NCBI RefSeq assembly: GCF_000262465.1 | Contig: NZ_CM001489.1 | Coordinates: 2,228,597 to 2,292,596 of the forward strand | Reading direction: 5' to 3' | DNA length: 64,000 bases | Source: Frankia sp. QA3 | GTDB taxonomy: Bacteria > Actinomycetota > Actinomycetes > Frankiales > Frankiaceae | In this document: positions 1-64,000 of the stretch, piece after piece | How positions within the stretch are numbered: position 1 is the stretch's first letter | Layout: each line of letters begins with the position of its first letter | Notes under the pieces: model-generated | Databases searched by the model: none | The model's input: only the letters and a program-made list of their open reading frames with translations | What the model was told of the DNA's origin: nothing | Made by a program: the position numbers and the translations under genes

Positions 1-72
1 GCAGCGGCCAGACCAGCTCGTCCTCACCATGGTGGTGGACACCGAGGCCCAGCCCGATAAGGCGTATTCGTC

Positions 73-78
73 TAGAAT
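73..78 (+). promoter_or_regulatory. -10 element of a probably leaderless promoter
   Basis: TAGAAT lies 6 nt before a GTG codon at 85, the spacing expected when transcription starts at the start codon itself. No Shine-Dalgarno precedes the GTG or the overlapping ATG at 88. No clear -35 box is visible. The gene it would drive is a remnant, so the promoter may be a leftover. Confidence 0.4.
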
Positions 79-84
79 CGGTGC

Positions 85-285
85 GTGATGGTCCGGATCC
101 GAATGCTCGGCCCGCTGGCGGTCGAGGTGGGCGGACGCGCCGTCGCCCTGGGCGGACCGCGGCGACGGGCGGTCCTGGTCCGGCTGGTCGTAGCCCGCGG
201 TGAGCCCGTCTCGGTGGACGCCTGGCGGTTCGAATCGCTGCTCGGCGAGGCCCGCCGCGCCCTGACCGCCGTGCGCGCAACCTAG
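85..285 (+). pseudogene. SARP/AfsR-type regulator remnant
   Basis: The first ~48 residues match the N-terminal winged-helix start of SARP/BTAD activators (MLGPLAVEVGGRAVALGG, then the RRAVLVRLVVARGEPVSVD segment). The frame then jumps to FESLLGEARRALTA and stops at residue 66. Intact SARPs have about 250 or more residues with a full DNA-binding and BTAD domain, so the middle has been lost. This is seen in the translation; loss of function is inferred. It may once have activated a secondary-metabolite cluster lying left of the window. Confidence 0.65.
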
Positions 286-298
286 GAGTTCCGCTGCC

Positions 299-934
299 GT
301 GATCAATGCCCGTCATCTCGCATCCTTCCTGATAGTCGTGGTGACGCTGATCGCGGTGCCCGGACCGAGCGTGCTCTTCGTCGTCAGTCGGGGGGTCTCG
401 CTCGGTCGGCGGGCGGCGGTGTTCACCGCACTCGGCAACGAGGCAGGCCTGCTGCTCCAGGTCGTGGCGGTGGCATGCGGCCTGGGAATCGTCGTCGAAC
501 GCTCGGTGGCGGTGTTCTCCGTCCTCAAGTTCGCCGGCGCCGGCTACCTCGCCTATCTGGGTTGGCAGGCATGGCGGCACCGCGGTGATCTCACCGTCGT
601 GGCCGCGGGGCCGACGTCGGCTCACACCTCCCGACGCGTCCTGCGGGACGGATTCGTCGTGGGATTCAGTAATCCCAAGGGACTGCTCATCTTCACGGCG
701 GTACTGCCGCAGTTCGTCGACCGGTCGGCGGGTGGCGTGCCCGTCCAGCTGTTGGTCCTCGGCCTGATCTGCGTGACGATCGCGCTGGTCTCGGACGTGT
801 CGTGGGGCCTGCTCGCCGCAACCGCCCGCACCTGGCTGGCGCGGTCGCCGCGCCGGCTGTCGGCCATCGGCGGGGCTTCGGGAGTCGTCATGGTGGGGTT
901 GGGGCTGAAGCTGGCCGTCAGCGACCGGCACTGA
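299..934 (+). CDS. LysE/RhtB family amino-acid exporter
   Basis: The 211-residue hydrophobic protein has the usual LysE length and layout. The first helix carries the family signature around PGPSVLFVVSRGVSLGRR (residues ~22-39), followed by the FKFAGAGYLAYLG-like segment near residue 80 and a GFSNPKG loop near 121 that is typical of RhtB-type exporters. The family exports amino acids or similar small metabolites across the inner membrane; the substrate cannot be told here. A GTG start follows an AGGAG at 284-288. It starts directly after the SARP remnant and has no obvious operon partner downstream. Confidence 0.85.
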   Translation: MINARHLASFLIVVVTLIAVPGPSVLFVVSRGVSLGRRAAVFTALGNEAGLLLQVVAVACGLGIVVERSVAVFSVLKFAGAGYLAYLGWQAWRHRGDLTVVAAGPTSAHTSRRVLRDGFVVGFSNPKGLLIFTAVLPQFVDRSAGGVPVQLLVLGLICVTIALVSDVSWGLLAATARTWLARSPRRLSAIGGASGVVMVGLGLKLAVSDRH

Positions 935-1021
935 CCCGGATGTCGAGTACCCCGGAAATATGACAGGGCTGCCGTCCGACCCGGGTGGTAGCGTCTGCCT
1001 TCCGTCGAGGGAAGGTACGTC

Positions 1022-1510
1022 ATGCCCGAGCTGGTACACCGACCGGATGGCATTTCCTCTCCGGAACAGGTGCTCCAGGCGGCCGGAGTGCCATTCACGG
1101 CGATGGACCACGACCCGGTTGTCGGGCGGGCGGACGCGGAACTGCTGCTGGGGCTCCCGACCGAGCGGCTGCTGAAGACAATGGTGTTCAGGAATGCCGA
1201 CGGCGGTTTCGTCCTCGCCGCGCTCCCGGTCACCGGCCGGGTCGACTACGGCAGGCTCGCCAGGGCGGCGGGAACCTCTCGCGCGAAGCTCAGCCAGGCC
1301 GCCCCGGAGGACCTGCGGGCCCTCGGCATGGAGCCCGGTGGAGCGAGCCCGGTGTGCGCCGTTCCGGGGGTGGTCGTGGTGTTCGACGTCGCCGTCCGGC
1401 AGATGGGCGTCGTCTTCTGCGGCAGCGGGCGGGCCGACCGCACCATCCAGGTCGACGTCGGCCATCTGATCGAGCTGGTCGAGCCTATCTTCGACGAGCT
1501 GTCCCGGTGA
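1022..1510 (+). CDS. YbaK/EbsC-type aminoacyl-tRNA deacylase domain protein
   Basis: The 162-residue single-domain protein has the YbaK/ProX fold pattern: VLQAAGVPFTAMDHDP near the N-terminus, a central RLLKTMVFRNADGGFVLAALPV strand pair (residues ~46-65), and a C-terminal PVCAVPGVVVVFDVAV segment containing the substrate-loop glycines. Members clear misacylated tRNA (for example Cys-tRNA-Pro) in the cytosol. Whether this copy is a true deacylase is inferred from fold only. The ATG is preceded by GGAAGGT at 1012-1018. It stands alone between the LysE gene and a scar. Confidence 0.8.
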   Translation: MPELVHRPDGISSPEQVLQAAGVPFTAMDHDPVVGRADAELLLGLPTERLLKTMVFRNADGGFVLAALPVTGRVDYGRLARAAGTSRAKLSQAAPEDLRALGMEPGGASPVCAVPGVVVVFDVAVRQMGVVFCGSGRADRTIQVDVGHLIELVEPIFDELSR

Positions 1511-1529
1511 GGGCGAGACCCTCTCGACC

Positions 1530-1677
1530 TTGACGTCGATGGCCGCACGCCTACTCCACGCCACCATATTCGAGACCTACAACCTGCTGAGCACCGGCAC
1601 CTGGAAGCCCGTGGTCGAGGGCCTCATCGCGCAGTTCGAGAAGGAACACCCGAACATCACCGTCAAGGGCCAGCCCC
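1530..1677 (+). pseudogene. Sugar ABC substrate-binding protein fragment
   Basis: About 48 residues read as the mature N-terminal part of an extracellular solute-binding protein (ETYNLLSTGTWKPVVEGLIA and QFEKEHPNITVKGQ, the classic first lobe of sugar-binding proteins). There is no signal peptide, and the frame ends abruptly at ~1675, where the sequence switches to a phosphatase in another frame. This is a fused scar, not a working gene. Confidence 0.6.
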
Positions 1678-1679
1678 CG

Positions 1680-2085
1680 CACCAGCGACCGCGCCTACAC
1701 CCGGATCTCCTCGAAGATCGGCTACCTGCCGCTGCGCACCGGGCTCATCGACGACCCGAACGGCCGCGATCTGGCCAGCGTGTTCGACTTCGCCGTCGAC
1801 CAGCGCGGCAGCCGCCTCACCGCCGCGGTCGTGGCGCTCGCCGCGCCGGGCGCACTGCCGGCGATCGTGCACTGCAGCGCCGGCAAGGACCGCACGGGGC
1901 TGGTCATCGCGCTGGTCATCGCGCTGGTCCTCGACCTCGCCGGGGTGCCGGCCGAGGTGATCGCCGAGGACTTCGCGCTGACGTCCTCCCCCGCGCGGGC
2001 CCCGTCGCGCATTCCCCGCAATGGTCCGCGCCGAGCTTTGTCCACAGCGAGCCGCGCACTTCGACTTAGGTACGTATTAGGGTGA
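1680..2085 (+). pseudogene. Tyrosine/serine phosphatase fragment (Y_phosphatase3 type)
   Basis: Frame 1 carries the active-site loop HCSAGKDRTG (nt ~1867-1896), the CX5R motif of atypical bacterial protein tyrosine phosphatases, preceded by TRISSKIGYLPLRTGLIDD and followed by AGVPAEVIAEDFALT. Both ends are missing: upstream it runs into a sugar-binding-protein fragment with no start, and downstream the helical C-terminus is replaced by an unrelated tail. The catalytic Cys, Arg and P-loop survive, but roughly half of a normal ~250-residue protein is gone. Confidence 0.65.
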
Positions 2086-2116
2086 TTCGCGAGGATCGTC
2101 TGCATACGTAAGGGGG
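2077..2116 (+). promoter_or_regulatory. Conserved promoter/leader of methyltransferase copy 1
   Basis: TTAGGGTGATTC (2077-2088), an 8-nt spacer, CGTC (2097-2100), 10 nt, then AGGGGG (2111-2116), the Shine-Dalgarno for the GTG at 2127. The same arrangement stands in front of the copies at 37672 and 45872. TAGGGT fits the TAnnnT -10 consensus, so the block is probably a promoter plus short 5' leader. Confidence 0.6.
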
Positions 2117-2126
2117 ATGGTCGCGG

Positions 2127-3002
2127 GTGACCAGCGGGGAGCCGCACGAGTCCGGGGTCGAGGGTTCGGGGAGTACGACGTGGTGGAGGAGTCTCGCGGG
2201 TGAGCACAGCCCGATCGACCTGAAGACCGACCAGCCGCATTCGGCCCGGATGTACGACTACTACCTCGGTGGCAAGGACAACTTCCCCGCCGACCGGGAG
2301 GCCGCCGAGCAGGCCCTCGCCGGGTTCCCGAACGCCCGCGTCGCGTCGCACGCGAACCGGGCGTTCATGGTCCGCACCACCCGTCACCTGGCCGGCGAGG
2401 CCGGGATCCGCCAGTTCCTCGACATCGGCACCGGCATTCCCACCAGCCCGAACCTGCACGAGGTAGCCCAGGACGTCGCCCCGGACGCCCGGGTCGTCTA
2501 CGCCGACAACGATCCGATCGTGCTCACGCACGCCCGCGCGCTGCTCACCAGCACCCCGCAGGGCACGACCGCCTACCTCGACGTGGACCTGCGCGACCCC
2601 GAAAGCATCCTGGCCGCCCCGGAACTGCGCGCCGCCCTCGACCTCACCCGACCGGTCGCGCTCTCCCTGATCGCGATCATGCATTTCATCCCCGACGCCG
2701 ACGACCCCCACGGCCTGCTGCGCCGGCTGTTGCAGGAGCTGCCCTCCGGCAGCTACCTGACCCTCACCCACGCCACCGCCGACCACGACGAGGGGATGGA
2801 GCGGCTCGCCGCCGCCTACCGGGCGGGCGGCATCCCCGCGCAGCAGCGCACCCGAACCGAGGTCGCCCGCTTCTTCGACGGCCTGGAGTTGCTGGATCCC
2901 GGCCTGCAGATCGTGCACCGCTGGCGCCCCGACGGCGAGACCCCGACCGATCTCACCGACGCCCAGGTCAGCTTCTACGGCGCCGTCGGCCGCAAGCCGT
3001 AA
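2127..3002 (+). CDS. SAM-dependent methyltransferase, Methyltransf_19 (ex-DUF574), copy 1
   Basis: The 291-residue protein belongs to the actinobacterial Methyltransf_19 family. Hallmarks are the conserved N-terminal block DLKTDQPHSARMYDYYLGGK (residues ~32-51), the SAM-binding glycine loop FLDIGTGIPTSPNLHE (~98-113), the acidic strand VVYADNDPIVLTHARAL (~125-141), and ALSLIAIMHFIPD ahead of the C-terminal LVHRWRPDG-type motif. The substrate is unknown for the family. The GTG start at 2127 is supported by AGGGGG 10 nt upstream and by alignment with the two other copies. It is monocistronic, with the thioesterase convergent downstream. Confidence 0.9.
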   Translation: MTSGEPHESGVEGSGSTTWWRSLAGEHSPIDLKTDQPHSARMYDYYLGGKDNFPADREAAEQALAGFPNARVASHANRAFMVRTTRHLAGEAGIRQFLDIGTGIPTSPNLHEVAQDVAPDARVVYADNDPIVLTHARALLTSTPQGTTAYLDVDLRDPESILAAPELRAALDLTRPVALSLIAIMHFIPDADDPHGLLRRLLQELPSGSYLTLTHATADHDEGMERLAAAYRAGGIPAQQRTRTEVARFFDGLELLDPGLQIVHRWRPDGETPTDLTDAQVSFYGAVGRKP

Positions 3003-3143
3003 GCCGCCACGGGAGTCACCCACTTCCCGCCTGTCCGGAGGGTTCCGCGTCCGATTTATCCCTCTGGATAGGCGAGAACGCGCAAGCCGAGGCGGGGAAC
3101 GCGCGGCTGGACGACCGGCGGGGCGACGGGAGCGGGGTGGGCG

Positions 3144-3959
3144 TTACGCCGGTGCGCCCGGGGCCGGCTTGCGTGAGCGGATGAGCTGTTCCTGGGCGAT
3201 CGCGAGGATCAGGTTCCCCGCGGCGTCCCGGACCGAGCCGGAGTACAGCCCGAGTCCGCTGGCGGCGCTGCTGGGCCACATCTCGAGGGTCAGCCCGTCG
3301 TCGGCCCGCGCCGGGGCGTGAAACCAGATCGAGTGGCTGACGCTGGATTCGGTGCTGGCGATGGCGGGATCGGCAACCTGGCCGAAACCGGTGCCGATGT
3401 CGGACATGTAGGCGGCGGCGCAGGTCTGGGTCAGCCAGTCGTCCGACAGCGGGCCGACGGGGAGGATCTCGGCGTGGTCCGGGAAGTAGAACCGGTCGCC
3501 CTGCTGGTGGCGGGGGGTGAACTCGTACAGGTCGAGCAGGAGCATCCGGTGCTTGTCCGGCGGCTGGGTGTAGGTGCGACGCAACCGCGGCACCTCGTCG
3601 AGGACGAAGTCGCCCGTGCCCCGGGTGAACGACGTCACCATGGAGAAGATCGCTTTGCCGTCCTGGAGGGCGACGACCCGGCGCGCCGAGAAGGATCGGC
3701 CGTCGCGGTCGCGGTCGACGTGCAGGGTCACCGGGGCCCCGAGCCGTCCGGCGCGCAGGAAGTAGCCATGCAGCGAGTGCGGCCGGCGGTCGGCTTCGAT
3801 CGTCATCGCCGCCGCGCGCAGCGCCAGGGCCAGGATCTGGCCGCCGTAGAGCGGATAACCGCCGGTGTCGACCAGGCTCACCGACTGGAAATCATCCTCA
3901 CCGACCGGCACGATCTGCAACGCCTGCTCGAGGGTCTGGGCGACGGAATGCTCGCTCAC
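3144..3959 (-). CDS. Acyl-CoA thioesterase (TesB-like, double hotdog)
   Basis: The 271-residue double-hotdog protein has the TesB pattern: LYGGQILALALRAAA near residue 40, then HSLHGYFLRAGRLGAPV, RDGRSFSARRVVALQDGKAIFS, and a C-terminal half with SVSHSIWFHAP and LYSGSVRDAAG. Family members hydrolyse acyl-CoA to free acid and CoA. I place the start at the GTG at 3959 (VSEHSVAQTLEQAL), because the in-frame extension to 4073 has no family resemblance and runs through low-similarity sequence. The neighbours (methyltransferase, LysR) give no pathway hint. Confidence 0.8.
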   Translation of the reverse strand: MSEHSVAQTLEQALQIVPVGEDDFQSVSLVDTGGYPLYGGQILALALRAAAMTIEADRRPHSLHGYFLRAGRLGAPVTLHVDRDRDGRSFSARRVVALQDGKAIFSMVTSFTRGTGDFVLDEVPRLRRTYTQPPDKHRMLLLDLYEFTPRHQQGDRFYFPDHAEILPVGPLSDDWLTQTCAAAYMSDIGTGFGQVADPAIASTESSVSHSIWFHAPARADDGLTLEMWPSSAASGLGLYSGSVRDAAGNLILAIAQEQLIRSRKPAPGAPA

Positions 3960-4111
3960 CTGGTCATCATCCGCACGGGATCGACATTCCCACAGGCCCT
4001 GGCGAGGTAGCAACAGTTGCCTGTGCCAGCCCGGCGCCGGACCAGCCGCGGTGGCCTCGGTCATTGCGGCCACTTCTTGATCAACTGTTCGATCGTCGTC
4101 ATCACCGTTGA

Positions 4112-5158
4112 TTATCTTGGCTCCCGCCCAGGAACACCCAGCCGGGAACCAGAACGCGGCTGGTCGAGCGCGGCACCCTCGACGCGGCCGGCATCAGTCC
4201 AGGGGCCGGCATCGACGTCGGGGTCGACGTCGGAGTCGGCGGCGAGCTCGGCGGCGACGTCGACGGCGATGCTCACGAACGCGGCGACGGCGGGTGAACG
4301 CAGACCGGCGGGCCAGGCGAGCACGAGGCGCGCCGGGGTGAGTCCGGCGACGGCTCGGTAGGCGATCCGCGGGCGCGGATAGCGGCGGGCGATCGAGACC
4401 GGAACGAACGCGGCCGCGCGCCCCAGCTCCACGAGCCGCAGCAGCTGGGCGACGTCCGGGGTCGGCGGGCCGGCGGCGGGCGCGGGTTGCGGGTGACCGG
4501 GCCGCGGCCCCCGCCCGGCCTCCGGCTCGTGACCACACCACAGCAGCGAGATCTCGTCGCCTCCGGGCCCTTCCCACCGCGGCAGGGGTTCGGGGGCGAG
4601 GTCGGCGACGGCGAGGTTCCCGCGCCGAGCGAGCGGGTGTTCGGCGCACAGCGCGACCACCCGCGGCTCGGTCAGCAGGAGCTCGATCTCGAGGCCGGTG
4701 GCGTCCAACGGGGCGTGCAGGAGGGCCACGTCCGCGCGCCCGTCGCGCAGCATGCCGGTCTGCTCGCCCCAGCCGCCGAGCAGCAGGTCGACCGGCCGGC
4801 CCTGCGCGCTCTCGTAGGCGCGCAGCAGGCGCGGCAGCAGCCCCGCGTCGCTGTCGGCCTTCGTCGCGACGGCGAGGCGTGGCTGCCCGACGCCGGCGCG
4901 GCGCGCACGGCTCGCCGCCGCCGTGACGGCGTCGAGCGCGACGCGCGCCTCGCGCGCGAGCACCTCGCCGGCGGGGGTGAGGGCGACCCGCCTGGTCGTG
5001 CGCTCGACAAGCGCCACCCCGATCCGCTGCTCCAGGCGGCGGATCGTACGGGACAGCGCGGGTTGCGCGATCCGCAGCCGCTCGGCGGCCCGGCCGAAGT
5101 GCAACTCCTCGGCGAGCGCGAGGAAGTGGCGCAGCTCCCGCGTCTCGAGCGGATCCAT
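4112..5158 (-). CDS. LysR-family transcriptional regulator
   Basis: The 348-residue protein has a standard N-terminal LysR winged helix (LRHFLALAEELHFGRAAERL then IAQPALSRTIRRLEQRIG, residues ~7-48) and a periplasmic-binding-like effector domain (LLGGWGEQTGMLRDGRADVA around 125). The last ~45 residues are an Asp/Gly-rich tail beyond the normal LTTR end, perhaps a read-through of a lost terminator. It is divergent from the SDR gene at 5229 across a 70-bp gap, the usual LTTR-target layout, so it probably controls that gene and itself. No perfect T-N11-A box stands out. Confidence 0.88.
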   Translation of the reverse strand: MDPLETRELRHFLALAEELHFGRAAERLRIAQPALSRTIRRLEQRIGVALVERTTRRVALTPAGEVLAREARVALDAVTAAASRARRAGVGQPRLAVATKADSDAGLLPRLLRAYESAQGRPVDLLLGGWGEQTGMLRDGRADVALLHAPLDATGLEIELLLTEPRVVALCAEHPLARRGNLAVADLAPEPLPRWEGPGGDEISLLWCGHEPEAGRGPRPGHPQPAPAAGPPTPDVAQLLRLVELGRAAAFVPVSIARRYPRPRIAYRAVAGLTPARLVLAWPAGLRSPAVAAFVSIAVDVAAELAADSDVDPDVDAGPWTDAGRVEGAALDQPRSGSRLGVPGREPR

Positions 5159-5228
5159 GCCGCGAGCTTATGAATCGGTGCCGCATCGGTCTTTCCGCCG
5201 GGGCGGTACGAGGCGCTTGCATGGGACC

Positions 5229-6011
5229 ATGACCACGACCACAACCACGACCACCCTGGCCAGGGAAACGACGACCAGGGCGACGATCGCCCTCGTCACG
5301 GGCGCCACCCGCGGGATCGGCCGCGAGACGGTCCGTCAGCTCGCCGCGTCCGGCATGACCGTCTACCTCGGGGCGCGCGATCCTGCCCGCGGCGAGCGCG
5401 CCGCGGCCGAGCTGGCCGACGCCGGTGACGTACGAAGCCTCCGGCTCGACGTCACCGACGCAGAGTCGATCACCGCCGCCGTCGAACGGCTGGAGCGCGA
5501 GGCCGGACGCCTGGACGTGCTCGTCAACAACGCGGCGGTCAACAACGACCTGCACGCGACCGGCGTCACGCCGGTGGCCGAGGTGGCCGCCGACGCCGTG
5601 CGCGCGACGTTCGACACGAACGTGGTCGGCCTGATCGCCGTCACGAACGCCCTGCTACCGCTGCTGCGCCGCGCGGAGGCGGGCCGGATCGTCAACATGT
5701 CCAGCGCGATCGCCTCACTCACGCAGCTGGCCGACCCCACGAGCGGCGCCGCCACCCGGCGGATGCTCGCCTACGCCGCGTCCAAGGCGGCGGTGAACGC
5801 CATCACCCTGATCTACGCGAACGACCTGCGCGAGTCCGGTATCCGCGTCAATGCGGCCGATCCGGGATTCGTCGCCACCGACATGAACGACCACCAGGGT
5901 GTGCTGACGGTCGAACAGGGTGCCGCCGTCCCGGTTCGCCTCGCGGCCGGCAGGCCCGACGGTCCCGGTGGCGAGTTCATCGGGCAGGACGGTCAGGCGG
6001 TTCCCTGGTAA
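5229..6011 (+). CDS. Short-chain dehydrogenase/reductase
   Basis: The 260-residue classical SDR has the cofactor loop TGATRGIG (residues ~24-31), NNAA (residues ~98-101), catalytic Ser in the NMSSAIAS segment, and YAASKAAVNAI holding the YxxxK dyad. The cofactor is probably NADP, because an Arg (GARDPAR) follows the second strand, and the substrate is unknown. The N-terminus has a run of seven or so Thr codons (ACC/ACG repeats at 5232-5260), a low-complexity stretch. The ATG at 5229 fits because it lies just after the regulator's divergent promoter. Regulation by the LysR gene is inferred from position. Confidence 0.9.
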   Translation: MTTTTTTTTLARETTTRATIALVTGATRGIGRETVRQLAASGMTVYLGARDPARGERAAAELADAGDVRSLRLDVTDAESITAAVERLEREAGRLDVLVNNAAVNNDLHATGVTPVAEVAADAVRATFDTNVVGLIAVTNALLPLLRRAEAGRIVNMSSAIASLTQLADPTSGAATRRMLAYAASKAAVNAITLIYANDLRESGIRVNAADPGFVATDMNDHQGVLTVEQGAAVPVRLAAGRPDGPGGEFIGQDGQAVPW

Positions 6012-6170
6012 TCACGCAGGCCCCCGCGCGGGATGGGCGGGTGAACCGGTGGCCGCGAGCATTCCCCATCTGTCGACCGAGAAGGTAGAGAATACTGGAC
6101 ACACCGATCCCCTCATGCAGCCGGCGTGCGGCCCCTCGTCGATCTGGAGCCAGGCGTGGTATCCGAACCG

Positions 6171-6656
6171 ATGATCCACATTGAGAGTGTCGACTGGGAC
6201 GACCCGGCGGCAGTGACACTACGTAGCGCAATGGTCGCGGAGATGCGGCTCCGCTACGCCGACCGGCTGGCCTCCCGGCCGCCGGCGCCCGGCCCGGACA
6301 TCGTGGCGAAGACGGTCGCCTACACCGGTGTCGCCTACACCACCGACCGGCTACCGGTCGGGCATGCCGCGCTGCGCTGGCTGGGTGACGACCTGGAACT
6401 CAAGCGCATGTACGTCGTCCCCTCCCATCGCGGCCGGTGGGTGTCGGCCAGGCTGCTGGCTGCGGTGGAACAGGCGGCGCGGCGCCTGGGCGCGGGACGG
6501 ATCGTGCTGCAGACCGGGGACCGGCAACCGGACGCGGAGCGGGTGTACGCCAGAACCGGTTACACCCGCATCCCGATCTTCTCCCCGTACGAGGCGCTGA
6601 CCCACTCCCGCTGCTTCCAGAAGATCCTCGTCGGCGCGGACGCGCACGTGTCATGA
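6171..6656 (+). CDS. GNAT-family N-acetyltransferase
   Basis: The 161-residue GNAT protein has the acetyl-CoA binding motif A, LKRMYVVPSHRGRWVSARLL (V/I-x-x-x-x-R-G-x-W/x-S variant, residues ~76-95), preceded by VGHAALRWLGDDLE and followed by RIVLQTGDRQPDAERVYARTGY and its aromatic C-terminal strand. The ATG at 6171 is chosen because the residues before it (from 6126) show no fold. Its stop overlaps the next gene's start (ATGA, 6653-6656), so the two are translationally coupled. The acetylated group may therefore belong to an amino-acid-like substrate shared with the PLP enzyme; this is inference. Confidence 0.85.
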   Translation: MIHIESVDWDDPAAVTLRSAMVAEMRLRYADRLASRPPAPGPDIVAKTVAYTGVAYTTDRLPVGHAALRWLGDDLELKRMYVVPSHRGRWVSARLLAAVEQAARRLGAGRIVLQTGDRQPDAERVYARTGYTRIPIFSPYEALTHSRCFQKILVGADAHVS

Positions 6657-8056
6657 CGGTCCACGAGTCGGTCCTCGACGCGATCGGCGAGACTCCGCTG
6701 TTCCGGCTCACGCAGCTCGGCCGCGGGATCGTGACCCCCCTCTACGCGAAGGCGGAGTTCCTCAACATCGGGGGCAGCGTGAAGGACCGGGCGGCGTTGT
6801 CGATGGTGCTCCAGGCCGAACGCGACGGGCTGCTCCGACCCGGCGGGACGATCGTCGAGGCCACGTCCGGCAACACCGGGATCGGCCTGGCGATCATCGG
6901 CCGGCAGCGAGGTTACCGGGTGATTGTCGGGGTGTCCGACAGATCGGCCCGAGAGAAGGTCGACATTCTGCGGGCCTACGGCGCCGAAGTCGTGCTCGCC
7001 CCCACCAGATTCGCCAAACAACACCCGGATCACCTCTTCAACGTCGTGCGCCGCCTGGTGGACGAGATTCCGGGCGCCTGGTTGGCGAACCAGTACGACA
7101 ACCCGGCGAACCCCGCGGCCCACCTGCGCACGACCGGGCCGGAGATCTGGCGGCAGACCGGCGGACGGGTGACGCATTTCGTGGCCGGGGTCGGCACCGG
7201 AGGCACCATCAGCGGCACGGGCGAGTTCCTCAGAGGGGCCTCGGGGGGAACGGTCACGGTCGTCGGCGCCGACCCCGAGACGTCGGTCTACTCCGGCGGT
7301 GACGGCAGCGCCTACTACGTCGAGAGCATTGGGCACTTCCTGCACCCCGACACGGCGGAGGACGTCTGGCCGCAGTCCTACCACCGCGACGTGGTCGATC
7401 GTTTCGAGCGGATACCGGACCGGGAATCCCTGCTGACCGCGCGGCGGCTGGCCAGCGAGGAGGGGCTGCTCGCCGGCCCGTCGTCGGGTGCCGCTGCCGC
7501 TGCCGCGCTGCGGGTCGCCCGCACGCTCGGCCCGGATGATCTCGTCGTGGTCCTGCTGCCCGACTCGGGCCGTTCCTACCTGTCGACCGTTTTCAGCGAC
7601 GACTGGCTGCGGCGGTGGGGCTTCCTGGAGGATCCCGACGGCGCCGAGCCCACGGTGCGCCAGCTGCTCGACCGCAGCCCCGGCTGGGCCGACCGCCTGG
7701 TCACGGTCTCCTCGCGGGCCAGCGCCGGCGCGGCCGTGGATGGTCTGCCCGGATCGGTGGTGGCCGTCGCGGTCGTTCTCGCCCGCGCCGAGCGCCGGCA
7801 CGGCCTGTCCGCCACCGAGATACTCGGCTGGATCGAACCCGCCGCGCTCGGGGCGGCGATCGCCGCGGGAAGGATCCGTCCGGACAGCCCGGTGTCGGAT
7901 CACCTCGTCGACCCGCTGCCGGCCGTCGGCGGCGGCCAGCCGGTCTCCGCGGCCCGCGCCGCCCTCGGCCCGCGCCACGCCGCCGCCGTCGTCCTGCGAG
8001 ACGGCCGCGCGATCTCCCTCGTCACCCGCGAGGAGCTGGACGCAGCAATCCGGTAG
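6653..8056 (+). CDS. PLP-dependent cysteine synthase/cystathionine beta-synthase-like enzyme
   Basis: The 467-residue protein is fold-type II PLP. GSVKDRAA carries the Schiff-base Lys (residue 44), TSGNTGIG (72-79) is the O-acetylserine/phosphate loop, GVGTGGTISGTGEFL is the PLP-phosphate loop and GPSSGAAAAAALR closes the site. The C-terminal ~130 residues resemble a degenerate CBS/Bateman region (LLDRSPGWADRLVTVS, VSDHLVDPLPAVGGGQPVS, AVVLRDGRAISLVTREEL) as in cystathionine beta-synthase. Expected chemistry is beta-replacement on a serine derivative. Coupling to a GNAT gene suggests a dedicated acetyl-activated or modified amino acid, but no pathway is proven. Confidence 0.88.
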   Translation: MTVHESVLDAIGETPLFRLTQLGRGIVTPLYAKAEFLNIGGSVKDRAALSMVLQAERDGLLRPGGTIVEATSGNTGIGLAIIGRQRGYRVIVGVSDRSAREKVDILRAYGAEVVLAPTRFAKQHPDHLFNVVRRLVDEIPGAWLANQYDNPANPAAHLRTTGPEIWRQTGGRVTHFVAGVGTGGTISGTGEFLRGASGGTVTVVGADPETSVYSGGDGSAYYVESIGHFLHPDTAEDVWPQSYHRDVVDRFERIPDRESLLTARRLASEEGLLAGPSSGAAAAAALRVARTLGPDDLVVVLLPDSGRSYLSTVFSDDWLRRWGFLEDPDGAEPTVRQLLDRSPGWADRLVTVSSRASAGAAVDGLPGSVVAVAVVLARAERRHGLSATEILGWIEPAALGAAIAAGRIRPDSPVSDHLVDPLPAVGGGQPVSAARAALGPRHAAAVVLRDGRAISLVTREELDAAIR

Positions 8057-8236
8057 GAATACAGCAATCATTCGGCCACAAAGATCGGGACTTATTATTA
8101 AGCCGCCAGACGCCCCCATCCCGGACGAATGGACCATCTCGCGCACCACCAGGCCGCAGGAATCCCGCCGCGCCACGCGCCCGGACGGGCCTGCCTGGTC
8201 GCCGGCTTTCCCCCGGCCCATCACGAGAGGACAATC

Positions 8237-9034
8237 ATGACGATCACCGCACGGTATGCGGATCCGGAGGCGACGCTCAGCGTCGCCAGCGAGATCGTGA
8301 CGCTGCAGCTCGCGCACCGGTCGGTGCGCAGGTTCACGCCCCGGCCGGTCGCCGACGACGAGCTGGCCGCGCTGGTCGCGGCCGCCCAGTCCGCGTCGAC
8401 GTCGTCCAACCTGCAGGCATGGAGCGTGATCGCCGTGCGGGACCCGCAGCGCAAGGCCCGGCTCGCGGCGCTGGCGAACAACCAGCAGTTCATCAACGAG
8501 GCACCGCTGTTCCTGATCTGGGTCGCCGACCTGAGTCGGGCCCGTCGGCTCGCCGACGGCGCGGGCGCGGCACTGGAGGCCACCGACTACCTGGAGTCGA
8601 CGATCCTCGGCTTCGTCGATGCCGCCCTCGCGGCACAGAACGCCGTCATCGCGGCCGAGTCGCTCGGCCTGGGCACGGTGTTCGTCGGGGCGGTCCGCAA
8701 CCGTCCCGAACAGATCGCGGCCGAACTGGGCCTGCCGCCGCACGCGGCGGCGGCGTTCGGGCTCGCGGTCGGCACACCCGACCCAACCGAGCACGCCGGG
8801 ATCAAGCCGCGGCTGCCGCAGGCCGCCGTCCTGCACCACGAGCGGTACGACGCCACCACGGCCGACTCGCACATCCCGGCCTACGACGAGCGGCTGGGCG
8901 AGTACAACGCCCGGTACGGGCTGCCCGGTTCGTGGAGCGAACGCGTGCTGGCCCGGCTGGCAGGCCCACAGTCGCTTGCCGGCCGGCACCGGTTGCGGGA
9001 GGCGCTGGAGAACCTCGGTCTGCCCTCTCGCTGA
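8237..9034 (+). CDS. Nitroreductase-family NADPH-dependent FMN oxidoreductase
   Basis: The 265-residue protein has the NfsA/FRP-type flavin fold. The first FMN-phosphate motif HRSVRRFTPRPVADDELAAL is at residues ~29-48, SASTSSNLQAWSVIAV follows, and GLGTVFVGAVRNRPEQIAAEL is the second flavin segment. Such enzymes reduce nitroaromatics, quinones or flavins with NAD(P)H. The ATG at 8237 has GAGAGGA at 8225-8231 and is preferred over an upstream in-frame ATG that lacks both a ribosome site and similarity. It follows the PLP enzyme by 180 bp of gene-free DNA, so co-transcription is possible but unproved. Confidence 0.88.
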   Translation: MTITARYADPEATLSVASEIVTLQLAHRSVRRFTPRPVADDELAALVAAAQSASTSSNLQAWSVIAVRDPQRKARLAALANNQQFINEAPLFLIWVADLSRARRLADGAGAALEATDYLESTILGFVDAALAAQNAVIAAESLGLGTVFVGAVRNRPEQIAAELGLPPHAAAAFGLAVGTPDPTEHAGIKPRLPQAAVLHHERYDATTADSHIPAYDERLGEYNARYGLPGSWSERVLARLAGPQSLAGRHRLREALENLGLPSR

Positions 9035-9129
9035 TCGGATCCACCAGAGGGGCTTCGCCTCGGCAGCCAGCGTCGACGACATCTCCGCGCTCGGCCTCCG
9101 CCTCGCCCGGCGTGCTGCTCGCCCGGAGG

Positions 9130-9206
9130 TCAGCCGCCGATGTGCCACGTCGCGGCCCCACCGGCCTTCTCGAGGTTGAAGACGTACACCAGCCTGTCGT
9201 CCTCAT
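9130..9206 (-). pseudogene. C-terminal fragment of an unknown protein, cut at the repeat edge
   Basis: On the minus strand 24 or so codons read YEDDRLVYVFNLEKAGGAAT then WHIGG and stop. The composition and codon use look coding. The reading frame enters stops within the AT-rich 116-bp repeat that starts at 9204, so the repeat boundary truncates the gene. The family is not identified. Confidence 0.35.
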
Positions 9207-9319
9207 AGATAAAAGTCTACTAACTCGATAAGTTTATGGAGAAACTAATTCACTGTCCTGTGCGCCGCCGGGCTGCTCGAACAGGTCGCTCAGGGGGCGC
9301 CGACTCAACCGGCTGCGCC
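9204..9319 (+). repeat. 116-bp dispersed repeat, copy 1
   Basis: It is nearly identical to 27082-27199 in the same orientation, with a handful of substitutions and a 2-bp gap. The first ~60 bp are unusually AT-rich with the operator-like AGTTTATGGAGAAACT; the rest encodes the start of a winged-helix regulator fragment (AAGLLEQV). In this copy the 2-bp gap breaks the frame. Confidence 0.8.
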
Positions 9320-9683
9320 GGCGCCGAGCGGCGGGCAGCCCGAGACTGGCCGGTTCGACCAGCCTGCGGTGCGCGCGCAGGCATGCCTGGCTCTGTCGAC
9401 GAGATGTGACCGCGTTTGTTGCCGAGTTCTGACCGCAGCGGGGATGTGGGGGTGGGTGGTGTCAACGAGTTTGGGCACCACTCGTTCCGGTCGGGGCGTA
9501 GGGGGCTTGGATGCGATGGATGACGGCGATGGTGCTGAGGCGACGCTGCCTGCCTCCCGCCGTCGCGGAGAGACAGCCGTAGCTGACGCTTCCGGCGCCA
9601 GAAGCGAGAGAGGATGACGGCAGCGGCGGGGCGGGCACCGACAGGCCGTAGCCGAGGAAGGCCGGCTGGTCAGGTGAGGTTTG
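9320..9683. other. Gene-free stretch upstream of the TOBE regulator
   Basis: No reading frame here resembles a known protein. It holds GC-rich sequence with several short frames that lack coding character. It probably comprises decayed DNA plus the upstream promoter region of the gene at 9695. Confidence 0.5.
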
Positions 9684-9689
9684 TAATCT
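9684..9689 (+). promoter_or_regulatory. -10 element for leaderless TOBE regulator gene
   Basis: TAATCT sits 5 nt before the ATG at 9695, so transcription should begin at or next to the A of the start codon. No ribosome-binding site is present in the 20 nt upstream, which supports a leaderless message. Confidence 0.5.
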
Positions 9690-9694
9690 GGGTC

Positions 9695-10102
9695 ATGCCG
9701 AGCTTTCCGATCAAGGATGCTGCCGCGCTTCTTGGCGTCAGTTACGACACGGTGCGTCGTTGGGCGGACAGCGGCCGTTTGACGATGATCACGGACGATG
9801 CTGGGCGTTACGCGGTCGATGGTGCTGTTCTCGCCGGGTTCATGGAGGATCTGGCCGTCGAGCAGGGGTTTGCACGGTCCCCGGTGGTCGCCGAGTCGGC
9901 CCGCAACCGTTTTCCTGGGCTGGTCACGCGGGTGGTGCGGGGTCCGGTGATGGCGCAGGTCGAGGTCCAGGCCGGGCCGCACCGGCTGGTGTCGCTGATG
10001 AGTCGGGAGGCTGCCGACGAGCTCGGGCTGGAGCCGGGGGTGGTGGTGGTCGGCGCGGTGAAGTCGACCAGTGTGGTCGTCGAGCTTCCGGAAGAGCGCT
10101 GA
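9695..10102 (+). CDS. Molybdate-binding-type regulator (helix-turn-helix plus TOBE/Mop domain)
   Basis: The 135-residue protein has two parts. An excisionase/MerR-like helix-turn-helix (IKDAAALLGVSYDTVRRWAD, residues ~5-24, then SGRLTM and YAVDGAVL) is followed by a C-terminal TOBE/Mop domain (NRFPGLVTRVVRGPVMAQVE then LVSLMSREAADELGLEPG and VVGAVKSTSVVVE). Such proteins sense or store molybdate or tungstate oxyanions in the cytosol. The start at 9695 is supported by the helix-turn-helix boundary and the adjacent -10 box. It is convergent with a TauE-type anion exporter 47 bp away, so a shared role in oxyanion or sulfite metabolism is plausible but inferred. Confidence 0.85.
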   Translation: MPSFPIKDAAALLGVSYDTVRRWADSGRLTMITDDAGRYAVDGAVLAGFMEDLAVEQGFARSPVVAESARNRFPGLVTRVVRGPVMAQVEVQAGPHRLVSLMSREAADELGLEPGVVVVGAVKSTSVVVELPEER

Positions 10103-10149
10103 TCAGGATCACCTGGCGGGGGCGCAGGAGCGGGAGGGTTCGGCGTCGG

Positions 10150-10923
10150 TCAGAGGGCTTGGGTGAGGTAGACGGCGGCCAGCGCGATGGCGAGGGCACC
10201 GAGCAGCAGCCGCAGGCCGGTGTTGGGGACGTGGGCTTGGAGGCGGGCGCCGAGGTAGGCACCGCCGAGGCCGCCGAGGCCGCTGGCGAGTCCGACGGCC
10301 CAGTGGGGGGCGATGTTGCCGGTGGTGGTCAGGGCGAGCAGGGCATAGGTGGCGGCGCCGACGATCGAGGTGGCGAGGGTGGCGGCGAGGGCGGCGGGGG
10401 CGACGGTGGGAACGGGCATGCCGCGCCCGACAAGGATCGGGCTGAGGATCGAGCCGCCGCCGATGCCGTAGACGCCGCCGATGAGGCCGACGAGCAGGGC
10501 CAGCGCGGTGATGGTCCGGGGTTGCGGTGGCGGGGAGGGGTGCCCGGCCGGGTGGCGCAGGGTACGCAGGCAGAGCCAGGCGCCCAGGGGCAGCAGGAAC
10601 AGGCCGAGCAGCAGGCGGAACAGCCGGGCACCGGGGACGAGGTGGACGCGGACGATCGCGCCCGCGATGACGCCGGGCAGGGTGCCGACGACGAGCAGGC
10701 GGGCCAGCGGCCCGGCGAGCTGGTTCTGCCGGCGGTAGCGGGCCAGGGCGCCGGGGGTGGCGATGACGTTGAACAGCAGGTTCGTCGGGGTGACGGCCGG
10801 GTTCGGGGTGTGCAGGACGTCGAGCTGCACGGGCAGCAGGAACACCGCCCCCGACACCCCGACGGGAGTGGTGATCGTCGCGATGAGCAGGCCGGCGGCG
10901 AACCCGAGCAGAACCGTCGTCAC
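10150..10923 (-). CDS. TauE/SafE-family sulfite/anion exporter
   Basis: The 257-residue integral membrane protein has about eight hydrophobic segments and the two family repeats: GFAAGLLIATITTPVGVSGA (residues ~7-26) and its counterpart GLIGGVYGIGGGSILSPILV (~146-165), with PTNLLFNVIATPGALARY after the first. The family moves sulfite, sulfoacetate or similar anions. GTG start at 10923 with only a weak AGG upstream. Seen in the sequence are the fold motifs and length; the substrate is unknown. Confidence 0.85.
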   Translation of the reverse strand: MTTVLLGFAAGLLIATITTPVGVSGAVFLLPVQLDVLHTPNPAVTPTNLLFNVIATPGALARYRRQNQLAGPLARLLVVGTLPGVIAGAIVRVHLVPGARLFRLLLGLFLLPLGAWLCLRTLRHPAGHPSPPPQPRTITALALLVGLIGGVYGIGGGSILSPILVGRGMPVPTVAPAALAATLATSIVGAATYALLALTTTGNIAPHWAVGLASGLGGLGGAYLGARLQAHVPNTGLRLLLGALAIALAAVYLTQAL

Positions 10924-10976
10924 CTGACCGATCCTGGCCGAGGCGGGCGATGCGCGGGTGGGCGGTGAGGTTTTGG

Positions 10977-11340
10977 TCAGCCACCGTCGGTGGTGCGGGC
11001 GCGGGTCTGGGCAAGGCGGTAGGAGTCGGCGCCGTGCCGGTCGAGTTCCATGTAGCCCCGTTCGTCGATGCAGAGCAGGTCAACGCGGCCGTAGCGGGCG
11101 ATGGTCTTGACCAGCTGCTTGTCGTCGGCGGCTTCGACGAGCTCGTTGACCAGCTCGTTGACCAGCTCGGTGGCCAGGGTGGGGCGGACGCGGTAGCCGC
11201 GGATCGCGGCTTCGGTGCCCAGCGCGATCAGCAGGTGGGACTTGCCGGTGCCGGAGTCCCCGGTCAGGCAGAGCGGCTGGCCTTTACTCACCCACTCGCG
11301 GGAGGCGAGGGTGTGGATGACCGCGGCGTCGACCTGGGGG
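10977..11340 (-). pseudogene. istB: IS21-family helper ATPase IstB, truncated
   Basis: The fragment reads VDAAVIHTLASREWVSKGQP, the Walker A loop LTGDSGTGKSHLLIALG, then the Walker B region DLLCIDERGYMELDRHGAD. IstB is ~250 residues; only the central ~115 remain. NELVNELV is duplicated in-frame by a 12-bp repeat (11131-11170 region). The right edge (11341) abuts an unrelated transporter end read in the opposite direction, and no IstA or IS21 ends are visible. It is a dead fragment of an IS21-like insertion. Confidence 0.8.
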
Positions 11341-11560
11341 TTGGCCGTGCTTCTTATCGGCGACACCACCAACCCGCTGGGCAAGTTCCTCGACGTCTAC
11401 TGGTTCTGCGCGGTCGCCGCCTTCGGCGCGACGCTGGCCGGAGTCCTGCTGCGCTTCGTCGCTCCGAGCGCCCCGCGCAACGCGGACGTGCGGCCGCGGG
11501 AGTCCGTCGGCGCGAACCGAGCCGCGGCGCGCGGGCCCCGTCGTCGTGGACCGAACGGCG
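11341..11560 (+). pseudogene. C-terminal fragment of a membrane transporter
   Basis: The frame opens exactly at the IstB junction and reads GDTTNPLGKFLDVYWFCAVA then AFGATLAGVLLRFVAP, a final transmembrane helix with a short polar tail rich in Arg/Pro. It resembles the last helix of an MFS-type transporter. Everything upstream was replaced by the IS21 remnant. The tail continues into the 13-bp repeat array. Confidence 0.4.
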
Positions 11561-11614
11561 CTGCGCGGACACCGCGGTCGAGCTGGCCGGGCCACGGCGG
11601 GAGCGGGCCCGCGA

Positions 11615-11679
11615 CGCGGGGTTCAGGCGCAGGGTTCAGGCGCAGGGTTCAGGCGCGGGGTTCAGGCGCGGGGTTCAGG
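11615..11679 (+). repeat. Five-copy 13-bp tandem repeat
   Basis: Five perfect-length copies of CGCGGGGTTCAGG, two with A at position 4. The array overlaps the stop codon region of the minus-strand gene ending at 11662, so its last copies encode the Pro/Glu/Arg tail of that protein. It looks like replication-slippage minisatellite DNA at a junction of decayed genes. Confidence 0.9.
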
Positions 11680-12246
11680 CGCGGGGCGCCAGCGCGGGTC
11701 GCGGCCGAGCAGCGCGGCAAGGTTGTCGACCGGGTCGAGAGCCGGATCCTCGGGCAGCGGCGGCCGATACACGCCGCCTGGACCGTTGAGCCCGCTGCCC
11801 GGCCGAGTGATCTTGCGGGCGATGGGCAGCGCGGCGCGGGTGAGCACGTCCGGCGCGGCGTACGGGCGCTCCAGCGCCCGGGCGAGGTCCCAGCGGTGTA
11901 CCAGCATGTCGACAAAGTGCACCGCGGTGACCTCGCGCGTGAGGACCTCGCCGCCGACTTTCGGGACGGTGATCTGTGGACCGGCCTGCTCGAGCGTCGC
12001 GACCCAGCGAGCCGCGATCAGCGCGAAGTCGTCGCGCGGGTCCTGATCGCCGGCCGCGTCGGCCGGTAGCGCGCCGCGCGCCAGCGCTGACACCCGTTCG
12101 TGCTCGGAGTTCATGTGGCGCACCAGGTCCAGCACCGTCCAGCCGTCACACGGCGTCGGGTTGGCCAGCGCGGCGTCCGGGATCGTCACGACCTCGCGGC
12201 CGACGAGGACGAGGGCGGCGGCGTCGAGCCGCAACAGGTCGGGCAC
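11662..12246 (-). CDS. TIGR03086-type DinB-fold (mycothiol-dependent isomerase-like) protein
   Basis: The 194-residue protein has the maleylpyruvate-isomerase/DinB four-helix pattern: PTPCDGWTVLDLVRHMNSEH near residue 31 (first metal-ligand His in VRHM), then TAVHFVDMLVHRWDLARAL (residues ~109-127; H of the HxxD/HRWDL site). This family is thought to use mycothiol and a divalent metal in the cytosol. The GTG start at 12246 has a strong GGAGGT at 12252-12257, so the longer reading to 12336 is rejected. The extreme C-terminus is encoded by the 13-bp repeats and is likely a recent addition. Confidence 0.82.
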   Translation of the reverse strand: MPDLLRLDAAALVLVGREVVTIPDAALANPTPCDGWTVLDLVRHMNSEHERVSALARGALPADAAGDQDPRDDFALIAARWVATLEQAGPQITVPKVGGEVLTREVTAVHFVDMLVHRWDLARALERPYAAPDVLTRAALPIARKITRPGSGLNGPGGVYRPPLPEDPALDPVDNLAALLGRDPRWRPAPEPRA

Positions 12247-12359
12247 CGGATACCTCCGTGTCGTAAATCCCTGTGCTGGGCCGTGCTGGTGTAACTCCAC
12301 GAACCGGTGCGGCAGGGAATGTCGCGTGTCATCCATTCCGGCCTGGGGGCGTTCCGGCC

Positions 12360-13295
12360 TCAGGGACAGCGCACGATCTGGCCTGCGTAGGACAGACCAC
12401 CACCGAAGCCGAAGAGCAGTACCGGGGCGCCCTTGGGAATCTCGCCGCGTTCGACGATCTTGGAGAAGGCCAGGGGGATACTGCCTGCGGACGTGTTGCC
12501 GGATTCCACCACGTCGCGGGCGATGACGGCGTTCACCGCACCGATCTTGTGGGCGAGAGGCTCGATGATCCGCAGATTGGCCTGGTGCAGCACCACGCCG
12601 CCCAGTTCCGCGGGGGTGATGCCGGCGCGTTCACACACCTGCCGGGCGACAGCGGGCAGCGCGGTGGTTGCCCAGCGGTAAACGGCCTGCCCCTCCTGGG
12701 AGAGGGTGTTCGTCGGGGTCTGGATGAGGACCGCATGCCCCATGTCGGGCACGGATCCCCATACTACGGGACTGATCTCCGGCTGTTCGGCGGCGACGAC
12801 CACGACGGCGCCGGCGCCGTCACCTACCAGCACACAGGTCGTCCGGTCGGTCCAGTCGGTGAAGGCGGTCAGTTTATCCACGCCGACGACCAGTGCCTTG
12901 GTCGCGGAGCCCGCACTGATGGCGTGGTCGGCCGTGGCCAGGGCGTGGGGGAAACCGGAGCACACGGTGTTGATATCCAGGGCGGCGGGAGAGGGGATTC
13001 CCAGGCGGAGGGCCACCCGGGCCGCCGTGTTCGGGGACCGGTCCACGGCCGTGCACGTGGCCACCACGACCAGGTCGATCTCGTCGGCAGTGAGTCCGGC
13101 GTTGGCCAGGGCCTTTTCGGCGGCTTGGGCGGCCATGTCCGCCACGGACTCGTCTTTTCCAGCAATGTGGCGGGTGCGGATTCCCACCCGCGTCCTGATC
13201 CATTCGTCGTTCGTGTCGACGATCTCCGCGAGGTCGTCGTTTGTCAATATTCCGGTCGGCTGGTAATGGCCGAGAGCCAGCACGCGAGAGCCCAT
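12360..13295 (-). CDS. fabH: 3-oxoacyl-ACP synthase III (KAS III)
   Basis: The 311-residue protein has the full FabH layout: VGIRTRH near residue 37, catalytic Cys112 in DINTVCSGFPHAL, His237 in VVLHQANLRI, and Asn267 in VESGNTSAGSIPLA, with GFGGGLSYAG at the C-terminus. The enzyme condenses acyl-CoA with malonyl-ACP to start fatty-acid or polyketide chains. It is not in a fab operon: no acpP, fabD or fabF lies nearby, so it may be a secondary-metabolite or spare priming KAS III. Residue identities are read from the sequence; starter specificity is unknown. Confidence 0.92.
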   Translation of the reverse strand: MGSRVLALGHYQPTGILTNDDLAEIVDTNDEWIRTRVGIRTRHIAGKDESVADMAAQAAEKALANAGLTADEIDLVVVATCTAVDRSPNTAARVALRLGIPSPAALDINTVCSGFPHALATADHAISAGSATKALVVGVDKLTAFTDWTDRTTCVLVGDGAGAVVVVAAEQPEISPVVWGSVPDMGHAVLIQTPTNTLSQEGQAVYRWATTALPAVARQVCERAGITPAELGGVVLHQANLRIIEPLAHKIGAVNAVIARDVVESGNTSAGSIPLAFSKIVERGEIPKGAPVLLFGFGGGLSYAGQIVRCP

Positions 13296-13374
13296 ATCGG
13301 GTGGTATCCCCTTTACTCGACGGAAGGCTAGCCGCCTTCCTGCTCTGGGAGTGCGGCTCTGACCGTTGACCTGT

Positions 13375-13585
13375 TTACGTTCTGGCGAGTCTGAACTCCC
13401 ACTCTAGTGCCAAAGCCGTGTAGATGGTCTCCTCGCGGCTGGTCGACCCGAACGTGACATCGATGATCGTGCGGGTGCCGCAGGCGACCAGCGCCAGCAG
13501 CCGGACAGGCGGGTAGCCGGTCGACGCGTGGTTGCCGGGCTGTTGGCGGTAGACGCCCAGGTTTTTCGCCGTGTCCGGGCAGCAC
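13375..13585 (-). pseudogene. IS4-family transposase fragment
   Basis: The minus strand reads CPDTAKNLGVYRQQPGNHAS then TGYPPVRLLALVACGTRTII and DVTFGSTSREETIYT before switching to non-homologous residues and a stop. That is the N-terminal third of an IS4-type transposase (the PxxRLxALVACGTR block is diagnostic). The DDE domain and inverted ends are absent. Confidence 0.7.
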
Positions 13586-13726
13586 AGTGTCCCTACCTGT
13601 CAGGAGGGCTTGACTTCAGCCGTCTTGACGAAGCGTCTACCTGCGCTTGTAGACGCAAATGGCACATGAGCCTCGGTCAACCGTCGTGGGTGAACGGGGG
13701 ATGACCGGACCGCTGGCGCCTGGGGC

Positions 13727-13990
13727 GTGGGCCGAGTCACCCGTCACACTTTCGGCGGGATCCCAGGTCAACACGTACGCCTGCCCGGCGACGTGCTACT
13801 CCTCCCCCGTGGCACCGAGCACGCGCTCGGCAGCGCCCCCGCGGCGGTGGCGCGGCCGGTCGGCCACCTGTCCGTCTACGCCTTCAGCCGCGCCTTCCGT
13901 CGCGCGCGCTCGGTGCCGCCCGGCCGCTATCGCGTGCAGGCGCGCCGGAGACGGCTGCTTCGCGGCGGCGTCCGCGAGCATGTTGGGTCA
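13727..13990 (+). pseudogene. AraC-family regulator with its middle deleted
   Basis: The frame joins two distant parts of a cupin-type AraC regulator: VRLPGDVLLLPRGTEHALGS (cupin) runs straight into VGHLSVYAFSRAFRRARSVP and PGRYRVQARRRR (second helix-turn-helix and C-terminus). About 170 residues between them are gone, including the first helix-turn-helix, so it should not function. It overlaps the 3' end of the LuxR gene on the other strand. Confidence 0.65.
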
Positions 13991-16783
13991 GTCCCCGCTT
14001 AGCAGGGCGGCTAGTTCGGCGCGTCCGCTGGCGCCGAGTTTGGCGCTGGCCCGGTAGAGGTGACCTTCTACCGTGCGCACGGAGATGAACAGGCGGTTTG
14101 CTATTGCCAGGTTGGACAGTCCGTGGATGGCCAGGGTGACTATCTCGCGTTCCCGGGCGGTGAGCGGAAGTGTACGGTCGACCGCAGCGAGCGCAGGAGT
14201 TCTACCACCGCTGGAGGGGGCCAGCTGGACGGCCCGAGTGACGGCCGCATGCGCGGCGCCGCGGTGGCCGTGCCTGGAGTACGCGGCAGCGGCTTGGGCT
14301 GCGGCGTCTGCCGCGGAGAGGCGATCACCTGCCTCTTCCAGCCGGACCGAGGCGGCTCGTAGGGCGTCGCCGTCGTCGGCGGCCAGTGCGGCGGCATGCA
14401 TGGCCGCGGCAGGTGCGCCCGGACCATGGACTCGGGGTGCCAGCGACGACAAACGCGCGGCGACGCTTCGGTCGCCGAAGCGGACAGCGGTGTGCAGCGC
14501 GAGTACCTCCCAGGCGAACAGGCCAGCGTCGCCGGCGGCCGTGGCCGCCGTGCGTACTATTCGGATCGCTTCGCTGGTGGCTCCCTCCACGGCCGCGACC
14601 CAGGCTTTGGCCAGCGTCATGTCCGGCTCGTAGAGAACGAATCCGGGGTGCCATTGTGCTTCCATGTCCGCCAGCGCCTGCCGGGCCGCTGCTGTTTCAC
14701 CGGAGATGGCCAGCGCCTGCGTGAGACTCATCAGGCAACGCAACTCCCAACCGCCACTGCCACTGCCACTTTCAGTGAAACCTGCATGGGCCTCCCGAAG
14801 CCACCGGATGGAGGTCTCGACCTGTCCGCGTAGCAGAGCGGTGTGTCCCATCAGAGCGATACCCATGAGGTAGGACGGCCCGAGGGAGTCGCGGTGTTCG
14901 TCATGATAGGCGCGGGCGACGGTCTCCGCCTCGTGCAGGAATCCTGCCAGTCGTAGGCCAAGAATGTGCAGGTCTCGCAGTCCCATCCCCAGGATCGGCC
15001 CGTCACCGAGCCGGCCTGCCGCCGCGTAGCCGCGAGGTAGCACCGGCCTGGCTTCGTCGATCCGGCCGAGGACTCCGAGCCCGGCAACGACACCCCAGCT
15101 CGCGAGGATCAGGGACTCGTCGGGGAGGTCCTGGTAGGTGAGTGCGTCGAGGCCGTGGCGCACCGCCTCGTGAGGTCTGCCGAGCCAGACGTGGAACGCC
15201 GCTCGCATGCTCGTCAGCACGGGCCTCGCGCTGTTGTCGGCGATGGCCCGATCCGCTTCGTCCAGGACAGCTTCGGCTTTGTCCGGCTGATGCAGGTTCC
15301 AATAAAAATTTCCGGCCCGGGCGAAGGTCACGAGGACACGCTCGGTGTCGTCCTGGACGAGCTCGCCAAGGATCGCCAGCTCGCGGTCGGATTCCACCCC
15401 GCGATCAAGCCAGCCGAGGGTGTACCCCAGCAGAAGCCGGGAATCAAAGGTTCCGCCAGCGTTCACCGCGGCCCGGGCCAGCTTTTCCGCCAGCTGAAGG
15501 TCACCGAGGCTGCTGGCCGAACGTGCCGCCGCGGTGAGCAGGTGCGGATCCGGCTCGAGATCGGAATCCACCGCGAGTACGGCCCGGCGCAGCACATCGT
15601 CGGCACGGCGCGCCCCGGTGCCCGCCAACGCGACCGCGAGACGCCCGCGTAGCCGCCGGGCCCGCAACAGCCCCATGCTCGACCGGCGCGCCTCCCCGTA
15701 CAGCGGATGGGCCAGCCGGACGAGCAACCGCCGCCCGTCTGCCTCCACTGTCGCCAGACCGCGCTCTTCGGCCTCTTCCACAGCGCGAGCATCAGTCAAC
15801 CCGCCCAGCAGGGCGAGACCGAGTGGTTCTTCGACAGCGAGCAGGTCGACCGTCTCACGAATCAGACCGGGCAGGTCGCCCATACGGGCCCGTACCAGTT
15901 CGATGAGCCCCGGAGAGAGTCGAGGCTTGCCGTGCCACCGCCAGACACCGCGGACCTCCCGTAGGCGCCTGGCCTCCCGCTCACCGGCAACGAGCTGCCA
16001 CAGATACAAGGTGTTTCCCTGCGCCAGCGACCACATCTGGCGGGCGGCGGCACTGTCCACCGGGCCGGCGAGCACCGCCTCCAACAACAGAACCGTCTCC
16101 TTCTCGGCGAGAGGCAACACCTCCAACCGATCCAGATACCCGTCCTTCCACAGCGCGGTGACCGCGTCCGGAGCAGGCTCGCCGGTGCGGATGGTCACGA
16201 TCACCGTGGCGAGCTGCCGCGAAACCACCTGATAGAGCAGCGATGCGGAGATTTCGTCCAGCAGGTGCGCATCGTCGATGATGACGACGAGGTCGCGGTC
16301 AGCGGACTCGCCGTCGGCCGCCGTGTCGACCACCCGTCTGATCACATTCGTCAGATCGCCACCGGCGGCACCCAGCGGGGCGAACGCGCCAAGCGGAACC
16401 TTGCCCGCCGACGCGGTCGCCGTCGCCCAGCGAACGATCATCCCTCGCTCCCGGGCTTCGGCGAGTGCCTCACGGGCCAAACGGGTCTTGCCCACACCGG
16501 CCGCGCCGGCCAGCACCACACCCCCCGACCTGAAGGCCGGACTGATCACTCTGCTGATATAAGCCATCTCGTCGGCCCGGCCGGTCAACGGCCATACCCC
16601 CCGCACCCGCTGACCGTACCAATCCGCCTTCAACGCCGGGAATGATGTGCCCTCGGTTCCGTGGAATCGGCTTGCGGGATGATCTGACATCCAGCGACCT
16701 GGAGGACCTGCGCGTCCGGGAGCTATCCGCCCGAGTTCCGCTGCAAGCTGCTCGACCTGATCGATGCCGCCGACCCATCGCAC
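13988..16783 (-). CDS. Large ATP-binding LuxR (LAL-type) transcriptional regulator
   Basis: Up to 931 residues. An AAA/STAND-type ATPase has Walker A LAGAAGVGKTRLA (residues ~91-103) and Walker B DLVVIIDDAHLLDE (~162-175), followed by a long helical TPR-like middle (for example FYWNLHQPDKAEAVLDEADR). A C-terminal LuxR helix-turn-helix reads LTAREREIVTLAIHGLSNLA and IANRLFISVRTVEGHLYRAS. LAL proteins are ATP-dependent activators, often of secondary-metabolite or catabolic genes. The ATG at 16690 (MSDHPASRF) is an alternative start, with neither choice marked by a clear ribosome site. No target operon is adjacent; the flanking genes are remnants. Confidence 0.9.
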   Translation of the reverse strand: MRWVGGIDQVEQLAAELGRIAPGRAGPPGRWMSDHPASRFHGTEGTSFPALKADWYGQRVRGVWPLTGRADEMAYISRVISPAFRSGGVVLAGAAGVGKTRLAREALAEARERGMIVRWATATASAGKVPLGAFAPLGAAGGDLTNVIRRVVDTAADGESADRDLVVIIDDAHLLDEISASLLYQVVSRQLATVIVTIRTGEPAPDAVTALWKDGYLDRLEVLPLAEKETVLLLEAVLAGPVDSAAARQMWSLAQGNTLYLWQLVAGEREARRLREVRGVWRWHGKPRLSPGLIELVRARMGDLPGLIRETVDLLAVEEPLGLALLGGLTDARAVEEAEERGLATVEADGRRLLVRLAHPLYGEARRSSMGLLRARRLRGRLAVALAGTGARRADDVLRRAVLAVDSDLEPDPHLLTAAARSASSLGDLQLAEKLARAAVNAGGTFDSRLLLGYTLGWLDRGVESDRELAILGELVQDDTERVLVTFARAGNFYWNLHQPDKAEAVLDEADRAIADNSARPVLTSMRAAFHVWLGRPHEAVRHGLDALTYQDLPDESLILASWGVVAGLGVLGRIDEARPVLPRGYAAAGRLGDGPILGMGLRDLHILGLRLAGFLHEAETVARAYHDEHRDSLGPSYLMGIALMGHTALLRGQVETSIRWLREAHAGFTESGSGSGGWELRCLMSLTQALAISGETAAARQALADMEAQWHPGFVLYEPDMTLAKAWVAAVEGATSEAIRIVRTAATAAGDAGLFAWEVLALHTAVRFGDRSVAARLSSLAPRVHGPGAPAAAMHAAALAADDGDALRAASVRLEEAGDRLSAADAAAQAAAAYSRHGHRGAAHAAVTRAVQLAPSSGGRTPALAAVDRTLPLTAREREIVTLAIHGLSNLAIANRLFISVRTVEGHLYRASAKLGASGRAELAALLSGD

Positions 16784-16832
16784 AGGTCGCGGCCGACCTC
16801 AGGATGGGCGCCATCGAGCGGCCGCCACCGCT

Positions 16833-17052
16833 CACCGACCGGAAAACGCGAGGTCGTCACCCTCGCCGCCCATCGCCCATCGCCCATCGCCCATCCAACC
16901 AGCGGATCGCCGACCGTCCGGACGTTCCGGTACGCACGGTGAAAGGCCATCCCTAACGAGCCAGCGCGCGGCTCGGGGTCAACGGCCGCACCGAATTCGC
17001 CGCCGTGCTACGGGACAGCGGAGTCTCCACCTCGCCACCGGATCCGAGTAGC
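16833..17052 (+). pseudogene. LuxR helix-turn-helix remnant broken by a 7-bp repeat
   Basis: Pieces of a LuxR C-terminus are recognisable in several frames: REVVTLAA-like codons, then NQRIADRPDVPVRTVKGHP, a stop where Tyr is usual, and RASARLGVNGRTEFAAVLRD in frame after the stop. Between the first two pieces lie three and a half tandem copies of CATCGCC (16871-16895), which shift the frame. It resembles a LAL terminus, so it may be a duplicated tail of the regulator next door. Confidence 0.6.
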
Positions 17053-17055
17053 CCA

Positions 17056-17292
17056 CTACTCGTGCACCGGACGCTGCGGTGCGCAACCCTCGATCCTTAC
17101 GAGCCAGCCATCGCGACGCGTGACCTCCTCGAGACGTGCGACGAGCAGGGGGTCCGGGGAGGCAGACACATGTCGATGGTCGAGAACACCACAACGTGCC
17201 GCGAAGCACAAGGCTCGCAGGGCGAGGGCCGCATCGCGATCCACGAGCAGGGCGCCGCCGTGGGGGTGCGTGGCAACGGAAGCATCTGGCAC
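17056..17292 (-). CDS. Small hypothetical protein
   Basis: 78 residues, starting ATG at 17292. The core VDRDAALALRALCFAARCGV then LDHRHVSASPDPLLVARLEEV has the look of a small actinobacterial helical protein with an amphipathic Ala/Leu segment, but I cannot name the family. No catalytic motif, signal peptide or membrane span is seen. It is divergent from the peptidoglycan-binding gene and sits among remnants, so it could itself be a relic. Confidence 0.4.
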   Translation of the reverse strand: MPDASVATHPHGGALLVDRDAALALRALCFAARCGVLDHRHVSASPDPLLVARLEEVTRRDGWLVRIEGCAPQRPVHE

Positions 17293-17411
17293 GGGGTGGC
17301 GTGATCGGGTGCGCCACCGCTAACCGACCGCCTAACGGAGTCGATCTGGGAATCCGCCGACCTCTCCGTGACCAGCTGGGATCACGGTCCTGGAAATCAG
17401 GAGGGACAGTC

Positions 17412-18011
17412 GTGACAACCGCCACCGACGTGGAGGCCGTACTGCGCCCGGAAATCGGCTGCACGGAATCGCCAGCCAGCTCGAACCAGAACAAGTTCGG
17501 AGCCTGGTACGGCTGGAAAACCCCAGCCCACTCCGGCCCCGACCACATCGGCTGGGTCTCCCGTGTGGATGTTGCCGATCCCGACGCATTCACCGCGATC
17601 GAAGGAAACACCGCCGTCGGGAACGATTCCAACGGCGGCCAAGTACTCGAACGCAGCCGTCGTAACGACCGCGGCTACTGCCTGGGATTCGTCCGCATCC
17701 CGTACACCCAGGCCGTGCCCAGTGGCGGTCCTGCACCTGCCTGGCCCGGACGGTCCCTTGCCCTCGCCTCTCCACTGATGTCCGGCCCAGACGTCACCCT
17801 GTGGCAGGCACGCCTGCACGAACGCGGATGGCGCCACGCCACCCTCGGCGGCACTCCACGCCCCTTCACCGCCGACGGTGTCCACGGGGAGGTCAGCGAC
17901 GCCGTATGTCGCGCGTTCCAGCTGGACAGACAGCTCACTGTCGACGGCGTCGTCGGTCCCGCCACCTGGCGGGCAACCTGGGCCTCACCTGTGACACCGC
18001 GCCGTCGTTGA
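17412..18011 (+). pseudogene. CHAP-type cell-wall amidase with deleted catalytic segment plus PG-binding domain
   Basis: 199 residues from the GTG at 17412. The N-terminus (IGCTESPASSNQNKFGAWYG) and the distal CHAP part (DHIGWVSRVD, FTAIEGNTAVGNDSNGGQVL) match endolysin-like amidases, but the stretch that normally holds the catalytic Cys (the PWC motif) between them is missing. The His in DHIGWV remains. A peptidoglycan-binding domain follows (MSGPDVTLWQARLHERGW, FQLDRQLTVDGVVGPATWRA). No signal peptide is visible. The frame is intact, so a non-catalytic wall-binding product is possible, but an internal deletion is the simpler reading. Confidence 0.6.
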
Positions 18012-18254
18012 CGTGTCGTCCGCCCGGACCTGTCGATGCGGCAAAGCAGGCCCTGCTCCCAGCATTCCCTTACGAAGACCACCAGCCTGATGTCCCGGTC
18101 TTGACGATCGCCTGCGGCGACCGTCAAGACACCACTCCCGGCGCGCTCACGGGGCCAGCGAGAGTTACCGCGAGATCGTCGACGACCTTGACATGAGGAA
18201 ACTATCGATGCCGGCGAGGCTACCGCCTGGGCTACGCCGAATTCCGAAGCTCCC

Positions 18255-18530
18255 GCAGCCGGCCCGGGGCACGAGTTCCGTACGTTGTCGACGAGGAGTC
18301 GTTCCCTCCCGGCTCCTCCGAGCGGGCAGCGATCGACAACGCCGTCAATCAATGAAACGGTGGGTCCAACGTGGTGAGAGGCGTACCGCGCACCGGGGAG
18401 GCCGACCTCGTCGGGTTCGTTCCCGACGAAACCAGGTGCGCTTCGTCGGTGGGCCGACAGGGATTATGTCAGCGACGACGGTGGCGGGGCCACGCGCATC
18501 TACTTCACGATGTCGACATGGAATCCGTAC
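18255..18530 (+). pseudogene. Astacin-like (M12A) metalloprotease remnant
   Basis: One frame reads VPYVVDEESFPPGSSERAAI then DNAVNQ, a stop where Trp is expected (TGA), and PRTGEADLVGFVPDETRCAS then SVGRQG. These are the propeptide boundary and first third of an astacin-type zinc protease. The HExxH region downstream is absent, and the frame shifts after SVGRQG. The following residues up to the SGNH gene (for example TRIYFTMSTWNPYQVM) may be further debris. Confidence 0.5.
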
Positions 18531-18737
18531 CAAGTTATGCTCATGACGGCGCGCATCGCACCAGACGACCTCGACGGAGACCGAGGAAAAGAGGAGAATC
18601 TTCCGTTCACGGGACAAACCCCCCGCGGGGCGACAGACCTGCCCCTTGATTTCGTCGGTTGCCGGGCTCGTTGCGTTCTCCGGCGGGTTTATCATTCTCT
18701 CTCGCGTCACCGACCCATCTCTCGTCGGGAGAACCCC

Positions 18738-20345
18738 ATGCCACATGCACTGCCCGCCACCAAGCTTGACTCCGCCACGCCGTCGGAGATAGCGATCAAC
18801 GCGCAGCCGCGGGTACCGGAGGCCGATCCAACACTAGGTATCCCGGTCGCGACCTCATGGCAGGGCAAGCCCAGGCCAAACAACCGGCTCGTCACGATCG
18901 GCGATTCGCTCACCCACGGATTCCAGAGCGGCGCGGTCTTCAACACCGACCTCTCCTATCCCGCGATCATCGCGTACGAACTCGGCTGGTACAGAAGCTT
19001 TCGGTTCCCTACCTACAACGGTGCCGGCGGGATACCGCTGAACATCGAACTCCTGCTGCGGGACCTGGCACAACGGTACGGCCAGCACGTCGACTTGTGG
19101 GAGGTCCCGCTCGCTCTCTTCCGGCTCCGGCAGAGCATGGACGAGATCGAAGACTACTGGGAGCGTGGTCCGGGGTCGGCTTCGCCCATCGGCGGCCGCC
19201 TCAACCACAACCTGGGCGTATACGGCTGGGACCTGGGGGATACCCTGGTGAAGACCGCGGACAGCTGCCGCACGGCCATCGGTACCCCGAAGGACGACCC
19301 CGTAATCCAGATAGTTCAGAACAATGGCGAGCGTGCCGCACTGCGGGTGCTGCCCTGCACACCGGACACAGCCCGGCAGATGACGGTGTTCGACGCGGCG
19401 GAACAACTTGGCAAGGACTTTGGAGACGGCGACCCGGAGCACGGCATCGAAACACTTGTGATCTTCCTTGGTGCCAACAACGCCCTGCCGACGGTCACCC
19501 AACTGGACGTCGCCTGGAGTGGCGACGGGTACGACGACCCGGCGCATAAGAACAGGTTCACCGTCTGGCGCCCCAGCCATTTCGCCGCCGAACTTGCCCG
19601 CATCGCCGACCGTGTCCGCCCCATCCGGGCACGGCACATCATCTGGTGTACCGTCCCCCACGTGACGGTCGCCCCGATCGCCCGCGGGATCGGCGCGAAA
19701 ATCGAACCCGGCTCACGCTACTTTCCCTACTACACCCGGCCATGGATCTCCGACCGGACCTTCAACCCGAAACGGGACCCGTACATCACCTCACAGCAGG
19801 CCCGAGCGGTCGACAGCGCCATCGACCAGTACAACGACGTCATCACCGACATGGTGCGGGCGGAGCGGCGCGCCGGCCGGGACTGGTACGTCGTCGACAT
19901 CGCCGGCATGCTGGACAGGCTCGCCGCGCGCCGATACACCGAGGATCTGCTCGCCCGACCCGACTGGTGGACCCCTTACCCCCTCCCCCCAGAGCTTCAG
20001 GCGCTCCGGCCGCTACCGGACTCGAGGTTCCTGACCAGCGACGGAAACACCCGGGCCACCGGAGGCCTGTTCTCCCTGGACGGTGTGCACCCGACCACCA
20101 TCGGATACGGCCTCATCGCCCAAGAAATAATCAACGTCATGCAGCTCGCCGGGGTCACATTCCTGCACCCGGACGGCCGTACACCGCGAACGGGCCCGAT
20201 CACCGTTGACTTCGCCCGACTCCTGCAACGCGACACGCTGGTCAACCGGCCGCCGGGGAACCTCACCGCCGGACTCGACATCATCGGCTGGGCGGACCAG
20301 GCCGGCGACGTTCTGCGCCGGGTACTACCCTTCCGTATCTTCTGA
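18738..20345 (+). CDS. Large SGNH/GDSL-family hydrolase
   Basis: The 535-residue protein has the block I motif TIGDSLTHGFQSG (catalytic Ser57), a glycine block (NGAGGIPLN), an LGANNALP block III with the Asn, and the block V DGVHPTTIGYG carrying Asp and His near residue 450. It is longer than typical ~250-residue GDSL esterases because of a ~150-residue insert between blocks I and III. No signal peptide is apparent, so it may act in the cytosol. The ATG at 18738 follows CGGGAGA. Substrate unknown; esterase, lipase or deacetylase activity is inferred from the triad. Confidence 0.85.
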   Translation: MPHALPATKLDSATPSEIAINAQPRVPEADPTLGIPVATSWQGKPRPNNRLVTIGDSLTHGFQSGAVFNTDLSYPAIIAYELGWYRSFRFPTYNGAGGIPLNIELLLRDLAQRYGQHVDLWEVPLALFRLRQSMDEIEDYWERGPGSASPIGGRLNHNLGVYGWDLGDTLVKTADSCRTAIGTPKDDPVIQIVQNNGERAALRVLPCTPDTARQMTVFDAAEQLGKDFGDGDPEHGIETLVIFLGANNALPTVTQLDVAWSGDGYDDPAHKNRFTVWRPSHFAAELARIADRVRPIRARHIIWCTVPHVTVAPIARGIGAKIEPGSRYFPYYTRPWISDRTFNPKRDPYITSQQARAVDSAIDQYNDVITDMVRAERRAGRDWYVVDIAGMLDRLAARRYTEDLLARPDWWTPYPLPPELQALRPLPDSRFLTSDGNTRATGGLFSLDGVHPTTIGYGLIAQEIINVMQLAGVTFLHPDGRTPRTGPITVDFARLLQRDTLVNRPPGNLTAGLDIIGWADQAGDVLRRVLPFRIF

Positions 20346-20677
20346 CCGGGACCTGTGCACCGATGGTGAGCGCACGGTCGGCTTCACGGCCAAGCATGGC
20401 AGACACCGGCTACCCATCCTGAGATCGGCCTGGTGTGGTCGCTGGCCGGCAGTGGTGTTACCTGCCGCCGTGCCGACAGGAGAGGGGACGGGTGAGGCCA
20501 CCAGACCTGCCACTCGTACGGCAGATTCGCCCCGCGCCGGCAACGTTGCTTGTGCTGCTCTCTCCCTGTCAGGCTCGGGTGAGACACCCTCGCGGGTGCG
20601 GATTGGCTACGGAGACGGACAGGTCATCGACGTGCTCGCCGGCGAACGGCGTGACCAGGTCGCGGCAACGGCATGGC
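20346..20677. other. Gene-free stretch between convergent genes
   Basis: This lies between the SGNH gene (plus) and the alpha-hydroxy-acid oxidase (minus), which converge. I see no reading frame with recognisable protein features and no clear terminator hairpin with a T-tract. Confidence 0.5.
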
Positions 20678-21892
20678 CTATCGCGCCGACGGTGAGAGGG
20701 TGCTGGGGATACGTGCGCCCGAGACGAGGCTGCGGTCGAGGTCCGCCACGGTCGCGGCGCCGAGCAGTGCCATCGCGCGGTCGAACTCCACGCGCAGCAG
20801 CTCAATCACCCGTAGGACACCGGCCTCGCTGCCCGCGGCGAGGCCGTACAGGTATGGCCGACCCACGAAGACACCCGCGGCGCCGAGGGCCAGCGCCTTG
20901 GCCACGTCGTTGCCTCGCCGGACACCTCCGTCGAGGAACACCGTGAGCCTGCGCGCCGCCGCGTCAACCACCTCCGGCAGGATATCGATGGTCGCGGGGA
21001 CGCCGTCCAGCTGCCGTCCGCCGTGGTTCGAGACCACGACACCGTCGACGCCCAGTTCGACGAGCCGATCGCACTCGTCCCCGCGCATCAGGCCCTTGAG
21101 GAGCAACGGGCCTTCCCACAACGACCGGATCCGCTCGACGTCCTTCCAGGTGACGCAGTCCGACGACGACGTGATCGTCGCTCGGGTCTGGTCGAGGCTC
21201 AGCGGGGACGGACTGCCGGGACGGCCGGCGCCGAGCTGGCCGCGCATGAAGTCGACTTTGCCGCGGATGAAGTCGGCTGCCCACGCCGGCTTGCCGGCCC
21301 CCTGCAGCAGCGTCCTGGGATGCGGCGGCCGACTCATGAGCCTGTTGCGCGTGTCGCGCTCACGGTTGCCCAGGACCGGCGTGTCGATGGTGATGGCCAG
21401 GGCCCGGTAACCTGCCGCCGCGATCCGCCGGACGAGGTTGTCGACCTCGGCGCGGTCGGGGGGCAGATAGAGCTGGTACCACAGCGTGCCGGTCGAGCAC
21501 GCGGCGACCTCCTCGAGCGGGAAGGCTGCCACGGTGCTCTGCATGTACACGATGTCCGCCCGCGCCGCGGCCCTCGCCACGGCGATCTCCGCGGACGATC
21601 GCGCGAGGCGACCCGCGCCCGTGGGTGCCAGCATGATCGGCATCGACAGCCGCTCACCGAACACGGTCGTCGAGAGGTCTCGCTCGGCGACGTCCGCGAG
21701 CGGCCGCGGGCGGAACTCGATGCGGTCGAACGCCGTGCGGTTACGCCGCAGCGACACCTCGTCGCCGGCTCCACCCTCCAGGGCGTCGAAGACCGCCCGG
21801 GGAAGCCTGCGGCGCGCCAGCTCCCGGAAGTCCTCGACATTGATTGCGCCCTGCACCCTCACGCCACGGACCTTTCGCTGTCGGCTGGTCAC
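20678..21892 (-). CDS. FMN-dependent alpha-hydroxy-acid oxidase/dehydrogenase
   Basis: The 404-residue TIM-barrel flavoprotein of the glycolate-oxidase/lactate-dehydrogenase/mandelate-oxidase family. The substrate and FMN motifs are in place: LAPTGAGRLARSSAEIAVAR near residue 88, WYQLYLPPDR (~137), AITIDTPVLGNRERD, LLLKGLMRGDECDRLVELGV, and the active-site VVSNHGGRQLDGVPAT with catalytic His and Arg. It oxidises an alpha-hydroxy acid to the alpha-keto acid. It is transcribed in the same direction as, and 65 bp downstream of, the A-T-TE gene, so it probably supplies or modifies that enzyme's substrate. GTG start with GGGAGA upstream. Confidence 0.9.
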   Translation of the reverse strand: MTSRQRKVRGVRVQGAINVEDFRELARRRLPRAVFDALEGGAGDEVSLRRNRTAFDRIEFRPRPLADVAERDLSTTVFGERLSMPIMLAPTGAGRLARSSAEIAVARAAARADIVYMQSTVAAFPLEEVAACSTGTLWYQLYLPPDRAEVDNLVRRIAAAGYRALAITIDTPVLGNRERDTRNRLMSRPPHPRTLLQGAGKPAWAADFIRGKVDFMRGQLGAGRPGSPSPLSLDQTRATITSSSDCVTWKDVERIRSLWEGPLLLKGLMRGDECDRLVELGVDGVVVSNHGGRQLDGVPATIDILPEVVDAAARRLTVFLDGGVRRGNDVAKALALGAAGVFVGRPYLYGLAAGSEAGVLRVIELLRVEFDRAMALLGAATVADLDRSLVSGARIPSTLSPSAR

Positions 21893-21956
21893 GGGATCGC
21901 GTTCTCCCGGTCGCCAGGAATGTCAGTCACTCCAGGAGCACCCACGCGGCAGCCGT

Positions 21957-24689
21957 TCAGGCCTGACGGGAGCCGGTGCGGCCGGCGAGGACCGCACGGA
22001 CGTCGGCCGCGATCTCGCTGACGACGGGTTCGCGGAGCACGGTGTCGTGGTCGCCACCCACGGTGCGGTAGGTCGCCTCGCCGGTCAGCAGCGGGCGCCA
22101 GGCATCCGTGCGGTGCGCAGAGGCGGTCGCCGTGTAGACCAGCGCCCGCCCGTTCCAGGGCCTGGGCCGGTACAACCTCGCGAGCACCCGCGATTGGTCG
22201 TAGAAGATGTCGTACTGGTTCATGCCCTTGAGTTGAACGACGCCAGCCAACGGGAGCTGGGCCACGCGCCAGGCCCGGCCGAGCAGGACCCGCGCGGCAG
22301 CCCCCGCGCGCGCCGGGCCCGTAGCCGATCCCCTCGCATGGTCCAAGGCTGGGGCCGGATTCGAGGTCGTGGTCGGGCCCCCTGGCAGCGCAGAGGGCAG
22401 CACCCCTCCCGCGAGGACGCTGGAGGACGTGTCGGGTGGGAAGCTGTCGATGAGGATGAGCAGTTCGACCTGCCCGCCGGCCTCGGTGAGAAGCCGTGCG
22501 GTTTCGAAGGCGACGAGGCCGCCGAAGGAGTGGCCAGCAAGGTGGTAGGGGCCGGTGGGTTGGAGTAGGCGCAGGGTGCGGGCGTGGCGGCGGGCGGCGG
22601 CGTGGATGGACCAGTCGGGCAGGCCGCGGTATTCGAGGCCGTGGGCCTGGATGCCGTAGACGGGACGTTCGCCGTCGAAGTGGCGGGCAAAGCCAAGCAT
22701 GCCGATGGCGAGGCCGCCGGCGCCGCAGAAGCAGAACAGGGGCCGGCCGCTGCCGGTGGTGCGCAGCGGGACGACGGTGGGGTGACGTAGGACGTCGGTA
22801 CCGGCATTGCGCAGGCGGGCGGTGAACTCGGCGACGGTGGGGGCGTCGGCGACGGTGGAGGTGGGGAGTTCGACACCGAGCTCGTCGGCGACCCTGGTGA
22901 GGAGCTCTTCGGCGATGAGGGAGTCGCCGCCGAGTTCGACGAAGTCGTCGTGGATACCGACATCGTCGAGGTGCAGGGCGGCGGCCCACACGCCGGCGAC
23001 GGCCTCTTCCCACTGGTCGCGGGGCGGGTTCTGGCCGGGTTTCGGACCGGCGGGGGCGGGGGGCAGGTTCAGTCGGTCGACCTTGCTACGGTCGGTCCTC
23101 GGTAGTGCGGCGACCAGCATGACGGTGGCCGGCACCATGTAGGACGGCAGCTTGGCCCGTAGCAGGCGCCTGATCGATGCCGGGGAGACCCGGGCGCCGG
23201 TCGCGGGGACGACGTAGGCGACCAGGCGGGTCCGCTCCGAGGTCCTGTCGGCCACGACGACGGCCTCGAGCACATCCGAGCTCGCCAGCAGGGCGGACTC
23301 GATTTCGATCGGCTCGACGAGGTATCCGCGGATCTTCACGGCCGCGTCGTTGCGGCCGACGACCCTGAGCTGGCCGCTGGCATCGAGGCGCCCGAGGTCT
23401 CCGGTGCGGTAGGTGGGCGTGCCGTCTGGCCCGACGCCGAACCGCGCTGCGCTCGCCTCCGGCGCCCGCCAGTAGCCCCCCGTGATGAAGCGGCCTGCCA
23501 CGACGACCTCACCCGTCTCACCGGGTGGCATCTCGATACCGTCCGGCGAGAGCACCCTCACCGCGACGTCGACCACCGGCCGCCCGGCCGGCATCACGCC
23601 GTCGGGTAGGTCGTCGTCCGACCAGATCGGGGCGCAGGTCGCCGTGCCAAGCTCCGAGGCTCCGTAGGAGACCAGGAAGGCCGCGGTCGGCGGTAGGTGG
23701 TGGCGGGCCAGCTCAACGTCGCGGGCGTAGATCGCCTCGCCAACCGACATGACGAATCGGAGATCGTCGAGCACCTCGTCCGGCTCGAGGCAGCCGAACA
23801 CGGTCCGGATCAGCGCCGGCGTGGCCACGATCCCGGCCGGCCGGGTGGTGCGCAGCCAGTCGGCCAGGTCGCGCACGCCGCGGACCCGCGGGTCGTACAT
23901 CTCGAGGGTGGTGCCGAAGACCAGGCCACCGACCAGCCGGTTCATCCCCGAGATGAAGGAGTAGGGCAGCAACAGCGGCAGACGGTCGCCCGGAACCAAC
24001 CGCATCACGTCCCGGACCTGGATGGCGTAGTGGATGCCCAGCAGGGCGCGGTGGTGCCACACGACACCCTTCGGTACTCCGGTCGACCCGGAGGTGAAGA
24101 TGAGCACTGCTGGATCGGTGTCGGCCCGGCGCGGCGCGGTCGACGCCACCCGGTCAGCCAGCGCCGGGGACCACTCGGCGACGCGCTCGTCGCCGACGTC
24201 GATCGTCTCCACGATCCCCTGCAGCGCGGCGGCAGTCTGCTGGTCGGCGGAGCCAGCCGGTCCGGTGACGCACACCGAGGCCCCTGCCAGTCCCACGACC
24301 TGAGCGAGGCGGTCGGTGGGACTCATACTGTCGAGGGGCACGCAGGGCCGGCCGCTCGCGATGACGCCCATGACGGCGGCGATCCCGCTCGCGCCGTGGG
24401 GCAACAGCACCGCGACGGGCGCGTCCGGGTCAGCCGCGGCGGGCTGGCGAAGGATGCGGTCGGCGACGACGTCCATCCAGGCGACGAGCTGGGCGAAGGT
24501 GACGGCACGATGTTCGTCGCGGACCGCCACGACGTCGCGGCAGACCGCAGCGACGGCGCGGAGCCGGTCGACGACGTTTCCGAACCGGTCGTCGGGACGC
24601 AGCGGCGGCGGCGCCGGCACCGCCTGGGTGAACTGGCCTTTCCTCACGTCAGCCAGGTTCAGTGGCCCAGGGACGGACGGTATTGTCAT
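21957..24689 (-). CDS. NRPS-like A-T-TE enzyme
   Basis: The 910-residue protein has adenylation, thiolation and thioesterase domains in order. A domain: A3 FTSGSTGVPKG (residues ~198-208), A5 YGASELG (~342), A7 YRTGDLGR (~427), A8 GRNDAAVKIRGYLVEP (~445), A10 Lys536 in DRSKVDR. T domain: LGGDSL with Ser590. TE domain: GHSFGGLVAFE (Ser721), Asp748 in LILIDSF, and His in VGGDHDTVL near the end. At A4, where amino-acid-activating domains show FDxS, the sequence is PYSFISGMNR, so the usual Asp is absent. With no condensation domain, it matches enzymes that dimerise or release aryl-keto acids. ATG at 24689 is preceded by GGGAGG. Confidence 0.9.
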   Translation of the reverse strand: MTIPSVPGPLNLADVRKGQFTQAVPAPPPLRPDDRFGNVVDRLRAVAAVCRDVVAVRDEHRAVTFAQLVAWMDVVADRILRQPAAADPDAPVAVLLPHGASGIAAVMGVIASGRPCVPLDSMSPTDRLAQVVGLAGASVCVTGPAGSADQQTAAALQGIVETIDVGDERVAEWSPALADRVASTAPRRADTDPAVLIFTSGSTGVPKGVVWHHRALLGIHYAIQVRDVMRLVPGDRLPLLLPYSFISGMNRLVGGLVFGTTLEMYDPRVRGVRDLADWLRTTRPAGIVATPALIRTVFGCLEPDEVLDDLRFVMSVGEAIYARDVELARHHLPPTAAFLVSYGASELGTATCAPIWSDDDLPDGVMPAGRPVVDVAVRVLSPDGIEMPPGETGEVVVAGRFITGGYWRAPEASAARFGVGPDGTPTYRTGDLGRLDASGQLRVVGRNDAAVKIRGYLVEPIEIESALLASSDVLEAVVVADRTSERTRLVAYVVPATGARVSPASIRRLLRAKLPSYMVPATVMLVAALPRTDRSKVDRLNLPPAPAGPKPGQNPPRDQWEEAVAGVWAAALHLDDVGIHDDFVELGGDSLIAEELLTRVADELGVELPTSTVADAPTVAEFTARLRNAGTDVLRHPTVVPLRTTGSGRPLFCFCGAGGLAIGMLGFARHFDGERPVYGIQAHGLEYRGLPDWSIHAAARRHARTLRLLQPTGPYHLAGHSFGGLVAFETARLLTEAGGQVELLILIDSFPPDTSSSVLAGGVLPSALPGGPTTTSNPAPALDHARGSATGPARAGAAARVLLGRAWRVAQLPLAGVVQLKGMNQYDIFYDQSRVLARLYRPRPWNGRALVYTATASAHRTDAWRPLLTGEATYRTVGGDHDTVLREPVVSEIAADVRAVLAGRTGSRQA

Positions 24690-25205
24690 GGCGCCTCCCG
24701 GGCGGGCAATGGTATGGGAGCCGTGACCGCGCTCCGGTCCGTTCAGATTTAACACGAACGACTTTGCGATCTACCACCCACGTCCGTAGTAATCATTAAC
24801 GTAAATGCATGGTTGCCATGTGCACCTGACGCCCGCGATACGGCTCGACACGAAGCGCCACTCCGTCTCCCTGCCGGCCGAGCCGGGTCCGTCCCGTCGA
24901 CACAGGGGCCGGTGGAAGCGGCCGGCATGATCGACCGATATGTCTTCGCACCGGCAGGCCGTCGGTACCGGTGTTGGAGTTCGCAACATTCCGGTGGTAC
25001 TGCGAGGCTCCGAAACAGGCAGGTAACCGGTGGCCCCGGTCGCCTCGAGCTGCTGCGCGATGCCTCTGTCTCGCTTCATTCCAAATAGCGCACCTTGAAT
25101 CCTGGCGGCGCCAGCTGGACTTCGTGCTGGCCGGATTCTCCGACCAGCGAACCAGCACGCAAAAACCATCCCCGACCAGCCGGCGGATGACCCGACTCGG
25201 GCCAT
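24690..25205. other. Gene-free stretch upstream of the A-T-TE gene
   Basis: This holds the promoter region of the A-T-TE gene (AT-rich around 24735-24800) and ~400 bp of sequence up to the IS left end with no convincing reading frame. The long minus-strand frame here has no protein-like features and a mixed composition. Confidence 0.5.
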
Positions 25206-25208
25206 TTA

Positions 25209-26075
25209 GACCTCGTTTCAGAATGATCCTTGGAGTTGCCGTAGGCAGATGATCGAGCAGGCCAGGCTCAGGAATGCCTGGTGGATGTCGACGCGGCGTT
25301 CCCAGCGGGTGCGCAGCCGGCGGAACTGGTGAAGCCAGCCGAGGGTGCGCTCGACAGGCCAGCGTTGCCGGCCCAGGCCGGAGCCATGCGGTGCTCCGCG
25401 ACGGGCGATGATCGGAGTGATCTGTCTGGCGGTGAGCCTGCGACGGTAGGCATCGTGATCATAGGCGCGGTCCGCGAGCAGGTAGCGGGGCCGGCGGCAT
25501 GGCCGTCCCCGGCGTCCACGGATCGGGGGGATCGCCTCGACAAGCGGGATGAGCTGAGTGACGTCGTGGCGGTTCCCGCCGGTCACGGTCGCGGCCAGCG
25601 GCACCCCGGACGCGTCGGTGATCACATGGTGTTTGCTGCCGGGATGGGCTCGGTTGACCGGGCTCGGACCCGTCGCGCCCCCCCTTTGAGCGCGTGGACG
25701 TGGGAGGAGTCCACCAGAGCCCGGTGCAGGTCGAGCCGTCCCGCGGCGTTGAGCTCGGCGAGCAGGTGTTCGTGCAGAGCTGTCCACACCCCGGCCGTGT
25801 GCCAGTCCCGCAGCCGGCGCCAGCAGGTCACCCCCGACACCCCGAACAGGCCCGGAGGCAGTTCCCTCCAGGGGACGTCGTTGCGCAGGACCCACAGGAT
25901 GCCCGCCAGCGCCGCCCGGTCGTCGACCGGCCGACGGCCCGGATAGCGGAACCGCCGCGGTCGGACCGGGACCAGCGGGGCCAGCCGGTCCCACAGTTCA
26001 TCGGTCAGCACGTCATCAGTCACACAGACAGGACCTACCCCGAGCAGGCCTGATCACTCATTGTGAAACGAGGTC
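25209..26075 (-). mobile_element. Intact IS5-family (IS427-like) insertion sequence, 867 bp
   Basis: The ends are inverted repeats beginning GACCTCGTTTCA with one mismatch-tolerant extension (left GAATGA, right CAATGA). TTA at 25206-25208 and TTA at 26076-26078 form a 3-bp target duplication. Inside are two overlapping minus-strand frames encoding a DDE transposase. The right end lies at the last codon of an IS1634-like remnant, so this IS landed in an older, already decaying element. Confidence 0.9.
25218..26023 (-). CDS. IS5-family transposase made by ribosomal frameshifting (OrfAB)
   Basis: OrfA begins at 26023 with the IS5/DUF4096 start (LTDELWDRLAPLVPVRPRRF, DVPWRELPPGLFGVSGVTCW, ALVDSSHVHALKGG) and reads on to 25622. 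OrfB in the next frame carries the rest of the DDE domain (KHHVITDASGVPLAATVTGG, RYLLADRAYDHDAYRRRL, WPVERTLGWLHQFRRLRTRW) and stops at 25218 within the left inverted repeat. The frames meet at AAAGGGGGGG (G7 at 25678-25684 on the complementary coordinates), a typical slippery run. The DDE acids appear to be present. The transposase cuts and pastes this IS. Confidence 0.88.
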
Positions 26076-26078
26076 TTA

Positions 26079-26290
26079 GTGCGTGCCGCGGATCGCGTCG
26101 AGTGCGGTCTTGAGATCGTCGGGTGGGGGGTCGGCGGCGGTGATGGTGTGGCCGCCGGCCTCGATCGCGCGCCGGTTGGCGTCAGAGACCATCCCGGCGT
26201 CAGAGACCATCCCGGCGTCGGTGAGCAGGCCCACGGTGATCTGTGGCTCGATGCACCGTTCCTTGGAGAACCCGGGCTTGCGGCTCGATC
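26079..26290 (-). pseudogene. IS1634-family transposase remnant
   Basis: The minus strand reads RKPGFSKERCIEPQITVGLL then TDAGMVSDAGMVSDANRRAI and EAGGHTITAADPPPDDLKTA. SKERxxxPQxxVGLL and the DAGMxSxAN block are IS1634-type. The 18-bp unit encoding DAGMVS is duplicated in tandem (around 26184-26219), and more than half of the transposase is missing. Its end is interrupted by the IS5-family element. Confidence 0.6.
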
Positions 26291-26806
26291 TCGCGCGCCC
26301 CCCGAGGCTGCGAGTACACGATCTGCACGGCCCGCGCCCCGGACGCCGTCTTCACCGTCCGCGCCTAGGGAGCCACACCCGACGGAGCAGGACCCGTCCC
26401 ACCCCCGATTAGTGCGCGCCTCCCCAACCGAAACCGCAGTTCACATCCCCGCAACCGCTACTGGTCTTTAATTCGCCGGGTCGAGCTGGAGGGGAGCCCG
26501 TCCGGTTCCGCGGAACACCGTGATCGCAGGTCCGGATCGGGGGCGGGGTTGCGCTCCGGCTGACAGCCGTCCGCGGGCCGGTCCGACACCGCCCTGATCC
26601 GCTCGACGGGTACCTCGCCGTCACCCGACCGGCCGTGGAGCCGTCATCATATCCATCGACCGGCATCGCGCATGAAAGAAAAGATCAGTAGCTTTCGCAG
26701 ATCTTGGCCCAAGTCGGGTTTCAACAGCGGAGAGCTGAGCTCACCTTCCCGATCCCCGTCCGACGCATCACGCGCGCTTTTTCCTCAACGCTCACCACGA
26801 CAGTCT
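26291..26806. other. Gene-free stretch with small coding debris
   Basis: A short plus-strand frame near 26300-26369 ends CEYTICTARAPDAVFTVRA, like the last residues of some lost protein. Otherwise no frame is convincing. AT content rises around 26660-26760. Confidence 0.4.
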
Positions 26807-27062
26807 TCAGCTAACGCAGCTTGAGGTACTTCGAAGCCTCCCCCGCAGGACGACCCGACCGTCGCATGCCGCCTGCAGCTCGGCCCACAGCGTGCGACCG
26901 CCAATCTCCGGCACCACCTGACGGCTCAGCGATTCGATGTTGAACGGAGGGTTCCGCATGGCGGTACAGCCACTTGGGGTGGTCGACGCCGACGAGCTCG
27001 GCGCCGAGGACGGGGCCGGCTTGGCGGACTTCGTAAGGCGCGGCACGGGTAGCGGCCACCAT
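26807..27062 (-). pseudogene. TauD/TfdA-family dioxygenase remnant
   Basis: Starting ATG at 27062, the first frame reads YEVRQAGPVLGAELVGVD, the usual TauD beginning (P-x-x-G-x-x-L/I-G-A-E-V-x-G-V-D). It then shifts frame, and VVPEIGGRTLWAELQAAC appears, the GGxTLWA segment found ~90 residues further on in intact enzymes. The metal-binding HxD and most of the barrel are missing, so this is a gene with a large internal deletion and a frameshift. Confidence 0.5.
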
Positions 27063-27081
27063 GGCTCCCTCGTGCGCGGAA

Positions 27082-27199
27082 CATAGATAAAAGTCCGCTA
27101 ACTCGATAAGTTTATGGGGAAACTAATTCGCTGTCCTGCGCGCCGCCGGGCTGCTCGAACAGGTCGATCAGGGGGCGCGCCGACTCAACCGGCTGCGCC
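27082..27199 (+). repeat. 118-bp dispersed repeat, copy 2
   Basis: Same orientation and almost the same sequence as 9204-9319, with a 2-bp GC insertion that keeps the regulator frame open here. It starts 20 bp upstream of the dead dioxygenase start and continues into the winged-helix fragment. Confidence 0.8.
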
Positions 27200-27276
27200 A
27201 CGATGAGTTCGACGCCCGCGCCCGAGGTCTCCTCGCCCTGGTGCTCACCGAGGACGCGACCACCGCACCGCCGTGA
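27127..27276 (+). pseudogene. Winged-helix (ArsR-like) regulator, C-terminal remnant
   Basis: The frame reads FAVLRAAGLLEQVDQGARRL then NRLRHDEFDARARGLLALVL and TEDATTAPP, stop. That is the recognition-helix end and wing of a small ArsR-type repressor plus its C-terminal tail. The N-terminal half is absent, replaced by AT-rich DNA with no start codon in frame. The same fragment, out of frame, is in copy 1 of the repeat. Confidence 0.5.
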
Positions 27277-27330
27277 AGGCGGACCGGACGGTCGGCGGGC
27301 ATCGGCTCAGGTTCCGCGGCGCGGGTGCAT

Positions 27331-28321
27331 CTAGTTGGGCACCTCCACGGACGCCCCGCGTGGGATGGGCGGGTTGTCGTCCTGTCCGGCGGCGTGAGCT
27401 TCGGCGGGCCGCATGAGGACGATGACGAGCAGGCCGGCGAGGATGCCGAGCGCCCCGGCGACGGCGAAGGTCGCCTGGACGCCACTCACCGCCGCCCCGT
27501 GCGCCGCGCTGTCGAGGAGCTGCCGCCCGGCGGACGGGGCGGTCTGGAGCAGGGCCGGTGTCCCTCCCCCGGCGATGGCGTGGGCGAGCTGTGCCGCGTC
27601 CGGGACACCGCGGGCGGACAGGCTGCCCTGCGCGCGGGCGGTGAAGACGCTGCCCGGCACGAGCTGCGGCCATCCGGCCGAGCCGTGGATGAGCGCGTAG
27701 GTGGCACCGGCCGCCGCGGCGGTGAAGCTGGCCATGCCCCCGCGGTCCAGCCTGGCGCGGGCCGGTGCGTGCGCGTCGACGAGCGTGGTGGCGCACAGCA
27801 GGATGGCGATGACGCTGACCGGCAGGTTGACGAAGAAGATCCAGCGCCAGGACGCACCCTCGGTGAGCAGTCCGCCGAGGATCGGGCCCACCGTGGCCGA
27901 GCCGCCCGCCACCGCACCCCAGACGCCGTAGGCGCTACCCCGGTCGCGGCCGGGGTAGGCGCTGTTGAGCAGGGCGAAGGTGGTCGCGAACATGGCCGCC
28001 GCCCCTACGCCCTGGACCGCGCGCATGGTGATCATGCATGCCCGGGTCGGGGGCCAGACCACACATCAGCGAGGAGGCCGCGAAGACCGCGAGCCCGCCG
28101 ATGTAGGCGCGACGGTGCCCGACGAGGTCGGCGATCGAGCCGGCGCCGAGCACCAGCGCGGCCAGCGCGAGGGCGTAGGCGTCGACGACCCACTGCAGCG
28201 CCCCGAAGGACGCGCCCAGGTCACCGGCCATGTCGGGCAGGGCGACGTTCACGATGGTGACGTCGATCAGCAGCATGAACGTGCCGAGACAGACGGTCGT
28301 CAGTGGCAGCCATTTACGCAT
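27331..28321 (-). pseudogene. EmrB/QacA-type MFS drug exporter, frameshifted and internally deleted
   Basis: From the start at 28321 the N-terminal half is good: LIDVTIVNVALPDMAGDLGA, WVVDAYALALAALVLGAGSI and ADLVGHRRAYIGGLAVFAAS. A frameshift near 28040 follows CGLAPDP. The next frame resumes with MRAVQGVGAAAMFATTFALL, GRDRGSAYGVWGAVAGGSAT and GPILGGLLTEGASWRWIFFV. After GWPQLV the sequence jumps to the very last helix (LGILAGLLVIVLMR), so helices of the C-terminal half are missing. It is divergent from a LysR gene that was presumably its regulator. Confidence 0.75.
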
Positions 28322-28430
28322 GTCGACACCTGTTTCTCCCGGGGGTGGACAACGTCGGTGCGTCCCAGCGTGGCCACCGCCAAATCAGAAGTCCAACAGA
28401 TGGTTCTACTGAGGACTAGAATCAACGGTC

Positions 28431-29324
28431 ATGGATCTGAGGCAGCTGGAATACTTTGTCGCGGTCGCCGAGGAGCAGAACTTCACCCGGGCGGCCGAAC
28501 GGGTGCACATCAGCCAGTCCGGGGTCAGCGCCCAGATCCGCCAGCTGGAACGGGAACTCGGCGCCGAGCTGTTCGACCGGTCGGCGCGCATCGTCACCCT
28601 CACCGTCGCGGGCAAGGCCGCGCTCGAACACGCCCGCGTCGCCCTCACCGCCGCCGGGGCGGTGAGCCAGGCGGTGGGCGAGGTGACCGGGCTGATCCGC
28701 GGCCGGCTCGCCGTCGGCATGGTCACCGGCTGCACCATCACGCCGCTGTTCGACGCCCTCGCCGCCTTTCACCGGTCGCATCCCGGCGTGGAGGTCTCGC
28801 TGCTGGAGGACAGCTCCGACCGCCTCGCCGAGGGGGTGCGCGCCGGCGCCCTCGACCTCGCTCTCATCGGAACCGCGACCGCCTCCGTCGAGGGGCTGGA
28901 CGGGCTGACCGTCGTCAGCGAGCGGCTGGTCGCGGCGGTGCCGCCCGGCCACCCCCTGACGCGGCGGCGCCGGGTCACCCTGCGGGACCTGGAGTCCTAC
29001 CCGATCGTCTGCATGCCTGCCGGCACCGGCCTGCGCGCCGTGTTCGACCAGGCCTGCGCCGCGCAGCACCGGCGACCGGCGATCGCCCTGCAGGCCAGCG
29101 CCGCGGACGCCCTCGCCGACCTCGCCGCCCGCGGGCTCGGGGTCGCGATCCTCAGCACCTCGATGGCCGTCGGGTACCGTGACCGGCTCGCCGCCCGCAT
29201 CATCGACGACGTCGAGGCACCCGCCATGCTCGCCCTGATCTGGCGCGGCGGACCCGGTCCGGCGGTGCGCGAGGCGCTCGTGCACCTGCGCCGGGCGTTC
29301 ACCGGGCCGGCGACCCCGGGGTGA
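28431..29324 (+). CDS. LysR-family transcriptional regulator
   Basis: The 297-residue protein is of normal LTTR length. Winged helix: LEYFVAVAEEQNFTRAAERV and HISQSGVSAQIRQLERELGA (residues ~6-45). Effector domain: GMVTGCTITPLFDALAAFHR (~96), LALIGTATASVEGL and PIVCMPAGTGLRAVFD. It is complete, with no odd residues. It is divergent from the broken MFS exporter across 109 bp, so its ancestral target is dead and it may now be an orphan or regulate elsewhere. The P450 gene downstream starts 370 bp away with its own palindrome, making control by this LTTR uncertain. Confidence 0.9.
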   Translation: MDLRQLEYFVAVAEEQNFTRAAERVHISQSGVSAQIRQLERELGAELFDRSARIVTLTVAGKAALEHARVALTAAGAVSQAVGEVTGLIRGRLAVGMVTGCTITPLFDALAAFHRSHPGVEVSLLEDSSDRLAEGVRAGALDLALIGTATASVEGLDGLTVVSERLVAAVPPGHPLTRRRRVTLRDLESYPIVCMPAGTGLRAVFDQACAAQHRRPAIALQASAADALADLAARGLGVAILSTSMAVGYRDRLAARIIDDVEAPAMLALIWRGGPGPAVREALVHLRRAFTGPATPG

Positions 29325-29615
29325 CGCGTCTTGGCGCCGTCGGCGCCGTCGGCGCAGTCGCCGACGTGACCGGCCGGGACGGAGCGCGAGGTGGCAGATG
29401 CCGGCGGCGCGCGGCGGCTCGCCGAGATCGAGAAGCTGACGGCCGCGACCAGACCCGACCGGCACGTCCGATCAATGGCACCGGTGCGATTACCACCAAG
29501 GTGTCCCTGGGCAGGAACGGTCGGACCACCGGCAACGCCGGCGGTCTTCGCAGTTCAGCGCGGGATTCCGGCGCCCGGGGAACCGGGGGAGCTCACCTCC
29601 GGCAACCCACCCGAA
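29325..29615. other. Gene-free stretch upstream of P450
   Basis: This is about 290 bp without a convincing gene. It contains a short GGCGCCGTC direct-repeat run just after the LysR stop (29333-29352) and GC-rich sequence with no recognisable product. Confidence 0.5.
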
Positions 29616-29641
29616 CGAAGTGATAGCGAACTTTCACTTCG
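29616..29641 (+). promoter_or_regulatory. Inverted repeat, candidate operator of the P450-ferredoxin unit
   Basis: CGAAGTGA (29616-29623) and TCACTTCG (29634-29641) form perfect 8-bp arms with a 10-bp AT-containing centre, 55 bp before the P450 start. The size and position suit a dimeric repressor (TetR or similar), but no matching regulator gene is adjacent. Confidence 0.5.
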
Positions 29642-29695
29642 GTGGTACCGTCGTCGGCGTCACGTTCAGCGCGATCGGCGAAAGGCGGAGAGGTG

Positions 29696-30898
29696 ATGGC
29701 CGAAGTATCGGAAATACCACTGCACATGCGGCGCGCGCAGTTCGATCCGATCGAGGAGCTCGCCCAGGTACGCGACAGCGCGGGCATCGCTGCGGTGGTG
29801 ACGCCTTTCGGCGTTCCCGCCCATCTGGTGAGCCGTTATGACGACGTCCGCGAGGTCCTTTCCGATTCGGCGCGGTTCAGCACCGCCGATCGGCGCGCAC
29901 TCACGCCCCCCGACGCCGCCGGACTGACCGAGGAGCAGTACGCGCGCGCCCGGGTGGGAAATCTTCTCTCGTACGACCCGCCGGATCACACCCGGCTGCG
30001 GCGGATGCTCACGCCGGAATTCACCGTGCGCCGGATGCGCGCTCTCGAGCCGCGGATCGTCGAGATCGTCGAGTCGGCCCTCGACGACGTGGAACGGGCC
30101 GGCAAACCCGCCGACCTGGTCTCGACGTTCGCCCTGCCGGTGCCCTCCCTGGTCATCTGCGAGCTGCTCGGCGTGCCGTACGCCGACCGGGCCGCCTTCC
30201 AGCGACGCACCGTCGACCAGCTCGACGCCTCCCACCCACCCGAGCGGCGCCTCGCCCTGCAGCAGGCCAGCCGCGAGTACATGGCCACCCTCGTCGCGCG
30301 GGCGCGCAGGGACCCGGGCGAGGACATCCTCGGGATGCTCGTGCGGGAGCACGGCGACGACGTGAGCGCCGAGGAACTCGTCGGCATCGCCTCCCTGCTG
30401 CTGCTCGCCGGCCACGAGACGACCGCGAACATGCTGGGTCTGGGCACCCTGGCCCTGCTGCGCCACCCCGACCAGCTGGCCATGGTCCGCGACGACCCGG
30501 CCCGCGTCGAACCGGCCGTCGAGGAACTGCTGCGCTGGCTGTCCATCGTCCACTCCGGCATCCCGCGCACGGCGACGACGGAGGTGACGATCGCCGGGAA
30601 CACCATCGCGGCGGGGGAACACATCGTCCTCGCGCTGCCCGGGGCGAACCGAGATCCGGCGCTCGTCGACGATCCGGATCGCCTCGACATCACCCGGGAG
30701 CCCACCGGGCACGTCGCATTCGGTCACGGTCTGCATCACTGCCTCGGCGCGCCGCTGGCCCGCCTGGAGCTGCGGATCGCCTACCCTGCGTTGCTGCGGC
30801 GCTTCCCCGGCCTCGCGCTCGCCGTGCCGTACGAGCAGATCGCCTTCCGGCCCTACTCGGTGATCCACGGACTGCAGGCGCTGCCCATCACGTGGTGA
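29696..30898 (+). CDS. Cytochrome P450
   Basis: The 400-residue soluble bacterial P450 is complete. The I-helix AGHETT is at residues 238-243 (acid-alcohol pair E/T), the ExxR motif is in EELLRW (~277-282), and the heme loop FGHGLHHCLGAPLAR has the axial Cys349. The ATG at 29696 follows GGAGAGG. It is followed 62 bp later by a one-domain ferredoxin, the usual redox partner; no reductase gene is linked. The substrate cannot be read from the sequence. The ELLGVPYADR segment is also present in the second P450 at 60085, so the two are related. Confidence 0.95.
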   Translation: MAEVSEIPLHMRRAQFDPIEELAQVRDSAGIAAVVTPFGVPAHLVSRYDDVREVLSDSARFSTADRRALTPPDAAGLTEEQYARARVGNLLSYDPPDHTRLRRMLTPEFTVRRMRALEPRIVEIVESALDDVERAGKPADLVSTFALPVPSLVICELLGVPYADRAAFQRRTVDQLDASHPPERRLALQQASREYMATLVARARRDPGEDILGMLVREHGDDVSAEELVGIASLLLLAGHETTANMLGLGTLALLRHPDQLAMVRDDPARVEPAVEELLRWLSIVHSGIPRTATTEVTIAGNTIAAGEHIVLALPGANRDPALVDDPDRLDITREPTGHVAFGHGLHHCLGAPLARLELRIAYPALLRRFPGLALAVPYEQIAFRPYSVIHGLQALPITW

Positions 30899-30960
30899 CG
30901 CCCCGCGGCCCGCCGGGGCCGCGCCCGGCGGATGAGGATCTTCAGGGAAGGAGAGGAGCC

Positions 30961-31164
30961 GTGCGGATCGTTGCCGAGCGGGACCGGTGCATCGGCGCCG
31001 GGAACTGTGTGATGACGGCGCCGGAGGTCTTCGACCAGGGCGAGGACGGCCTCGTCGCGCCGCTGGTCGACGAGGCCGACCCGGTCGCTCCGGCCAGCGT
31101 CGACGCCGCGCGCCGGGCGGTCGCCCGCTGCCCGGCGACGGCGCTGCGCACGCTGGAGGTCTGA
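30961..31164 (+). CDS. [3Fe-4S]-type ferredoxin, P450 partner
   Basis: 67 residues with the P450-associated ferredoxin pattern: CIGAGNC near residues 10-16 (Cys-x5-Cys, with Gly/Ala in place of a second central Cys, as in 3Fe-4S types), VMTAPEVFDQGEDG, and the distal ARCPATAL Cys-Pro near residue 58. It passes electrons from a reductase to the P450 just upstream. GTG start with GGAAGGAGAGGAG before it. Seen in the sequence are the ligands and length; the cluster type is inferred from the spacing. Confidence 0.92.
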   Translation: MRIVAERDRCIGAGNCVMTAPEVFDQGEDGLVAPLVDEADPVAPASVDAARRAVARCPATALRTLEV

Positions 31165-31340
31165 CCGCAACCACGTCCCGGCCCGGGCGTGCGACGCATC
31201 CGCCCGTCCCGCCGGCGGTGGCCCGGCGGGACGGGCAGGTTCCAGGAAGGACGCCGGCGCGCCGCGGAACCGCCGCGCCGGCGCTCTCCGGCTCCAGGTG
31301 CGGCTGGTCCCGGCCCCGCCTGCCCGGGCCCCCGCGGCTG

Positions 31341-32564
31341 CTACCCGTTTCCGCCGATGCGCTGCCCGCACAGCGGCTGCGGGTTGACGACCTCGAAGCG
31401 GTCGCCGGTGGGGGCGATGCGCACGAAGTCCGAGCAGCGGTCGAGCTGCCCGTGGTCGGCGGCGAGGTTGATCTTCTGCACCATCATGCCGTCGGCGTCG
31501 AAATCGGTGATCGACCGCATGCCGTTCATGAACGATTCCCGGGTCGGGCAGCCCTGCTGGGTCTTCAGGCCGCGGATGAACAGGTCCGCGTTGATGTAGC
31601 CGGCGATGGCGCTGTTCTGGCCCGGCGGCTGGATCTCCGGCGAGTAGGCGGTCATCGCCTGCTGGAACCGGCGCTGCGCGGGCAGGTCGCGCTCCAGGGC
31701 CGCGAAGGTGAGCTGGGAGTAGGTGCCGGCGAGCTTCTTGCCGTAGGGCGCGAGCAGGCGCGGGTCGTAGCTGACCGCCGAGACCGCGACCTTGATGGGG
31801 TGGCCGGCGCTGATGGCGGCGTCGAGCACGCCGGTATAGAGGTCCAGCGGCGAGGCGGCGATGACGACGTCGGCGCCGGCAGCGATGATCTTCCGGGCGA
31901 CGTCCGTGGCGTTGGTGGAGTCGATGTCGTCCTGGATCACCGGGATGCCCGCGTTCTCCAGGCTCTGCCGGACGCCCGCCGCATACAGCTTGGACGCCTC
32001 GGTCAGGAAGGTGACGACCAGCGCCGCCTTGGTGCCGCCCTGCTGGCGCACGAAGTCGGCGAGGGTCGTCGTGCTGCGGCCGGCGTCGGTGATGAAGGTG
32101 TAGGTGAACATGTTGTCGTGGTCACCCCACAGCGGCTGGTCGGCCACCCCGACGACGGGAACGTGCTGATCGTCGAGGTACTGGGCCGAGCCCTGGGAGA
32201 ACGAGGTGTACTGCAGGACGGCGAAGGCTCCCGCGTTCACCAGGGTCCGCGCGCCCTGGAGGTTGCCCCGGAGATCGGACTCGTCGTCCTCCCAGATGTA
32301 GTCGATCTTTCGACCGTTGACGCCGCCGGCGGCGTTCTCTGCCGAGAGCCGGGCGGTCACGCCGGCGCGGTAACCCGAGAACTGCGTTCCCATCACCCCG
32401 GTGTCGGGATAGAGCAGCCCCACCTTGATGGAGCTGTCGGTCACCCCCGGTGCACAGGTCCCGCTGGCTTGCGAAGTATCCGAGGATCCGCCGGAGCTGC
32501 AGGCCGCCAGCATTGTCGCCGCCGCGATCACCACCGCGGCCGACCTCGTCCGCAACACCCGCAT
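31341..32564 (-). CDS. Branched-chain amino-acid-type substrate-binding lipoprotein
   Basis: The 407-residue type I periplasmic-binding protein. The ATG at 32564 follows AGAGGTGG and opens a lipoprotein signal peptide with lipobox LAAC (residues ~17-20), so the protein is tethered outside the membrane. The receptor domain begins SSIKVGLLYPDTGVMGTQFS and has GYRAGVTARLSAENAAGGVN, KIDYIWEDDES and DVVIAASPLDLYTG, as in Leu/Ile/Val-binding and amide/urea-type sensors. No permease or ATPase genes are nearby, so it is an orphan receptor and its ligand is unknown. The rightward extension to 32741 lacks a signal sequence and is rejected. Confidence 0.9.
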   Translation of the reverse strand: MRVLRTRSAAVVIAAATMLAACSSGGSSDTSQASGTCAPGVTDSSIKVGLLYPDTGVMGTQFSGYRAGVTARLSAENAAGGVNGRKIDYIWEDDESDLRGNLQGARTLVNAGAFAVLQYTSFSQGSAQYLDDQHVPVVGVADQPLWGDHDNMFTYTFITDAGRSTTTLADFVRQQGGTKAALVVTFLTEASKLYAAGVRQSLENAGIPVIQDDIDSTNATDVARKIIAAGADVVIAASPLDLYTGVLDAAISAGHPIKVAVSAVSYDPRLLAPYGKKLAGTYSQLTFAALERDLPAQRRFQQAMTAYSPEIQPPGQNSAIAGYINADLFIRGLKTQQGCPTRESFMNGMRSITDFDADGMMVQKINLAADHGQLDRCSDFVRIAPTGDRFEVVNPQPLCGQRIGGNG

Positions 32565-33221
32565 GAGCCACCTCTCGACTATTATCGGGGACCGACTGAA
32601 CCCCCGTGATGACGCCCACTTCCCTGCATTTCCGCCCACCGGTAGACGGCCGATCAAATGGCGTCCGTCACAAAAAAGCGCGAGCTCCAGCGCCACCATT
32701 CTTCCGACCGACGGCGATCGGAAGATATCACTCCCACACAACAGTTCGTATGATGCCTATCTCTCGACCAGATTTTCAAATTTCTTCCGGCGGAAGCCTA
32801 GCAGGGAAGGCGTACAGGTCGAACAGCTAGGGCGCACCTCGAATCCGTCCGTGCTACCCCTACCAGGCGGCAGGTCACTTGAACGCAATCATTTGCGCGT
32901 TGACAGAATCGGGTCGACGAGTGGACTCCACTCCTTCCCGTGTTGATGTGTAGTGCTAGCCCTGAGACGCCGGCCGCGGGGCGCCTTCGCCGGCGACCTG
33001 TCACACCGCCCGGGGCGGAGCCAGGCGATGACGATCCGGCGCCGATCGGGTCGCGTCCCGGCCCGGACAGCACCCATCCACGGTTGGCCCGTCACGACAC
33101 GTGTCACTGTGACGTCCGTCGCGGAGAGTGATCCGCGAGCGAATCCAGGATGCGAGGAGGCTGGCGGCAGGCAGGACACATCGCCCCGGAGGGTCGTCCA
33201 CGCCGACGACGACCCCCTCAT
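32565..33221. other. Long gene-free stretch
   Basis: About 650 bp with no credible reading frame. The first half is relatively AT-rich and carries the promoter for the lipoprotein. A nested palindrome lies at 33090-33114: GACACGTGTC centred in CGTCAC...GTGACG. No gene starts close enough to make its role clear. Confidence 0.5.
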
Positions 33222-33310
33222 CCCGGGGCACCGGCTCACCCCGGGGCGCCGACTCACCCCGGGGCACTGACTCGCACCGGGGCACTAACGCACTCAGGGC
33301 ACCGACTTAC
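33222..33310 (+). repeat. 18-bp degenerate tandem repeat
   Basis: Five units of about 18 bp (consensus CCCGGGGCACCGACTCAC), each 2-4 changes from the next, with a final partial unit. The array begins just past the stop codon of the minus-strand MpaB-like gene and overlaps its last codons at 33307-33310. It is a slippage array, not a CRISPR: there are no spacers. Confidence 0.8.
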
Positions 33311-34221
33311 ACCGGGCACATGGGCGGCGGGAGGGCGTGGTCCCGGCGCCCATGTGGCTGCTCGTCGGAGCGCAGATGCGTGCCCAGTCGATCGATCTCG
33401 TACCCGTCGGGGTAGACGCTTGAGATCAGGTCGAGGACGACCTGCGGCGCCCGCTTGTCGGTGGCGTCCCGGGCCGCGTGCTCGCGCGTCGCGCGGTGGA
33501 CCCGTTCCCGGTAGGCGGCGTCGGGATAGTCGTAGCCCAGCGCCGCGACGATGCGCGGATCTGTCAGGCTCATCATGACCTTCTCGACGCGCGGCGCGAC
33601 GTGTGCCGGCACGAGGGTCGCCAGCAGCCGGAGCGCGGATTCGGCGAGCCGGGAGTTCTGCGGCGCGAACCGCACCTGCCGGGCGAAGTAGTCGTCGCGG
33701 AAGGCGACCATCTCCTCGACCGTGGCGGGCACGTCCCGGATGTTCATGTGCAGGGCCTGCACGCGCTCGAACTCGATCACGCCGAGCACCTCGTGCTCGG
33801 TGAGCTCACGCCAGCCGTACTCCCGGGCCGCCGTGAGCTGGCCGAGGGTGGTCTCGACCGACACGGCCGTGAAGTCCTCCGCGGTGATTGCGTACTTGCG
33901 GTGCATCTCGTTCATCCGACGCAGCGCGTCGCGCCCCCGACCCGGCACGAAACCGTGGGTGAGCATTTCGTGATGGATGAGCATCTGATCCACCAGCCGC
34001 TTGCGGTTGCGGAACTCCAGTTCACCGGTGCGGATCAGGATCCGGGTCATGCGGGGCGGCGAGATCGTCGCGAAGAATCCGGTCGCGATCTGCGGCAGCA
34101 GGGCCCGCTGGAAGTCGCGGTGAAAAAGATGAGCGATCTCCCGGGCATTCTCGACGGGGTCGAGCGCCAGAATCCTGTCCCGTAACGCGTAGGGGTCCCT
34201 GCCGTGGCTGTCTGTGCTCAT
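33307..34221 (-). CDS. MpaB/DUF2236-type (rubber oxygenase-like) protein
   Basis: The 304-residue helical protein resembles the oxygenase MpaB/latex-clearing-protein fold: AREIAHLFHRDFQRALLPQI and GFFATISPPRMTRILIRTGE at the N-terminus, GRGRDALRRMNEMHRKYAIT (His/Arg in the conserved helix, residues ~95-114), and TEHEVLGVIEFERVQALHMN. Members bind b-type heme and oxidise isoprenoid or other hydrophobic substrates. Assignment is by pattern only and the heme ligand is not certain. ATG at 34221; the last few residues are encoded at the edge of the 18-bp tandem repeat. Confidence 0.5.
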   Translation of the reverse strand: MSTDSHGRDPYALRDRILALDPVENAREIAHLFHRDFQRALLPQIATGFFATISPPRMTRILIRTGELEFRNRKRLVDQMLIHHEMLTHGFVPGRGRDALRRMNEMHRKYAITAEDFTAVSVETTLGQLTAAREYGWRELTEHEVLGVIEFERVQALHMNIRDVPATVEEMVAFRDDYFARQVRFAPQNSRLAESALRLLATLVPAHVAPRVEKVMMSLTDPRIVAALGYDYPDAAYRERVHRATREHAARDATDKRAPQVVLDLISSVYPDGYEIDRLGTHLRSDEQPHGRRDHALPPPMCPV

Positions 34222-34521
34222 CGGTCGTCGCCTCCGCTCGTATGCCGGTCGAGCCCCGATCGGGCGATCGCCAGCCCCTACCGGCCTCCCCGGCCCCGCT
34301 CATTTAGTACGACACAATCGAGTGGATGTCCAGGCTTCCCCGCCAGGTGGGCGTTGAGCGGACCACCGCAGCGTGCTGGGGCGTGATCCTTGGCGGCAAC
34401 GGCCGACGGACACGCCGCCGTGGCCGGATCCGCCCTCCCGCAGCTCTGGGCCCTGGCAGGCCGCGGACATCCGTCTGGCCGTGGCGGCACTGCACATGTT
34501 CGTCTGCTGTCAGCGGTGCTG
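34222..34521. other. Gene-free stretch
   Basis: 300 bp between two minus-strand genes. No reading frame has coding features. It should hold the promoter of the MpaB-like gene (AT-richer around 34295-34320). Confidence 0.5.
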
Positions 34522-35835
34522 TCAGGGCGCCGAGAGCACCCGCAGGCTCGGCGACGCCCCGGGAACCGACCGACCTGCGGGGTTCCAGAGCGCGAGGAAG
34601 TCCCCGCCCGCTCCGGCCACGCCGGTCAGACCGGTACCCCAGGACGGCAGCGGGACCCAGGCGCCGGAGGTCTCGTCCAACAGCTGCGGCGTCCCTCCGG
34701 CACAGGACGGGAGCGCCACCGCGACTGCCGGTTCGAGCAGCGCCACCACCGACGTCGGACAGATGGTCGCCGTCGGCACGGCAGGACCTGGCAGGGCGAC
34801 CCACCGGTCGGTCGTCGCGTCGAACCGTGCCGCCCGCGACTGCTCAAAGAGCACCGATACCGCCAGCGGCCCGGCCGCAGTGGCCACCAGGCTCGCGCCG
34901 GCGGCAGGCACCGGCGGACCAGCCGCTACGCTCCAGGTACGGGCAGCCGGGTCGAAGACGAGAGTCCGCCCGCTCTCAGGCCCGGACGAATCGTCCTGCG
35001 CCCTCGCCCAGACGACCATCCGCTCGCCGGACCAGACAGCGGCCACCGGAACGAGGCTGCCGCCGCCCGGGGCGGGCGGCAGCACCTCCCAGGTGCCTGT
35101 TGCAGGGTCGTAGCCGGCGCCGTCGGCACGGATTCGACTCGGTGTACCTGTGTTCGGGGCCGCCCCGACGGTGCCGCCCCAGATCAACAGACGGTCACCG
35201 GTCCACACCGCGACCGCCCCGTCGCGGGACTCGATCGGCGCCTGTGGGAGCTTCGACCAGGTCTGCGAAGCGACGTCGAAAGCGAGGCCGCTGGGCGGGT
35301 AGGTGGGCCCCTGCGCGGGCGTGCCCCGCGCAGTGTCCTGGCCGCCCCAGAGATACAACGTGGTGTCGGAAGCGGCGGACACGGCGCTGGTCAACGTCGT
35401 TGGGCTGGCTGGTCGAGCGGGGCCGAAGGGCTCTCCGGCTGTCCCGGAGACCGAGGCGACGTAGTGCCCGTCGTCGTAGTCGAGGGAGACAAGTGAGTGC
35501 CCCACCACGAATGCGCGTACGTCGTTGCCGGACGTGGTCGGGTCGGGTGGCGGGACGTCCCGCCACCGCCAGGAGGTGAGGTCGGGCGACCTGGCCGGTT
35601 GGGCGACCACGATCGCGGCGGGAGCCGGGCCGCCGTCGTCGAGCCAGTCCCGGACCGGGCCGGCGAACACCACCGAACCCGCCGCGACGACCGCGACTGC
35701 CGCCCCGGCCACGGCGATGCCGCGCCGGCGCCGGGCCCGGCGGACCAGACCGCGCACGTTCTCGGCCAGAGCGGGATCAGCCTCGACGCGATCGGCCGTC
35801 CGGTGTAGCAGTGTCTCGATCATCCGGTCGGTCAC
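34522..35835 (-). CDS. Membrane-anchored kelch-like protein, probable anti-sigma/sensor partner of SigE
   Basis: 437 residues. A short cytoplasmic region (RTADRVEADPALAENVRGLV, RRARRRRG) precedes one membrane span (IAVAGAAVAVVAAGSVVFAG, residues ~40-59). The outer part holds kelch-type propeller repeats: LYLWGGQ, VASQTWSKLPQAPI, LLIWGGT, PATGTWEVLPPAPG and AARTWSVAAGPPVP. Its start overlaps the sigma-factor stop (ATGA, 35832-35835), so the pair is translationally coupled. A cytoplasmic tail binding the sigma factor while the propeller senses the outside is inferred, as no zinc motif is seen. Confidence 0.8.
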   Translation of the reverse strand: MTDRMIETLLHRTADRVEADPALAENVRGLVRRARRRRGIAVAGAAVAVVAAGSVVFAGPVRDWLDDGGPAPAAIVVAQPARSPDLTSWRWRDVPPPDPTTSGNDVRAFVVGHSLVSLDYDDGHYVASVSGTAGEPFGPARPASPTTLTSAVSAASDTTLYLWGGQDTARGTPAQGPTYPPSGLAFDVASQTWSKLPQAPIESRDGAVAVWTGDRLLIWGGTVGAAPNTGTPSRIRADGAGYDPATGTWEVLPPAPGGGSLVPVAAVWSGERMVVWARAQDDSSGPESGRTLVFDPAARTWSVAAGPPVPAAGASLVATAAGPLAVSVLFEQSRAARFDATTDRWVALPGPAVPTATICPTSVVALLEPAVAVALPSCAGGTPQLLDETSGAWVPLPSWGTGLTGVAGAGGDFLALWNPAGRSVPGASPSLRVLSAP

Positions 35836-36416
35836 CTGCGCTCACCCTCCAAGGAGGCTTCGGTGGTCGCGAGCACGCCCCGTAGGGCGGCCAGGCCGCG
35901 GCTTGTCTGGCTCTTGACCGTCCCCACCGAACAGTGGAGGAGGTCTGCCGTCTCCGCCTCCGTCAGCGCGGCATAGTGCCGGAGCACCACCGCTGCCCGC
36001 TGCCGCGGTGGCAGGCGCCGCAGCGCGGCCAGCAGCAGGTCGCGCTCGTCGACTGTGGCGGTAGCGTCCGCTGCCGCGACGAGGTCGGGAAGCGTGCTTG
36101 TCGACCGTTCACGCCAACCACCGAGGCGCCACCAGGAGACGACGGTCGTCACCATGGTTCGACGCACGTACGCTTCGCGGCCCTCGGGGGCGATCCGGTC
36201 ACCTCGTAACCAGGTCTTGACCAGGGCCGTCTGCACCAGGTCCTCCGCTCGGCCCCGGTCCCCGAGGAGCAGGTAGGCGAACCGGGTCAGGTGCGCGCCG
36301 CGCCGGCGCACGAACCCCTCGAAGTCCTCGTCGCCGACGTCCCGGCCGTCCGCATCCCGGCCGCCGTCGTCGCCGTCGCCGCCGTCGAGGAGACGGTGGT
36401 CCCGGCCGTCGCCCAC
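35832..36416 (-). CDS. SigE-family ECF RNA polymerase sigma factor
   Basis: 194 residues. An unusual Asp/Gly-rich N-terminus (~28 residues) is followed by region 2 (FEGFVRRRGAHLTRFAYLLL, GDRGRAEDLVQTALVKTWLR) and region 4 (ALRRLPPRQRAAVVLRHYAA, LTEAETADLLHCSVGTVKSQ). SANT/SigE-type factors of actinomycetes have this size. GTG at 36416 follows GGGAGGT. It forms an operon with the kelch-like membrane protein. The family typically reads promoters with GGAAC/GTC-like elements, but no self-promoter is obvious here. Confidence 0.9.
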   Translation of the reverse strand: MGDGRDHRLLDGGDGDDGGRDADGRDVGDEDFEGFVRRRGAHLTRFAYLLLGDRGRAEDLVQTALVKTWLRGDRIAPEGREAYVRRTMVTTVVSWWRLGGWRERSTSTLPDLVAAADATATVDERDLLLAALRRLPPRQRAAVVLRHYAALTEAETADLLHCSVGTVKSQTSRGLAALRGVLATTEASLEGERR

Positions 36417-36622
36417 CCGTTCACCTCCCGGTCGCCGCGCTCACCCCTCTCATACGCGAGAGCGGTCCGAAAGGTTGCCAAGGACCGGATCGGCAGGAGT
36501 GGAGTCGACAAACCCGAAGCCCGAGCTGCTGGTACGGGGGCCGCTTGCGGAGCGCAGATCGCGGCCAGCTCTGAGACGGGGAACACCAGCACGCGACGGC
36601 GGTGAGTGCCTCGAACAGCACG

Positions 36623-36802
36623 AGCGCATACCGGTGGGCGATCGCGGAGGCCTTCCAGCAGGTGAAACAGACCTGCGGACTGGACGACTACCAAGTTCCG
36701 TGACTACCGGGCCTGGTACGCCACATCACCTTGTCCATGCTCGCCTACGCCGCCCTGGCCGACCAGGTAGCAGGGGTCGCGTCGCAGCCCGCGAAGGCAT
36801 GA
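36623..36802 (+). pseudogene. IS701-family transposase C-terminal remnant
   Basis: Three frame pieces line up with an IS701 transposase: AYRWAIAEAFQQVKQTCGLD and DYQV, then a shift to RDYRAWY, then a second shift to HITLSMLAYAALADQVAGVA. That is the E-containing C-terminal part with two frameshifts. The rest of the element and its ends are missing. Confidence 0.65.
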
Positions 36803-36811
36803 GTTGCGGTG

Positions 36812-37672
36812 CTATGCCTTCCGGCCGACGCCACCGTAGGCGCTGACCTGGGCGTCGGTCAGGCCTGCCGGGATTGTGCCGTCCGGGCGCCAGCGGTGCA
36901 CCAGCTGCACCCCCGGCTCGATCAGGTCCAGACCGGTGAACAGGCCCTCGACCTCGGCCTGGCTGCGTAGCCGGGTGGGAATGCCGCGCTGCCGGTAGGC
37001 CTCGGCCGCCGCCGCCACCGCCGGGTCGACGTCGCCGGTGCCGTGGCTGAGGACGAGGTAGCTGCCGGACGGCAACTCGTCGAGCAGCCGGCGCAGGATG
37101 CCGTGCGGGTCGTCGGAGTCGGGAATGAAGTGGAAGATGGACATCAGGGACAGGGCGACCGGCCGGCTGAGATCGAGGGTGGCGCGCAGTTCGGGGGCGG
37201 CCAGGATGCGCTCGGGGTCGCGCAGGTCGGCGTCGAGGTAGACCGTGGCGCCCTGGGGGCTGCTCGTCAGCAGGGCGCGGGCGTGCGTGAGCACGATCGG
37301 GTCGTTGTCGGCGTAGACGACCCGCGCGTCCGGGGCGATGCTCTGGACGGTCTCGTGCAGGTTCGGGGAGGTGGGGATGCCGGTGCCGATGTCGAGGAAC
37401 TGGCGGATCCCGACCTCGCCGGCCAGGAAGCGCACCACCCGGGTCATGAACGCTCGGCTCGACCGGGCCGCGGTCGCGACGTTCGGGGACGCCGTCAGGG
37501 CCTGCTCGGCGGCCTCCCGGTCGGCGGGAAAATTGTCCTTCCCGCCGAGGTAGTAGTCGTACATCCGGGCCGAATGCGGCTGGTCGGTCTTGAGATCCAC
37601 CGGGCTGCGCTCCTCGACGAGACTCTGCCACCACCGTCCGCCCGCCAGGTCCCGCTCGCCTTCGCCCGTCAC
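36812..37672 (-). CDS. SAM-dependent methyltransferase, Methyltransf_19 (ex-DUF574), copy 2
   Basis: 286 residues, closely related to the copies at 2127 and 45015. It shows DLKTDQPHSARMYDYYLGGK, FLDIGTGIPTSPNLHE, VVYADNDPIVLTHARALL, the ALSLMSIFHFIPD step and QLVHRWRPDG. I start it at the GTG at 37672 rather than an upstream ATG at 37756, because the G-rich ribosome site (37682-37687) and the conserved promoter element lie between those two codons. The first ~105 bp of coding sequence are almost identical to copy 3, which suggests recent duplication or gene conversion. Confidence 0.92.
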   Translation of the reverse strand: MTGEGERDLAGGRWWQSLVEERSPVDLKTDQPHSARMYDYYLGGKDNFPADREAAEQALTASPNVATAARSSRAFMTRVVRFLAGEVGIRQFLDIGTGIPTSPNLHETVQSIAPDARVVYADNDPIVLTHARALLTSSPQGATVYLDADLRDPERILAAPELRATLDLSRPVALSLMSIFHFIPDSDDPHGILRRLLDELPSGSYLVLSHGTGDVDPAVAAAAEAYRQRGIPTRLRSQAEVEGLFTGLDLIEPGVQLVHRWRPDGTIPAGLTDAQVSAYGGVGRKA

Positions 37673-37681
37673 CGCGGCCAG

Positions 37682-37719
37682 CCCCCTCATATCAGGACGA
37701 ACACCTTGAATCACCCTAA
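37682..37719 (-). promoter_or_regulatory. Conserved promoter/leader of methyltransferase copy 2
   Basis: Read on the minus strand: TTAGGGTGATTC (37719-37708), 8 nt, CGTC (37699-37696), 8 nt, AGGGGG (37687-37682), then the GTG at 37672. Same order and first spacing as at copies 1 and 3. Confidence 0.6.
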
Positions 37720-37894
37720 CGGCAGCCGCTCCTCGTTCCCCGACGGATGTCTTCACCGACCACGAACCGATTCCGTCCCCCGACGCCGCTAGGCCGACTG
37801 GCCAGCCCGTTCGCCCGTGAACACGCAGGCAGCACGCTTCCGGTTGGGTTGCCGCAGTGACCTGCGTGGGCAGCGCCGCGGGTCAGGGCGCCAG

Positions 37895-38593
37895 TCAGGC
37901 CGCTCCCGGCTGGGTGGGCGGCCGGTCGGAGGGGCGTACGAGGCCCGTCTCGTAGGCGAAGACGACCGCCTGGACGCGGTCGCGCAGCTCCAGCTTCGCG
38001 AGGATCCGGCCGACATGGGTCTTCACGGTCGCCTCGGACAGCACGAGGTGCGCCGCGATCTCGGCGTTGGAGCGTCCGGCCGCGACCTCGCCCAGCACGA
38101 CCAGCTCACGGTCGGTGAGCCGGGCCAGGCGGGGATCCGCGGGAGCCTGCGGACTGTCCGGGTCGGGCAGCTTGTGGGCGAAGGTGTCGAGAAGCCGCCG
38201 GGTGATGCTCGGCGCGACCACCGCGTCGCCGACCGCCACCGCCCGGATCGCGGACAGCAGATCCGCCGGAGGCACGTCCTTGAGCAGGAAGCCACTGGCA
38301 CCCGAACGCAGGGCCGCGTAGGCGTACTGGTCGAGATCGAAGGTGGTCAGGATGAGGATCCGGGCCGTCCCGCCGGCGGCGATGATCTGACGGGTCGCCT
38401 CGATCCCGTCCATGCCGGGCATCCGGACGTCCATGAGCACGACGTCGGGCGCGAGCTCGGCGGTCAGCCGGATCGCCTCCGCGCCGTCGCCCGCCTCCCC
38501 GGCGACGGTCAGATCGGGCTGCGAGTTCAGCACCATCCGGAAGCCCAGGCGCAGCAGCGGTTGGTCGTCCACGAGCAGGACCGAGATGTTCAC
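37895..38593 (-). CDS. NarL/LuxR-type response regulator
   Basis: 232 residues. The receiver domain has the acidic pair VDDQPLLR and the phospho-acceptor Asp in VVLMDVRMPGMDGIEATR (residue ~55), with Thr and Lys in LILTTFD and FLLKDVPP. The LuxR helix-turn-helix reads LTDRELVVLGEVAAGRSNAE and IAAHLVLSEATVKTHVGRIL. Its start overlaps the end of the histidine kinase gene by 4 bp, so it is the kinase's cognate output. It probably controls the ABC transporter genes that lead the operon. The C-terminal Pro-rich tail is harmless. Confidence 0.93.
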   Translation of the reverse strand: MNISVLLVDDQPLLRLGFRMVLNSQPDLTVAGEAGDGAEAIRLTAELAPDVVLMDVRMPGMDGIEATRQIIAAGGTARILILTTFDLDQYAYAALRSGASGFLLKDVPPADLLSAIRAVAVGDAVVAPSITRRLLDTFAHKLPDPDSPQAPADPRLARLTDRELVVLGEVAAGRSNAEIAAHLVLSEATVKTHVGRILAKLELRDRVQAVVFAYETGLVRPSDRPPTQPGAA

Positions 38594-39951
38594 CCGGCCA
38601 CCCGCTGCGCCGCGACCCGCCTGGGCGCGGGGCCGCCCGGCGCGGCGCCGGCGGCGGGCGCGACCGGATCGGGATCGGCGAGAAGCCGCGCGTGCACGCG
38701 CCAGCCGCCCGTCGGCCGCGGCCCGGCCACCACGATGCCGCCGAAGGCCGCCACCCGTTCCCGCATCCCGACAAGCCCCTGCCCACCAGAACCGCCGGGC
38801 CCACCAGAACCGGCGGGCCCACCAGAACCGGCGGGCCCGCTGTGGTGCGGGTCGGTGGTCTGGGTGGCGCGGCGTCCGGCGGCTGCCCGGCCCAGCCCGC
38901 CGTCGAGGATCTCGACCTCGACCGCGCCGGCGCCGTACCGCAGCCGGACCTGGGCCGTCGCCGCGGGCCCGCCGTGCTTGAGGGTGTTGGTCAGGGCTTC
39001 CTGGACGAGCCGGTAGACGGTGAGCGCGGCGCCGCCGGACAGCACGAGCGGCTCGCCGCTGATCTCCATGGTGACGGGCAGACCGGTCGCCCGGACCTGC
39101 TCGACCAGCCGGTCGAGATCAGCGAGGCCGGGCTGCGGCGCGCGGGTGTCCTGCTGGGCGTCGTCCCGGAGGATGCCGAGCAGCCGGCGCATCTCCGCGA
39201 GCGCCTCACGGCCGGTGTCGGACACGGCCTGGACCGCCCGGCCGGCCTCGGCGGGGTCGGTATCGAGGGTGAACGCCACGCCGTCCGCGAGGGCGATCAT
39301 CACGGAGAGGTTGTGGGCGACGACATCGTGCATCTCGCGGGCGATGCGGGCCCGTTCGGCCGCGGCGCCCAGGCGATTCTGCTGGTCGCGTTCGCGTTCG
39401 AGGCGGGCCGCGTGGTCCTCCAGGTAGGCCAGCCGCGCGCGGCGCCCACCGATGTTCACCCCGGTCGCGCAGGCCGCGATCACCATGCCGGTGAGGAACA
39501 CGAAGGCGCTGAACATCTCCTGCACCGGCGGCCCGCCCCAGCGCACCGCCGCCAGCACCACTCCGAGCTCGGTGACGCCGGCGGCGAGCAGCATCCAGCG
39601 ACGGGGCCGGGACGCGGCGACGGAGTAGAGGGCGATGAGCAACGCCGCGTCGCCCGGCGAGGTCACGTCGAGCAGCCACTGGACGAAGGCGATCGCGGCG
39701 AGCAGGGCGAACACTGCGATCGGCCGGGAGCGCCGCCAGATCAGCGGAACCAGCAGCACGGCCGCGAACACCATGCCCAGCGGGTGCCCCTCGGGGTGCA
39801 GCACCGCGGCGATCAGCGCCAGCGCCGCGCACGGAAGCACGATCGCCGCGTCGACCCCGGTCGGATGCGCCGCGAGCAGCTGGCGCATCCGGCCGGGGCT
39901 GCGCGGGCCGGGCAGATCGTCGACAGCCACGTCATGGGCCACGCGCTCCAT
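38590..39951 (-). CDS. NarL-type (HisKA_3) sensor histidine kinase
   Basis: 453 residues from the ATG at 39951. The N-terminal half has 5-6 membrane spans (IVLPCAALALIAAVLHPEGH and ALLAAIAFVQWLLDVT among them). The phospho-acceptor His lies in ERARIAREMHDVVAHNLSVM, and the ATP-binding domain has YRLVQEALTNTLKHGG (N box) and GLVGMRERVAAFGG (G box). A Gly/Ser-rich linker just before the G box is written by three copies of an 18-bp repeat (38781-38834). The start codon is not certain: upstream GTG codons and no strong ribosome site. It lies downstream of an ABC permease and upstream of its response regulator. Confidence 0.9.
   Translation of the reverse strand: MERVAHDVAVDDLPGPRSPGRMRQLLAAHPTGVDAAIVLPCAALALIAAVLHPEGHPLGMVFAAVLLVPLIWRRSRPIAVFALLAAIAFVQWLLDVTSPGDAALLIALYSVAASRPRRWMLLAAGVTELGVVLAAVRWGGPPVQEMFSAFVFLTGMVIAACATGVNIGGRRARLAYLEDHAARLERERDQQNRLGAAAERARIAREMHDVVAHNLSVMIALADGVAFTLDTDPAEAGRAVQAVSDTGREALAEMRRLLGILRDDAQQDTRAPQPGLADLDRLVEQVRATGLPVTMEISGEPLVLSGGAALTVYRLVQEALTNTLKHGGPAATAQVRLRYGAGAVEVEILDGGLGRAAAGRRATQTTDPHHSGPAGSGGPAGSGGPGGSGGQGLVGMRERVAAFGGIVVAGPRPTGGWRVHARLLADPDPVAPAAGAAPGGPAPRRVAAQRVAG
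38781..38834. repeat. Three-copy 18-bp in-frame tandem repeat
   Basis: GCCCACCAGAACCGGCGG is repeated three times (first copy one base different). Read in the kinase frame it adds Gly-Pro-Ala-Gly-Ser-Gly units inside the ATP-binding domain. A slippage-prone variable linker is inferred. Confidence 0.85.
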
Positions 39952-40012
39952 TGTGCTCGCGACGACCCGCCCGACGACCCGCCCGAAGCCCCGCGCCGAG
40001 GACGCCACGACC

Positions 40013-40849
40013 CTAGGCGTCCCGTCGCCGCAGCACCACCGCCGCGGCGGCCAGCAGGACCGCCGCGTATCCGCAGAACAGCGCGAAGCCGGTCCAGGGC
40101 GCCATCGACGAGGAGTCCCGCACGACGGCGAAAACGGCCTGGCCGGCGCTGCTGGGCAGGTACGGATCAATGTTGTCGTACCAGCTCGACGGAAGGAAGT
40201 TGACGATCAACGGAAGGATCAGCAGCACCCCGAACAGGATGGCGATCCCGCCGGCGGTGCTGCGGACCAGCGCGCCGAGAGCGACTCCCAGCAGGGCGAC
40301 GACCGTCAGGTAGAGACCCCCGCCGACCACGGCGGTGAGGACGCCGGAATGACCGAGCGTGGTCTCGATGTGCTTCGACGACAGCATCGCCTGGCCGCCG
40401 AAGAAGGCGACGAACGACGAGACCGTCATCAGCACGAACGTGACGACCGCGAACACGATCGACTTCGCCCACAGCACCGGCAGGCGGTGGGGCACCGCGG
40501 TGATCGTCGCGCGGATCATGCCGGTGCCGTACTCGCCGCTGAACATCAGCACGCCGAGCACGCCGATCGCGAGCTGCGCGAGGAACACGCCACTCAGGCT
40601 CGTGTTCGTCGGGTCGAAGGTGAGCCGGTCGATCTGCGACGCCTGATCCCAGTGGCTGGCCTGCGCCCAGGAGATGAGAATGCCGAGGGCGACCACGAAG
40701 ACGATCGCCGCGAGCAGGGAGAACAGAGTCGACCGCAGGGACCGCAGCTTCGTCCATTCCGACAGCAGGACCCGCCGCTGGGTGACCCCGTAGCCGGCCT
40801 TCGCCGTCAGCTCGCCGCGCCCCGGTCCGACGCCCGTCAACGTTGTCAT
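40013..40849 (-). CDS. ABC transporter permease (ABC-2 type)
   Basis: 278 residues with six membrane segments, as in antibiotic or lantibiotic-type exporters: LLSEWTKLRSLRSTLFSLLA at the N-terminus (the conserved EWxKLRS motif), FLAQLAIGVLGVLMFSGEYG with the TGMIRATI loop, IVFAVVTFVLMTVSSFVAFF and ALLGVALGALVRSTAGGIAI. It overlaps the ATPase gene by ATGA (40846-40849). Together they should form an exporter, plausibly for bacteriocin or lipid resistance, a role common when such pairs are linked to a NarL-type two-component system. Confidence 0.9.
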   Translation of the reverse strand: MTTLTGVGPGRGELTAKAGYGVTQRRVLLSEWTKLRSLRSTLFSLLAAIVFVVALGILISWAQASHWDQASQIDRLTFDPTNTSLSGVFLAQLAIGVLGVLMFSGEYGTGMIRATITAVPHRLPVLWAKSIVFAVVTFVLMTVSSFVAFFGGQAMLSSKHIETTLGHSGVLTAVVGGGLYLTVVALLGVALGALVRSTAGGIAILFGVLLILPLIVNFLPSSWYDNIDPYLPSSAGQAVFAVVRDSSSMAPWTGFALFCGYAAVLLAAAAVVLRRRDA

Positions 40850-41841
40850 GATCTCGCTCCCGCCCCGTGGGTTTCGAGGTGGGCGCCACCCACCGCCTGC
40901 GCTGCCCCGTCCCCCGGCTGGTGCGGCAGCGTCGACGCCGAGCCGCCGTGGTATTCGACGGCGTCGTGGGTCAGCGCCATGAACGCCTCCTCCAGCGACG
41001 CCTGACGCGGCGTCAGCTCGTGCAACGGGATGCCGGCCGCGGCGGCGACATCACCGATCCGAGCGCTCGGCAGGCCCGACACCTCGAGGACGTCGACTCC
41101 GTCCGCGCGGATCGTGACGTCCGCGGACAGCAGCAGATCCCGCAGTTCCGGCGCGCGCGGCGACCGGACGTGCACGACGTTCTCGGAGGCGCCGGCGACG
41201 AAGTCCGCGACGGACATGTCCGCGATCAGCCGACCCTGCCCGATGACGACGAGATGCTCGGCCGTGAGCGCCATCTCGCTCATCAGATGGGACGACACCA
41301 GCACCGTGCGCCCCTGCGCGGCCAGGTCCTGCAGCAGCGTGCGGATCCAGCGGATGCCCTCCGGGTCGAGGCCGTTGACCGGCTCGTCGAGGATCAGCGT
41401 CCCGGGATCCCCGAGCAGCGCCGCGGCGATACCCAACCGCTGCCCCATGCCCAGCGAGAAGCCCCCGGCCCGCTTGCGGGCCACCCCGGCCAGCCCGGCC
41501 AGCTCGATGACGTCGCTGACCCGGCGGCGCGGGATGCCGTGGGTCTGGGCGAGGGCCAGCAGGTGGTTGTAGGCCGACCGACCGGTGTGCACCGACCGCG
41601 CCTCCAACAACGCACCGACCTCGCACAGCGGCGCCCGGAAATCGCGGTACCGCTGCCCGTTGATCAGGACGCTGCCCTCGCTCGGCTGGTCCAGACCCAC
41701 GATCATCCGCATCGTCGTGGACTTTCCCGATCCGTTCGGCCCGAGAAAACCGGTGACGATGCCGGGCCGGACCGTGAAACTCAGCTCCGACACGGCGAGC
41801 TTCTCGCCGTATCGCTTGGTGAGACCTTGCACCTCGATCAT
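40846..41841 (-). CDS. ABC transporter ATP-binding protein
   Basis: 331 residues: Walker A FLGPNGSGKSTTMRMIVG (residues ~32-49), a Q-loop region, a signature SLGMGQRLGIAAALLGDPGT (variant LGMGQ), Walker B TLILDEPVNGLDPEGIRW and H-loop VLVSSHLMSEM. The C-terminal ~110 residues carry a regulatory extension ending in a Gly/Ala/His-rich tail. It is the first gene of a four-gene overlapping operon (ATPase, permease, kinase, response regulator). Confidence 0.93.
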   Translation of the reverse strand: MIEVQGLTKRYGEKLAVSELSFTVRPGIVTGFLGPNGSGKSTTMRMIVGLDQPSEGSVLINGQRYRDFRAPLCEVGALLEARSVHTGRSAYNHLLALAQTHGIPRRRVSDVIELAGLAGVARKRAGGFSLGMGQRLGIAAALLGDPGTLILDEPVNGLDPEGIRWIRTLLQDLAAQGRTVLVSSHLMSEMALTAEHLVVIGQGRLIADMSVADFVAGASENVVHVRSPRAPELRDLLLSADVTIRADGVDVLEVSGLPSARIGDVAAAAGIPLHELTPRQASLEEAFMALTHDAVEYHGGSASTLPHQPGDGAAQAVGGAHLETHGAGARS

Positions 41842-42109
41842 CGCTGATCGCCCATCTCTAGGGATCCAAGTCCAGCAACGGTGCTGAACCTAATCCGCTG
41901 GACACGGCAGGACGACGGCCCACAGAGCGATCTATGCGGGCGTCGGTATCCACCTTGCGGCGTACCCGCCTACGCCGTGGGAGGTATCCCGCCCCCGTCC
42001 CACGAGCCGGCGGCACCATCCCGCCCCTTCCTCCCGCGATCGACATCCGCGCCGCCGTCCAGGTCCTCGCCCGCCTCCCCCACCGCGGCGCCGTCCCCCG
42101 CGCCGATCA
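41842..42109. other. Promoter region of the ABC/two-component operon
   Basis: No gene is seen. On the minus strand TTAGGT near 41887-41892 could be a -10 box for the ABC operon. An inverted repeat GGCGTA/TACGCC (41958-41975 region), flanked by GGTATCC-like sequences on both sides, is a possible binding site for the response regulator. Both are inference. Confidence 0.35.
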
Positions 42110-42430
42110 GCTCTGTTGCGTTATGCCGAGGCGGGACGTGGCGGGCTCAGGTGGTGCCCCTGATCAGAGGGCGAGGGCGAGTTCGGTGAAGGCAGCCGCG
42201 AGCCGCTGGGGAGGCTCGGCGTCGCTGGCGAGTTCGTAGCGGCCGCGGCGGATGTTCTGGACGAAGGCGTGTCCGGAGCCGATCACCTGTGCGGATCGCA
42301 GACGTTCGAGGCCCCGCATGGGGCGGAGTCGGGCTTTGAACCTGCCGTGGTCGGCTTCGATCGGGTTGTTCGCGTACCGCTCGTCGATGTGGTGGGCGGC
42401 GGGGATGTGCGCGGCGAGGACCCGGCCGGA
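42110..42430 (-). pseudogene. IS6-family (IS240-like) element remnant
   Basis: The outer end at 42110 reads GCTCTGTTGCG, the canonical IS6 terminal repeat. Inside, the minus strand encodes the C-terminus of an IS6 transposase: RYANNPIEADHGRFKARLRP, MRGLERLRSAQVIGSGHAFV and QNIRRGRYELASD, stop at 42164. Everything N-terminal to about residue 140 and the other end are missing, cut near 42430. Confidence 0.8.
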
Positions 42431-42625
42431 GGAAGCACACGCCTACGATGCATAACTCGATCATGCGCGTTCGGCCGGGTCAACCACGGCGCCGCCAACG
42501 CAACAGCGCCCGCGCTGCTGTGCACGCGTCGAGGCAGCCGCCTGATCCAGACCGGCTTCGTCACCGAGACCAGTGCCGCCGACAGCACAGCCGGGTCGTC
42601 CCCACGGTGATCCTCTGCGGCTCGG

Positions 42626-43678
42626 TCATCGGGCGGCGGGGTCGGGTTCAGAATCAGCGCGGTCAGGTTCAGGACCAGCGGGGGCGAGGTCGGGGTCGCT
42701 GCGGGATTCGAGGGCGGTGAGGACGGCGACCATGTCGGCGGCGGCGCGGCCCTGCGCCAGGGTTTCGCGGTAGAGCGCGTGGCAGACGTCCGTCAGGGGC
42801 GACGCGATGCCGGCGGACCGGGCCGCCTGGGCGATCAGACGGGTGATCTCCAGCACGTCGGGGACGGCGGCCTGCACGGTGAAGTCACGCTCGACGAGCT
42901 TCGGCAGCTTCGTCCGGGAGACGTCGCTGGCCATCGGGCCCGCGGCCAGCACCCGGCCGAGCACACCGAGGTCGACGTCGTTGCGCCCGGCGAAGTGCAC
43001 CGCCTCCGCGAGCCCCGTCACCAGCGTGATCAGGAACAGGTTGACGGCGAGCTTCGTCGACATCGCCCGGGGAATCGGCCCGCAGTCCACCAGGTCCTGG
43101 CACATCGGGGCGAGCAGCGGTCGCACACCGGCGACGTCACCGGGGTCGCCGGCGAGCATGGCCACGAGCCGTCCGGCCTCGGCGGGCCCACGCGACCCGG
43201 ACACCGGTGCCTCGACGAGGCGAGCGCCCACCCGGCGGAGGTCGGCGTCGAGGGCTCGCGAGTAGGCCGGCGAGGTCGTTCCCATCTGGACGAGCATGCG
43301 GCCCCGCAGCCGGGCCGGGAACGTCGGGCCGCCGCGGTCGAGCACCACATCGATCGCCTCGGGGCCGGCGAGCATGACGATCACGACACGGCAGCGCGCG
43401 AACACCTCGGCGGGGTCGTCGGTGGTCTCGGCCCCGGCCGCCACCAGGGGCCCGGTTCGGACGGGCGTGCGGTTCCACACCACCAGCGGCCGGCCCGCGG
43501 CGGCGAGGTTCGCCGCCATCGGCTGGCCCATCGTGCCGAGCCCGACGAAGCCGACCGGTCCCGCGTCGAAGGCCGGGTCGCCGGGCGGGTCGCTGGGCGG
43601 GTCGCAGGGCGCTGTCCCGGTCGCGGCCCCCCGATCGCCTGCGGATGCCGGGCCGGCCGTCGTGGATGCCGAGGTCAC
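42626..43678 (-). CDS. NAD(P)-dependent oxidoreductase of the 6PGDH/3-hydroxyisobutyrate dehydrogenase family
   Basis: 350 residues from the GTG at 43678, placed by GGGAGG just upstream and by the fold start. Rossmann loop [20 protein letters not shown] (residues ~40-59), WNRT after strand 2, the substrate loop [20 protein letters not shown], the catalytic-helix [20 protein letters not shown] with Lys, and [14 protein letters not shown]. The short [11 protein letters not shown] Pro/Asp stretch near the N-terminus and the Pro/Asp/Glu tail are low complexity. The neighbours (IS6 scar, truncated haemoglobin) give no pathway. Substrate unknown, likely a 3-hydroxy acid. Confidence 0.88.
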
Positions 43679-44053
43679 CGCATCACCCTCCCACTTCGAC
43701 CGGACCGGGACATGGCCAGTATCGAGGCACGGGCCAGGATCTGGCCTGGCGAGTGGAGGCCGTGTTCCACGGCTGGCGGGACCGGCCCGGTCCCCACCAC
43801 CAGCGGCTGGTCTCGGCTGGGCGGCGGCCGCGGCCGTCAACAGGCGATGTGTCCTCCCACGCCTGGGCGTAAGGAGCCGGACGGCCCGCGGGCGCCGGCC
43901 GTCTGTCTCCGCCGCGCGGGCATTCGGCTCTTTCACGGAAAGTCGCGCCTGCGGTTCACTGGACATATCGGACAGGTACCAGCGCGCAGCCCACGCAACA
44001 CAGCATGGTCAACGATCCACGATCGGACCTCTCCTGCGAAAGCGAGACCGCTG

Positions 44054-44410
44054 ATGAGTATCTACGACGCTGTCGGTGGCGCGACGGCCGTGCAGGCCGC
44101 GGTCGACGAGTTCTACGTCCGGGTGACGGCCGACCCCACCCTTGCACCCTTCTTCGCCAACCGGGACCTGAACCGTCTCAAGGCGCACCAGCGGGCATTC
44201 GTCGCCGCGGCGATCGGTGGCCCCGAGGTCTACCAGGGCCGGGACCTCGCCACGGTACACGCCACGCTCGGCATCACCGGCGCCCACTTCGACGCGGTGG
44301 TGGACCATCTGATCGCGTCGTTCGCCGGCCTCGGCGTCCCGGCGGAGACCACCGGCCAGCTCGGCGCGATCCTCGCCCCGCTGCGCTCCGACATCGTCAC
44401 CGCGTCCTAG
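44054..44410 (+). CDS. glbN: Truncated haemoglobin, group I-like
   Basis: 118 residues, the size of TrHbN. It opens with SIYDAVGGATAVQAAVDEFY (helix A/B with the conserved Tyr position), PLAPFFANRDLNRLKAHQRAF (E helix after the distal segment, Lys/Gln), then the proximal-His segment in HATLGITGAHFDAVVDHLIA. This family binds heme and O2 or NO in the cytosol and often protects against NO or helps oxygen supply in actinorhizal symbionts. Start ATG at 44054; it is monocistronic. Which His is the ligand is inferred from family layout. Confidence 0.9.
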   Translation: MSIYDAVGGATAVQAAVDEFYVRVTADPTLAPFFANRDLNRLKAHQRAFVAAAIGGPEVYQGRDLATVHATLGITGAHFDAVVDHLIASFAGLGVPAETTGQLGAILAPLRSDIVTAS

Positions 44411-44480
44411 GGGCGCGTGTCGAGTGGTGATCTGTCTGCGGGATTCGCTTTTCCGGTGGGGCGTGATCCGGTAGGTCGTC

Positions 44481-44766
44481 GGGTGTGATGTGGGTGGAGG
44501 TGACGGGCGAGCAGTGGGGGTTCATCGGGCCTCCTCTGCCGATCTGCGGGTTCGGCCCGCACCCGGAGCGGTTGCGGCCGGCCTGTCGGCCACGACGCCG
44601 ATCCCGCCACGGAACGGAACACCGCCGAACGGCTGATCAGCCGAACATCTGATCAACAGACTGAAGGTGTGGCGAGGCACCGCCACCCGCTACGGCAGAA
44701 CCCCGGGCGGCTGCCTCGCCGGTCTCGGGCTTCGCATGTCCACCATCTGGATCAAGGAGTTTGCCC
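44481..44766 (+). pseudogene. IS5-family transposase remnant with its middle deleted
   Basis: The N-terminal piece reads WVEVTGEQWGFIGPPLPICG, FGPHPERL (IS5/DUF4096 start). About 200 residues later in a normal protein come NTAERLI and RLKVWRGTATRYGRTPGGCL then AGLGLRMSTIWIKEF, which here follow almost at once, in a different frame. Two ends without a core: a dead element. Confidence 0.7.
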
Positions 44767-45014
44767 GGTCACCTTCTGCTCGCAGCCGGCTATGCGCCCT
44801 GGTCGCAGGGGTTTCCGGTGGGGCTGTGTGCGGGTGCCCGCTCACGGCTGGTGCTGATCTCGACGGCGGGGGTGGCCTGGTGGGTGGTGGTGGTCCCTGG
44901 CGGCTCCGGCTCCGGCTCTGACTCTGGCTCTGCTCTGCTCTGCTCTGGCGATCATGGTGTTCCGCGGAACCGCGCCACGCCTCCGGGTAGCACTGTGCGG
45001 CGCGGCGGCGCGCG
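44767..45014. other. Gene-free low-complexity stretch
   Basis: Simple GGCTCC/GGCTCT and TCTGC runs lie around 44900-44955. A hydrophobic plus-strand frame (LVLISTAGVAWWVVVVPGGS) is open but has no start in context and no family match. Confidence 0.4.
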
Positions 45015-45872
45015 TCAGACTTTTCGGCCGACCGCGCCGTAGTTGCTGACCTCGAGGTCGGTCAGGCCGGTCGCGGTGCCGTCCGGGCGCCAGCGGTGGA
45101 CGACCTGTACACCCGGCTCGACCAGCTCCAGGCCGTCGAAGAACCGGGCGACCTGTGCGCGGGTACGCGGCTGAAGGGGGATGCCGCGGCTGCGGTAGGT
45201 CTCGGCGACCTGCTCCCACGCCGGGTCCTGGTCGGCGGTGATGTGGGAGAGGGCGAGGTAGCTGCCGGCGGGAAGCGCGTCGACGAGGCTGCGGACGATG
45301 CCGTAGGGGTCGTCGGAGTCTGGGATGAAGTGGAACAGCGCGATGAGGGACAGCGCGACCGGCTTCGTCGCGTCGAGGGTCTCGCGCAGCTCCGAGGAGG
45401 TCAGGATGCTCTCGACGTCGCGGACGTCGACGTCGAGGTAGGCGGTGGCGCCCTGCGGGGTGCTGGTGAGCAGGGCGCGGGCGTGGGTGAGGACGATCGG
45501 GTCGTTGTCCGCATATACCACGCGCGCGTCGGGGACGATGCTCTGGGCGATCTCGTGCAGGTTCGGCGAGGTGGGGATGCCGGTGCCGATGTCGAGGAAT
45601 TGCCGGACGCCGACCTCGCCGGCCAGGAAGCGGACCGTCCGGGCCAGGAACGCCCGGTTTTCCCGGGCCACGACCCGCAGGTTCGGGAACGCGGCCAGCG
45701 ACTGCTCGGCGGCCTCCCGGTCAGCGGGGAAGTTGTCCTTCCCGCCGAGGAAGTAGTCGTACATCCGGGCCGAATGCGGCTGGTCGGTCTTGAGATCCAC
45801 CGGGCTGCGCTCCTCGACGAGACTCTGCCACCACCGCTCGCCCGCCAGGTCCCGCTCGCCTGCATCCGTCAC
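45015..45872 (-). CDS. SAM-dependent methyltransferase, Methyltransf_19 (ex-DUF574), copy 3
   Basis: 285 residues from the GTG at 45872. DLKTDQPHSARMYDYFLGGK, FLDIGTGIPTSPNLHE, VVYADNDPIVLTHARALL, ALSLIALFHFIPD and QVVHRWRPDG show the family in full. The start is set by GGGGGG at 45882-45888 and the matched GTG of copies 1 and 2; an in-frame ATG at 45893 lies upstream of that ribosome site and is rejected. A TetR gene lies upstream in the same direction. The cell role is unknown; members are numerous in mycelial actinomycetes. Confidence 0.92.
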   Translation of the reverse strand: MTDAGERDLAGERWWQSLVEERSPVDLKTDQPHSARMYDYFLGGKDNFPADREAAEQSLAAFPNLRVVARENRAFLARTVRFLAGEVGVRQFLDIGTGIPTSPNLHEIAQSIVPDARVVYADNDPIVLTHARALLTSTPQGATAYLDVDVRDVESILTSSELRETLDATKPVALSLIALFHFIPDSDDPYGIVRSLVDALPAGSYLALSHITADQDPAWEQVAETYRSRGIPLQPRTRAQVARFFDGLELVEPGVQVVHRWRPDGTATGLTDLEVSNYGAVGRKV

Positions 45873-45880
45873 CGCGGCCA

Positions 45881-45920
45881 GCCCCCCTCGCATCTGGACG
45901 ATTCCGTCGAATCACCCTAT
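45881..45920 (-). promoter_or_regulatory. Conserved promoter/leader of methyltransferase copy 3
   Basis: Minus strand: ATAGGGTGATTC (45920-45909), 8 nt, CGTC (45900-45897), 7 nt, GAGGGGGGC (45889-45881). It overlaps the last codons of the upstream TetR gene, which ends at 45917. Confidence 0.6.
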
Positions 45921-46690
45921 CCGGCGCGATATCCGTTAAGGAACGCATCGATGCCGACGCGGACGGCCTCGCGGGTCTGTCCCTCGTCCAGCGGCGGCGA
46001 GCCGTAGGGGCGCATCGACACGCCGGCGGTGGCCAGGGCGATGAAGTGGACCGCCGCGACGGCGGGGTCGCCGATGCGTAGCAGCCCGGCATCGGCGAGC
46101 CGGGCCAGGCGGCGGGCGACCTCGCCCCGCACCCGCAGCGGACCGGCCTGCTGCCAGGCGTCGATGAGCGCCGGCGGAAAGTGCGACGACTCGGTCTTGA
46201 TCTGCTCGACCATCGCGAAGTGCTCGGGGAACTCGGTCCGTTGCGCCACGAAGGCGTGCCCCAGAGCGACGAGGTCGCCCTCCAGGTCGGTACCCGTCAG
46301 ACGGCGCTCGGCGTTACGGGCGAACTCGTCGGCGACCTGGGCCGCGCTTGCGTGCAGGACGGCCGAGAAGAGCTGCTCCTTGCTCTCGAAGTGGTTGTAG
46401 ATGGTGCGCGTGGAGACACCGGCCTCGGTCGCGATCGCGTCGATGCTGGTGCGCGAGTAGCCGTCACGGCCGAACATCCTGCGGGCAGCCCGGGTGATCG
46501 CCGCATGCTTGCCCGCCCGCCCACCCGTCCGTGCCGCCGGGCCCAGCGCTGCCGCGTCCGGCGGCATCGAGCCGGAGATCGACACGCCGGGCTGCGACAC
46601 GCCGGGCTGCGAGATGCCGGGCAGTGAGGTGCTCAGTGGTCCTCCACAGGTCCGGACGGCTTCCTGCCGTCCCCGCCCCCGATTTGCCAT
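45917..46690 (-). CDS. TetR-family transcriptional regulator
   Basis: Up to 257 residues. The helix-turn-helix is clear: AAITRAARRMFGRDGYSRTS and IDAIATEAGVSTRTIYNHFE then SKEQLFSAVLHA. The C-terminal ligand domain (FAVVEQIKTESS-like helix, RLARLADAGLLRIGDPAVAA) matches the AefR-type subgroup. The N-terminal ~55 residues are low complexity with a short ISQPGVSQPGV repeat encoded by tandem 15-bp units, so the true start may be the ATG at 46567. It is divergent from a broken peptide-binding protein gene at 46788, perhaps its former target. Confidence 0.85.
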   Translation of the reverse strand: MANRGRGRQEAVRTCGGPLSTSLPGISQPGVSQPGVSISGSMPPDAAALGPAARTGGRAGKHAAITRAARRMFGRDGYSRTSIDAIATEAGVSTRTIYNHFESKEQLFSAVLHASAAQVADEFARNAERRLTGTDLEGDLVALGHAFVAQRTEFPEHFAMVEQIKTESSHFPPALIDAWQQAGPLRVRGEVARRLARLADAGLLRIGDPAVAAVHFIALATAGVSMRPYGSPPLDEGQTREAVRVGIDAFLNGYRAG

Positions 46691-46787
46691 GCACGTTGTA
46701 CTTTACCAGCGTCCCGCGTTACCGTCGCCAAGCCGACAAAGCCGACCGGACGCATCGGGAAGCCGCCCAGCCTCGCGAGGAGCCGCC

Positions 46788-47668
46788 GTGAGACGCACCC
46801 CCAGCCCCTCCGTCCGTCGCGTCGCCGGAGCACCCGGCGTCGCACTCGGCGCGTGGACCCTGGCGGACTGCGGGGGCGGCGACGGCGGCAGGACCTCCCA
46901 GCAGGGCGGCCGGTTGACCTACGCGATCGACCAGGACGGCGGCTGCATCGATCCCCACCAGTCACCGCTGGCGACCGTGCAGCTCGTGACCCGTGGTGTG
47001 GTCGACTCGCTCGTCGCGCAGGATCCCAGGACGGGCGGCTTCAAGCCCTGGCTGGCCACCTCCTGGACGGTCTCCCCCGACGCGCGGGAGTTCACGTTCG
47101 ATCCGCGACCGGGGATCACCTTCAGCGACGGGACGCCCCTGGACGCCGAAGCCGTCAAGCGGAACTTCGACCGCGTCGTCGACCCGGCGACCAAGTCGAC
47201 CTCCTCGGTCCTCTACCTCGCCGGCTACCAGGGCACGACGGTCGTGGACGGCGACACGGCCACGGTGCGCTTCAAGCAACCCGGCGCCCAGCTCCTCCAG
47301 GCGGCGTCCACCGCGTTCTTCGGCCTGGAATCACCCGCGACCTTCGCGAAGGGACCGCAGGGCACCTGCCAGAAGATCGTCGACAGCGGGCCGTTCACGC
47401 TGGACTCCTACACCCCGCGCCAGGAGGTCACCCTCACCAGGTGGGCGGACCACGCCTGGGCTCCGGCGACGGCGGCCCACCAGAACGCGCCCTTCCTCGA
47501 CGGAATCACCTTCAAGACCATCTCGGAGGACGCGGTGCGATCGACCAGGCCCAGGCCATCCCGATCAACGATGTCGTCTACATCGTCGGGACCGCCCCCA
47601 ACGTCGACGGCCTGACCTTCGACGCGCAGGGCTTCCCGTGGTTCTTCGACACCTCCCTGCGGAAGTGA
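46788..47668 (+). pseudogene. Peptide/opine ABC substrate-binding lipoprotein (SBP_bac_5), disrupted
   Basis: GTG at 46788 after GCGAGGAG. A lipoprotein signal with ADCGGG is followed by a good SBP_bac_5 N-terminal lobe (LTYAIDQDGGCIDPHQSPLA, FKPWLATSWTVSPDAREFTF, GITFSDGTPLDAEAVKRNFD). After FLDGITFKTISEDAVR (near 47535) the frame is lost. The protein then picks up in another frame with IPINDVVYIVGTAPNVDGLT and FDAQGFPWFFDTSLRK, the C-terminus. About 230 residues of the middle are missing. No permease genes are nearby. Confidence 0.75.
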
Positions 47669-47800
47669 CGCCGGCCCACCCGGCGGCGGCCTGGCCGCCC
47701 CGTTCGACCTGCAGGCCGAGCGGGTGCTGCTCCGGAGCGCCGCCGAGCGCGTCCGCTGGAAGCGGCCTCGCTCATGACCATCACCACAGGAGGATCCTCC

Positions 47801-48688
47801 GTGAGCACCATTGTCGGACAGCAGCTCGGATTCGGCACGGAGCTGGGCGTCGGCTTCGATCCGGATCGCCTGGCCGAGGACGCGCAACACGCCGATGCCC
47901 TCGGATACGACCTGTTCAGCATCAGCGATCACCTCCACAGCGACCAGCCCAGGTTCGAGCCGTGGACGGCGCTGACGTGGGTGGCCGCGGCGACCGAACG
48001 CATCGGCGTCCTGCCCAACGTGCTCGGGCTGCCCTACCGCGCACCGGCGGTGACGGCGAAGATGGCCGAGGTTCTCGACCGGCTCAGCGCCGGGCGGCTC
48101 GTGCTCGGCCTCGGCGTCGGCGGGTACGACCAGGAGTTCGCGGCGTTCGGCCTGGCTCGACGCACGCCGGGGCAGAAGGTCGCGGCCCTCGAGGAGGCGG
48201 TGCGGATCATCCGTGGCCTGTGGACCGAGGAGACGGTGACCTTCGCCGGGGAGCACTTCCACACCGACGAGGCGCGCATCGAGCCCAGGCCGGCGCATCG
48301 CATCCCCGTCTGGCTGGGCACCTACGGTCCCCGGGCACTCCGGCTGACCGGTGCGCTCGCCGATGGCTGGATTCCGTCGTTGCCCCGGCTGGAGCTCGCC
48401 GAGGCGGTGGCCATGCGGGCCGCGGTCCGGTCGAGTGCCCTGGCCGCCGGGCGCGATCCCGATGAGATCACGTGCGCCTGCAACGTCGTCGTCGGGTTCG
48501 ACGAGCGCCGCTCCCCCACGTCCCGGCTCGTCGTCGGCAGCAGCGAGGCGATAGCCGAGCAGCTCGTCACGATCGTCCGGGCCGGCTTCACCTTCCTTCA
48601 GGCACTCGGGCTGGCAGAACCCGAGCACCGGGAGCGGTTCGCCACCGAGGTCATCCCGCTCGTCCGTAACGAGCTCGTCCGCGCCTGA
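47801..48688 (+). CDS. LLM-class (probably F420-dependent) oxidoreductase
   Basis: 295 residues. The luciferase-like barrel reads LAEDAQHADALGYDLFSISD, HLHSDQPRFEPWTALTWVAA, ATERIGVLPNVLGLPYRAPA, EVLDRLSAGRLVLGLGVGGY and VWLGTYGPRALRLTGALADG, as in actinobacterial TIGR-type F420 enzymes. It probably reduces or oxidises a ketone or imine using F420. The GTG at 47801 has AGGAGGA at 47788-47794, better than the ATG at 47774. A separate aldo-keto reductase gene follows in the same direction. Confidence 0.88.
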   Translation: MSTIVGQQLGFGTELGVGFDPDRLAEDAQHADALGYDLFSISDHLHSDQPRFEPWTALTWVAAATERIGVLPNVLGLPYRAPAVTAKMAEVLDRLSAGRLVLGLGVGGYDQEFAAFGLARRTPGQKVAALEEAVRIIRGLWTEETVTFAGEHFHTDEARIEPRPAHRIPVWLGTYGPRALRLTGALADGWIPSLPRLELAEAVAMRAAVRSSALAAGRDPDEITCACNVVVGFDERRSPTSRLVVGSSEAIAEQLVTIVRAGFTFLQALGLAEPEHRERFATEVIPLVRNELVRA

Positions 48689-48862
48689 CGCGGCGGAGCA
48701 GGGCCTGGGCGGCGGCATGGTGCCCGTGCCGCCGAGTCCACCGCCTCCTGAGGAGGGAAGCGGGCCTGGCGTGCCAGCGGAGTCTCGTGCGACCCGAGGA
48801 CTAACGTGGCACCGGGTGCCGCACCCGGCTCGTCCCGACCCCCTCGGATTGGATCACGGCGC

Positions 48863-49834
<972 letters not shown>

Positions 49835-49879
49835 CCCCCGTGGACCCCGAGGGTCGGCCCAGGCCCGGGGAGATCGAAG

Positions 49880-50458
49880 ATGACGGTTCCGACCGAGGAC
49901 GCCGCCGCCGGTCCGGACGCGGAATTACCCGACCGACGCGGGCGGGACGGCCAGCCGCCCGGCGCTGGCCTGACCGGCGAGCAGCGGCGGTTCCTCGCCG
50001 TGCACACGCGTGGCTTCCTGATCGTGACCGGCGCGGACGGCGGGCCGATCGGCTACCCGATGACCGTCCGATGGTGCGACGGGACGCTGGAGTTCAACAC
50101 CTACCGCAGGAGCGCGAAGGTCAGCCACCTGCGGCGTGACGGCCGGGTGTGCGTGGTCGTGGTGCCGCGGGACCGTGCCGCCGATCGTCGGGTGCTCAGC
50201 GTCTGGGGACGCGTGCAGCCGGGTGAGGGGACCATCGAGCACTGGATGCGCGACGGCGACGGGCCGGAGCCGGGCCTGTCCACACCGCCCCACATCACGC
50301 CGCCCCCCGTCACGCCGCCCCCCGTCACGCCGCCCCCCGTCACGCCGCCCCATGTCGTCCGCAAGGTCCGGGAGAGACTGCTCGACGGCAAGCGGATCAT
50401 CATCCGGGTGACCCCCCTCACCGCCCTGTTCACGGAAGGAGCGGATGATGCCGGCTGA
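49880..50458 (+). CDS. Pyridoxamine-5-phosphate oxidase-like split-barrel protein
   Basis: 192 residues. The flavin or F420-type split barrel reads RFLAVHTRGFLIVTGADGGP, YPMTVRWCDGTLEFNTYRRS, AKVSHLRRDGRVCVVVVPRD and RRVLSVWGRVQPGEG. A Pro/Thr/Val linker (TPPPVTPPPVTPPPVTPP) near residue 140, written by three copies of the 15-bp unit ACGCCGCCCCCCGTC (50299-50343), separates the barrel from the C-terminal helix (VRKVRERLLDGKRIIIRVTP). Its stop overlaps the next gene. Cofactor (FMN or F420) is uncertain. Confidence 0.75.
   Translation: MTVPTEDAAAGPDAELPDRRGRDGQPPGAGLTGEQRRFLAVHTRGFLIVTGADGGPIGYPMTVRWCDGTLEFNTYRRSAKVSHLRRDGRVCVVVVPRDRAADRRVLSVWGRVQPGEGTIEHWMRDGDGPEPGLSTPPHITPPPVTPPPVTPPPVTPPHVVRKVRERLLDGKRIIIRVTPLTALFTEGADDAG
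50299..50343 (+). repeat. Three-copy 15-bp in-frame repeat
   Basis: ACGCCGCCCCCCGTC appears three times in tandem inside the split-barrel gene, coding Thr-Pro-Pro-Pro-Val. A fourth, imperfect copy lies on each side. Confidence 0.85.
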
Positions 50459-50858
50459 GCGCCGCCGGCGGATCGCGATGAGCGCCGAGCAGCTCACGGC
50501 ATTCCTCGACGGTTCCGCGGAGATGGTCGTGGCCTATGTGGACGCGGCCGGTTGGCCTGTCGGCACCCTGGCCAGGGCCGACCGCCATCGGGAGGAGATC
50601 ACGGTCGAGTTCGACGATCCGACGGGGACCGCCGCCGGGGTCGGCGTCGGCGACGCCGTGTGCTGCGTCGCCGAGCAGGGGGCCAGGTACGACGAGATCA
50701 GGGGCGCGATCGTGCGCGGCGAGGTGACCGCGGCCGCGACGGCGGACGGCCGGCACCGGTGGACCGTCCGGGCGCGTCACACCAGCAGCTTCGATTTCGC
50801 GGCCCTGGCCGACCCGCCCGGAGAATCCAGCGAACCCGTCAGCCCACGCCAGCCCTGA
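50445..50858 (+). CDS. Second, smaller split-barrel (PPOX-like) protein
   Basis: Up to 137 residues, translationally coupled to the gene before it by a 14-bp overlap. MSAEQLTAFLDGSAEMVVAY and VDAAGWPVGTLARADRHREE look like the first strands of a PPOX barrel, with VCCVAEQGARYDEIRGAIVR in the middle. Two adjacent ATG codons (50445 and 50448) follow GGAAGGA. The two proteins may form a heterodimer; this is inference from coupling and fold. The last bases of the gene are close to the 26-bp repeat that flanks the kinase gene. Confidence 0.55.
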   Translation: MMPAERRRRIAMSAEQLTAFLDGSAEMVVAYVDAAGWPVGTLARADRHREEITVEFDDPTGTAAGVGVGDAVCCVAEQGARYDEIRGAIVRGEVTAAATADGRHRWTVRARHTSSFDFAALADPPGESSEPVSPRQP

Positions 50859-50877
50859 CGATGTCACCGTCATGGTG
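50852..50877. repeat. 26-bp direct repeat, left copy (flanks kinase)
   Basis: GCCCTGACGATGTCACCGTC plus ATGGTG is identical to 52605-52630. The right copy is the 3' end of the DinB gene (encoding HHDGDIVRA on the minus strand), so the left copy is a stray duplicated gene end. Confidence 0.85.
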
Positions 50878-51028
50878 ATGCGTGCCGGGGTGCCCCGAGG
50901 AGGGGGCCGTTCTCCCCTCACCCGGGGATCGCGAGCCCGGCGCTTCGCCTGTCGGCGGGCCTACTATGCTTGCCGTCACAAAGCTCGCCTCGCCCGACCG
51001 GCCAGGCGATCGTGCGGGGGGCGCCGAC

Positions 51029-52567
51029 ATGACCGGAACAGATGGTGCCGTCGGCAGGATTGTCGGAAGCCGCTATCGGATACTCGACCGTCTCGGCGCC
51101 GGCGGGATGGGCACCGTGTGGCGCGCACGCGACGAGACACTGAAAGTGGACGTCGCGTTGAAGGAGGTTCGCCTCCCGGCCGAGAGCTCTGCCCGGGAGC
51201 GCGCGGAGCGGGTCGCGCGGGCGCGCCGCGAGGCGGAGCACGCGGCTCGGTTGCGAAGCCATCCCGGAATCGTGACCGTCCACGATGTCCTCGATGACGG
51301 GGGCCTGCCCTGGATCGTCATGGAGCTGATCGCCCAGTCCGAGTCGCTCCTCGACCGGTTGCGCGCTCGGCGGCTGTCCGTCGACGAGGTCGCCCGGATC
51401 GGCGCCGACGCGGCCGACGCGCTCGCCTTCGCCCACGATCACGGGGTTGCACACCGCGACATCAAGCCGTCCAACATCCTGCTCACCCAGGACGGACGGG
51501 TCCTGCTCACCGACTTCGGCATCGCCTCGCACCACGACGACAGCACGCTCACCGCGACCGGAGTCGTCGGTACCCTGGCTTATACCGCCCCGGAGCGCTT
51601 CGGTGGCGGGCCGTCCGACCTCCGCAGCGACGTGTTCTCGCTCGGGGTCACCCTCTACCAGGCGGTCGAGGGCGTTCTTCCCTTCGGCGGCGAGAACACC
51701 GCCGCGATGCTTGCCGGAATACTTTTCGAGCCGCCGCGCCCCGGCCTGCGGGTTGGCCCACTCGGCGACGTCCTGTGGGCAATGCTGGCGAAGGCCCCCG
51801 CCGAAAGACCCGACGCGCGAACCGCGGCGAGGCTGCTCCGCCAGGCCGGCCGCCCCATGACCATCACCGCGCCGACGCGGCGCCCCACGCCGCCTGCGCC
51901 GGTGGCGCCGCGGCTGCCACCGGCTGGCCCGCCGGGCGCCATCGCGCGCCCGCCGACGCAGCGGGAACCTGGTCGCGCCGTGGGCCGTCGCGTGTTGCCC
52001 TGGCTGGCCGTTCCCGTCGGTGTCGCCGTTTTCCTGGCGCTGCTGCTCCCGCGGCTTCACCTCACGGGAAAAGACGACCCCAACGCCGGTGCCGGCTCGA
52101 CCTCCGTCCCCTCCGGTCCACCGAGCCGCGGGACAGTGCCGGTCAACACTCCCACACCGACCCTGGACTCGGGACCGAAACCGCCCGCTCCGGGAACCTA
52201 TGTCATCAATCGAGATTTCGTCGGCGACATTTCCTGGCGGGTGACCCTGACCTCCATAAGCGTCGGAAACGACGGCACGATGCGAGCATTGGTCCGTTAC
52301 CAGAAGCTGACGGACGGGTCTTCACTCGTGTGCCCGAGCACGTCTTCGAGAAACTCCGCGAGTCTTTTCCTGGCCGACGGTACGCGGGTGCCGCTCATCG
52401 CCGACTACTGCTCTCAGCACCTCGGCGAAATGCAGTGCACATCGTATCCCTGCACCCACGTGAGCTGGGGGGACTTCCCCGTCCCGCCGGACCGTAGCAC
52501 TTCCTTCTCGCTCGCCTGGTACTCCTGGGGCAGCGTGACCGGCATACGCCTCGGCTCTCCCCGCTGA
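51029..52567 (+). CDS. Membrane-anchored Ser/Thr protein kinase
   Basis: 512 residues from the ATG at 51029 (longer readings to 50882 add only disordered sequence). Kinase domain: P-loop LGAGGMGTVW (residues ~22-31), ATP Lys45 in VALKEV, catalytic HRDIKPSN with Asp144, DFG at 162-164, and APE (TAPERF) near 187. A Pro-rich linker leads to one membrane span (LPWLAVPVGVAVFLALLLP, ~323-341) and an outer domain of ~170 residues with four Cys (VCPST, DYCSQ, QCTSYPC), probably two disulfides. No PASTA repeats. Transmembrane signalling is inferred; the ligand is unknown. Confidence 0.92.
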   Translation: MTGTDGAVGRIVGSRYRILDRLGAGGMGTVWRARDETLKVDVALKEVRLPAESSARERAERVARARREAEHAARLRSHPGIVTVHDVLDDGGLPWIVMELIAQSESLLDRLRARRLSVDEVARIGADAADALAFAHDHGVAHRDIKPSNILLTQDGRVLLTDFGIASHHDDSTLTATGVVGTLAYTAPERFGGGPSDLRSDVFSLGVTLYQAVEGVLPFGGENTAAMLAGILFEPPRPGLRVGPLGDVLWAMLAKAPAERPDARTAARLLRQAGRPMTITAPTRRPTPPAPVAPRLPPAGPPGAIARPPTQREPGRAVGRRVLPWLAVPVGVAVFLALLLPRLHLTGKDDPNAGAGSTSVPSGPPSRGTVPVNTPTPTLDSGPKPPAPGTYVINRDFVGDISWRVTLTSISVGNDGTMRALVRYQKLTDGSSLVCPSTSSRNSASLFLADGTRVPLIADYCSQHLGEMQCTSYPCTHVSWGDFPVPPDRSTSFSLAWYSWGSVTGIRLGSPR

Positions 52568-52572
52568 CACGT

Positions 52573-52606
52573 GCCGGTCAGGGCTGACGCGTCAGCCCTG
52601 ACCGGC
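52573..52606. terminator. 34-bp perfect palindrome between convergent genes
   Basis: GCCGGTCAGGGCTGACG followed directly by its exact complement CGTCAGCCCTGACCGGC. It lies 5 bp after the kinase stop and overlaps the 3' end of the minus-strand DinB gene, so the cruciform or hairpin can act for both strands. There is no T-tract, as is usual in high-GC actinomycetes. Confidence 0.65.
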
Positions 52607-53089
52607 CCTGACGATGTCACCGTCATGGTGGTGGCATTCGTGCAACGCGCTGCGGGCTACCAGAGCGACACTGACGACCCGCCCGTCGAGGTCGATCGTC
52701 CGGCGCGACCGGCCCTCGTCCAGCTGCGTGATCGTCTCGCGTAGGCGGGCGACTCGGCGTTCGAACTGGCCGAGCAGATCGGCCAGGTCGCCGTTGCGGT
52801 AGTCCGCCGCGGCCACGGACGCGTCGGGGTCGACGGCCGGGATCACCGGAGTCTCCTCGGCGGTGGCCCGTTCGACCAGCCAACGGTGGAAGGCCATGGA
52901 TTCGCGCAGGTGCCCGAGGTACTCGATCGGCGACCAGGTACTCGGCCCCGGGCGGTGCCGCACGACGTCCGCGGGCAGGGCTTGCAGGTGCTCGGCGATC
53001 CTGCCGGCGACCAGGCCGAGATCGGCGGCGACCTGCGTGACGCCGGCGGCGGACGCGTCGAAGTCGCACTCGCTGCACTGCTGTTCCAC
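52592..53089 (-). CDS. DinB-family protein
   Basis: 165 residues of DinB/YfiT-like four-helix bundle. The three metal-ligand His are placed as expected: EYLGHLRESM (near residue 57), a mid helix with FHRWLVER, and the distal ALHECHHHDGDIVRAG. The N-terminus has CSECDF, a short Cys pair. The family binds a divalent metal and in actinobacteria often uses mycothiol. Its stop region contains the end of the palindrome and the 26-bp repeat, so its last codons are shared with both. Start ATG at 53089. Confidence 0.8.
   Translation of the reverse strand: MEQQCSECDFDASAAGVTQVAADLGLVAGRIAEHLQALPADVVRHRPGPSTWSPIEYLGHLRESMAFHRWLVERATAEETPVIPAVDPDASVAAADYRNGDLADLLGQFERRVARLRETITQLDEGRSRRTIDLDGRVVSVALVARSALHECHHHDGDIVRAGQG
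52605..52630. repeat. 26-bp direct repeat, right copy (flanks kinase)
   Basis: Identical to 50852-50877. It lies within the 3' end of the DinB gene. Confidence 0.85.
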
Positions 53090-53276
53090 CGTCGACTCCT
53101 CTACTTCCGTCTGCGCACGTTTCAGGAAACCGTAGCGATGCGGCCGAGTTCCACTAGCCCCGACCCGCGAACGGCCGGACCATGCCCACGGGCGAGGGAT
53201 CGAACTCGACCAACGGAATCGACGAGGAATCCGAAATCTCCACCCGGATCATTCTGGCAGGCGCCCGGCCCCGGAC

Positions 53277-53485
53277 CCGGTGGATCTGAAGACCGATCGG
53301 CCGCACTCGGCCCGGATGTACGACTACTACCTCGGCGGCAAGGACCGAGGCGGGCATCCGGCAGTTCCTCGACGATCGTCCACCGGCTCCTGGACGCCCT
53401 TCCCTCGGGCAGCTACCTGCTGCTGTCCCACGCCACCACCGACTTCGACCCCGCCGCGGTGAAGGTCGCCGAAAAGAAGCCGTAA
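53277..53485 (+). pseudogene. Methyltransf_19 family remnant, copy 4
   Basis: Three pieces of the methyltransferase follow each other in three frames: VDLKTDRPHSARMYDYYLGG then KD (frame 3), EAGIRQFLD (frame 1), and IVHRLLDALPSGSYLLLSHA then TTDFDPAAVKVAEK (frame 2), closing with KP and a stop like the end of copy 1. The SAM-binding loop and most of the Rossmann domain were deleted. The N-terminal start and the conserved promoter block are also missing, so it is dead. Confidence 0.85.
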
Positions 53486-53512
53486 CGGACCAGGCCCGGC
53501 CCGCGCACCGCG

Positions 53513-53932
53513 TCACCCGCGCTTATCGGAAGCCAGGAGACGTAGCAGATCTTCGGGTATGGGCGGCAGTGGATCTACCGCGTATCCGAACCATCCAATT
53601 CCGTGTGCGTCGTAGCGGAGACGGCCGACGGTGGAGCCGAGGGGCTCCTCGATGTGGTACGAGAAAAGCGCGAACGCCCATTCCCGCGGTTCCTGTACCT
53701 CCCCTTCCCCGCAACCTGTCGACTCGCTGACCGGCCAGCGTATGCCGATCAACTTGTCGGCGAGGTGGGGATGCTTCGCGTTCTTGTACACGACGCAGAC
53801 CGAAGGTGCCAGCGGGCCCGTGCGATCCAGCCAGGAGCCGAGGACAACCACCCCGGGTTCGGGGGACTTACCGAGTTCGCGGACATGATGAAGCATCCGC
53901 TCGGCAGGCAACGAATCTTGATCAATTCTCAT
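53513..53932 (-). CDS. Hypothetical protein
   Basis: 139 residues, ATG at 53932. The sequence has a compact beta-rich look (GVVVLGSWLDRTGPLAPSVC, PHLADKLIGIRWPVSEST, GIGWFGYAVDPLPPIPEDL) but I cannot identify a family. The single Cys pair is not arranged as a metal site. There is no signal peptide. Its codon use matches neighbouring genes, so it is probably real. No operon partner. Confidence 0.5.
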   Translation of the reverse strand: MRIDQDSLPAERMLHHVRELGKSPEPGVVVLGSWLDRTGPLAPSVCVVYKNAKHPHLADKLIGIRWPVSESTGCGEGEVQEPREWAFALFSYHIEEPLGSTVGRLRYDAHGIGWFGYAVDPLPPIPEDLLRLLASDKRG

Positions 53933-54221
53933 TGGTAAGCCGTAAGGATAGCAGGTGTCATTTCTCGGTAGCGGTAGAAAGGAAAGTGCGACTGTCCGAT
54001 TTTTCCGGTCAGGAAGTTGCTACAACGCAAGGCAGGGATCTCGTAGACGCGGGACGACACCGGCCCGCGCGGCGCACTGGTGGCCCGATTGTCCGCGGAA
54101 CGACCGCTCACAATCGCCGGTCGCGCCGGCGTCCAGCCGCGCCGGCGGTGTGCGGGGAGATGGTAAAAGGATGCCTGATCTCGTCGGCGCGGAGTCGCCG
54201 AAGATCAGAAAGGGCCTCCTC
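53933..54221. other. Gene-free stretch
   Basis: No credible gene. The AT content is higher than average around 53930-54030, where the upstream region of the hypothetical gene at 53932 lies. Confidence 0.5.
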
Positions 54222-54344
54222 CTACAGCCCTCTCACCGCGGCGACCACCACCCCGGCGACGGCGGCGAGCAGGCCGAGGGTGGTCAGCCCGGCGCGGGCG
54301 CCGGCGAGGATGAGCCGCCGTCTCTCGGTGACGTCGGGGTGGCC
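54222..54344 (-). pseudogene. C-terminal fragment of a small membrane protein
   Basis: The minus strand reads GHPDVTERRRLILAGARAGL then TTLGLLAAVAGVVVAAVRGL and stops: one basic segment and one membrane helix. No start codon precedes it in frame before a stop at the TGA near 54356. It is a fragment, or a small protein using a start I cannot see. Confidence 0.35.
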
Positions 54345-54487
54345 TACTCGTCTTCACCGGTCGACCAACCCAGCAACTCGGACTTCGCCGGGTCGGGCCT
54401 CCCCGCCGGTCCGGTCAACCTTGGCGGTCCGGTCAACGCGATCGGGTTCGGCAGGACTCTGGAGAAGTAAGAGAGGGAGGAGGCCCG

Positions 54488-55111
54488 ATGGATGAGGAGC
54501 GAGACGCCGAGTTCCGGGCGTACTTCGCCAGCCGGCTTCCGGCGCTGCTGCGCCTGGCGTACCTGCTCGCCGGGGACGCCGCCGACGCGGAGGACCTGGC
54601 CCAGACCGCGCTCGCCCGTGCCTTCGTCGCCTGGGGCCGCGTGCGGACCAGTGACACCCCGGACGCCTACGTCCGGCGCATCCTCGTCAACGCCCACAGT
54701 CGGCGGTTCCGCCGCCGGCGGGTCGGCGAGACGTTGATGTCGGAGGTGCCCGACGGCAGCACCCATCCCGGTGGGCTGGCCGATGTCGAGGACCGGGTCG
54801 GACTGGCCGCGGCACTGGCCGTGCTGCCGACGCGGCAGCGTGCCGTGGTGGTGCTGCGCTACTGCGAGGACCTGCCCGAGGTGCAGGTCGCGGCGATCCT
54901 CGGTTGTTCGGTGGGGACGGTGAAGACCCACGCGTCGCGGGGGCTGGCCCGGTTGCGGGCCGACCCCACCTTGCGGGCCTTCGTGACGGCGGTGTCCCCC
55001 TCCGCGTCCCCCTCCGCGTCCGCGTCCCCGCCCGCGCCCGCGCGGACCCCCAGGCGTCCCCCAGCGATCAGCGCACCCGACGACGGGAGGGTCCGGCATG
55101 AGACACCATGA
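54488..55111 (+). CDS. SigE-family ECF RNA polymerase sigma factor (second copy)
   Basis: 207 residues. Region 2: FRAYFASRLPALLRLAYLLA and GDAADAEDLAQTALARAFVA. Region 4: AALAVLPTRQRAVVVLRYCE and DLPEVQVAAILGCSVGTVKT. The tail is Pro/Ala/Ser-rich, with a PSASPSASASPPAPA run. The ATG is preceded by GAGAGGGAGGAGG, a very strong ribosome site. It overlaps the next gene by 14 bp. Same gene order (sigma then membrane partner) as the 35832/34522 pair, but with a different partner domain, so the two pairs are parallel systems rather than recent copies. Confidence 0.92.
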   Translation: MDEERDAEFRAYFASRLPALLRLAYLLAGDAADAEDLAQTALARAFVAWGRVRTSDTPDAYVRRILVNAHSRRFRRRRVGETLMSEVPDGSTHPGGLADVEDRVGLAAALAVLPTRQRAVVVLRYCEDLPEVQVAAILGCSVGTVKTHASRGLARLRADPTLRAFVTAVSPSASPSASASPPAPARTPRRPPAISAPDDGRVRHETP

Positions 55112-56078
55112 CGAGGAACCGATCGCGCACGGTCTGCGCGAGGCCGCGCGCGGCGTTGTCGTGCGACCCGCGGACGATCTGTGGGCCGGGGTGGAGGCCC
55201 GGGTGCCACGGGAACGTCGCCGGCGCCGGGCCCGGCGGATCGTTCCCGCCGCCGCGCTGGTCGTCGCGGCGGCGGGCGTCGTGACCGGGGTGAGTGTGCT
55301 CGGAGGCGGCGGTGGAATGTCGGTGATCCCCGCGCAGCTTCCATCCCCGCCGGGGGCGAGTCCCTCCGGCCCACCCGCATCATCGGTTCCGCACGCGGTG
55401 ACCCTCACTCCGACGCAGGCCGAGGAGGTGATCATGCACTGCCACTACCTGACGCCGGAGCGTCGCCGGTCGGATCCGCTGGAATCCAGGGTGCGGCTGG
55501 TGGCCGCCGTCGGGGATGGGACCGGGGTGAGCGTGTTGCTCGCCGCGACGACCACCGTTCCCGTCCCCACCCTGGGTCTCGGCACCTACCTGGGGATGTG
55601 CACCGTCCCGCTGACCGGCTCCGGCGGCCTGGACCTGGCCGCGGTCCGCGGCGGCGGGATGGGGCTCATGCCCGAGCCGGCCCGCCGCCCGGTCGACGTG
55701 GGCGTCATCAACGTCGACCACGTCGCCGCGCGGCAGGTGACGGCGGACCGGCGGACCCTCGTCGAGACGGCCGGGCGGGTCGGCGCCGACGTCACCCGGC
55801 TGACCGCGACCGCCGTCGGCGGGCGGGTCCTCGACGTGCCGGTGCACGACGGGTACTTCGTGTTTCGGACCATGCGGGACGAGACCGGCGCCCCACCCCC
55901 GCCCTCGCGGGGATTCGGACGCAGCGGTGACCTGTCCGGCTCCTTCGACGAAGGGGCGCAGCGGGAAGGCAGCGACCAACGCTCCCGTGACTATGACCAC
56001 TGGTGGCAAGGCCAGCGCATCGTCCTGCGTGCCTACGACCGTGACGGGCGGCTGCTCGGCGAGGCCCACGGCGGCTGA
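55098..56078 (+). CDS. Membrane-anchored partner of SigE, probable anti-sigma-type protein
   Basis: 326 residues. The cytoplasmic N-terminus (GLREAARGVVVRPADDLWAG and VEARVPRERRRRRARR) is followed by one span (VPAAALVVAAAGVVTGVSVL, residues ~48-68) and an outer domain of ~250 residues rich in beta (MHCHYLTPERRRSDPLESRV, VRLVAAVGDGTGVSVLLAAT, LGTYLGMCTVPLTGSGGLDL). There is no HxxxCxxC zinc motif, so it is not a classical ZAS anti-sigma factor. Coupled to the sigma factor by a 14-bp overlap. Sensing outside and releasing the sigma factor is inferred from the arrangement. Confidence 0.75.
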   Translation: MRHHDEEPIAHGLREAARGVVVRPADDLWAGVEARVPRERRRRRARRIVPAAALVVAAAGVVTGVSVLGGGGGMSVIPAQLPSPPGASPSGPPASSVPHAVTLTPTQAEEVIMHCHYLTPERRRSDPLESRVRLVAAVGDGTGVSVLLAATTTVPVPTLGLGTYLGMCTVPLTGSGGLDLAAVRGGGMGLMPEPARRPVDVGVINVDHVAARQVTADRRTLVETAGRVGADVTRLTATAVGGRVLDVPVHDGYFVFRTMRDETGAPPPPSRGFGRSGDLSGSFDEGAQREGSDQRSRDYDHWWQGQRIVLRAYDRDGRLLGEAHGG

Positions 56079-56095
56079 GCGCGGTGGCGTTGTGA

Positions 56096-56230
56096 CGGTT
56101 CACTGCGGCTGTTCTGGGCGACTTCGTAGTCGCGTTGGGCACGGGTCCGGCCTCGGTCGTCCTGTTCGTGATCGCCATTCTTCTCGTCGCCGTCAGCATA
56201 ATGGCGGCGTTCCGGGAGCACCGGAACTAG
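56096..56230 (+). pseudogene. Short hydrophobic membrane peptide or fragment
   Basis: A frame reads AVLGDFVVALGTGPASVVLF then VIAILLVAVSIMAAFREHRN, stop at 56228-56230. This is one membrane helix with an acidic/basic end. It follows a stop directly and has no ATG or GTG start in frame, so it is more likely the C-terminus of a lost protein than a small gene. Confidence 0.3.
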
Positions 56231-56310
56231 CGGACTCGGTGGGATGGTCAGCGAGCACCGGGGTCGGCATATGCCGTTCGACGTAGGCTCCGCGGCGGAG
56301 GTGGTGGCCG

Positions 56311-57069
56311 GTGGCGACCGCGCAGTCCCCGAAAGGCGGCTCGGGCGGCTCGGGTAGGGCGCGCAGCCTGCGGGGGCAGGGTGAGCAGCTTCGCCGGGAG
56401 ATCCTGGCCGCGGTGAACCACCTGCTGGTGGAGTGGGGCAGTGCCGAGAAACTGACAATGCGCGCGGTCGCCAAGGAGGTCGGGGTCGCGGCGCCGAGCA
56501 TCTACCTGCATTTCCCCGACAAGGCGGGGCTGGTCTGGGCGGCGTTGTCCGACAAATACGACGACCTGGTCGCGAGCATGGCGCGGGCGGACGAGGCCAG
56601 CGACGGCACCGACCCCCGGGAGCCGCTACGGGCGCAGACGCATGCCTACTGCCGGTTCGCGCTGAGCAACCCCGGGCACTACCGGCTCATGTTCGAGGTG
56701 CCGCAACCGACGGTCGAGGTCGCGAGGATCAGCGAACATCCGGCGCACGGCGTCTCGGCCAGTTTCCGCGCCGGATTCCGGCGGTGCCAGGAGGCGGGGT
56801 ACGCGCTGTCCCTGCCGGTGGAGCAGGCGGCGCAGACGCTGTGGGCTGGGCTGCACGGCATGGTGACGCTCCACCACAGCCTCTTCCGCGACGAGTCGAC
56901 GGAGAGCCTGACGCTGCAACTGGCCGACGGCCTGCTCGACTCCCTCGTCGCGAGTACGCCGGGCGCATCGCCGCCCTTCCGGTCCGCTCCCGCGGAAACC
57001 GCCGCCTCGCGCCACATCCGGGCCATCCTGGCGGGCAACGCGGACCTTCAGGGCAACGGAAAGCGATAA
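56311..57069 (+). CDS. TetR-family transcriptional regulator of the P450 operon
   Basis: 252 residues. Helix-turn-helix: AAVNHLLVEWGSAEKLTMRA and VAKEVGVAAPSIYLHFPDKA (residues ~33-72). The C-terminal part (PHYRLMFEVP-like HYRLMF segment, WAGLHGMVTLHH) is the TetR_C subgroup found with P450/flavin catabolic genes. GTG at 56311 after GGAGGTGG. It lies 273 bp upstream of the ferredoxin gene in the same direction, with a TetR-type palindrome in the gap, and probably represses the operon and perhaps itself until a substrate-derived ligand binds. Confidence 0.92.
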   Translation: MATAQSPKGGSGGSGRARSLRGQGEQLRREILAAVNHLLVEWGSAEKLTMRAVAKEVGVAAPSIYLHFPDKAGLVWAALSDKYDDLVASMARADEASDGTDPREPLRAQTHAYCRFALSNPGHYRLMFEVPQPTVEVARISEHPAHGVSASFRAGFRRCQEAGYALSLPVEQAAQTLWAGLHGMVTLHHSLFRDESTESLTLQLADGLLDSLVASTPGASPPFRSAPAETAASRHIRAILAGNADLQGNGKR

Positions 57070-57236
57070 GCCGGCAGGCATATCGCGAATAACTGAGCCA
57101 GCAGTCCCGCCGGACAATTATGAACCGACCCCGACGGGGACGTAGCGGCGCAGAACGGTCGATGCCCGACCGAAGCATAAATGTCGTGCTTGGTTCGGGG
57201 CGGTTTGCCTACTTCACAGGTCGTGGGTACAGTCCG
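57070..57236. other. Intergenic region upstream of the P450 operon
   Basis: There is no gene. The region is relatively AT-rich for this genome and leads into the palindrome at 57237. Confidence 0.5.
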
Positions 57237-57253
57237 ACTTAACTTAGTTAGGT
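57237..57253 (+). promoter_or_regulatory. Palindromic TetR-type operator
   Basis: ACTTAACTTAGTTAGGT: the core TAACT-T-AGTTA (57240-57250) is a perfect palindrome, with AC/GT also symmetrical outside it. Such TTAACT/AGTTAA-like sites are common TetR operators. It lies ~90 bp before the ferredoxin start, where a repressor would block the operon promoter. Confidence 0.6.
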
Positions 57254-57342
57254 GACCGGGGTCGACAGGTGACCGAGACCACGAAATCTGCCAGTCCCCC
57301 GGCCGGCATCGCCCTGAGCAAGGACATGCCAGGAGGTTTCCC

Positions 57343-57537
57343 ATGAAGATTTCTGTCGATTTCGACAAGTGCTGCGGCGCGGGCCAGTGCGTGCTCGCCG
57401 CCCCCGACGTCTTCGACCAGCGCGACGACGACGGCATCGTCGTCCTGCTCGACGCCGACCCGCCGGCCGACCAGTACGACAACGTGCGCCAGGCCGCCGC
57501 GGTCTGCCCGGCGGCCGCCATCGAGGTGCACGAGTGA
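57343..57537 (+). CDS. [3Fe-4S]-type ferredoxin
   Basis: 64 residues: CCGAGQC (residues ~10-16) and the distal VCPAAA (near 55) Cys-Pro, with LAAPDVFDQRDDDG between them. This is the same P450-type ferredoxin family as the gene at 30961. The ATG has a perfect AGGAGGT at 57330-57336. It is the first gene of a four-gene operon with its reductase, a dehydrogenase fusion and a P450, each overlapping the next. Confidence 0.95.
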   Translation: MKISVDFDKCCGAGQCVLAAPDVFDQRDDDGIVVLLDADPPADQYDNVRQAAAVCPAAAIEVHE

Positions 57538-58850
57538 CCGCCGCGGCCCCGTCCCGGATCGCCGTCGTCGGTGCCTCGGCCGCCGGCCTGAGCGTCGCGG
57601 AGGGACTGCGGCGCGACGGCTACACCGGGCGGGTGACCCTCATCGGCGACGAACCGCACCTTCCCTACGACCGGCCGCCGCTGTCCAAGCAGCTGCTGTC
57701 CGGCGCGTGGGACACCGACCGCCTGCGGCTGCGCAGCGCCGAGGCCCTCGAGGCGCTCGACCTCGAGCTGCGGCTGGGCGCCGCGGCCGTCGCCCTGGAC
57801 ACCGGGGCGCGCGAAGTGGCCCTGGCCGACGGCAGTCGGGTCGGCTACGACGCGCTCGTCGTGGCCACCGGGGTGGCCGCCCGCCGGCTGCCGGGCACCG
57901 AGGGCATCGCCGGCGTGCACGTCCTGCGCACGCTGGAGGACGCGGTCGGCTTGCGCGAGCAGCTGCGCCCCGGGCTCCGCCTGGTGATCGTCGGCGCCGG
58001 CTTCGTCGGCGCCGAGGCGGCCGCCGTCGCCCGGGAGCTGGGGGCCGAGGTCACCATGGTCACGGATGCGGCGGTGCCGCTGGCCGACGCGCTCGGCCCC
58101 GACCTGGGCGCCATGCTCTCCCAGGTCCACGCCGAGCACGGGGTGCGGATCATGCCCGGCGTCCTGGTCGACGCCATCCTCGCCGCGGGTGGCCGGGCCA
58201 CCGGGGTGCGGCTGGCGGACGGCCGGACCGTCGAGGCCGACGCCGTGCTGGTCGGCATCGGCGCCCACCCCAACACGGGCTGGCTCGCCGCGAGCGGCGT
58301 CCCGGTCGGGAACGGGGTGGAGTGCGACGCCACCCTCTACGCCGGTTCAGGCGTATGGGCGGCCGGCGACGTCGCCTCGTGGCTGCACCCGCGCACCGGT
58401 CGGCGCCTCCGCATCGAGCACCGCGCGAACGCCGCCGAGCAGGGCCTGGCCGTCGCCCGCAACATCCTCGCCGGGCCGGAGCACGCGACCCCCTTCGACC
58501 CGGTCCCGTACGTCTGGTCCGACCAGTACGACCTGAAGATCCAGATCTACGGCCAGCTCCGAGGCTGCGATCAGGTACGGATCGTCGAGGGCAGTCTCGC
58601 CGAGCGCAGGTTGACGGCCCTCTACGGCCGGGACGGCCGCGTCCGCGGCACCGTCGGCATCAACATGGCCCGGGCCACGCGCAGGTACCGCCCACTGGTC
58701 GCCGAGCAGGCCGCATGGCCGATCGCGGCCGACCCCGATCCGGCCCTCAGTGATGGTCCGGCCCTCAGTGATGGTCCGGCCCCCAGCGATGGTCCGGCCC
58801 CCAGCGGGGTGGCCCTCAGCGGGGTGGCCCTCAGCGGAAGGAACGCATGA
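57534..58850 (+). CDS. FAD-dependent ferredoxin reductase (oxygenase-coupled type)
   Basis: 438 residues. FAD loop VVGASAAGLSVAEGLRRDGY (residues ~11-30), GDEPHLPYDRPPLSKQLLSG (the DRPPLSK signature of oxygenase-coupled reductases), the NAD loop VIVGAGFVGAEAAAVARELG near 147, and the AAGDVASW block near 284. It transfers electrons from NAD(P)H to the ferredoxin just upstream, then to the P450. GTGA overlap with the ferredoxin stop. The last ~30 residues are a low-complexity tail (DGPALSDGPAPSDGPAPSG) made by an 18-bp tandem repeat (about 58744-58806). Confidence 0.95.
   Translation: MTAAAPSRIAVVGASAAGLSVAEGLRRDGYTGRVTLIGDEPHLPYDRPPLSKQLLSGAWDTDRLRLRSAEALEALDLELRLGAAAVALDTGAREVALADGSRVGYDALVVATGVAARRLPGTEGIAGVHVLRTLEDAVGLREQLRPGLRLVIVGAGFVGAEAAAVARELGAEVTMVTDAAVPLADALGPDLGAMLSQVHAEHGVRIMPGVLVDAILAAGGRATGVRLADGRTVEADAVLVGIGAHPNTGWLAASGVPVGNGVECDATLYAGSGVWAAGDVASWLHPRTGRRLRIEHRANAAEQGLAVARNILAGPEHATPFDPVPYVWSDQYDLKIQIYGQLRGCDQVRIVEGSLAERRLTALYGRDGRVRGTVGINMARATRRYRPLVAEQAAWPIAADPDPALSDGPALSDGPAPSDGPAPSGVALSGVALSGRNA
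58744..58806 (+). repeat. 18-bp in-frame repeat at the 3' end of the reductase gene
   Basis: Units of GCCCTCAGTGATGGTCCG and its GCCCCCAGCGATGGTCCG variant are repeated about three and a half times, followed by two GTGGCCCTCAGCGGG copies up to the stop. It adds Ala-Leu/Pro-Ser-Asp-Gly-Pro units after the last structural motif. Confidence 0.8.
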
Positions 58851-60088
58851 TGTCGGAGACGAGGACGCTGCGGGCCGGCGTGGTGGGCCTGGGAATGATC
58901 GGCGGCGGGGTGGCCGTCAGCATGGCCCGGCGCGGCCGGGTTCCCGCGGTCCACGACGTCCGGCCGGGCGCGTCGGCGGGCCTGCCCGGCGTCGGCGACC
59001 CGCTGGACTCACCCGCCGCGGTGGCCAGGAGCAGCGACGTCGTGATGGTCGCCGTCGTCACCGCCGACCAGGCGCGCGACGTCATCGGCGGCGAGAACGG
59101 GCTGCTGGCGGGCGCCCACCCGGGGCTCACAATCGTCCTGCTGTCCACCGTCGCCCTGCCGGTCGTCCACGAGCTGGCGGCCCTGTGCGCCGGGCACGAC
59201 GTGGGCTTCCTGGACTGCGGGGTGACCCCCGGCGACCGGGCGGCCGACCATGGCATGGTCGCCATCGTCGGCGGGGACCAGGCCACCGTGGACGCCGCGC
59301 TGCCCGTGCTCGACGACTGGGCCAGACGGGTGGTGCACTGCGGCCCGCTCGGCGCCGGCATGGCCACGAAGATCGCCCGAAACGTCGTCACCTACGGCAG
59401 CTGGCGCGCCGTGTCCGAGGCAGCCGCCCTGGCCCGCGCCGCGGGCGTGGACCCCGCCCGGCTCGCCGAGGTCATCGACACCGCCGACCCCGAGGGCCAC
59501 ACCCTGCTCACCCTGCTGCGTCTGCGTGGCTCCGACGGCACGCTGCCCGAAGCGGCCGGGCGGAAGATCCAGCCGCTGATGACCAAGGACCTCGACGCCG
59601 CCCGCGACCTCGCGGCCGCCCTGGCCGTCGACGTCCCCCTGGTCGAGGTGGCCCGGACCCGCGCCGAGCAGACCCTCGAACTGGACGGCCAGGACGCGAC
59701 CGTCCCCGCCGACGGCGACCTGCACCGCCACGGACTGCAGATGATGGACCGGGTCTACGGCCCCGGCTTCAGCACCGCGATGCCGGGCGAGCGCGACCCC
59801 TTCACGGACGAGACCGTGGACTACCTGTTCGCCCAGGTCTGGGCCCGGCCCGGCCTGTCCGTGCGCGACCGCCGGCTGCTCACCCTCGGCGTCGCCGCCA
59901 CCGTCGGGCGCCCCGAACTCATCCAGGTCATCGCCACCGGCGGGCTGGTCAACGACGAGCTCACGCCCGATCAGCTCCGTGAGGCCGTCCTGCACCTGGC
60001 CGTCTACACCGGCTGGTGCAAGGCCACCGCCACCCACGCCGGCGTCACGGCCGCCGTCGAGGCCCACACCGCGAAGGAGCCGAGATGA
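58847..60088 (+). CDS. Dehydrogenase-carboxymuconolactone decarboxylase fusion
   Basis: 413 residues with two enzymes in one chain. The first ~280 are a 3-hydroxyisobutyrate-dehydrogenase-like protein: Rossmann GVVGLGMIGGGVAVSMARRG (11-30), TPGDRAADHGMVAIVGG, and catalytic Lys175 and Asn179 in GAGMATKIARNVV. Residues ~295-405 match the CMD fold: DRVYGPGFSTAMPGERDPF, RDRRLLTLGVAATVGRPELI and EAVLHLAVYTGWCKATATHA. A linker of ~12 residues joins them. ATGA overlap with the reductase, and its own stop overlaps the P450 start. Two steps of one route (oxidation, then decarboxylation or ring-type chemistry) are inferred. Confidence 0.9.
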   Translation: MMSETRTLRAGVVGLGMIGGGVAVSMARRGRVPAVHDVRPGASAGLPGVGDPLDSPAAVARSSDVVMVAVVTADQARDVIGGENGLLAGAHPGLTIVLLSTVALPVVHELAALCAGHDVGFLDCGVTPGDRAADHGMVAIVGGDQATVDAALPVLDDWARRVVHCGPLGAGMATKIARNVVTYGSWRAVSEAAALARAAGVDPARLAEVIDTADPEGHTLLTLLRLRGSDGTLPEAAGRKIQPLMTKDLDAARDLAAALAVDVPLVEVARTRAEQTLELDGQDATVPADGDLHRHGLQMMDRVYGPGFSTAMPGERDPFTDETVDYLFAQVWARPGLSVRDRRLLTLGVAATVGRPELIQVIATGGLVNDELTPDQLREAVLHLAVYTGWCKATATHAGVTAAVEAHTAKEPR

Positions 60089-61302
60089 CGACGCAGCACC
60101 TCATCGACCAGCCCATCACCCGCGACCCCGCCCACCCCCTCGACCCGCCCGTGCAGTACACCGAGCTGCGCGAGAACCAGCCCGTCGTCAGGGCACGCTT
60201 CCCCAACGGTTCGACCGGCTGGCTGGTCACCCGCTTCGAGGAGGGCAGCCAGGTCTTCAGCGATCCCCGCCTGAGCGCGAAGCGCCGCCGCCACGACACC
60301 CCCGAGGGCGAGCAGGCCGAGACCGGCGACGACGCGCCGTTCGACGCGGGCTTCGTGATGATGGACGAGCCCGAGCACGGCGCCTACCGGCGGCTGCTCA
60401 CGGCCCGCTTCACCCCCAAGGCCGTGCAGACCAGGCTCCAGCCCTACCTGGACAGGATCGTCGCCGAGCATCTCGACGCCATCGCCGCCGGACCGGAGAC
60501 CTTCGACTTCGTCCAGGCCATGGCGCTGCCCATCCCGTGCCTGGTGATCTGCGAACTGCTCGGCGTCCCCTACGCCGACCGCGACGGCTTCCACCACGCC
60601 ACCGAGGCGATGATGGACATGGGCACCAGCCGCGCCGAACGCGACTGCGGGGCCCACTGGCTGGTCGACTACATCACCGCGCTGGTCGCGGACAAGCGCC
60701 GCACCGGCGACACCGAGGGCATCCTCGCCGAACTGATCGACAAGGCCGGGGCCGAGGGATCGATCCTCACCGAACGCCAGCTCGTCGGCCTCGGCGTGCT
60801 GCTGCTGTTCGCCGGCCACGACACCACGGCCGCCATGATGGGCCTGTCCACCCTCACCCTGCTCACCCACCCCGAGCAGCGCCGGGACCTGACCGACCAC
60901 CCGGAGAAGATCGGGACCACGGTCGAGGAGCTCCTGCGCTACCTGACCATCGTCCAGTTCGGCCTCGGCCGGGTCGCCACGGAGGACCTGGACCTCGGCG
61001 GCGCGCACATCAGCAAGGGCGAGCTGGTCGTGGTCGCCATGAACGCCGCCAACCGCGACCCCCGCGTGTTCGGGGACCCCGACGCCCTCGACCTCGACCG
61101 CACCATGGTCCGCCACCTGGGCTTCGGCTACGGCGTCCACGCCTGCCTCGGCCAGAACGTCGCCCGCGCCGAGCTGAGGACCGTCCTGCCCGCGCTCTTC
61201 CGGCGCTTCCCCGACCTGCGCCTCGCCACCCCGCTGGAGCAGGTCCCGATGGACTTCACCGGCACCAACTACGGCGTCCGCCAGCTCATGGTCACCCGCT
61301 GA
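60085..61302 (+). CDS. Cytochrome P450, terminal oxygenase of the operon
   Basis: 405 residues. I-helix AGHDTT (243-248), ExxR in EELLRY (281-286), and heme loop GFGYGVHACLGQNVAR with Cys354. It starts ATG at 60085, overlapping the fusion gene by 4 bp (ATGA). The ELLGVPYADR helix is shared with the P450 at 29696. It receives electrons from the ferredoxin/reductase encoded first in the operon. Substrate unknown; the fusion dehydrogenase suggests a hydroxylated acid or ring product is processed next. Confidence 0.95.
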   Translation: MTTQHLIDQPITRDPAHPLDPPVQYTELRENQPVVRARFPNGSTGWLVTRFEEGSQVFSDPRLSAKRRRHDTPEGEQAETGDDAPFDAGFVMMDEPEHGAYRRLLTARFTPKAVQTRLQPYLDRIVAEHLDAIAAGPETFDFVQAMALPIPCLVICELLGVPYADRDGFHHATEAMMDMGTSRAERDCGAHWLVDYITALVADKRRTGDTEGILAELIDKAGAEGSILTERQLVGLGVLLLFAGHDTTAAMMGLSTLTLLTHPEQRRDLTDHPEKIGTTVEELLRYLTIVQFGLGRVATEDLDLGGAHISKGELVVVAMNAANRDPRVFGDPDALDLDRTMVRHLGFGYGVHACLGQNVARAELRTVLPALFRRFPDLRLATPLEQVPMDFTGTNYGVRQLMVTR

Positions 61303-61333
61303 GCAGCACGGCGGCACCGATCCGGACTCCCGG

Positions 61334-62449
61334 TCAGGCCAACGGGCGACCACCTGGCCGATGTCGGTCGACCGGGTGGCCGGACCCCTGCTTCAGGAAA
61401 AGATCGAGAACGTTGGCGATGATTCGCGAGACGTTGTTGTCATAGTCGTTGTGCGAGAGGCTTCCCGCCCAGGCGATCGAAGAGGTCGAAAAGACAGCAC
61501 CGCCGGACTCGGTCTCGAACAGGGTCATATCCGCCCGGACATCCCGGTGCTCACTGCCGCCGAGCCCCGGGTACATGAAACCGATCTCCTCCACCACCAA
61601 CAGGTAGGAGTCGTCGTGGTACTCCGAGGATGCGAGCAGGTACGTGCCCGGCGGGGTGCCCAGGCGGACATCGGCACGGTCCAGTTCCTGGCCGGCCGCG
61701 CCGCCGCGCTCCAGCCCGAAGTCGCCGATCAGCTCCTGCTCGCCCACCCCGGAGAAGACCCAGGACACCTCTGCCTCGGCACTGTCCGGCATCCGCCGGT
61801 AGTACTACGAATTCACCACCGGCACCGCGGTCACGGCGGCAAGGCCGGTCGCGCCGTCCCAGCTCGCCGCCAGGGCGTACCAGGTGGCGGCCCGCAGGCC
61901 GGCGGGCGCGGTGAGGCAGCGGGAATCCCGGCCCGTGCCGAGGACGACAGCGGGCCGCAGCCCCTCGGTCAGTACCAGCGCGACGCCCGTCGAGGTGGCG
62001 GCGTCCCAGGCGGACAGCACCGGGCGCCGGGCCCCGTCGGTGGTGGGCTGAACGAAGGCGAACAGGGTCAGCGAACCGTCCGGTGAGCGCAGGATGTCGC
62101 GGGCGCCGGGAAGCCGGCCGTACGACCCGACCTGTGCCGGCTGGTCCAGGAGCGGGTACACGCCGTTGACCTCGGAGTCCAGCTTCTTGGTCGGATAGGG
62201 GCCGGCGACCCGTTCGGTACGCAGACCCGCCGGGGCGGTGGTGAATCGGGATACGTACCACCGCTCGTCGCCGCCGTACTCGACGATCAGCTTGCCCGGA
62301 ATGGCGAACGATCCAAGGTAGGTGAGGACCCGGCGGAGCGCGTCGCTGTGCTGGCCAAACGGCTGGTGCTCATGCTCCGCAACGAGCTCGGGTGTCAGCG
62401 TCGGCCGCAGGTCGACGTACCTGCGTGCATGAAAGCGCGCGTCGACCAT
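61334..62449 (-). pseudogene. N,N-dimethylformamidase large-subunit gene, internally deleted
   Basis: The N-terminal part (from ATG 62449) matches the lectin-like domain: LIVEYGGDERWYVSRF, VLSAWDAATSTGVALVLTEG and TWYALAASWDGATG, ending in a stop at 61805. Directly after, a second frame (from 61792) carries the C-terminus: TYLLASSEYHDDSYLLVVEE, GFMYPGLGGSEHRDVRADMT, FETESGGAVFSTSSIAWAGS and LSHNDYDNNVSRIIANVLDL. Intact subunits are ~750 residues; the ~380-residue catalytic middle is missing. Dimethylformamide or another amide was presumably the substrate of the ancestor. Confidence 0.75.
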
Positions 62450-62469
62450 CCCGACTGGCCATCATTCCG

Positions 62470-62766
62470 ATGACACCAGCAGGTGCCGGCACGACCAGCA
62501 ATCCGCTGACGGTGGCCGGTACCGTCAGGTGCAAGTTCCCCGGCTCCGCCGAATCACTGAAGATCACCGGTGGCGGGGAGTCGCACGGCACGTCCGTGGG
62601 TACGGGCGGACGGTTCTCGGTGGTCTTCGGCAACCCGCAGCTTCCCAGCGTCGCGAATGTCGAGGTGCGATGCGATGTCGCCGGCACCAGGACCTACCGG
62701 AGCACGACCTTCCCCCTGCATCGACCGGTGGCCGGGCAGACCCTCACCGTGAACCTCCTGGCCTGA
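62470..62766 (+). CDS. Small beta-rich hypothetical protein or C-terminal fragment
   Basis: 98 residues from the ATG at 62470 (the longer reading begins in unrelated sequence). GTTSNPLTVAGTVRCKFPGS, AESLKITGGGESHGTSVGT and GRFSVVFGNPQLPSVANVEV resemble one immunoglobulin-like or carboxypeptidase-regulatory-like domain of a secreted protein. There is no signal peptide, so it is likely the last domain of a lost protein. A clean hairpin follows. Confidence 0.4.
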   Translation: MTPAGAGTTSNPLTVAGTVRCKFPGSAESLKITGGGESHGTSVGTGGRFSVVFGNPQLPSVANVEVRCDVAGTRTYRSTTFPLHRPVAGQTLTVNLLA

Positions 62767-62780
62767 CCAGCCGGGCAGAC

Positions 62781-62811
62781 GGATGGTGCGCCCGAGTAGG
62801 GCGCACCATCC
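62781..62811 (+). terminator. Hairpin terminator
   Basis: GGATGGTGCGCCC, loop GAGTA, GGGCGCACCATCC: a perfect 13-bp stem. No T-tract. It lies 15 bp after the stop of the small beta-rich gene and before the 3' end of the minus-strand hypothetical gene, so it can serve both. Confidence 0.7.
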
Positions 62812-62916
62812 ACAAACACACGGCGTGGACGCTGCTCCCACCGCCGGTCTTGCCCAAATGCCTCGCCTGACTCGATGCAGGGGCATAGAGCTCGACCACG
62901 TGACGGTGGAGGGACG

Positions 62917-63645
62917 CTAGCGGATGGGTGACACGCCCTTGCATAGTCTCCCGAGCAGCGCGATGTCGTGTCCGCCCGCCCCCCTGCAGCGCCATGCCGG
63001 CCAGCCTGCTCCCGCCCACTCCGAATCCGATTCGGGCAGGTGCAGGCCGCGGCGATGAAGAGGACACTCGGGCCAGAAGAACACGAACAGTTCCATGATG
63101 CATTCCTGCACGCCTGCCGCGACCGACAGGACGGTGCGGGGCAGGTCCGGACCGCCCACACAGGGCGGCGGATCTCCGCCGCCGCGGAACGGTTCGCCGT
63201 CGAATCCGAGGAGGAGCTGCGGTTCGCCGTCGTCATCGAATCGGCCCGTCCAGTGGAGCGTGAGACGACCTACCTTGGCCCCGGTCCGGTCCAGATCTCG
63301 CTGCACAACTGCCAGAGCCTGCTCGGTACGAGCAACGAGATCGGGTTCAAACCGATCGCGCGAACTTGCCCAGGACATGATCTCGCCCCATGACTCCTCG
63401 CCTGAACCGAGGTCGCAGCCCGACTCGGCCAGCACCATCGGCAGCAGGCGGAGCGCTTCGAGATCATCACGGATGCCGAGGCCGGCGAGTTCCCTCAGCA
63501 TGGGTCCGTCGAACCCGGCCGCCAATGCCTCCGCCGCGAGATGCGGCAGGCTGACATGTACTTTCCCGGTGAGCTGCAAGTCGTACCAGGCAGCCTTAAG
63601 ATCGTCCACCCGCCAAGTATGTCGATCGGCCGCATATCCGTCCAT
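62917..63645 (-). CDS. Hypothetical protein with C-terminal Cys/His cluster
   Basis: 242 residues from the ATG at 63645; a GTG at 63609 is another possible start. It has DDLKAAWYDLQLTGKVHVSL near the N-terminus, EALRLLPMVLAESGCDLG in the middle, and a C-terminal WPECPLHRRGLHL plus WRCRGAGGHDIALLGRL. The Cys and His there (ECPLH, RCRGAGGH) could be a metal site, as in some small actinobacterial zinc-ribbon-like tails. I do not recognise the family. Alone, convergent with the hairpin. Confidence 0.55.
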   Translation of the reverse strand: MDGYAADRHTWRVDDLKAAWYDLQLTGKVHVSLPHLAAEALAAGFDGPMLRELAGLGIRDDLEALRLLPMVLAESGCDLGSGEESWGEIMSWASSRDRFEPDLVARTEQALAVVQRDLDRTGAKVGRLTLHWTGRFDDDGEPQLLLGFDGEPFRGGGDPPPCVGGPDLPRTVLSVAAGVQECIMELFVFFWPECPLHRRGLHLPESDSEWAGAGWPAWRCRGAGGHDIALLGRLCKGVSPIR

Positions 63646-63732
63646 GACAAATGTCCGTCCATGCCAACCCGCGCGGCGCGGCGACGCTCCCACCGCGCGC
63701 GGGCTGCCACCGCCGAGGGGAGGACCCGAGCG

Positions 63733-64000
63733 TCACGCGGAACGCGCCTCGGCGCCGAGGATCGCCGTCAACTCCGGCCGAGAACCGACATTCATCTTGG
63801 CGAAAATCGACTTCATGTGATCGCGCAGGGTGTGCCGGGAAATCCACATCCGCTCGGCGATCTCAGCGGTCTTGTGGCCGGCGATCAGGTATTCGGTCAC
63901 CTGGCGTTCCCGACCGGTCAGGCCGTAGAGCGCGAACAGCAGGGGGAGCATCTGCGCCGGCCCGGCGGGTTCGAGCATCACCGCTGTGCGGGGCGACAGG
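63733..64000 (-). CDS. LuxR-family regulator, C-terminal part (runs off the window)
   Basis: The frame is open to the right edge of the window and ends at 63733. Seen is the LuxR helix-turn-helix: GLTGRERQVTEYLIAGHKTA, EIAERMWISRHTLRDHMKSI and FAKMNVGSRPELTAILGAEA. The N-terminal sensor or ATPase domain is outside the window. The last two bases of the known frame do not show a start, so the coding region certainly begins beyond 64000. Confidence 0.85.
   Translation of the reverse strand, partial: LSPRTAVMLEPAGPAQMLPLLFALYGLTGRERQVTEYLIAGHKTAEIAERMWISRHTLRDHMKSIFAKMNVGSRPELTAILGAEARSA

Follow-up and report, generated by a model that had tools for sequence, protein, structure and literature searches.

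A conserved two-gene unit of Frankia that pairs a free-standing A-T-TE synthetase with an FMN-dependent alpha-hydroxy-acid oxidase and may handle a keto or hydroxy acid

The question raised by this locus is on which acid a synthetase made of adenylation, carrier and thioesterase domains (A-T-TE) and a neighbouring FMN-dependent alpha-hydroxy-acid oxidase (HAO) act, and what they could produce together. The window, that is the whole 64,000-nucleotide stretch of DNA that was analysed, comprises bases 2228597-2292596 of a 7.59 Mb single-contig Frankia genome, and the features of interest are collected in Table 1. Pfam analysis of the 932-aa synthetase ORF gave AMP-binding, AMP-binding_C, PP-binding and Thioesterase in that order and no condensation domain. 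The HAO gene was found 64 bp downstream of the synthetase gene, both being on the minus strand. Therefore, the initial annotation, which had described a free-standing A-T-TE enzyme devoid of a condensation domain and an HAO gene about 65 bp downstream in the same direction, was confirmed on both counts. Either of two starts is possible for the synthetase, that of the longest ORF or an in-frame ATG at 24689, 22 codons inside it. The HAO orthologs align from about residue 10 and, as a consequence, the true start of this gene may be slightly downstream of that given. Our literature search yielded no description of this synthetase/HAO pair or of these Frankia genes. The unit, which is carried by several nitrogen-fixing Frankia, probably makes a small molecule. 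In enzymes of the A-T-TE type one protein alone converts one acid into a finished small molecule, and for this reason the two-gene unit should be easy to express and test.

Table 1. Position of the synthetase and oxidase features in the window
Feature	Position	Strand	Size and evidence
A-T-TE synthetase	21957..24755	-	932 aa, longest ORF; Pfam domains, orthologs in 7 other genomes, dN/dS 0.29-0.40
Adenylation domain, residues 67-565	23061..24557	-	PF00501 and PF13193; AlphaFold model
A4 segment PYSFISGMNR, residues 264-273	23937..23966	-	GrsA alignments; Ile268 in the GrsA Asp235 column
Carrier (T) domain, residues 585-648	22812..23003	-	PF00550; GGDS motif with Ser612
Thioesterase domain, from residue 671	21957..22745	-	PF00975; NRPS TE profile match; model; triad Ser743/Asp770/His903
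FMN-dependent alpha-hydroxy-acid oxidase	20678..21892	-	404 aa; PF01070 437 bits, catalytic residues kept, orthologs in 8 other genomes

Other genes were observed on the upstream side of the pair. An IS5-like DDE transposase in two overlapping frames (window 25218-26023, minus strand) lies about 460 bp upstream of the synthetase ORF. An MFS transporter (window 27331-28321, minus strand) is split over two overlapping frames by an apparent frameshift and adjoins a LysR regulator and a cytochrome P450 (window 28431-30898, plus strand). The window also holds two copies of the S-adenosyl methyltransferase family PF04672, at 36812-37756 and 45015-45893 (minus strand).

The synthetase looks intact, with its active-site residues in place. 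Ser612 of the carrier, Ser743, Asp770 and His903 of the thioesterase (TE) and Lys558 of the A domain were invariant across the family alignment. The AlphaFold model of the A domain had a mean pLDDT of 86.6, and its best matches were NRPS A-domain folds. Using as reference the GrsA sequence, checked against PDB 1amu, the column of Asp235 was found to be occupied by Ile in the window synthetase and in all 7 orthologs. The reading of the A4 segment as lacking the amino-acid Asp, for which the initial annotation had proposed an alignment to GrsA, was thus borne out. The specificity code of the window synthetase is ISNVMVSTA plus Lys517, i.e., ISNVMVSTAK; among the orthologs, Thr replaces the last Ala in three and Leu replaces Met in one. 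In addition, the A5 motif YGPTE has become YGASE(L), a point absent from that annotation, and the proline is Ala in all 8 orthologs. The score against the amino-acid adenylation profile TIGR01733 was 253.7 bits, below the curated cut-off of 317.4. Judging by these features, it is well supported that the window A domain is not a standard amino-acid A domain, and a keto acid is a fair guess for its substrate.

The two changes are those expected if the domain resembles that of StsA, the only solved alpha-keto-acid A domain, in which Ile takes the place of the Asp, Met takes that of the conserved proline, and M415P abolishes activity (PMC11253843). Consistently, LgrA activates keto acids slightly better when it carries P483M or P483A (PMC11253843); P483 is the proline of YGPTE, as counted on the profile alignment. 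The StsA-type marks, a hydrophobic residue at Asp235 and no A5 proline, are present in the window synthetase but are not exclusive to keto acids, since hydroxy-acid A domains, and also McyG, whose substrate is Phe, can likewise have a small or aliphatic residue at 235 (PMC11253843). Furthermore, Asp235 is missing in the whole actinobacterial family of this synthetase, where Ile, Ala, Ser, His or Gly stands there and the codes are varied. Replacement of Asp235 by Ile and loss of the A5 proline fit any acid devoid of an amino group and, as a consequence, do not choose between a keto and a hydroxy acid. The marks of the aryl-acid A domains (DhbE type), Asn235 and the A5 motif QQVxFMAEGL (PMC11253843), were absent, the window synthetase having Ile and YGASEL instead.

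For the TE, a single-sequence search against PDB gave no match. A profile built from 17 family TEs found 7crn as best PDB match, which at 153 bits scored much higher than EntF and the remaining hits; this entry is an NRPS thioesterase whose description gives it two functions, epimerisation and cyclisation. The AlphaFold model (pLDDT 82.4), in which TE residues 127-155 are unreliable, again ranked 7crn first in PDB. A distinctive dimerase was considered for this domain and rejected, because both profile and model matched ordinary NRPS/PKS TEs. The matches to 7crn and EntF identify it as a type I TE and do not indicate its release chemistry.

The FMN_dh domain (PF01070) covers residues 26-390 of the HAO. 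Its residues were numbered on glycolate oxidase. On this numbering the HAO keeps Tyr129, Asp157, Arg164, Lys230, His254 and Arg257, so that it appears to be an active enzyme with its catalytic residues in place. However, Tyr24 is replaced by Ala and Trp108 by Val in all 9 HAO orthologs. According to Stenberg (1995), as cited in PMC10153336, Tyr24 and Trp108 are substrate-binding and specificity residues, and their replacement suggests that the substrate of the HAO may not be a small hydroxy acid in free form. The pre-mycofactocin synthase MftD has Ala at the position of Tyr24 and Asn at that of Arg257, and 4-hydroxymandelate oxidase has Phe at the former. The substrate of 4-hydroxymandelate oxidase is a free acid and, therefore, the Ala by itself does not establish that the substrate lacks a free carboxylate. 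The HAO itself was discarded as MftD (282 bits against a TIGR03966 cut-off of 470.85, a profile with which a paralog from another Frankia genome scores 716 bits), as FMN L-lactate dehydrogenase LldD (280.3 bits against an NF033901 cut-off of 550) and as L-lactate oxidase (below the family cut-off). It has an extended variable loop at residues about 190 to 240. In one ortholog (G005, L069) the loop before the active-site Lys bears a Gly-Ala-rich low-complexity expansion, and its length varies among orthologs.

The pair was found in 8 genomes of two genera. The synthetase orthologs, 81-92% identical, come from 4 other genomes of the same genus and 3 of a second genus in the family, and in 7/7 the HAO gene is adjacent. 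Several gene sets without relation to one another make up the flanks (M13 peptidase with glycosyltransferase; SNF2 helicase with solute-binding protein; dehydrogenases with a CoA-ligase-like protein and a methyltransferase), only the synthetase and the HAO being common to all the orthologous loci. A larger cluster around the pair was consequently rejected, and across these loci no transaminase or aryl pathway gene was conserved near it. A chance neighbourhood is likewise excluded by the conservation of the pair in 8 genomes amid unrelated flanks. Purifying selection acts on both genes, the dN/dS being 0.29-0.40 in the synthetase and 0.21-0.36 in the HAO. The two-gene pairing suggested by the initial annotation is thus a real unit with linked inheritance. 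Outside the family, no ortholog of this synthetase clade was detected at E <= 1e-150 or 1e-120; weaker relatives in Kineosporia, Modestobacter, Rhodococcus, Glaciihabitans and others are single genes with varying neighbours and without an HAO within the fetched flanks. HAO orthologs were found in 8 other genomes. In one of these (G032; L091:9297-10749, G032:C109) the HAO (82%) remains and the synthetase is gone, and about 110 bp connect what was the upstream region of the synthetase with the HAO. This HAO is open over 392 aa with a dN/dS of 0.39 against the window copy, indicating either that the HAO can persist alone or that the loss of the synthetase is recent.

In the phylogenetic tree the HAO-linked synthetases group in a single clade (SH-aLRT 100). 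Its sister comprises 5 Frankiaceae A-T-TE proteins that are 47-51% identical to them and whose codes begin with Ile-Ser (235/236). A luciferase-like flavin monooxygenase gene is directly downstream in two of these five loci, within a few kb in two more, and was not seen in the fifth. The window genome has, at about 4.80 Mb, a T-TE remnant of such a sister unit (L047:7387-8685, G000:C1) that has lost the A domain and whose carrier motif is GGEA, without Ser; it still adjoins the luciferase-like monooxygenase gene. The association with a flavoenzyme therefore recurs, although the enzyme families are unrelated. A second A-T-TE paralog of the window genome (L044:9109-11997; G000:C1:3607231-3609954) has Ala at 235 and the code AATQTCWSLK. 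It has counterparts in every searched genome of the genus, being apparently a core enzyme, and in the loci read it adjoins DUF4230, CHASE3/SpoIIE and ABC transporter genes.

The explanation that we prefer, and to which we give an even chance, is a self-contained Frankia biosynthetic unit in which the A-T-TE enzyme is dedicated to a keto or hydroxy acid and the HAO oxidises the same acyl unit. Its foundation, as read from the genomes, comprises the intact domains, the loss of Asp235 and of the A5 proline, the HAO catalytic residues and the linked inheritance. The substrate class, the order of the steps and the product of the unit are what we infer. The A domain would adenylate not an amino acid but a carboxylic acid with an alpha-keto or alpha-hydroxy group, and the activated acid would be loaded onto the carrier domain. 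Release by the TE would follow, either through a simple transfer or through the joining of two acyl units into a product of the lactone, furanone or quinone type. The HAO would convert the alpha-CH(OH) of the same acyl unit into alpha-C=O; this could take place ahead of activation or later, with the intermediate bound or already released. The StsA and LgrA data, taken with the Ile and Ala of the 8 orthologs, support a keto or hydroxy unit, and the recurring flavoenzyme beside the Ile-Ser sister clade was also counted in favour. On the other hand, domains that activate acids of neither the keto nor the hydroxy type likewise lack Asp235 and the A5 proline, and the G032 genome keeps the HAO without the synthetase. 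The replacement of Tyr24 by Ala and of Trp108 by Val is an argument against a simple hydroxy acid that is small and free, although in 4-hydroxymandelate oxidase the Tyr24 position is occupied by Phe. Moreover, the keto acids used by the characterised aryl-keto-acid dimerases come from amino acids (PMC9047271, PMC9379647), so an HAO is neither needed nor an expected partner.

This last point also weighs, mildly, against a possible route in which the HAO supplies a free aryl-alpha-keto acid and the A-T-TE enzyme, like RalA, AtrA or EchA, couples two such units into a furanone or quinone. The layout is indeed that of the dimerases, the fungal keto-acid A-T-TE enzymes also have an aliphatic residue, Val, at the Asp235 position (PMC10316625), and the aliphatic Met or Leu at code position 5 of the Frankia orthologs may be compared with the Ile or Val of the polyporic acid synthetases (PMC10316625). 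However, ISNVMVSTAK has so far been matched with no characterised aryl-keto-acid code, aryl pathway and transaminase genes are not conserved near the pair, and the HAO pocket is unlike that of small-acid oxidases, also a mild argument; we regard this route as rather unlikely. In a search for a bacterial keto-acid dimerase through limonene-epoxide-hydrolase neighbours in 295 genomes taken as Streptomyces, an A-T-TE gene adjoined none of the 7 matches. Action of the HAO after activation, on a carrier-bound alpha-hydroxyacyl unit or on the released ester or lactone, would imply that the A domain activates a hydroxy acid, and hydroxy-acid A domains do have small aliphatic residues at 235 (PMC11253843). 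It is also favoured by the Ala at the position of Tyr24 in 9/9 orthologs, as in MftD. The substrate of MftD lacks an alpha-hydroxy carboxylate, but the HAO keeps Arg257 where MftD has Asn, 4-hydroxymandelate oxidase uses its free acid with Phe in place of Tyr24, and we know of no enzyme of the HAO family proven to act on a carrier-bound substrate. We consider such late action unlikely; if it did occur, it would be a new role for the HAO family. Finally, the A domain could take another acid, fatty or aryl, for hydrolysis or transfer by the TE, with the HAO serving general hydroxy-acid metabolism. The non-specific nature of the missing Asp235, its absence from an entire family with varied codes and the persistence of the HAO in G032 agree with this, but the tight pairing in 8 genomes whose flanks are otherwise unrelated, and YGASEL in place of the aryl-acid A5 motif, make it quite improbable. 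As an extension of the preferred explanation, Frankia could have a family of A-T-TE plus flavoenzyme units with an interchangeable redox partner, in which the HAO has evolved for a carrier-bound or released acyl product and a new class of small molecules is made; this we deem improbable.

Among known systems, the aryl-alpha-keto-acid dimerases RalA, AtrA, TdiA, MicA, EchA and DatA, compared here by their descriptions, share with the window synthetase the free-standing A-T-TE layout without condensation domain and the aliphatic residue replacing Asp235, whereas the HAO partner, the code and the lack of aryl supply genes are features of the Frankia unit. The alpha-keto-acid A domains of depsipeptide synthetases of the StsA/CesA type likewise have Ile at the Asp235 position and no A5 proline. 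Unlike the Frankia enzyme, they are set in modules with ketoreductase and condensation domains, whereas in Frankia a TE follows the carrier and a stand-alone flavin oxidase serves as redox partner. The Frankiaceae sister paralogs have the same Ile at 235 and a flavoenzyme neighbour, but this is of an unrelated family and adjacent only in part of the clade. As regards the HAO, it belongs with glycolate oxidase, mandelate dehydrogenase and 4-hydroxymandelate oxidase to the FMN_dh family and has all their catalytic residues, and it differs from them by Ala and Val at Tyr24 and Trp108, by the extended loop and by the pairing of its gene with that of a synthetase.

Follow-up and report, generated by a model that had tools for sequence, protein, structure and literature searches.

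A TetR-linked P450 cassette shared by Frankia and other actinobacteria, with a dehydrogenase and a CMD-like protein that occur both fused and split

Introduction

P450s of the CYP105 type with an adjacent [3Fe-4S] ferredoxin are known, for example from the herbicide-inducible systems of S. griseolus. The Frankia operon described here shares with those systems a small [3Fe-4S] ferredoxin neighbouring the P450, which is CYP105-like, but adds a reductase and a protein in which a dehydrogenase is joined to a domain of the carboxymuconolactone decarboxylase (CMD) family. The dehydrogenase part resembles 3-hydroxyisobutyrate dehydrogenase and tartronate semialdehyde reductase in both domains, the GLGxIG motif, the catalytic Lys and Asn and the fold; unlike such β-hydroxyacid dehydrogenases, it has an LDCGVTPGD loop, scores far below every NCBIfam equivalog cut-off and carries the fused CMD-like part. 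The latter, in turn, shares with PcaC and the PcaCD/PcaDC fusions its CMD family and several framework residues, yet it falls below all PcaC cut-offs and has neither the invariant His nor the GDxHVDR motif of PcaC.

A further comparison is offered by a mycobacterial locus whose P450s we take, from sequence features and gene order, to be CYP51 and CYP123. In M. tuberculosis this region, Rv0762c-Rv0771, falls together in expression (PMC10470581), and it likewise combines a ferredoxin, P450s, a HIBADH-like dehydrogenase and a CMD protein in one co-regulated region. It differs in keeping all of these as separate genes, in its distant dehydrogenase (~40% identity), in its extra SDR and aldehyde dehydrogenase, in having CYP51/CYP123 where the Frankia operon has a CYP105-like P450, and in having no matching operator. 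Our literature search, conducted mostly outside subscription journals, covered the cassette, the fusion and the pair of genes in the CYP51 locus, and that expression study was the only paper it returned; within the same scope, the view of a first-pass annotation of this DNA that the route had not been described before agrees with what we found.

Results

The window, that is, the whole stretch of DNA analysed, comprises 64,000 nucleotides of Frankia sp. QA3 (genome of 7.59 Mb in a single contig), and its closest named relatives are other Frankia (F. tisae, F. gtarii, F. torreyi and Frankia sp. AiPs1). On its forward strand, a gene for a TetR-family regulator (56311..57069; 252 aa; Pfam TetR_N and TetR_C_33), presumably a local repressor, precedes four genes: a ferredoxin (57343..57537; 64 aa; Pfam Fer4_13/Fer4_15), an FAD-dependent ferredoxin reductase with a GTG start (57534..58850; Pyr_redox_2 and Reductase_C by Pfam, also recognized by NCBIfam), the fusion protein (58847..60088; 413 aa; β-hydroxyacid-dehydrogenase-like over residues 1-284 and CMD-like over ~297-409) and a CYP105-like cytochrome P450 (60085..61302; 405 aa; Pfam p450, with AGHDTT and FGYGVHACLG). 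The four are chained over 57343-61302 by 4-bp overlaps at the ferredoxin/reductase (GTGA), reductase/fusion (ATGA) and fusion/P450 (ATGA) junctions, and every expected domain of the five genes scores above its Pfam gathering threshold. P450, ferredoxin and reductase stand next to one another with intact motifs, as in class I-type P450 operons. The first-pass annotation had described a four-gene overlapping operon headed by a TetR gene and a palindrome and forming a self-contained P450 oxidation unit, and each of these elements is borne out by the coordinates, the junctions and the presence of the operon's own redox partners and regulator.

The ferredoxin motif CxxAxxC...CP, the pattern of [3Fe-4S] ferredoxins, is conserved across loci. 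Among the top PDB matches of the P450 is CYP105AS1 (4oqr), and its identity to 8z9s, the nearest solved P450 measured and one given without a CYP number, is 45%; membership of CYP105 requires more than ~40% identity to a named CYP105, and we speak of a CYP105-like enzyme. The reductase gene ends in two in-frame tandem repeats (58739-58837), an 18-bp unit in 3.7 copies and a 15-bp unit in 2.8 copies, which encode a low-complexity tail (PALSDGPALSDGPAPSDG...) beyond the Reductase_C domain; the alignable reductase stops earlier in some other Frankia.

Between the TetR gene and the ferredoxin lies an operator-like dyad (57235..57255, without strand; consensus TAACNNAACTWAGTTNNGTTA) whose core, AACTTAGTT, occupies 57241-57249. 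Of 41 loci, 35 have the exact core AACTWAGTT ahead of the cassette, against a chance expectation of ~1e-4 per locus in first-order Markov sequences modelled on these regions. The core is also kept in loci whose TetR gene follows the P450, and weaker or displaced versions occur in loci L031, L038, L048, L052, L053 and L076. A TetR orthologue accompanies the cassette in most loci, whether upstream, downstream or divergent, and it probably binds the dyad. The hexamer TACAGT precedes the core by 7-9 bases in every Frankia and in most close relatives, so that the dyad would lie across the transcription start, as expected of a repressor site. In Frankia, TTGCCT stands 17 bases before the hexamer, and the resulting promoter-like element lies on the forward strand just upstream of the operator, at approximately 57206..57233, give or take a base or two; a scan for strict consensus promoters returned nothing, the TTGCCT-17-TACAGT pair being below its threshold. 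With a palindrome placed at the promoter-like element of the genes that it would control, the locus has the layout of a TetR-repressed operon. The extended operator pattern occurs once in the host genome with up to one mismatch allowed, so that the regulator looks local to one operon, and no further sites were found at that stringency that could hint at a regulon.

A search of genomes from 84,980 species yielded 50 relatives, and each locus was read for its gene structure. Dehydrogenase and CMD-like part are joined in a single frame in 30 sequences including that of the window, the other 29 loci being spread over several genera, and the conserved neighbours of these chains are the genes of the cassette. 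All cassette-bearing Frankia species examined have the fused form. In 17 loci the two are separate genes, adjacent in most and frequently overlapping by 4 bp; these come from Pseudonocardia, Saccharopolyspora, Actinoallomurus, Sciscionella, Amycolatopsis, some mycobacteria and a few others. Gene order is otherwise identical between fused and split forms. The dehydrogenase/CMD-like gene of one Streptomyces locus (L030) resembles a frameshift, and in two Pseudonocardia loci (L052 and L053) the CMD-like gene and the P450 sit together on the opposite strand, the dehydrogenase staying with the ferredoxin and reductase. The unusual fusion noted in the first-pass annotation is therefore real and recurrent, though it does not recur with a known function, and the idea that it is special in itself finds no support, since the same cassette, presumably with the same role, has two adjacent genes in other genera.

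Pfam places NAD_binding_2 (11-166), NAD_binding_11 (169-284) and CMD (323-395) on the fusion, all above gathering scores, and no stop or frame break appears near residue 285 in the window sequence. An AlphaFold model consists of two well-formed parts (mean pLDDT 88.5, pTM 0.74). The structure run used the non-plasmid rows. Among the best 50 structural matches listed there were only β-hydroxyacid dehydrogenase-type proteins, with 3qha at the top, and no solved two-domain relative.

Residues 1-284, with the glycine-rich GLGMIG, the two NAD-binding domains and the catalytic Lys and Asn, belong to the β-hydroxyacid dehydrogenase superfamily. As the first-pass annotation had stated, Lys175 and Asn179 are in place; they sit in a K(I/L)ARN motif that is kept in every family member reading through this stretch, apart from the truncated L059. 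The substrate loop is LDCGVTPGD, the usual one in these enzymes being DAPVSGG. The model for 3-hydroxyisobutyrate dehydrogenase (TIGR01692) gives 104.1 bits against a cut-off of 291.6, and the dehydrogenase part approaches none of the NCBIfam equivalog cut-offs.

The CMD-like part departs further from its namesake. It scores 39 bits against the PcaC model TIGR02425, whose cut-off is 155.7. We compared it with ten PcaC domains from relatives that pass this cut-off and with two solved CMD proteins. The PcaC His is shared by both solved proteins and by nine of the ten PcaC rows, the remaining row being out of register; the same position in the cassette family holds Gln in 31 of 47 members, Ile in 16 and His in none, and GDxHVDR is absent from all 47. 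Trp332, Arg334, Arg342, Glu379, Tyr387 and Gly389, on the other hand, are invariant or nearly so in the cassette family together with true PcaC. The letters of the catalytic site that the first-pass annotation had named are present, but Cys391 is Cys in 22 of 47 members and Gly in 24, and His397 is kept in only 24 of 47. CMD-type chemistry by the second enzyme, as claimed there, finds no support, the hallmarks of PcaC being missing family-wide, and decarboxylation by this part is accordingly uncertain. As the active site of carboxymuconolactone decarboxylase is stated not to have been determined (PMC3141380), the loss of the His is suggestive, though no proof, of a different chemistry.

Across loci, the only conserved neighbours are the cassette genes themselves. 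SDR genes recur in 26 loci, at varying places; no transporter is conserved with the cassette, and no wider gene cluster points to a substrate. Identity to the window's proteins rises and falls together for P450 and dehydrogenase (r = 0.95, 40 loci) and for TetR and dehydrogenase (r = 0.82, 34 loci). Shared descent alone can give such correlations, and they are therefore evidence of joint inheritance, not of function. Of 395 genomes of the class, exactly the six Frankia genomes that bear the fusion have a close P450. Four mycobacterial loci (L031, L032, L034 and L076) keep TetR, the operator or a near match and the fusion with no close P450, which means that the fused enzyme can also act on a substrate that the P450 does not make. 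Seven loci have no ferredoxin and/or reductase next to the cassette, and redox partners can thus come from elsewhere. With P450 and redox genes missing from some loci, the dehydrogenase and the CMD-like protein form the most constant core.

Discussion

We read this locus as an inducible, TetR-repressed and self-contained catabolic or detoxification cassette in which P450, dehydrogenase and CMD-like part would act in that order, and we hold this reading with belief and doubt about evenly balanced. The proposed sequence is the simplest chemistry that uses all of the parts. TetR on the operator would block transcription until a substrate or product binds it. Electrons from NAD(P)H would then pass through the reductase and the [3Fe-4S] ferredoxin to the CYP105-like P450, which would hydroxylate a small organic compound; the dehydrogenase part would convert an alcohol into a carbonyl, the compound most likely bearing a carboxylate or similar group close by; and the CMD-like part may act on that carbonyl product, for example by decarboxylation of a β-keto acid or by tautomerization. 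A benefit of the fusion would be that the intermediate stays local, but it is evidently optional to fuse the two parts, as many relatives make them as two proteins. A more specific version, tentative and in our view possible rather than probable, is that the fusion would be a bifunctional oxidative decarboxylase (or oxidase/tautomerase) with a catalytic apparatus other than that of PcaC, and would be central to a P450-initiated degradation route of actinobacteria that has not been described before.

The principal rivals concern what the operon is for and what the CMD-like part does. Rather than degrade a compound, the P450 and fusion could decorate a metabolite made elsewhere, as a tailoring unit of secondary metabolism. 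CYP105-like P450s are often biosynthetic, and the top NCBIfam match of this one, although below cut-off, is pentalenolactone synthase; yet no biosynthetic genes are conserved around the cassette, it has its own TetR with a single genomic operator, and it is scattered over genera and plasmids, all of which makes tailoring unlikely. The local regulator, the lack of biosynthetic neighbours and the patchy, partly plasmid-borne distribution are likewise our reasons for favouring catabolism or detoxification over biosynthesis. The dedicated catabolic or tailoring route that had been proposed at the outset is in this sense upheld as a dedicated role, most likely a catabolic one.

The CMD-like part could also be no enzyme at all but an oligomerization or docking module that holds the dehydrogenase and P450 partners. 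Its position between the dehydrogenase and P450 genes, its fusion in some lineages and the family-wide loss of the PcaC His (47 of 47) and of GDxHVDR would all suit such a role; we nevertheless find it doubtful, as six framework residues are (nearly) invariant together with true PcaC and many genera make the part as a free protein. That it is an AhpD-like peroxidase shielding the P450 system from peroxide is highly improbable: the Pfam family is the same, but AhpD requires a CXXC (PMC3141380), and the CMD-like part has the single, poorly conserved Cys391, replaced by Gly in half of the family. Least credible of all, and rejected here, is that sequencing error or read-through joined two genes. 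A single indel could do so in the split relatives, whose genes overlap by 4 bp, but the frame is unbroken near residue 285 and the same joined form recurs in 29 other loci of several genera, including all cassette-bearing Frankia species examined, so that the fusion is neither an error nor chance.

If the catabolic or detoxification reading is right, actinobacterial catabolism would gain a further route that starts with a P450. The small cassette is maintained, operator included, in dozens of actinobacteria from soil and plants, and the operator with its single-site regulator provides a handle, as the compound that releases TetR is probably the substrate or product. Through TetR, candidate substrates can be tested directly, and this gives the locus a moderate interest. 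It also offers a natural case of the same enzyme pair both fused and split.

Frankia, Streptomyces, Nocardia and other genera, dozens of actinobacteria in all, share the conserved cassette, but its presence is patchy (6 of 13 genomes of the genus Frankia and 2 of the remaining genomes in the 395-genome class sample), scattered over genera and partly plasmid-borne. When trees are built from the dehydrogenase part, the fused sequences form two groups, one of Frankia, Streptomyces and Nocardia and one mycobacterial, and 0 of 200 bootstrap trees unite all fused forms. Judged from these trees, the fused form likely arose twice; an AU test does not reject a single origin (p = 0.145). A fused dehydrogenase/CMD-like gene also occurs on a Ferruginibacter MAG contig of 44% GC (L022:7875-9236), with no P450, TetR or operator seen near it, and is likely a transfer to Bacteroidota.

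Several related arrangements were met along the way. In the mycobacterial CYP51-type locus (L062 and L077:7595-9605), genes for a CMD protein, a HIBADH-like enzyme and an SDR each overlap by 4 bp; in L077 they adjoin genes for an aldehyde dehydrogenase, a P450 and another SDR as well as a CYP51-like frame. Saccharopolyspora endophytica has a second, divergent set adjoining its cassette (L041:11364-16034), with SDR, P450, reductase and ferredoxin on one strand and a TetR and a CMD protein that retains the PcaC-type His on the other. On sphingomonad plasmids, dehydrogenase and CMD genes are adjacent without a P450 operon of the cassette type; in Novosphingobium resinovorum SA1 plasmid pSA2 (L064:8275-10181), TetR, dehydrogenase and CMD-like genes stand in a row with a 4-bp overlap, not far from TonB receptors and a P450. 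Taken together, the mycobacterial, Saccharopolyspora and plasmid arrangements indicate that a P450, an alcohol dehydrogenase and a CMD-family protein recur together. Finally, the genome of Streptomyces mexicanus has, besides two ordinary cassettes (L016 and L017), a third fusion that is very divergent (~40%); it lies close to a P450 of 57% identity (L055:5681-9242), without ferredoxin, reductase or operator.
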